Virus record (IMG/VR): IMGVR_UViG_3300035162_000578
Coordinates: 1-22,512 of that record
Length of the DNA stretch: 22,512 bases
Source: a virus
Direction: 5' to 3' (one strand)
The translations under genes were made by a program, and so were the position numbers. Shown piece after piece: positions 1-22,512 of the stretch; within the stretch, counting starts at the first letter, position 1; each line of letters starts with the position of its first letter. The notes under the pieces are model-generated. The model saw only the letters and a list, made by a program, of their open reading frames with translations, did no database searches and was not told the DNA's origin.

Positions 1-3000
1 ACTTCATCAATGCTTAGACCTTGGTTAAATAGTTCTAAACGTAGACCACTACCACCTTCAAATACACCATCACCATCGTCATCAGTAGGTAAAGTACCAA
101 TGGTAGTATCTATAGCAGTTATCTTATCGGCAGTGCTTTCCGCTAAGGTTTGGAATTCCCCTGCTAGTGTAAGAGCGTCACCTGCTAACTTGTTATAGTC
201 TCCCACCAAGCTATTATAATTTTCAGTGTTCTCTTCAAATAGTGCAAATATGCCAGAAGCGGGTCTTTGTGGGTTATCATCCGTAGCTTCGTCCTCAGAT
301 ACTGCAGGTTTACCTAAGTTAGTATCTAAGTAGTCTTTTATTTGCTGGTTGTCGTACCCTAATAACTCTAAGCTACGTAAGACCCCAGTGCCATCGTTAT
401 TAGAAAGCCCTGTTTCCTCGTCAAAAGTACTCTTAGTCCCTAGCTGCTCGAGTACTGCGTCGTCTCCTTGCTCAATAGCCAAGAATATACCCGAAGCGCC
501 TTCGTCACCTTCTGCACGCTTACCAATAACGTCTACTACATTGGTTTGTATGAAGTTGTTTACGTTGGTCTCTACAAAATTAATTCTGTTCGATAAAGAG
601 TCACTGCCGATTATTTGATTTCTACGCAACTCTTCCACTAATGCTGTAATAGAGTCTGGGTGTTGCTGTAAAAACAGTTGGTATGCCTCTAAAGAAGCTC
701 TGTCAGCATCAGATAAGGTGTTAGCAAAATTTAGGGCATCGTCATCCCTACCAGCTTTTACCAGCCCTTCAAACTCGATATACATGTCTCTACCCACTGA
801 CGCACCTGCGGGTATAGCGGGCATCAATGGCCCTATTACGTCTGTTTTTATCTTATCTACGGTAGCAGCATTAGCCGTGGTGCTTACCTTACTTATCTCC
901 GCATTCAAACTTTGCTGTAGTTGGTACAGCGCAATATCTCTCTCGGTACCTTGTAGTTGTAGCGCATTGTACATATCAGCATGGTACCCAGTAGGAGCAC
1001 CGCCCTCGGCAAACAAGGGTTTGCCCATATCGTCGAGTAGAACATCACCATCGTCACCGTACTGAAATACAGCAGGCGTTCCCACAGATGCAACTACCTG
1101 ATCCACTTTGGCTTGCATAGCTCCGGTAAGTGCTGTCTCAAATGCAGCAAAGTCTACGTAGTCGCCAAGTATGTTTTTAACGGCTTGTTCGGCACCAGTG
1201 CCTGCCGCGATTGCTTCCTCTACTTTGGCATATATACCTGTAGCGGACACCAAAACACCGTTATCATCCACATAACTTGGCGTGCCAAGGTTAGTTGTTA
1301 GGTTAGCAAGTGTAGTTTCTAGATTTTCAGGTATCTTTGCAGCCAATGTGTTTATTTCGGCTTCTAATGCCGTAGTATCTAAGTCTACGTTTGCCACAGC
1401 AGCATACAACCCTGTCGCATCCTTATCTCCAGCAGGACTCCCCACCAATGTATTTAGTGCAGCAATAGCTACGTCTTGTAACACACCCTGCGCAGTCAGC
1501 TCACCTAGTAGTCCAGACCCTGTACCTTCTTTTACAGTACCGTCGGCGTTAAGTTCTACAGCCGTACCGATAGCCTCGTCTATATAGGATACTAATGTAG
1601 CAGGGTCATCTTCCCCTAAACCTATTTCTTCTTTTAGGTCTTCTATTAACGCAAACACCCCTTCAGCTTCCGCAGCGTCGGGGTCTCCTACAATACTTTT
1701 AAACACATCTCCCACCAAAGTGCCTAGGGTATCAGACTCTACTAGACTATCTACCACTTCCGCAGCAAAATTGGCTTGGTTCTCAGCGTTTAAAAATGCA
1801 GTTTCTACCGCTGCAACTACCTGCGCATTCAATACGTTTTGGAAGGTTGGATCCGCCGACATAGCATTTATTATTTCTTGTTTTGTATATTGCGCGTCCA
1901 GCAACGTTTGTATGTTTGCTTTAAGTTGGTCTAACTCTTCATTAGTCATAAGTGATCCGCCTAATGTCTGTACAACGTCTGTAGGTACATGTTCTATAGT
2001 TCCCGCGTCTACGTCACGCCTGTAGTTGTCAAACAGTTCTCGTTCATATCTAGGTAAATTAAGTATATACGCATTGGCATCGTCATAAGTAACCGCAGCA
2101 TCTCCATCGTAATTAAAACTATTTGATAGAGGCACTAACCCATCTGCCATGTTCCGTACATGTTGTACTACATCAAAATGCTCTTCCGAAGTATACCCCG
2201 TTTTATTAGGTAAATCTTCATCGCCAAACGTACTAGCCCAATAATACGCCAAGTCATCATCTAAGTTAGAACCGTCAGCAATTGGAGTTGTGGTTGTTAT
2301 TTGCCCTGTATCAGCATCTATAGTAAGAGTAGAAGCAACTTGGTCTACAAAACCTTGGGTTGGAGTTAGTCCCATGCTCTCATAAGACTCTATTACTTCC
2401 GAAGAAGTCAAAATATAACTGTCGTCCGTGGCGTTTAGTAGCTCCATGTTCATAGGAATAACAGTAGCTAGTCCAACAGCAGCTATTAACTCACTAACCT
2501 TAGACACATCTCCCGACTCAACAGCTTGATATAATTCATAATCGGTAGTAACTAGCACCCTACCTAGAGGGTCGTTTATTTGGCTAGCAACCTGCGCTTG
2601 TGGGGTTAAGTACCCTAGTGGGGCTATAATCGCCGTAGCACCTGCATCTGCTATACTACCCACAGTCAGAGCTACGCCTACCTCAGCTGCCGCTGGGCGG
2701 TCAGTAAACCCTAAGTTATAGTATGCGTTCTCGGCATATCCCACAGTAAGGCCTTCTTGTATACCCCCTGCAAAACCTTCTTTGCCAATTACTCCTAAAT
2801 AATCACCAACAGTATTGCGGAGTAAATTTGTATCTTCCGCTACTAACTCTAGTGTATCTAGTCCAACATCACCAAAGAATTTTTTAGACAGTAGCTTATC
2901 TAAGCTGCCCTCAAATGGTAATGTAGCCAGCACCGTAGCCATAGCAAAAGTACCTGCATTTACAGAGGTGTCAAAAGCTATTTTGTTATACCCTTGCTCT

Positions 3001-6000
3001 AAACCTTCTCGGTACGTTTGTACCGCATCCTCGCCCTGATCTGCTATGTATTGCGGGGGATTTACATACTCGTCTTTAGTAAATAACAAAGACATAGTAG
3101 TGTCGTATACTTCCTCTACATTTTGTCCGTATTCCATCGCTACATCTTGCGCCACGCTAACAGTATAGACACCTGTGCCTATCTGAGCGGATGTCATGCT
3201 GGCAAGTATATTATCCGCCTGTCGCTTAGCTACTTCTTTAGTCACAAATCCTAACCCACCAGAGGTAGCTAGTTGTATAGCAGTCTCCCCGAGCTCTTGT
3301 ATTATAATTTCGTTCCAAAAAGCCCTTGGAGTAACCGCTATAGAACCGAATACTGCTACAACACCTTCACCAAAAGTCTCGGCCTCATCCCAACGAGCAT
3401 ACATCTCCTCTACTTCTTTTGTGTATGTCTCGGGTACGTACCCTTTGGCTACACCCTCTAGCATATTTAACGTACGGCTAAGTTCATTGTCCCTTAATGG
3501 AGAATAATCTATTTGCGCCATAAGTTCTTCAGTAACCTTAGCGCCTAGTTCTTTAGCTTCGTCGGTATCCATACCCTGCTGTATGGCGTTGAACATGGCT
3601 TTTTCGCCTTCCTTCCTAGCCCTACCTTCTTGTCCCGCCACACCAAAAGTTTGGTATATTGTGTTGTAAGCCCCTACTATGCTCTCTCCAACATTTATGA
3701 CGTTGTAAGCAGTCATTAACTGTCGGTCGGCTGTTTCGTAAGCGCCTCTAGTTTCTTCTAACTCTAATTCCTGTTCAGGGTTTAGTGGGCCTTCAAAAGA
3801 TTCTAGCTCTTCTACTTTAGCTAAGTATTCTTGGCGTGTTACCGCTATATCTTGCATATAGTCTCTAGAAACTCTTACTATCCAAGGTAACTCTGAGTCT
3901 GGCGTGCCAAATACAGTATCTGAGTAGTCAGGTATTTCAAAAGTCTCGCCTGTTTCTTCTTGTACCTTTGCTACCAAGTTAACCGCGGCGGCGTTGTCTT
4001 CAATCTCACCCAAGGTTTGTACATAGAATATAGGGTCTTCTGCGGCCAGCTGAGAAAGTGTTTTCCCCGGTACAGTGTCAACAACTTCCTGTAAACCTGT
4101 TAGGGCGTTATACTTAATCGTCTCGGTAGCGGCATCCCACGTATAATCTCCGTCTTCGTTCAACGAAACAAATAATTGCCCATCAATAAGGTCAGTGAGG
4201 TATTGGCTATACGCTGCTGGATCAACGGGAGCGCCAGTCTTAATATCTATAGGGGCGTATGCATTAGTAAACTGGTTAGCACGTAGCTCTAGAGCGTAGT
4301 TTTCTACGTCTCCCAAATTTGTAAAGTTTAGAGGTGCGCCTTCTGCGGTAATGTAAGACTGGTTGTACGCCTGCAATATGACATTATCAAACTCAGTCCC
4401 TGCCTTAAATCCATCGCGGTAGGTGGAGTCATCCCGCATAGTTTCTAACATTTGTAGGGGGGTAACGCCTTCGACACCGGCAAAGGTACTCACTTCGTTT
4501 AGTATTGCCTCCCGTATACTAGCTCGGCTGTTGGGCGCTAGGTAGGAAAAATTAATTCCCGAGTCTGCAACCACCTCATCCACAAACGCGTTAGTGGCCA
4601 TGCTTATTCTGGCATTATATTCTTCAACTGTGGTAGGCACACTGCCTACGTACCCTTCAGAAAGATAATGCCTAGCAGCATCAGCTAGCGTAGCGTCTGC
4701 TCCTAACCCATTGACCTGCGCATATTGTGGCCAGTTCGTAACAAAATCTTCATTCAATTCAGCAGATACCGCAACGTACATGTTAGAAAATTCTAGTTGT
4801 AATTTAGGGTCGGTGTCTCGAGAGTATTGTTCTAGATCTTCTACGGCTTGCGTGTACACGGAGACTGCCTGATCGTATTCACCTTCTATATCAGCTAAGG
4901 TACCTTTCTTATCATTTAAATCCGATTGTAACTCAGGCAAAACATTTATAAAGTCTGCTGCGTACTGCTCATATCGGGCGATGTCAACAGCGCTAGCGTC
5001 GGCGGATATAGCTATTTCGTATAACCGGCTTAATTCTGTTTGTCGGGTGTTTATATCCCCGGTTATAAGGCCTATTTCTCCTATAACCACACGCATGTCT
5101 TCATCTTTGCCGTTTGCTATTGCCGCGGCTTCTTCAACACGTCTTCGTTCCCCAGAAATATTATCTTGGAATTGACTTATTTCTCGGGTTAATCCCTCAA
5201 TGCCCCCAGCATCTGCCGCATATTTAATGGCATTCGCCGTTGATGTAGCAATGGTTTGTATAAACGTGTCACCGACACTCCCACCGGCAAGACCCATGTT
5301 TATGGATGCACGCATGGCGGTAGTCAATACTCCCGGGCCAATAGCGGTTAATACGTCTTTTGTCTTGCCTTCACTTGTTTCTATTAGCTCGTTTACTGTT
5401 TCTGCGGTTATAAGCTCTTTAGTAAATGCTGTATTTAGGCCTTGGGACTCTATCTCCCCATTAACAATGAGCTGGGCCACACTATTCTCTACAGCCTTCT
5501 TAGAGGCATCCGGTAGGTTAGCAAACGAAAGTTTAGACTTTTCTTCTAGGCCCTCGACAATAGCGGTTATTTGATTCTCTATTCCCTCGGGAAGTCCGTC
5601 GGGGAACAAATCCACTACTCCCTCTACGGCTAACTCTATGCGACTGCCCGCACCTTTTACCAGCTCTACTAACGGCGCTACAACTACATCATCAACAACC
5701 TCTAGCCCTTTCTCCGCTAAAGCTAATATAGGATCTACAGTATCTTCCACATCGTCTAATATTTCTCCTAATCCTCTTATGAAATCTTCTGGCACTAGAT
5801 CAAGCACCGCATCAAGAGCATCGCCCAACTGACTTTCGTTGAATAAATCACCTACCGCCGAAATAGCAGGGCCTAAATCAGATAAAAAGTTATCAACTAC
5901 TAGTTTTACTTCGCTCACTAGGTCGTTATCAGATATGTATTCCGCAAAAAACTCTACTCCGCCTTCTTTTAACGCCTCAGTAAACGTTTTGCCGTCCATG

Positions 6001-9000
6001 CGAGCAGTCAATAACTTGGTAAACCCTTTTTGCACAGGTTCGCTCATGTTAGTGTAAAAAGAAGTATCTACTCCTAGGTTCGAAAACCCTTTTTCTAGGT
6101 AGTCTGGGCCAAACGCGGTAAAAATTGCCGTGCCAATATCCTCCCCACCCGCCGCGTTTATAAGAACTACCGTTTGTTTTGCCGTTAACCCTGCTATACC
6201 TATACCATTAATAGTAGTTGTGTATTCGGCGGCGTAAGCAGCGTCGCCCACACCAGCGAGAGCCTGCCCACTAAGATTACCCGATTTGGCAATGGCTTCG
6301 TCTCTAGCGGCTTCACCTGCAACCTCAGCTTCGGCTTTAGTACCGCCCGGTTTTAGCTTACCACCTACTTTTAAACCCGCGGTTACAATATTTATCCAGT
6401 CACCTGTTTTTAATGTCGCGCCATCAAGGGCTCGTATTCCCTGAAGTACTAAATAAGTTGCAGGGCTTACCATGGCTAAAGCACTGCTAAAAAGTTGACC
6501 TACAGGGCTAGACCAACCACTTTGTTCTTCTACAAACGGAGGTTGCGCAACGTACATCATAGTGTACGAACCTATTGGTGCCATACCATTAGATATATCT
6601 ACCCACACCCCACCATCAGGAGCGTTTTCTGTATACGAGCCTGCGGGATAACCACCCTGCGAAGTATCCCAAGCTGATGCGGAGTAAAGGCCTGCAGCAT
6701 GGCCCCCTACCATCCTAGTAGCCCGTATCGATCTGGTTTCCCCCATCTCTGCCCAAGTCTTAGTTATATAGTCATTAGGATTAGGTGCTTCAGCCGCAGC
6801 AGCTTGAGCTTGAGCTTCTGTTTTTCCTTCTTTTATTGCTTTTTGGTACGCTCGGTAAGGAGCATCCATATCTATATAGTCAAATTGAGCGCCCAGTGGC
6901 ACACCCGTATCTGAGGAAAAAAGATCACCGACTGGTTGTTGGGCTGAGTCTCTCTCTTTTGGTGCTGAAGAAGGTAGTTTCATATATAGCCGAGAAGTAT
7001 CTCTCCACAACTCACCGCTATCTTCCCCTCCCGGCCATAACTTCGCTTGGTTTTCTTCTGGCACTTCCATGTACATCGGGGGTTCAAACCTAGCTACTAC
7101 CGAAGAGTTGTATGCGTTTATCCACCGTTCGTCATAAAACAACGCATCTTGCATGATTGTGGGGTACCCGTCATCAGTCCCAAAAGTGGTGGGGGGCACA
7201 AAGTCCATACCTGTATAAGACGTTTGTAGGTTACTCCACGCATTATACCCATCACCCATATAGGGGGCAGAACGCTCTATCGCGTATTTAAGCTGCCTAT
7301 CCATCTCCAGATTAACCGCGTTAGATGTAATCGCTTGATACTCGGGTTGGTCGGTTCGTTCTTCAACATACCATACATCCTGCATACCTATAATAGAGTT
7401 AGATCTTTTTAACTCGTTCAGTAATGTGTCTGTACCTACGGATACGCTTTCTCCTTGCTCGGCAACCGTAGCGTTAAATCCTACCTCAGCAAGTTTATTA
7501 GTCTCTGCTATAATGCTAAGCGCACCAAACTCTAGATACTCTCCCGAATGATAGCTCGTTAGCGCATCCGATAACTCTTTTGCAGATTTTTTCTCGGGAT
7601 CTGTGCCTTTAAACCCGTCACTCCACGCCTTAATACTCTCTGGGTCAACTCTCTCTAGACCCCCCGCTGATATTATTTTTGCATCCCCTATAGTAGCTAT
7701 TAAGTCGTCTAATACATTTGGGGTGGGGTTATATACGTCTCGGTCGTAAAACATATCTTGCAAGAGTGGGTCTAGGCTAGCAAGCCATGTGTTAGCAGCA
7801 TACGCATTATCTACACCAAAAGCGGGCGTTCTTATCATAAAATAAGCGTCTACTATATCCTGCACATCGGGTATCTCATCTGCCCCACGTATTAGCCCTG
7901 CCGTAGGGTCTTCAGCACGTACCGGAACCCCGTTCTCTTCCGCAATATAATTGTATTTAGTCTCAAACCCCTCTAAAAGGCTTATAGCACTGCCGTCGGG
8001 GTTTTCGCCTGTCTGTATGTCGAAGGTTATAGCTTGTCCGGCATTAGTAGCGCCGGCTTCCCATAAAACCCCCTGAGAATGATCTTTCACATACTGGTCG
8101 GCGGCTATCCTACGTCGGTTTGCAGTCGATAGGTAATCTACGTCAGGATGCATGGTCATAGATACAGCAGTACCTGCGGCCTTGGCATCAAGGAATCTTT
8201 GCTCTTTCTCGTAATATGCTCCCGACACGTTTCTTACTATCTCTACTATCTCAGAAGGGTCTTGTCTCTCCGCGGCTTCCTTACTAGAGTAGTAAACTAA
8301 GACATCGTCTTGTGGGAATAGTGGGTTGTATGTCCCACTTGTACCTTCTGATGGCACACCGCCGGACATGTTAAAGTCATAAAGTTTGGGCATCTGCGCC
8401 GCCCTAGTCATAACGTTATACTCACCGTTAAAAATTATAGGCATGGCGCCTGCCCTAAGCATACTTTCATTTCTGGGGTCAAATAAAGTGTAGTCGTTTC
8501 CGTTACTCCCAAACCAAAAATCGTAAACGTTAGCTATGCTTATAGGTTCTGTTACTTCGTTTCCGTCAACGTCTTCGTAAGTGTATTCTTGAGCATCCCA
8601 TATATACCCATAGTCGCCAAAAGACCCACTCATATTGGAAAAGGGTTGAGTTCCTACAGATAATTCACCCATATCCACCAACCTAGAATCACCAGACGTG
8701 GAACCACCAAACAGGGGAGATCTAGGGTCTTGAACGGTTTTAGCCCCACCCATTATGCGTTTCCACCCTTCGTACAACTCGTCAGCTGTGAGCGGTCGCT
8801 CATACCCTTGGTACAGTATGGCATTAGTGCCAGTTGATAGTCCTTGCCCGTTTTCAAATTGGGCTATGCTATCTATGCCCAATATTTCTTTTAATTCGTC
8901 TGTATTTTGATGGTTGTACGTTTCATCGTCTTTGTGCAAATAGAAACGTTCTGAGTATTCTTTTTCTCTTTTTTCAACTTCCTCATACGCAGCCCCTGTA

Positions 9001-10733
9001 GCGTGCGATGTGCCATTATCAACAGGCTCCGCTCCTCTAGGGACAGGAGTTTCAGCCACAGGGTCAGCTTCCGTTTTATTGGGGTCGTAGGGGAACGCAT
9101 CAATGTTATCCGCAACCCCGTCCTTATCAAAGTCGGGGGCTTCGGTTTTAGTTTCGTCTTCGGGGTAGAAGTCGGTGTTGTCACCGGTACCGTCATTGTC
9201 AGTATCAGTAGTCTCAGAATCATCGTTCGGGAACGCATCTGCATTGTCACCAGTTCCGTCATTGTCAGAATCAGTAGACTCTGAAGCATCATTCGGGAAC
9301 GCGTCTGCATTATCACCTACACCATCATTGTCGCTATCAGCAGTTTCTGAGGCATCGTTCGGGAAATCGTCATCTACATCAAATACCCCGTCACCGTCAG
9401 AGTCTACGCGGTCTGGATCAGCTACGGTAACATCAGGATCCTGTTCATTGTCACCTAACCTATCTCCGTCACTGTCTGCCCATTCTGTAGATAAATAAGG
9501 AAATGCATCCTCTGAGTTGAGTACTCCATCCCCGTCCAAATCATTGTTTGGAGCTTTCCAGCTTAGGTTTAATGCTTGGCCAAGGGTAACGTCGGACGTG
9601 TAGTCCATACTGTTACCAAATAGTATTTCGTCCCACTCGTACTCAGATAACAAGACATTTTCGTTCGCCTCATCATTGGGGTTCTCATTTATATCCTTAA
9701 AGTCGTATGCAGCTACTACCTCATACCAGTCGGCAATTCCGTCTTTGTCGGTATCATAGGTAAATAAGTTTTGAGGGTCGTAGTCTTCAGGACTTACAAA
9801 CGCATCGCCAAGATCCTGCGGACTATAAAGACCGTTACCCTCAAAATAATCTGCTGACTGCAGGTATGAGCTTAGGAAATAGTTTTCGTAGGATAGGTCA
9901 GATTTTATGTCTGGGTTGTAGGGGGCAGGATCAAACTCGTCTATTGTGCCATCATTATCACTGTCTAGCTCAGGTTCTGGCTCAGGTTCTGGCTCAGGAG
10001 AAAAAAGGGTGTCTTCTTTAAATCCAGCATAGTCCCCATCACGATAAGCGTTAGATAGTAAACCAAAATCGGCATCATCGACTTCACCATCGCCGTTTAC
10101 ATCATATTTAGCTTCTTGTTCGTCGGTCAGGGTTGCACCCGCTGCTAGGTAATCAGCTACTGCGTCTACATCTCCAAGAGTTACTGGGTTGGCTACTACA
10201 GGTTCTGGTTCTGGCTCGGCTACTACAGGTTCTGGTTCTGGCTCGGCTGTTGGATCTGTTACGCCGTAGTTACCCTCGTCATCTTTAGGGACTTGTTGTA
10301 GGACATTTATAGCGTTATCTAGGTTAGCAATGACCTCTTCTGATGTGGCTGTGGGTACCTTAACCCCTTCTTCATTTTCAGTGCTGCTTATTCCCCCTTT
10401 TGTTACCGCGTCGCCTGTCAAACCAAAACTGTGCCTAAGAAGCATCAGGCCGTCAGTTAGAGCGTCTAGATCCCCACTGTTATCAAGGTCAAATGCTTTA
10501 TATAATTCTGATTCTTCGTGCGATTTAACCCAGTCAAGGTATTCTAGTACTTCTTCCGCCGTACGTGTAGCGTCGCCGGCTAGAGCCCCTTGTGTTACCC
10601 CGTCACCCGACAAACCAAATAAATACCTAAGCACCATCAACCCGTCAGTAAGGGCATCTACTACGCCGTTCTGATCTAGATCAAGAGGAGAATAGGTGCC
10701 GTCTGTACGTGAAAGTTCTTCTGGGTTAGACAT
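1..10733 (-). CDS. Giant multidomain putative virion protein, C-terminus beyond window
   Basis: Open for 3577 codons from ATG at 10733 to the left edge without a stop, so only the N-terminal part is seen. An AGGGA ribosome site lies five bases upstream. Approximate layout by residue: 18-150, two dockerin-type-I-like repeats; 162-260, Pro-Glu linkers and a third EF-hand-like segment; 397-550, TSP3-like repeats rich in DxDxDG; 550-1400, mixed Tyr/Trp-rich globular region; 1400-1530 and 2590-2720, isolated hydrophobic stretches; 1620-1970, long helical region ending in coiled coil; 3005 to the edge, repeats of an '[IL]GxP...GxG[IL][YF]A' unit. I recognise no polymerase, lysozyme or protease motif. 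It follows the tail and fibre genes on the same strand, so a structural or ejected virion role is inferred. The size resembles giant phage core proteins or fibres, but no specific family can be named. The frame is certain, the function is not. Confidence 0.93.
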   Translation of the reverse strand, partial: MSNPEELSRTDGTYSPLDLDQNGVVDALTDGLMVLRYLFGLSGDGVTQGALAGDATRTAEEVLEYLDWVKSHEESELYKAFDLDNSGDLDALTDGLMLLRHSFGLTGDAVTKGGISSTENEEGVKVPTATSEEVIANLDNAINVLQQVPKDDEGNYGVTDPTAEPEPEPVVAEPEPEPVVANPVTLGDVDAVADYLAAGATLTDEQEAKYDVNGDGEVDDADFGLLSNAYRDGDYAGFKEDTLFSPEPEPEPEPELDSDNDGTIDEFDPAPYNPDIKSDLSYENYFLSSYLQSADYFEGNGLYSPQDLGDAFVSPEDYDPQNLFTYDTDKDGIADWYEVVAAYDFKDINENPNDEANENVLLSEYEWDEILFGNSMDYTSDVTLGQALNLSWKAPNNDLDGDGVLNSEDAFPYLSTEWADSDGDRLGDNEQDPDVTVADPDRVDSDGDGVFDVDDDFPNDASETADSDNDGVGDNADAFPNDASESTDSDNDGTGDNADAFPNDDSETTDTDNDGTGDNTDFYPEDETKTEAPDFDKDGVADNIDAFPYDPNKTEADPVAETPVPRGAEPVDNGTSHATGAAYEEVEKREKEYSERFYLHKDDETYNHQNTDELKEILGIDSIAQFENGQGLSTGTNAILYQGYERPLTADELYEGWKRIMGGAKTVQDPRSPLFGGSTSGDSRLVDMGELSVGTQPFSNMSGSFGDYGYIWDAQEYTYEDVDGNEVTEPISIANVYDFWFGSNGNDYTLFDPRNESMLRAGAMPIIFNGEYNVMTRAAQMPKLYDFNMSGGVPSEGTSGTYNPLFPQDDVLVYYSSKEAAERQDPSEIVEIVRNVSGAYYEKEQRFLDAKAAGTAVSMTMHPDVDYLSTANRRRIAADQYVKDHSQGVLWEAGATNAGQAITFDIQTGENPDGSAISLLEGFETKYNYIAEENGVPVRAEDPTAGLIRGADEIPDVQDIVDAYFMIRTPAFGVDNAYAANTWLASLDPLLQDMFYDRDVYNPTPNVLDDLIATIGDAKIISAGGLERVDPESIKAWSDGFKGTDPEKKSAKELSDALTSYHSGEYLEFGALSIIAETNKLAEVGFNATVAEQGESVSVGTDTLLNELKRSNSIIGMQDVWYVEERTDQPEYQAITSNAVNLEMDRQLKYAIERSAPYMGDGYNAWSNLQTSYTGMDFVPPTTFGTDDGYPTIMQDALFYDERWINAYNSSVVARFEPPMYMEVPEENQAKLWPGGEDSGELWRDTSRLYMKLPSSAPKERDSAQQPVGDLFSSDTGVPLGAQFDYIDMDAPYRAYQKAIKEGKTEAQAQAAAAEAPNPNDYITKTWAEMGETRSIRATRMVGGHAAGLYSASAWDTSQGGYPAGSYTENAPDGGVWVDISNGMAPIGSYTMMYVAQPPFVEEQSGWSSPVGQLFSSALAMVSPATYLVLQGIRALDGATLKTGDWINIVTAGLKVGGKLKPGGTKAEAEVAGEAARDEAIAKSGNLSGQALAGVGDAAYAAEYTTTINGIGIAGLTAKQTVVLINAAGGEDIGTAIFTAFGPDYLEKGFSNLGVDTSFYTNMSEPVQKGFTKLLTARMDGKTFTEALKEGGVEFFAEYISDNDLVSEVKLVVDNFLSDLGPAISAVGDLFNESQLGDALDAVLDLVPEDFIRGLGEILDDVEDTVDPILALAEKGLEVVDDVVVAPLVELVKGAGSRIELAVEGVVDLFPDGLPEGIENQITAIVEGLEEKSKLSFANLPDASKKAVENSVAQLIVNGEIESQGLNTAFTKELITAETVNELIETSEGKTKDVLTAIGPGVLTTAMRASINMGLAGGSVGDTFIQTIATSTANAIKYAADAGGIEGLTREISQFQDNISGERRRVEEAAAIANGKDEDMRVVIGEIGLITGDINTRQTELSRLYEIAISADASAVDIARYEQYAADFINVLPELQSDLNDKKGTLADIEGEYDQAVSVYTQAVEDLEQYSRDTDPKLQLEFSNMYVAVSAELNEDFVTNWPQYAQVNGLGADATLADAARHYLSEGYVGSVPTTVEEYNARISMATNAFVDEVVADSGINFSYLAPNSRASIREAILNEVSTFAGVEGVTPLQMLETMRDDSTYRDGFKAGTEFDNVILQAYNQSYITAEGAPLNFTNLGDVENYALELRANQFTNAYAPIDIKTGAPVDPAAYSQYLTDLIDGQLFVSLNEDGDYTWDAATETIKYNALTGLQEVVDTVPGKTLSQLAAEDPIFYVQTLGEIEDNAAAVNLVAKVQEETGETFEIPDYSDTVFGTPDSELPWIVRVSRDYMQDIAVTRQEYLAKVEELESFEGPLNPEQELELEETRGAYETADRQLMTAYNVINVGESIVGAYNTIYQTFGVAGQEGRARKEGEKAMFNAIQQGMDTDEAKELGAKVTEELMAQIDYSPLRDNELSRTLNMLEGVAKGYVPETYTKEVEEMYARWDEAETFGEGVVAVFGSIAVTPRAFWNEIIIQELGETAIQLATSGGLGFVTKEVAKRQADNILASMTSAQIGTGVYTVSVAQDVAMEYGQNVEEVYDTTMSLLFTKDEYVNPPQYIADQGEDAVQTYREGLEQGYNKIAFDTSVNAGTFAMATVLATLPFEGSLDKLLSKKFFGDVGLDTLELVAEDTNLLRNTVGDYLGVIGKEGFAGGIQEGLTVGYAENAYYNLGFTDRPAAAEVGVALTVGSIADAGATAIIAPLGYLTPQAQVASQINDPLGRVLVTTDYELYQAVESGDVSKVSELIAAVGLATVIPMNMELLNATDDSYILTSSEVIESYESMGLTPTQGFVDQVASTLTIDADTGQITTTTPIADGSNLDDDLAYYWASTFGDEDLPNKTGYTSEEHFDVVQHVRNMADGLVPLSNSFNYDGDAAVTYDDANAYILNLPRYERELFDNYRRDVDAGTIEHVPTDVVQTLGGSLMTNEELDQLKANIQTLLDAQYTKQEIINAMSADPTFQNVLNAQVVAAVETAFLNAENQANFAAEVVDSLVESDTLGTLVGDVFKSIVGDPDAAEAEGVFALIEDLKEEIGLGEDDPATLVSYIDEAIGTAVELNADGTVKEGTGSGLLGELTAQGVLQDVAIAALNTLVGSPAGDKDATGLYAAVANVDLDTTALEAEINTLAAKIPENLETTLANLTTNLGTPSYVDDNGVLVSATGIYAKVEEAIAAGTGAEQAVKNILGDYVDFAAFETALTGAMQAKVDQVVASVGTPAVFQYGDDGDVLLDDMGKPLFAEGGAPTGYHADMYNALQLQGTERDIALYQLQQSLNAEISKVSTTANAATVDKIKTDVIGPLMPAIPAGASVGRDMYIEFEGLVKAGRDDDALNFANTLSDADRASLEAYQLFLQQHPDSITALVEELRRNQIIGSDSLSNRINFVETNVNNFIQTNVVDVIGKRAEGDEGASGIFLAIEQGDDAVLEQLGTKSTFDEETGLSNNDGTGVLRSLELLGYDNQQIKDYLDTNLGKPAVSEDEATDDNPQRPASGIFALFEENTENYNSLVGDYNKLAGDALTLAGEFQTLAESTADKITAIDTTIGTLPTDDDGDGVFEGGSGLRLELFNQGLSIDE
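20..1692 (-). repeat. Degenerate '[IL]GxP ... GxG[IL][YF]A' repeat family at the visible C-terminal end
   Basis: About eight variants of one unit occur in the giant protein: near 1636-1692 (VGDP...EGVFALIE), 1390-1450 (VGSPAGDKDATGLYAAV), 1212-1293 (LGTPSYVDD...ATGIYAKVE), 963-1092 (VGTPAV...), 465-531 (IGKRAEGDEGASGIFLAIE), 361-450 (LGTKS...GTGVL), 235-327 (LGKPAV...ASGIFALFE) and 20-117 (IGTLPTDDDGDG...GSGL). Helical, heptad-like segments separate the units. Spacing varies from about 90 to 190 bp, so the repeat is visible only at protein level. It probably continues beyond the window. Confidence 0.7.
4825..5860 (-). other. Helical and coiled-coil body segment of giant protein
   Basis: Residues about 1625-1970 are rich in Glu, Leu, Ala, Val and Lys, with few aromatics. 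They begin with amphipathic helices containing many valines and end (about 4825-5215) in heptad-like text with charged runs such as SGERRRVEEAAAIANGK. This resembles coiled-coil regions of phage core or tape-like proteins. It is assigned by eye from composition; no prediction was run. Confidence 0.5.
9085..9545 (-). repeat. TSP3-like acidic tandem repeats, partly 66-bp units
   Basis: This part of the giant gene encodes a series of DSDNDGxGDNADAFPNDxSE-like units, the pattern of thrombospondin type 3 / OmpA-linker calcium-binding repeats. Around 9175-9380 at least three successive units keep an exact 66-bp (22-residue) period at DNA level. The 'tcacc' anchor recurs at 9181, 9247 and 9313. Flanking units are more divergent and of variable length. 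Family knowledge predicts a calcium-stiffened rod-like spacer. The surrounding opposite-strand frames are by-products of this skewed composition. Confidence 0.85.
10192..10247 (-). repeat. Pro-Glu linker direct repeats
   Basis: An in-frame direct repeat of about 27 bp, encoding EPEPEPVVA twice, joins the dockerin-like repeats to the next segment of the giant protein. A related Pro-Glu run (SPEPEPEPEPEL) lies at about 9964-10001. Such runs are typical extended, rigid linkers between domains. Short identical units at DNA level suggest slippage-prone sequence. Confidence 0.8.
10389..10682 (-). other. Two dockerin type I-like repeats in giant protein
   Basis: Residues 18-51 and 82-115 of the giant protein carry the same pattern: DLDxxGxxDALTDGLMxLR, then xFGLxGDxVTxG. 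Each is followed by a T/E-rich stretch before a short helix. The spacing of D18, D20, N22 and D26 matches a Ca-binding loop followed by the LTDGL helix of marine bacterial dockerin-like repeats. Classical dockerins bind cohesins as a duplicated pair, and here too there are two copies about 64 residues apart. A third, weaker loop (DVNGDGEVDDADFG) lies near 10056-10103. No cohesin partner is visible in the window. Confidence 0.75.
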
Positions 10734-10738
10734 TGAAA

Positions 10739-10743
10739 TCCCT
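10739..10743 (-). promoter_or_regulatory. Ribosome binding site of the giant gene
   Basis: AGGGA on the minus strand ends five bases before the ATG at 10733. It overlaps the TAG stop codon of the 75-residue gene upstream. This fixes the giant gene's start and suggests it is translated from the same message. Confidence 0.7.
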
Positions 10744-10969
10744 ATGCTGGGTCAAGAAATGCGAATTTAGTATATATTCTGTTTCCGTCTTCGTCGTCTT
10801 CCCCAGCATACTGCTGCATAAATAGGGTATCTATATCAGTTCTTACAGATAACGACGTTTGAAGCGTAGCCATAGCAGCATTAGCTGTAGGCATATCATC
10901 TTCAACTGTAGAGTCTACTACATCTACAGGCTCATTAGCTACTAATTTCGTGTATCCTACTTGTATCAT
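10742..10969 (-). CDS. Small acidic protein of unknown function
   Basis: A 75-residue protein, acidic overall, with no signal peptide or membrane segment. The middle is Ala/Thr-rich (TANAAMATLQTSLSVRTDID) and probably helical. The end has a DDEDG turn followed by an aromatic tail (YTKFAFLDPA). I do not recognise the family. Its ATG overlaps the TGA of the fibre gene (ATGA), and its stop touches the ribosome site of the giant gene eight bases before that start. Position suggests a partner, chaperone or assembly factor for the fibre or giant protein, but this is inferred from context only. Confidence 0.75.
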   Translation of the reverse strand: MIQVGYTKLVANEPVDVVDSTVEDDMPTANAAMATLQTSLSVRTDIDTLFMQQYAGEDDEDGNRIYTKFAFLDPA

Positions 10970-12489
10970 ACTGTGTTCTCCACGTACCCGCTAATACCGG
11001 TTATAACGGTGCTTAAATTGGTGGTGCTAGAAACATGGTCAAACTGTATCCTAACCTCGGTAGCTGTGGTTGACCTACCAAAAGTAAACACTAGAGGAAA
11101 TTCTATAGTCTGGTATGCGGTAGTAGATCCTATTGTTAGGTAGTTGTTGTTAAAATTTAAATTATTTACAAAGGTACCTGAACTAGCAAAATTTACAGTG
11201 CTGTAAAAAACTTCTACCCCATTATATACAGTGGTAGCGTCGGGAAACTTTGATACCCTAAAATATGTCCTATCATTCGCGCCATCATAGTAAACTCCTG
11301 CAAAAGAGCCATTGTTAGCCCCCGTAGTATTAGTGCTGAAACCCCCTCGGTTAGTAGCAAATATAGGAGTCTTATCCCCCGACACAAAATACCAAGCGTT
11401 ATAGGTAGAAGGACTAAAAGTATAAGTTGCTGTTCCTAAAGAAGTTCCAACATTAGTTTTCGATTTTATCGCAACAGGCATTTTCCACTGATGGTTCTCT
11501 TTTACGGCACTAGAACTACTATTATAGAACCTAACCCGCACTACAGCATTTAGCGATTGCGTAGCCTCATTGCCCCCCGCAGGTGCTGGGATGTCCGGCT
11601 CATATATTGTAACTGCAGATGTAGTGGATATAGCTTGCGTGGAAGTAGTGCTAAAAGCATGCTTGCTACTAAACGGCCCAGTTATTTTTGCAGAAGTTAC
11701 AGCACCCGCTGCTATTTTTTCCGTAGTTACAGCATTAGGCTGTATAGACGTTGCGTTTACCGCAGCCGTGCCTAGCTTACCAAACGTTACCGCCGCACTA
11801 GCCAGTTTAGCACTAGTAACCGCCAGATCATCTATCCTTGCTGTAACTACAGCACCGTCTGCAATCGTTAAAGCTGTAGCTCCTGTAACTTCTCCTGAGT
11901 GAGTAGCATTAGTTACTTTAGCTGAGTTGGCTGAAATAGCAGCGTTTATCGAATTTGCAAGTTTTGCATCTGTTACAGCGTCATCTTCTATTTGTGCTGT
12001 AGCTATCGCACCTGTCAAAGAACCTGCAGGATATGCCGTAGCATCACTTAAATCGAATGCAGGGGTAGCATCTGTGCCCCCAAGAGACAGTTGAACACCA
12101 CCATAAGAGACAGTGGAATTAGATAGTTTTGCATTTTCTATACTCCCAGCTAGTTGCGCATTCGTAATAGTTCCTACAAGGCTAGATGTAGGGTATCCAG
12201 TAGCATCTGACAGGTTAAACGCAGGGGTAGCATCAGACTCACCTAGTGCTAACGTAACACCACCAAAAGACACTGTAGAGTTTTCTAACTTACTATTAGG
12301 TATAGAACCATCAATTATGTCATCAGAATCATACTGCAAAGCACTCTTTAACGCTTCATCTACACCTTGTAGGTACAACCTAAGCACTAAATCTTTGTTG
12401 AACATGTATGACGAACTATACTCCGCAGGGGGTTGGGGAAAAGCAGGTACAGTAAAAAGTTTTGCCTTGTTGCGTATCTTAGTAGCCAT
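10966..12489 (-). CDS. Putative tail fibre with tandem repeats
   Basis: A 507-residue protein. Residues 1-60 form a head domain. Residues 62-115 and 116-167 are two tandem copies of a 54-residue unit (NSTVSxGGVxLxLG, DATPAFxLSDATxYP). Residues about 168-270 repeat AVTxxKI/L every 10-15 residues (AVTDAKL, AVTSAKL, AVTFGKL, AVTTEKI, AVTSAKI), a hallmark of trimeric phage fibre shafts. Residues 280-507 form a beta-rich, Thr/Ser/Asn-rich tip. The tip resembles the C-terminal part of the other fibre-like protein at 17874-19235 (LGT near a GDK segment, then YDGANDRT against YDAANNRT). The start codon overlaps the previous stop as TAATG. It is probably a receptor-binding or side fibre; the fibre role is well supported, the receptor unknown. 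Confidence 0.85.
   Translation of the reverse strand: MATKIRNKAKLFTVPAFPQPPAEYSSSYMFNKDLVLRLYLQGVDEALKSALQYDSDDIIDGSIPNSKLENSTVSFGGVTLALGESDATPAFNLSDATGYPTSSLVGTITNAQLAGSIENAKLSNSTVSYGGVQLSLGGTDATPAFDLSDATAYPAGSLTGAIATAQIEDDAVTDAKLANSINAAISANSAKVTNATHSGEVTGATALTIADGAVVTARIDDLAVTSAKLASAAVTFGKLGTAAVNATSIQPNAVTTEKIAAGAVTSAKITGPFSSKHAFSTTSTQAISTTSAVTIYEPDIPAPAGGNEATQSLNAVVRVRFYNSSSSAVKENHQWKMPVAIKSKTNVGTSLGTATYTFSPSTYNAWYFVSGDKTPIFATNRGGFSTNTTGANNGSFAGVYYDGANDRTYFRVSKFPDATTVYNGVEVFYSTVNFASSGTFVNNLNFNNNYLTIGSTTAYQTIEFPLVFTFGRSTTATEVRIQFDHVSSTTNLSTVITGISGYVENTV
11989..12306 (-). repeat. 162-bp in-frame tandem duplication in fibre gene
   Basis: Two adjacent copies of a 54-codon unit encode residues 62-115 and 116-167 of the fibre. 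Both contain STVS[FY]GGV, then DATPAF[ND]LSDAT. The copies differ at scattered positions, so the duplication is not recent. It probably lengthened the shaft. Confidence 0.8.
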
Positions 12490-15059
12490 TAACGACCCCT
12501 TCTACCATCCGGACGCATGTTCAACCTAGGAGTACCCAACTGCCATTTAGTGCCTAAAGCATTAGATCGTACCTTAATTGCCATCTGCCGACCCCTAACT
12601 CTAACATCTAGCTGATCTGTATACTCATCTACCGTATCTACCGCTAGCACAACTTGCCCCTCGTTTACACCGCCTTCTGAAGCAGGGATGTTATCTGCAG
12701 CGCCGGGCTCGCTACTAGCCAATAAAGACATTTCAACGGAAGGACTGCCAGCACTAGACCCCACAAAAGAAAGGTCAGGAACAACTTTATCTATAAAAGT
12801 AAACCTAGTACCCGACTCTATACCAAATTGACCAGAAGTTATAAACGAGTCTATGGCTTCTAGCGTAGCACCTTGTCCGTTGTCGTTACCGTTTTCATGC
12901 TCTACTAAATTATAAGTGTCAGTAGCAGCTAGTGGGAAGTCGTTAATAGGTGAATCATACCAAGCACTGCGGCCCATACTACCTACATACCAAATATCTT
13001 CTAGGTAGTTATATACTACATACTTGTTTGGCGCTACGCGCTGAGAATCGCAGTAAAACCACCATATCTCGTGGTACTCTTCTAGGGTGCCAGCAAATGT
13101 CTGCTCATATTGTCCCCTGTCTAAGTCATCAAATACATATTTCCTAACATCACAACGTAAGGGTTGTACTGTCCCATCGTACTTGTAGAACTTTTCTTTG
13201 CCCATCCAATACGTTACTCCGTTGGCGTACGCAGCGGCCTTCGATGACGCTACTGACAGATTCGACCCAACCAACGTAGAACCCCATACCACTGGAGCAC
13301 CAACATATTGCAGCGAGTACAGCGCAGCATCGGTGAAAACCAATATTTCTTGTCGTGACTGTATAGCGGTCACTATTTCTGTACCTTGCGATAACTGCAA
13401 ATCTCCTGCTTGATTAGTTGAACGGGGTCGCCAGTCATAAGCGTTTTCTTGATCTGACCAACGTAGTAGTAATGGATTTTGTTCTTCTGTGGCATCTCCA
13501 AACGCGTTACACCCAAAAGCAAATACGAAGCGACTCGCGTCTGAGACTAATAGCTGGTCTTGTACTACTGGCACCTCAGCGGATAACTCATACTGCAATG
13601 TAACAGAAGCTCCACCCCCAGAAGTTGTAGAACTTGCAGGCTCCGCACCAGCTATAGGTTCTGTAGTAAATGTATTACTCGCAGAGTCTACCGTAGCTAT
13701 TTTATGTCTAGTATTAATCACTGTGTTAGTAATAGCCGCTATGGTTGTAGCCCCAGCTATGGTAACGTGTTGCCCAACCATATAGTTAAACTCTAACGTA
13801 GGGTCGAACACGGTTATTGACTTTGAGTCTTTAGTTACTGATATAGGGTCTCCATCAAACACAAACGTTAACGTGGTGCCATCGCCTAACGGATTAGCGC
13901 TTAGGTTAACTACCGCATTGTTAGCCGTTTTAGACAGAACCGTTGTACCGGCAGCAATCTTACTTGCGGTGGTACATGTAACCACAGCGCCATCCCTGAT
14001 TTTTGGTGTTACATTAGTGTCTAAAGACGTTATGCCGGGGATAATTGCGGCTATATTACCTGTAGATGTTTGTGACAGCGCAATTGTTCCATTGTTAGGT
14101 ACATTCTTTAGTGGTATTGCTCTTGTTCCTGTGCCCGCACTTGTATCCCAGTAGTACATCTCACCACCACGAGGCCCAATAATTAAGTCTTCTCCGTAGT
14201 TAGCTTGACTCCACACACGTAGAGACTCTGCTCCACCATTACCACCATTAAAAGGATTAGCGTTCCAAGGAGAAGAACTCCAACCATCTACTGGTATCTG
14301 AAAGTCCGGCCCTACGTTTACTTGGTATGCTAGGGTAAAAGTACCGCCACCAACTGCCGTACTAGAATTTGAGCTAGTTGCAACCGTAAATACTTTAGTC
14401 CCATCAAAAGTTAACGTTCCATTTGTTACACTCCCCCCAGTTGTGGAAGCACTTAGTTCAAATGAAGTAGAAGAATTTATAGACGCTACATACGCACCTG
14501 CGGGTATTCCAGTACCGCTAACGGGTAGCCCCGCATATATTCTAACGTTTGCGTCGTGAGTAATGGTTGGGTCATTATTGTAGTCACAAGTCGCGTCGGT
14601 AAACGAAGTGTCTACGTCAGTTATTACTTTTTCCCCATCTACAGTCTGGTTGCCTACAGCACTAGCACCAGAAAAAGTAACGTAGCTGCCCACAACAAAC
14701 CCGCCGGCAGAATCAAGGATGCGCATAAAAGGTGCGCCGGCCGTGGAGAACATTTTGTCTGTCAGAGACACAGTTGTCCGTAAAGGCGTAATATCATAAT
14801 AGTCTTGTCCCGTCTCTACCATGAACTTAACATTAGTACCTAACCCAGTATACTTTACAAATGCAAGGCTAATCCATTGGTGTAGCGATCTACAAACACC
14901 TGTAAACGTGTTACTACCATGTCTAGTCCAGCCCCCAATTTTTTCCGGGTAGCCTTGACGAAAACGAACTTTATCGCAGTCGCTCCAACCGGCCTCGTTG
15001 GTATATTTAGTTACTTCTTTATTTATACCGGGGTTAAACTGGACTTTATTAAGTGGCAT
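12489..15059 (-). CDS. P22 gp10-like tail nozzle / packaged-DNA stabilisation protein
   Basis: An 856-residue protein. Its opening (FNPGIN, then YTNEAGWSDCDKVRFR and PEKIGGW, then GVCRSLHQW) is a form I recognise from gp10-like tail proteins of P22-type and marine podoviruses. These proteins form the tail hub or nozzle below the adaptor and help retain packaged DNA. Residues about 110-500 hold inserted Thr/Ser/Val-rich beta domains, including SGTGIPAGAYVASI, a motif seen in many phage surface proteins. Residues about 510-720 have repeated aromatic blades (WSDQENAYDW, EYHEIWWFY, YLEDIWYVG) that suggest a beta-propeller. It follows the endolysin gene by one base and runs into the fibre gene with a one-base overlap. 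The tail role is likely; the exact P22 equivalence is inferred. Confidence 0.8.
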   Translation of the reverse strand: MPLNKVQFNPGINKEVTKYTNEAGWSDCDKVRFRQGYPEKIGGWTRHGSNTFTGVCRSLHQWISLAFVKYTGLGTNVKFMVETGQDYYDITPLRTTVSLTDKMFSTAGAPFMRILDSAGGFVVGSYVTFSGASAVGNQTVDGEKVITDVDTSFTDATCDYNNDPTITHDANVRIYAGLPVSGTGIPAGAYVASINSSTSFELSASTTGGSVTNGTLTFDGTKVFTVATSSNSSTAVGGGTFTLAYQVNVGPDFQIPVDGWSSSPWNANPFNGGNGGAESLRVWSQANYGEDLIIGPRGGEMYYWDTSAGTGTRAIPLKNVPNNGTIALSQTSTGNIAAIIPGITSLDTNVTPKIRDGAVVTCTTASKIAAGTTVLSKTANNAVVNLSANPLGDGTTLTFVFDGDPISVTKDSKSITVFDPTLEFNYMVGQHVTIAGATTIAAITNTVINTRHKIATVDSASNTFTTEPIAGAEPASSTTSGGGASVTLQYELSAEVPVVQDQLLVSDASRFVFAFGCNAFGDATEEQNPLLLRWSDQENAYDWRPRSTNQAGDLQLSQGTEIVTAIQSRQEILVFTDAALYSLQYVGAPVVWGSTLVGSNLSVASSKAAAYANGVTYWMGKEKFYKYDGTVQPLRCDVRKYVFDDLDRGQYEQTFAGTLEEYHEIWWFYCDSQRVAPNKYVVYNYLEDIWYVGSMGRSAWYDSPINDFPLAATDTYNLVEHENGNDNGQGATLEAIDSFITSGQFGIESGTRFTFIDKVVPDLSFVGSSAGSPSVEMSLLASSEPGAADNIPASEGGVNEGQVVLAVDTVDEYTDQLDVRVRGRQMAIKVRSNALGTKWQLGTPRLNMRPDGRRGR

Positions 15060-15060
15060 A

Positions 15061-15420
15061 TTAGTACTTCCAAGCTACTGGGGTAGTCTCTCGCGTGTCA
15101 ACATGTACAAAACCTTTAGCAACCCCAATACCATTGAAGCCCATAATAGAAGCGTTACGTATAATAGACATACGCTGTGCACCACCCGTTACTTTAATGT
15201 CAACAGCAATACCTTGTGCATGTGTTCCTGCAGGTTTGCCACTAAAGATTTTTGCCGCTTCTATGCTATGTTTAGGCGATCTGTACCCACTAGTTACAAT
15301 AAATGGAAACCCACACACCTCACGCAGTGCATCAAGTTTCTGTAAGAAGTCAGGACACATCTCATTTTCACCAGTTTCCTGACAGTTAAAATCTTCTACT
15401 TTAAAATACTTTAAACTCAT
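15061..15420 (-). CDS. Endolysin, M15-family peptidase
   Basis: A 119-residue single-domain peptidase of the M15A / VanY-like family, which cuts peptide cross-links of peptidoglycan at lysis. SGYRSPKHS occupies residues 44-52, and the zinc ligands expected for the family are visible as H67 (GTH), D74 (AVDI) and H106 (FVHVD). All catalytic landmarks are intact and the length is typical of small phage endolysins. There is no signal peptide, so it would need the holin encoded just upstream to cross the inner membrane. Its ATG overlaps the holin stop (ATGA), indicating coupled translation. The family is confident; the exact bond cut is not shown by sequence. Confidence 0.92.
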   Translation of the reverse strand: MSLKYFKVEDFNCQETGENEMCPDFLQKLDALREVCGFPFIVTSGYRSPKHSIEAAKIFSGKPAGTHAQGIAVDIKVTGGAQRMSIIRNASIMGFNGIGVAKGFVHVDTRETTPVAWKY

Positions 15421-15788
15421 TTTCTTAGACTCATTAGTTTAGAAACACCTTTAACACCAAAGCTACTTGATATGGCTATAAACAGCAAGTATTGGTACCA
15501 CTCAGGCAATCCAGCTAGCGCCACAAAACCCTGCTGTACTCTATCTATAACTGTTGTATCGTTAGCCACAATAGCATACCCAATCATAAAGATGGGCACT
15601 GAAAGTACAATAGTCCAAAATTCGTCTTTCCAGCTATGTGCAGAAGCATCAGCCATTTTAGCTTCCCAGTCACCATCGTTCTCAATGACCTTCATTTTGG
15701 CTTGATGTTTAGCTTGTTTCTCTTCCGCTTTGTTTTTTAGGTAGCCCCCAGCTATATTAGCTATAGGGCCTATAAGATGTTGTAACAT
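15417..15788 (-). CDS. Holin of the gene-transfer-agent 3TM type
   Basis: A 123-residue membrane protein. An amphipathic or weakly hydrophobic N-terminus (1-15) is followed by a charged helix (18-45). Then comes the SWKDEFWTIVLSVP segment entering a first strong membrane span (57-76), and LPEWYQY leading into a second (97-113). The SWKDE(F/W)WT...LPEWY...FG order matches what I know of the GTA holin 3TM family (PF11351). It would make inner-membrane holes for the adjacent M15 endolysin. A GAGG ribosome site lies five bases before the ATG, inside the end of the preceding gene. The last bases overlap the endolysin start. Confidence 0.88.
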   Translation of the reverse strand: MLQHLIGPIANIAGGYLKNKAEEKQAKHQAKMKVIENDGDWEAKMADASAHSWKDEFWTIVLSVPIFMIGYAIVANDTTVIDRVQQGFVALAGLPEWYQYLLFIAISSSFGVKGVSKLMSLRK

Positions 15789-15795
15789 ATATACC

Positions 15796-16272
15796 TCACT
15801 TTAGGGGGTTGTATAACTCGTCCATACCGTCCCACAAATCTTGTATTTCACGCTTTAAAGCCTTTATATCACCTTCAAAGTTCTCTACCGCCTTAACAAC
15901 AATCTCTGCTTTCTGGACAACAGTTTGCATCTCTGTTACTGACTTCTCTACATCAGTAACTTGTTGTTTTATAAGTAGTAAACCGGATTGTTGGTCTTTA
16001 ATAACTATTAAATTAGTGCCTAATTCTGCTAGTTTGCCCTGCAGCTTAGATACATCATTAGCTTCTAATTCTTGCTTTATCAGCAATACTTCTTCTTCTA
16101 AAGGCACTATATTCGGTATTTGTACGGCTTCTACAGCCTCTAGTCTAGAGTACAAACTACTTGCAGTCCATACCCCACCACCAATAGTAGAGCCAATAGC
16201 TAATACTACAGCAATCCAAGCCCCTTTAAACGTCTGACCACCAATCGTCAGTTCGCTAGACTCAAGGCTCAT
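15796..16272 (-). CDS. Membrane-anchored coiled-coil protein, possible inner-membrane spanin
   Basis: A 158-residue protein. A short polar N-terminus is followed by one membrane span (about residues 18-37, with a GSTIGGG core), then about 110 residues of heptad-like helix (LLIKQELEANDV..., VVQKAEIVVKAVENFEGDIKAL). It ends in WDGMDELYNPLK. Topology (N-in, long periplasmic coiled coil) and the place just before holin and endolysin fit an Rz-like i-spanin. No lipobox-bearing o-spanin is seen nested or next to it, so this remains inference; a structural membrane protein is possible. The ATG has GGAG nine bases upstream and overlaps the previous gene by 11 bases. Confidence 0.8.
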   Translation of the reverse strand: MSLESSELTIGGQTFKGAWIAVVLAIGSTIGGGVWTASSLYSRLEAVEAVQIPNIVPLEEEVLLIKQELEANDVSKLQGKLAELGTNLIVIKDQQSGLLLIKQQVTDVEKSVTEMQTVVQKAEIVVKAVENFEGDIKALKREIQDLWDGMDELYNPLK

Positions 16273-17110
16273 AATTACAATCTCCGTACATAAAGCAGTT
16301 ATATCCTTGTGCAGTAGGGCCAGTTAAGTAAAACTCAGACTCTTGACCTGCAACTAATATTTCCGCTTGTGTAGCGTATACATCTAGACCAAAGTTATCA
16401 TTACCATTTAAGAATACCGCTGTAGCGTTGTTAGTACCCGACCACTGCACGCTTACCCATTGGTTGTTAGCTGAATACGTAACTGTAGCTTGCTCCGCAG
16501 TAGAATTGTTATTCTCGGCACCCTGCTGTAGGAAATCTACTGCCGCAGTGTTTTCGGCAACCGCAATAAATGCCGTAGCGTTGTTAGCATGGGTCTCAAT
16601 GTCATCTATAGACTGGTTATACTCAGTGACTTCTTCTTGACTAATAGTTAGCACTTCTTGGTTGTTAGACACAAATTCTTGTACGGCAGCTTCTTCATCT
16701 GGGGTAGCCGCTGTCTCTGCCAGCTCAGCTACTTCTACAACCTGCACCATCTCCACAACTGCTTCAGTAAACGTGTTAATAGCCGTATCCATAAGCTCTA
16801 GCTCATTCATAGCACGTTCGTTTAGGACAGCGCGGACATCGCCATAAGGCATGTAACTAGCCATATTAGAAAGAGCATCATTGTATGCTTGAATCTGTTG
16901 TGAGGTAATATGCGCGGACTCTGAAACACTGCCGTCAGACATAGAAGTACCAAGATGAGAATACTCAGTGGCAGCACCAACATACGCAATACCTCTATCA
17001 ATTTGGTCTACAAGAGCAGACGACGTGTTAACTAAGTTATCTAACTCACTGGAGTGAGCTGCGGTACTTAGCGCTAATAGAGGTAAAATCATCATCTTCT
17101 TCTTCAACAT
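16262..17110 (-). CDS. Secreted protein of unknown function (282 aa)
   Basis: The N-terminus MLKKKMMILPLLALSTAAHS is a textbook Sec signal peptide: Lys-rich start, hydrophobic core, small residues before cleavage near residue 19. The mature part is acidic. It is helical to about residue 195, with repeated VVEMVQVVEVAELAETAAT-like text and Asn-rich stretches. It ends in a beta-rich domain (WVSVQWSGTNNATAVFLNG) with two cysteines close to the C-terminus (CFMYGDC), which could form a disulphide in the periplasm. AGGAG six bases before the ATG strongly supports this start. The first 65 bases therefore overlap the preceding secreted gene in another frame. I do not recognise a named family. Confidence 0.88.
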   Translation of the reverse strand: MLKKKMMILPLLALSTAAHSSELDNLVNTSSALVDQIDRGIAYVGAATEYSHLGTSMSDGSVSESAHITSQQIQAYNDALSNMASYMPYGDVRAVLNERAMNELELMDTAINTFTEAVVEMVQVVEVAELAETAATPDEEAAVQEFVSNNQEVLTISQEEVTEYNQSIDDIETHANNATAFIAVAENTAAVDFLQQGAENNNSTAEQATVTYSANNQWVSVQWSGTNNATAVFLNGNDNFGLDVYATQAEILVAGQESEFYLTGPTAQGYNCFMYGDCNYEP

Positions 17111-17687
17111 CGCTCTCTCCTATTTTGAGTATTGTATTATACCACTCTTTAGTTTTTTTGCCGTAATCTGGTATGTAAGTTTTGGGGTCTTGTTTCATCA
17201 TAAGAAACGCCCGCTTACCAACTATAAGTTTACCATTAGATAGTATAGGACATGGCGTACCAGAAATGAACATTGATTTCCACACATCTACTGACTGACA
17301 CATCCTAGCTACAGCAGCTACTTTCATGTTTAAATCAGATAGTACTTTTGCATCTCTACGCCTGTTACACTCTGGGTCAACGTTATACCCACCACTACTA
17401 AAACCTACACCTACAGTCTGCAGTGACCCGCCCGTACCCTTTAAACAAGTATCCATGCCATTAGACATGTAACTAGGACTTATGGCGCTGCCTACAGGTA
17501 TTTCCGAAGAAGACCCCGCACCATTGTAAGTGTTAGACACGGATTCATCTTTAGTACTGTTATTACTATTAGCTACACTATTCTCGCCGTGGTAGGTGTT
17601 AAGGCTACCTTCTTGGTTGTTAGCATATACACTTACAGCAACTAGCCATAACAGTAATACCTTAGAGTATGTTCTGAGCAATTGCAT
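17046..17687 (-). CDS. Secreted protein of unknown function (213 aa)
   Basis: Residues 1-22 form a signal peptide (KVLLLWLVAVSVYA, cleavage likely before NNQ). The mature N-terminal 60 residues are Asn/Ser-rich and disordered. A compact part then carries four cysteines (CLKGTGGSLQTVGVGFSSGG, DPECNRRRDAK, RMCQS, TPCPILSNGK) that may form disulphides outside the cytoplasm. The C-terminal tail is strongly acidic (EEEDDDF). It overlaps the small tail-anchored gene by 26 bases at its start and the next secreted gene by 65 bases at its end. Being exported and beside the lysis genes, it may act on the envelope or on superinfecting phage. No function can be assigned from sequence. Confidence 0.85.
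   Translation of the reverse strand: MQLLRTYSKVLLLWLVAVSVYANNQEGSLNTYHGENSVANSNNSTKDESVSNTYNGAGSSSEIPVGSAISPSYMSNGMDTCLKGTGGSLQTVGVGFSSGGYNVDPECNRRRDAKVLSDLNMKVAAVARMCQSVDVWKSMFISGTPCPILSNGKLIVGKRAFLMMKQDPKTYIPDYGKKTKEWYNTILKIGESDVEEEDDDFTSISAKYRSSLQ
17115..17121 (-). promoter_or_regulatory. Strong ribosome binding site inside the upstream gene
   Basis: AGGAGAG on the minus strand sits just before the ATG at 17110 and inside the 213-residue gene. It decides the start of the 282-residue secreted protein and shows that the 65-base gene overlap is used. Confidence 0.8.
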
Positions 17688-17871
17688 CTGCCCCTAGAAT
17701 CACCGGAAAAAGAAGCCATAATAACCGTTCAATATTCCTAAACTTATGCATACCCTGATCTAAACGCTTGTCCACCGTATCTAGTTGGAACTGTATGTTT
17801 TTCATACGCTGAGCACATTCGCGCTCATGGGCTTCTAGTTTAAGCATGGCTACACTATGATTATCATCCAT
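17662..17871 (-). CDS. Small C-tail-anchored coiled-coil membrane protein
   Basis: A 69-residue protein. The N-terminal 45 residues are charged and helical (LKLEAHERECAQRMKNIQFQ, then VDKRLDQGM). A single membrane span follows (LLWLLFPVILGADAIA) at the C-terminus. Similar little proteins occur beside lysis genes of marine phages in my recollection, without an assigned role. It could be an antiholin, a pinholin-like protein or a scaffold for envelope proteins. AGGAGAGG lies six bases before the ATG, inside the end of the fibre-like gene. Its last 26 bases overlap the next gene. Confidence 0.85.
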   Translation of the reverse strand: MDDNHSVAMLKLEAHERECAQRMKNIQFQLDTVDKRLDQGMHKFRNIERLLWLLFPVILGADAIAQNIL

Positions 17872-17873
17872 GA

Positions 17874-19235
17874 TTAGCCTCTCCTAATGTTTTGCGCGGT
17901 TACGTAGGTTTTATAGTACCGAACTTGGGGGGTATCATTCCCTGCAAGTTGTCGCGGCTTACCTTGCAACCTAAATTCTGTGGCGTTATTATCGCTGTTT
18001 TTTACAATAACTTTAGGGAAGGAAACCGTATTGTTAGTAATGGGGACGGGGGAAGCCTCCGCGCCGCCCAAAGCAGTCTGGTCTATCATTACATTAGCTT
18101 GTATTTGTAAATAACTACCAACCGACTGCCAACCATCTGTAGCAATATATGCGGTATTGCCAATATTGAAGGTACCCCCGGCAAGGAATCTGGAACCGTT
18201 ATTAAATACAATTTCTGTACGGTTATTAGCAGCATCGTAGGCAAAACTTTCTATTTCGTATTTACCAGTGTCAGAGCCGGCTGTGTTGTTAAGACCAACT
18301 TTGGTGGCCTGCCCTAAATCCTGACGTTTGTCTCCAGCAACAGTAAAAGACCAAAAGTAGCTATCCGTCCCACCTTTTTGCCCTCTAGTAACTACTGTAC
18401 CGAGAGTAGTTCCTGTATTCACTTTAACTTTTTTAGTTAGCTCGAAGTTCATACCTATCGTATCACTGGCTGTACCTATTTTTCTCAGGTCATATTGCGC
18501 GGATAGGTCTATTACATGGAAGTTTGTATCGCTATTTGCTGGTACAGTAAACTCGGCCAATGTCACAAAAGTGTTTGTATCGTCTAAAACTACACTTGGA
18601 GAGCTTGTCATAGTAGTGCTAGCGGCCCAAGGAACTATCTCTTCAGGGTAGTTAAACGAACCATTATTGTCTACATACGCCTTGATTGATTGTTGTGAGG
18701 CTATTGCCGTTGCAGAATTAGAAGCCATGTTATCTTCATCAACAAACGCTGTTATCCCCGTACCGCCCGCAGTTATCTTTAGCGTATCTGCAGTAGCCGT
18801 TGCGGCAACCAAGGCCGAATTGTAGTTAGTCTGCTCAACAACATTAGTACCGTTACAAACAACATTAGCCTGCACAGCTGTAGGTATAGAAATGCCCGTA
18901 CCACTAGCAGTTTTTACAGTTACTGTATGTCCTGTCTCATTAATAACACAGTACAGTTTAGTGTTGTCAGGGACTATGAGGTTAGCTACAGATGCTATGT
19001 CGCCCGTAGTATCAGTTAACCTGAGTATTGCAGCCCTAGATTCGGAAGTAGACCCATTTGCCTCTGTAAGCGTATGAACCGCCGGAGTAGCTGCACTCCA
19101 AGTATTAATAGTAGACATGCCTGAAATAGCTTCTTCTACCATATCAGTAACTTCGCCGTTTAACGTGTTACCCCAACCTGTATCACCTGCAGCAGGTTTA
19201 CCTAATTTAAGTGTGCCTGTATATGATGTGCTCAT
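17874..19235 (-). CDS. Fibre-like virion protein
   Basis: A 453-residue protein. The N-terminus (YTGTLKLGKPAAGDTGWGN, then LNGEVTDMVEEAISG) is a form I associate with virion-attachment domains of fibre proteins in marine podoviruses. Residues 40-145 form a beta-rich domain containing a GHTVTVKTASGTGI strand pair. SNSATAIASQQSIKAYVDNN (about residues 178-197) is a common junction before fibre tip domains. The C-terminal 240 residues form a beta-rich tip whose order of short motifs parallels that of the second fibre at 10966-12489. Its start overlaps the previous stop (TAATG). It is probably a receptor-facing fibre or tail appendage. The structural role is good, the position in the virion inferred. 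Confidence 0.82.
   Translation of the reverse strand: MSTSYTGTLKLGKPAAGDTGWGNTLNGEVTDMVEEAISGMSTINTWSAATPAVHTLTEANGSTSESRAAILRLTDTTGDIASVANLIVPDNTKLYCVINETGHTVTVKTASGTGISIPTAVQANVVCNGTNVVEQTNYNSALVAATATADTLKITAGGTGITAFVDEDNMASNSATAIASQQSIKAYVDNNGSFNYPEEIVPWAASTTMTSSPSVVLDDTNTFVTLAEFTVPANSDTNFHVIDLSAQYDLRKIGTASDTIGMNFELTKKVKVNTGTTLGTVVTRGQKGGTDSYFWSFTVAGDKRQDLGQATKVGLNNTAGSDTGKYEIESFAYDAANNRTEIVFNNGSRFLAGGTFNIGNTAYIATDGWQSVGSYLQIQANVMIDQTALGGAEASPVPITNNTVSFPKVIVKNSDNNATEFRLQGKPRQLAGNDTPQVRYYKTYVTAQNIRRG
17878..17885 (-). promoter_or_regulatory. Strong ribosome binding site for the small membrane protein
   Basis: AGGAGAGG on the minus strand overlaps the last codons of the fibre-like gene at 17874-19235. 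It is six bases from the ATG at 17871 and supports that start. Confidence 0.75.
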
Positions 19236-19657
19236 TATGTAATCCTTATTAACGCTGTAGACGCTGTACTAGCGGGCATAGCCACCGTAAACGTGCTGTT
19301 GTTACTTGTTTTATTAGCCCCAAAATCTAAGACCATTACAGCCTTATCACCTTGCGTATCGTTATAAATCAATGCCCCACGAGCAGTGAAACTACTACTT
19401 GCCCACGTAGCATTAGAAAAAGTTACAAACCCTACACCATCCCCACTAGACGGGGTTACTGTTGTTAAAAGTACCCCGGGAGCTGTATAACCATTGCCAT
19501 CAGCAACTTGATTATCGGTAGTATATACCGTTGTGTCCGCGTTCAAATTAGCTGTATCAGTATACAAAGCTATCTTAAACTCATGAGTACCAAAGATATG
19601 TACGCCCTCTAGTAGCTCTTTCTTAAACGATGTACATACTGTTTGTGTTATCGCCAT
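19235..19657 (-). CDS. Small beta-rich phage structural protein
   Basis: A 140-residue protein with a pattern I recognise from many marine phage late regions: MAITQxVCxSFKxELL at the start, FKIALYTDTANL, GYTAPG, TFSNATWASSSFTARGALIY and AVMVLDFGANK in the middle, ending with a strand that carries ALIRIT. It is rich in Thr, Ser, Ala and Val, with short beta strands, no signal peptide and no membrane segment. It sits between the SU10-like adaptor (three-base gap) and the fibre-like gene (one-base overlap). A role as head decoration, head-tail completion or fibre-base protein is plausible. AGGAGT six bases before the ATG supports the start. Confidence 0.85.
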   Translation of the reverse strand: MAITQTVCTSFKKELLEGVHIFGTHEFKIALYTDTANLNADTTVYTTDNQVADGNGYTAPGVLLTTVTPSSGDGVGFVTFSNATWASSSFTARGALIYNDTQGDKAVMVLDFGANKTSNNSTFTVAMPASTASTALIRIT

Positions 19658-19660
19658 TGG

Positions 19661-20383
19661 TTACTCCTGTCTTTGTGGTGGTTGTGTAGGAATAGGGATT
19701 GGCTTGGGTGGCTGCCCTTTAGGCCTAAATGAGTCAGACTTTAGGCGTATATCCACCGTATTTTGCATTTGTTGTAAGGCCAATACAAACTGTTGTTCAT
19801 ACATCTGCACCATATCTGGTTCCGCTTTCATAAATTTAGCGGCCTCTACCAATACACCATTTAGCAAGGCGGTGTCGTAATTAGTGCCTAACCAAGGCTG
19901 TTCTTCATCACCATCAGTATCTACTATAGACCGTGGGTGGTATTGATACTCCACATCTAAAGTAACACTTGCGTCCCACTTGGGGGCAAGTATGAGAGTC
20001 ATACGGCTAGCTTCTTGGTTTGCTGTAGCATCAGAGTCTAACGCGTAATATTTTATTTCTACGTTGCCATCAACCACCGTTTCAGAAGTAAGTGGGTATG
20101 CTTCAAACAAAAAATCACGGGCTTTCTGCATTATGGCTTTGCGGTTAGTGTTGGTGTGTTGCACTACACTATGTACATATAAACAGTCTGCAGGCAATAC
20201 GTATTCAGCCGTAGCGCTAACCGATTGTCCCGCCAAAGTCTTTCTTAGTATAGGCAAATCTTTGATAATGCCATATACACGCTGCTCAACCTGCTTTGTA
20301 AACATAGATAGCTGTGCATCAGTAAAAGACATCTCAGTAATGTCTTGCACGTTAGTCTTTAATTCTGTGTATGTCATAGCCAT
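19661..20383 (-). CDS. SU10-like head-to-tail adaptor
   Basis: A 240-residue protein with the order typical of phiSU10-type adaptors: MTYTELKTNVQDIT, then FTDAQLSMFTKQVEQRVYGI (helix facing the portal), DLPILRKTLAG, YVLPADCLYVHSV, EIKYYALD, LDVEYQYHPRSIV, WLGTNYDTALLNGVLVEAAK, and a closing helix around MVQMYEQQFV. The tail (about 220-240) is Pro-rich and probably flexible. Adaptors form a ring below the portal and connect it to the tail nozzle, here probably the gp10-like protein. It follows the zinc-type protein with a single spacer base and precedes the small structural protein by three. Length is normal for the family. Confidence 0.85.
   Translation of the reverse strand: MAMTYTELKTNVQDITEMSFTDAQLSMFTKQVEQRVYGIIKDLPILRKTLAGQSVSATAEYVLPADCLYVHSVVQHTNTNRKAIMQKARDFLFEAYPLTSETVVDGNVEIKYYALDSDATANQEASRMTLILAPKWDASVTLDVEYQYHPRSIVDTDGDEEQPWLGTNYDTALLNGVLVEAAKFMKAEPDMVQMYEQQFVLALQQMQNTVDIRLKSDSFRPKGQPPKPIPIPTQPPQRQE
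19663..19668 (-). promoter_or_regulatory. Ribosome binding site for the 140-residue structural protein
   Basis: AGGAGT on the minus strand overlaps the last codons of the adaptor gene and is well spaced from the ATG at 19657. Confidence 0.7.
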
Positions 20384-20384
20384 A

Positions 20385-20726
20385 TTATTCTACCGTCACC
20401 GTAACTGTTCCTATTTTAACTTCCATAGCCATATTAGGCCCTGAACCTACTGGACTCCAACCCCAGTCTACCGCTCGACTACTGGTATCAGATGAATCAG
20501 CACTTAAACTCTGGTCTGGGCGCGGGTTGCGTAATGCTTGTGGATCGTTTACTGGGTACTCACCCTGCATATTCTGTGGGTGGTCTGGATCCCAACATGA
20601 GTTACAAGCCAATAAACTAGTACCCTGTCGCTTGACTATTACTTCCTTCATATCTCGTAACTTAGTACGAAATCCACATATATCACAGAAGCCAAACGCT
20701 TTTTTACCAGTAGCAAACTTCTTCAT
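20385..20726 (-). CDS. Putative zinc-binding phage structural protein
   Basis: A 113-residue protein. Two CxxC pairs (C14/C17 in FCDICGF and C41/C44 in ACNSCWD) with 23 residues between them form a probable single zinc ribbon. This is followed by DPDHPQ and a Pro/Asn-rich linker, then a disordered Ser/Asp stretch and a short hydrophobic C-terminus (AMEVKIGTVTVTVE). I know similar small proteins between the two adaptor-like genes of marine podoviruses, where some members lack the cysteines. It probably helps head-tail joining; a DNA-binding role is an alternative. The ATG overlaps the upstream stop as TAATG. Confidence 0.85.
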   Translation of the reverse strand: MKKFATGKKAFGFCDICGFRTKLRDMKEVIVKRQGTSLLACNSCWDPDHPQNMQGEYPVNDPQALRNPRPDQSLSADSSDTSSRAVDWGWSPVGSGPNMAMEVKIGTVTVTVE

Positions 20727-21418
20727 TAGGGGTATCCAATACGCGGTACAAACCTAGCTGAAGTCTTATCTCTATCTTCCGAAGCAGCTAACTGAAACTG
20801 CTCGTCATAAATGTTTTTTAACATCATAACCCTGTCAGACAATTCGGGAGTCTTCATAGCTATGTAATATGCTAAACCCGCTACTAAACAAGGTAAAAAT
20901 CTAAAGGGCATATCAGCGTCATACGCGCCTTCACCTGCATCGTCTATACGCTTTAGGTAGTAATACTTTAAGGTATACGTATTATCTTTATCTGGCACAG
21001 GCCACACATTAACTACCGGTGCACCTATGCCTCTATCAATCCAAACTTGTGTAGGTCTACCTTGTGTTAACTTGTTAGGGATACCGCTGTAGGTACTCAC
21101 ACTGACACGTGTTAGGGGGAGATCATTTTGTGTGGCTTGCACCCCGTCGTTAGTCCGTATGTTTTGTTCTATAACATCTATCACATCACTAGCTAACGTA
21201 TATTGAGTTGTACCTTTAGTTAGTGCTACTGACGTTGCTTCTTTGATAGTCCACAAGTTAATACCACGATTTGCCCACTCCATAGTAAGCAAGTTCATAG
21301 ATCGTCTAGCTGTTCTTAGGTCATACCCAGAACGCATCTCACGTCCGGCACGCTCCCATGCTTCCTCAGCAATCTCTGGGAAGTCCATGTTAAATGATGT
21401 AGTACCTGATGTAGCCAT
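20726..21418 (-). CDS. Adaptor-like / tail accessory structural protein
   Basis: A 230-residue protein. The N-terminal part (FNMDFPEIAEEAWERAG, MRSGYDLRTARRSMNLL, EWANRGINLWT) is a pattern I associate with head-tail connector proteins of marine podoviruses, comparable in position to P22 gp4 or T7 gp11. A beta-rich core follows (TKGTTQYTLASDVIDVIEQN, QVWIDRGIGAPVVNVWPVP, YTLKYYYLKRID). A helical C-terminus (FRFLPCLVAGLAYYIAMK, RVMMLKNIYDEQF) ends it. It is the first of the head-tail genes after the small basic proteins and overlaps its neighbours by one base on both sides. Family membership is likely, the exact position in the tail inferred. Confidence 0.82.
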   Translation of the reverse strand: MATSGTTSFNMDFPEIAEEAWERAGREMRSGYDLRTARRSMNLLTMEWANRGINLWTIKEATSVALTKGTTQYTLASDVIDVIEQNIRTNDGVQATQNDLPLTRVSVSTYSGIPNKLTQGRPTQVWIDRGIGAPVVNVWPVPDKDNTYTLKYYYLKRIDDAGEGAYDADMPFRFLPCLVAGLAYYIAMKTPELSDRVMMLKNIYDEQFQLAASEDRDKTSARFVPRIGYP

Positions 21419-21588
21419 TACTTACCTACCTTCTTCATAGCTGTTTTATGCGATTCGCTAAAACTAGCGCCTTTCTTCATGTCTTTCTTCATTTCATCCG
21501 TGTGCTTTTTGCTATGGTGCACAGAATGCTTTTTCAAAGTAGTCTTTTGTCGTTTAGTTAATCCGCCTTTCTTAAAGTATCTACGCAT
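21418..21588 (-). CDS. Small basic protein, MRRYFKKGG type
   Basis: A 56-residue protein, about one third Lys or Arg with several His. It starts MRRYFKKGGLTKRQKTTLKK and ends with HSVHHSKKHTDEMKKDMKKG followed by FSESHKTAMKKVGK. The overlapping junctions on both sides (TGATG before it, TAATG after it) and the start shared with the next two upstream genes show it is real despite its length. It has no membrane segment or signal peptide. High positive charge suggests binding to DNA, RNA or an acidic capsid surface. I recognise no named family. Confidence 0.82.
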   Translation of the reverse strand: MRRYFKKGGLTKRQKTTLKKHSVHHSKKHTDEMKKDMKKGASFSESHKTAMKKVGK

Positions 21589-21890
21589 CACTTGCCTCTA
21601 CGTTTTAGCGACTTTACTCTGCGTGGAGCACCTGCAGGTTGCCCTAAACTTTTCTTTTCTCTTACCTTCTTACTCTTCTCAGAACCAGACATCTCGCCTG
21701 ACGTTTTAGGAGTCTTAGAAGATACACGTTTACTAGGGCGACAGTATGGCGTACCACGACCATCACCTTTCTTTCTACCACAAGCCTTACCGGTACTAAC
21801 GTCTTTCCAATCTTCCTTGAACCAACGCTTTAACGCAGCACCCTTCGCTGTTTTGCGAATCTTACCACCAGACTTATAGTACCTACGCAT
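21588..21890 (-). CDS. DUF5872-like basic protein
   Basis: A 100-residue, strongly basic protein. It starts MRRYYKSGGKIRKT and then has RWFKEDWKDVSTGKACGRK with DGRGTPYCRPSKRVS (about residues 22-56). This Trp/Cys/Gly pattern resembles the DUF5872 family found in phages and some large viruses, as I recall it. Two cysteines about 12 residues apart are conserved in that pattern. The rest is Lys/Ser-rich and disordered, ending in SLKRRGK. Function is unknown; basic charge and late position suggest a packaged or assembly-associated protein. It overlaps both neighbours by one base. Confidence 0.85.
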   Translation of the reverse strand: MRRYYKSGGKIRKTAKGAALKRWFKEDWKDVSTGKACGRKKGDGRGTPYCRPSKRVSSKTPKTSGEMSGSEKSKKVREKKSLGQPAGAPRRVKSLKRRGK

Positions 21891-22027
21891 TACTTACCAG
21901 CCTTTTTCTTCCGGCATTTAGCGATAGCCCCAGATGCATATGCAGAAGGGAAGACCTTGTAGCTGGCCTTCACCTTCTTGTAGCATGAGTCCTTTACGGT
22001 ACCACCTTTTTTGTAGTACCTACGCAT
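21890..22027 (-). CDS. Small basic protein with SCYKKVK...YASGAIAKCRK pattern
   Basis: A 45-residue protein starting MRRYYKKGGTVKDSCYKKVK and ending ASGAIAKCRKKKAGK, with a central YKVFPSAYASG. Two cysteines bracket the core. I recall similar short cores in marine phages and large viruses, often near DUF5872 proteins, but cannot name a family. One-base overlaps (TAATG) on both sides confirm that the gene belongs to the chain. It has no membrane segment and probably works with its two sister proteins that share the N-terminal motif. Confidence 0.82.
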   Translation of the reverse strand: MRRYYKKGGTVKDSCYKKVKASYKVFPSAYASGAIAKCRKKKAGK

Positions 22028-22485
22028 TAACGCATCTTACACTGTTTAACGCCTTGTTTAGCAATGCCCGCACCACGAACGTTACCACCAGACTTATAAG
22101 TTTTGGCTTTCTTCTTAACTTTACCGCCTTTCTTCATCATAGGCATAGGTGGCTTAGGAGGCATACCCATACCACCCGGAGCACCGCCCATTGGAGGCTT
22201 AGGAGCACCGCCCATACCGCCCATACCGCCCATACCGCCCATTGGAGGCTTAGGAGCACTCGGAGGAGCAGCTTGCGGTTTTGGTACCGGCATAGTATTG
22301 TTTGCAGCTGTAGGCATAGATGCTTTAGCTGGGTTTTTACTAGGCCCTGAAGCCTTCATACCTAGCTCTTCCAAAGACTTACCTTTAGCGGTTCTAGTCT
22401 TTCCGGGAGCCTTAACCTTCTTTTTCTTGTCTTTCTTTTTAACATCACCACCTTTTTGGTAGCCCATCATTTTTGTACCCGGCAC
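22027..22485 (-). CDS. Low-complexity Lys/Gly/Pro/Met-rich basic protein; start uncertain
   Basis: A 152-residue protein from a GTG at 22485. A Lys-rich head (residues 1-36, with YQKGGDV) is followed by a Pro/Ala linker and a Gly-Met-Pro region (79-113) with GGM repeats. Then come MKKGGKVKKK and a C-terminal YKSGGNVRGAGIAKQG ending in VKQCKMR. GGAGGT six bases before the GTG is a near-perfect ribosome site. The same frame, however, stays open to the right edge of the window, so the protein could be longer. Proteins with this composition and ending are, in my recollection, frequent beside head genes of marine phages. Role unknown, perhaps DNA or capsid binding. Confidence 0.8.
   Translation of the reverse strand: MPGTKMMGYQKGGDVKKKDKKKKVKAPGKTRTAKGKSLEELGMKASGPSKNPAKASMPTAANNTMPVPKPQAAPPSAPKPPMGGMGGMGGMGGAPKPPMGGAPGGMGMPPKPPMPMMKKGGKVKKKAKTYKSGGNVRGAGIAKQGVKQCKMR
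22147..22251 (-). repeat. Gly-Met-Gly / Lys-Pro-Pro low-complexity repeats
   Basis: Within the preceding basic protein, a 9-bp unit (gccgcccat on the plus strand, encoding MGG) recurs four times near 22209-22240. It is flanked by two copies of a KPPMGG block. The block is slippage-prone and likely to vary in length between relatives. Confidence 0.75.
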
Positions 22486-22491
22486 TTTAAC

Positions 22492-22497
22492 ACCTCC
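22492..22497 (-). promoter_or_regulatory. Ribosome binding site supporting the GTG start
   Basis: GGAGGT on the minus strand lies six bases before the GTG at 22485. Read in frame it would encode part of SAGGVKV, so it may instead be coding sequence of a longer gene that starts beyond the window. Confidence 0.55.
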
Positions 22498-22512
22498 AGC
22501 GCTTACGCGCTT

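Follow-up and report, generated by a model that had tools for sequence, protein, structure and literature searches.

A nine-residue N-terminal tag on unrelated small basic proteins of marine phages, a candidate capsid-targeting signal

In this work we describe a nine-residue N-terminal tag, MRRYYKxGG, carried by small basic proteins that are encoded beside the head genes of many uncultured, mostly marine phages. Comparison of tagged and untagged sequences indicates that the tag is a discrete and optional module at the protein level. The reading that we tentatively favour is that it may be a capsid-targeting tag, comparable in action to the capsid targeting sequence (CTS) of T4 and unrelated to it in sequence. 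In the literature searched, we found no description of the tag and no mention of DUF6321, one of the families that carry it; DUF5872, another of them, is named once, in a single paper.

The window, that is the whole stretch of DNA analysed (22,512 nucleotides), is a 22.5-kb IMG/VR virus contig that encodes its structural proteins on the minus strand. Four small basic genes lie at 21418–22485 on this strand, each sharing one base with the next (TAATG), and the cluster runs into the gene of an SU10-type head–tail adaptor (20726–21418, minus strand; PF24175, E 1.1e-13), which is directly downstream and places the cluster within the head module. Gene 1 (21418–21588, minus strand; 56 amino acids, phrog_31838) encodes the tag MRRYFKKGG (21562–21588) followed by an HSVHHSKKH module, and its start is most likely the ATG at 21588 rather than the GTG that precedes it. 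Gene 2 (21588–21890, minus strand; 100 amino acids) joins MRRYYKSGG (21864–21890) to the second half of DUF5872, and gene 3 (21890–22027, minus strand; 45 amino acids) joins MRRYYKKGG (22001–22027) to an FPSAYASG module. Gene 4 (22027–22485, minus strand; 152 amino acids, GTG start at 22485) encodes a low-complexity basic protein rich in Gly, Met and Pro, with internal xKGG motifs. The last seven codons and the stop of a further gene (ARKRWRC*) are found at 22487–22510 on the minus strand, cut by the contig end; they probably encode the C-terminus of a DUF6321 protein, so the window edge would remove most of a fifth member of the cluster. In relatives the order of genes is the same, and a DUF6321 gene, usually tagged, adjoins the counterpart of gene 4. 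Elsewhere in the window, a second SU10-type adaptor gene (19661–20383, minus strand) lies near the one at 20726–21418, and between them is a small CxxC-rich gene whose weak PHD-finger match stays under the cut-off. An ORF of at least 3583 amino acids (3–10751, minus strand) runs off the contig end and is giant tail- or adhesin-like by size and place.

An earlier note on this DNA had pointed out that three consecutive genes open with MRRY[YF]K[KS]GG, and had read this as a short tag shared by different proteins rather than as paralogy. Both points are borne out. At the DNA level, M-R-R-Y-[YF]-K-x-G-G has exactly three matches in the window (21563–21588, 21865–21890 and 22002–22027, minus strand), placed at the ATG start codons of three genes in a row, and none in 100 dinucleotide shuffles. 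Once the tag is removed, the tag-bearing proteins form six clusters, which rules out whole-length paralogy and agrees with the note's statement that the remainders of the three proteins are unrelated. Motifs of the same kind inside the fourth protein were also located where the note had seen them (YQKGGDV, 22441–22461; MKKGGKV, 22117–22137; YKSGGNV, 22078–22098). Nor is the motif absent or random in relatives: in IMG/VR the prefix is found on at least six unrelated families of small basic proteins. A degenerate DNA pattern of the tag matched at least 120 IMG/VR stretches, and in its general form the motif reads MRxYY and [YFM]KxGG, with or without a Cys-rich insert between them. The tag pattern was matched 15 times in nine long contigs, and the reversed control pattern not once. 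The motif [YF]K[KSAT]GG was counted 248 times in pattern-selected loci versus 4.25 in shuffled proteins, a ratio that is inflated because the loci were picked by the motif itself. When loci were picked via the adaptor gene alone, the cluster and the tag were still present, the latter in forms that include MRNDYGVCYKYKKGG and MRKDYKKSCGCGKKRGYKKGG.

The modularity of the tag is best seen where the same cargo exists with and without it, cut at one place, as in MAVRKTAK|GAALKRWF versus MRTYYKSGGKVRKTAK|GAALKRWF; homologues of gene 2 that begin with MAVRKTAK do not have the tag, and untagged homologues of gene 1 open with MRKKISARQKATLKKHS. In searches with tag-free cargo bodies, tagged and untagged members of several families share the same junction. 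According to our own classifier, the tag or a close variant is present in 14 of the 80 DUF5872-C members and in five of the 80 phrog_7595 members. When one cargo of a contig is tagged the others tend to be tagged too (two-by-two counts 21, 4/21, 93 and 3, 9/0, 82), with p-values that are inflated because contigs share ancestry. The tag codons vary at every degenerate position, and this free variation rules out a DNA- or RNA-level element. Where tags on two cargos from the same contig have a residue in common, the codon is identical in 44.5% of cases, versus 41% for random tags; this is barely above random, and the tag copies are therefore old, which also excludes that the tag was recently copied from gene to gene in one genome. 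The residue identity of pattern-selected tags is there by construction and was not counted as evidence.

The six clusters of tag-stripped cargos are PSAYA, DUF6321, phrog_7595, DUF5872-C joined with phrog_14910, phrog_31838 and phrog_17747. The proteins of this cluster should not be called otherwise unknown. The gene 2 product matches Pfam DUF5872 (PF19197) over the second half of the family with 50.9 bits, well above the cut-off of 27.5 (E 2.8e-13), while gene 3 matches the first half weakly, with 14.9 bits, below the gathering threshold of 27.5. The pair thus resembles a DUF5872 divided between two genes, and, in contrast with the Pfam family, each half here would have its own tag. The cut-off neighbour, by its seven codons and the gene order of relatives, probably belongs to DUF6321 (PF19846), to which tagged proteins of relatives match with 69.8 and 50.4 bits (cut-off 28.5). 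Gene 3 also aligns with inner segments of large cyanophage proteins, those of phrog_727, phrog_38880 and phrog_3477. No solved relative of three cargos was found in the PDB by sequence, and a fold search with the gene 3 model gave no match. AlphaFold models the tag as disordered (pLDDT <50), gene 3 as a two-helix hairpin (mean pLDDT 70) and gene 2 with low confidence throughout (mean pLDDT 63).

MRRYYKxGG is not the only recurring element in these loci. A second prefix, MMK[SC]RGMG...KKGG, is found on PSAYAS, DUF6321, phrog_17747-like and further cargo. Gene 4 ends in YKSGGNVRGAGIAKQGVKQCKMR (22030–22098, minus strand), another recurrent element, this one C-terminal (GGKVRGAGIAxKGVRxxKMR; other forms end in ARGPMA), and variants of it close 251 distinct proteins in related loci. 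The bodies of these proteins form 20 clusters, although the count of truly unrelated bodies is uncertain because one cluster consists of 125 low-complexity members. Relatives of gene 4 open with MPGKKMMGYKKGG, and gene-4-like proteins repeat a KGYKxGGK unit many times. Finally, in two- and three-module fusions [KN]xGG precedes each module, and the fused modules HMMYDKKTG and VVKGLEKASKTHAKQ also exist as single genes elsewhere. An xGG before each module can be seen in the fusions at L421:1299 (minus strand), L390:2683 and L377:2724 (minus strand).

The earlier note had proposed to look for co-location with head genes, and in a 66-kb near relative the tagged cluster does lie between the major capsid protein (MCP) gene and the adaptor gene. 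The order in this relative is TerL, portal, a 64-aa gene, GroES, a 336-aa protein (phrog_28737), 151 aa, 205 aa, MCP, 154 aa, 100 aa, tagged cluster and adaptor; the 336-aa protein may be the scaffold, a guess based on its position. The GroES-like co-chaperonin gene of this relative (L334:2604–3023) stands between the portal and capsid genes, and Pelagibacter phage HTVC027P also has an annotated GroES gene, close to its capsid gene and its small basic genes. Among the isolates looked at, HTVC027P comes closest to having the tag, its gp50 opening with MRSYYSEGG. All nine long tagged contigs encode a Phage_capsid_4 MCP. The tag is not tied to a special capsid type, a proposal ruled out by the presence of Phage_capsid_4 in tagged and in many untagged contigs. 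The tag is absent from sister contigs that have this cargo and an MCP of the same family; packaging, if it happens, therefore does not generally require it. The marine isolates P-SCSP2, MED4-184, MEP401, CRP-7 and HTVC033P also encode these cargo modules, mostly next to head genes, but in contrast with the phages described here they have no common N-terminal tag. In P-SCSP2, MED4-184, MEP401 and CRP-7 the untagged cargo is in runs of small genes next to the scaffold, MCP, portal or terminase gene.

Relatives of the cargos are also encoded by T4-like cyanophages, where PSAYASG, DUF6321 and DUF5872-C-like modules are shared by T4-GC 119, phrog_727, 3477 and 38880, and ORF137 and ORF160 of S-CREM2; several of these genes lie between the terminase and the head or tail genes. 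In these phages the modules are strung in one chain, and by eye some of the separators, as well as the N-termini of the module proteins, are T4 CTS-like, whereas in the phages studied here the modules are separate genes with MRRYYKxGG. The virion proteins of S-CREM2 identified by mass spectrometry include ORF160 and ORF137 (PMC10665884, Table 3, coordinates). ORF160 (128342–129235) contains a PSAYASG module (profile E 2e-21) and a weak DUF5872-C-like module (E 0.003), and ORF137 (108049–109521) has DUF6321 at its end (E 7e-22); the peptides detected may stem from parts of the chains outside the cargo modules. The record of phage S-E7 labels its T4-GC 119 protein, which has cargo modules, as structural. 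In siphovirus P-SS2, used as a second check against a virion proteome, no cargo module was found in the first 50 kb. The N-terminus of S-CREM2 gp160, GATGFTGAAAPEGPVAGYDPLM (L172:24643–25536), is closely like the start of the MCP, GADGFTGAAAPGGPNAGFDPVM (L172:14782–16152), past the presumed propeptide, as if a capsid segment had been grafted onto a module protein.

The T4 CTS has a MKTYQEFIAEA-like sequence, to which MRRYYKxGG has no resemblance by inspection. The parallel lies elsewhere: in both cases small basic phage proteins that are otherwise unrelated have in common a short peptide, about ten residues long, at the N-terminus. In T4 this peptide is borne by the internal proteins IPI, IPII and IPIII (PMC3012670, PMC7697877, PMC10229621), can bring nearly any protein into the head, and is taken off afterwards by a maturation protease (PMC7697877, PMC10229621). 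Unlike T4, the phages described here have a Phage_capsid_4 MCP. By analogy with T4, we propose that MRRYYKxGG is a modular short linear motif that would direct small proteins rich in lysine into the phage head while the prohead is being assembled. The disordered N-terminus would be bound by a head component, which could be the scaffold, the portal or the inner capsid surface, and GG would act as a flexible hinge. The tagged cargos would then sit in the virion, where they may bind the packaged DNA or leave with it on ejection.

Such receptor-type targeting is the reading that we prefer to three others. In its favour we count the shared junctions, the free codon variation, the joint tagging of cargos, the head-gene context, the S-CREM2 virion proteins, the CTS-like elements of the cyanophage module proteins and the modelled disorder of the tag; the untagged sister contigs speak against it. 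The tag could instead be a cationic nucleic-acid-binding tail, in which RRYYK and a Gly–Gly hinge raise the DNA affinity of virion or nucleoid-like proteins, as one unit of the KGYKxGGK repeats, so that proteins enter the head on DNA and not via a receptor. That tag and cargo are both basic, that gene-4-like proteins carry many repeats of the unit, and that the cargo of relatives works without the tag, as expected if the tag merely adds affinity, all agree with this idea. We nevertheless consider it unlikely, as the conserved Y, Y and GG and the N-terminal position go beyond what charge needs, and any Lys/Arg-rich stretch could stand in for RRYYK, yet its residues persist while the codons vary.

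A lower probability is given to KxGG as a processing or joint site, at which modules made singly or as strings would be freed by a protease cutting after GG. The fusions in which each module follows [KN]xGG, two of whose modules are separate genes elsewhere, would fit, as would the CTS-like elements between some cyanophage modules and the observation that GG is the least variable portion of the prefix in a cargo-selected alignment. The residue after GG is unconstrained, however (K, T, G, S or L), and a fusion scar would leave the same pattern. In addition, searches of tagged contigs for S78, ClpP and C39 proteases, whose controls worked, gave no match, the one for the double-glycine peptidase C39 covering ten contigs. 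For S77 (gp21-type) prohead proteases there was no match and the control was silent too, and the control was also silent for C48. Least probable, in our view, is that the tag is functionless in itself, a common start region spread by recombination among small overlapping genes. The one-base overlaps at TAATG, the gain and loss of prefixes between relatives and the similar spread of the second prefix over several cargos are what such shuffling would leave behind; nevertheless, the residues persist though synonymous sites are near the random level, so selection on the peptide is needed.

In a wider and more doubtful form, head targeting by MRRYYKxGG would be part of a second, independent capsid-targeting code, in which exchangeable small basic virion proteins of marine phages are addressed to the head by interchangeable short tags (MRRYYKxGG, MMK[SC]RGMG..KKGG and the C-terminal xxGGKVRGAGIAxKGVRxxKMR), T4-like cyanophages having some of the modules joined in single chains that include CTS-like elements. 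A nine-residue transferable tag is easily mutated or put on a reporter, which would make the in-head role of these proteins directly testable. If head targeting is true, phages beyond the T4 group would have a capsid-loading tag of general use, and a role would be found for uncharacterised families that are widespread in marine phages, DUF5872, DUF6321 and several PHROGs.
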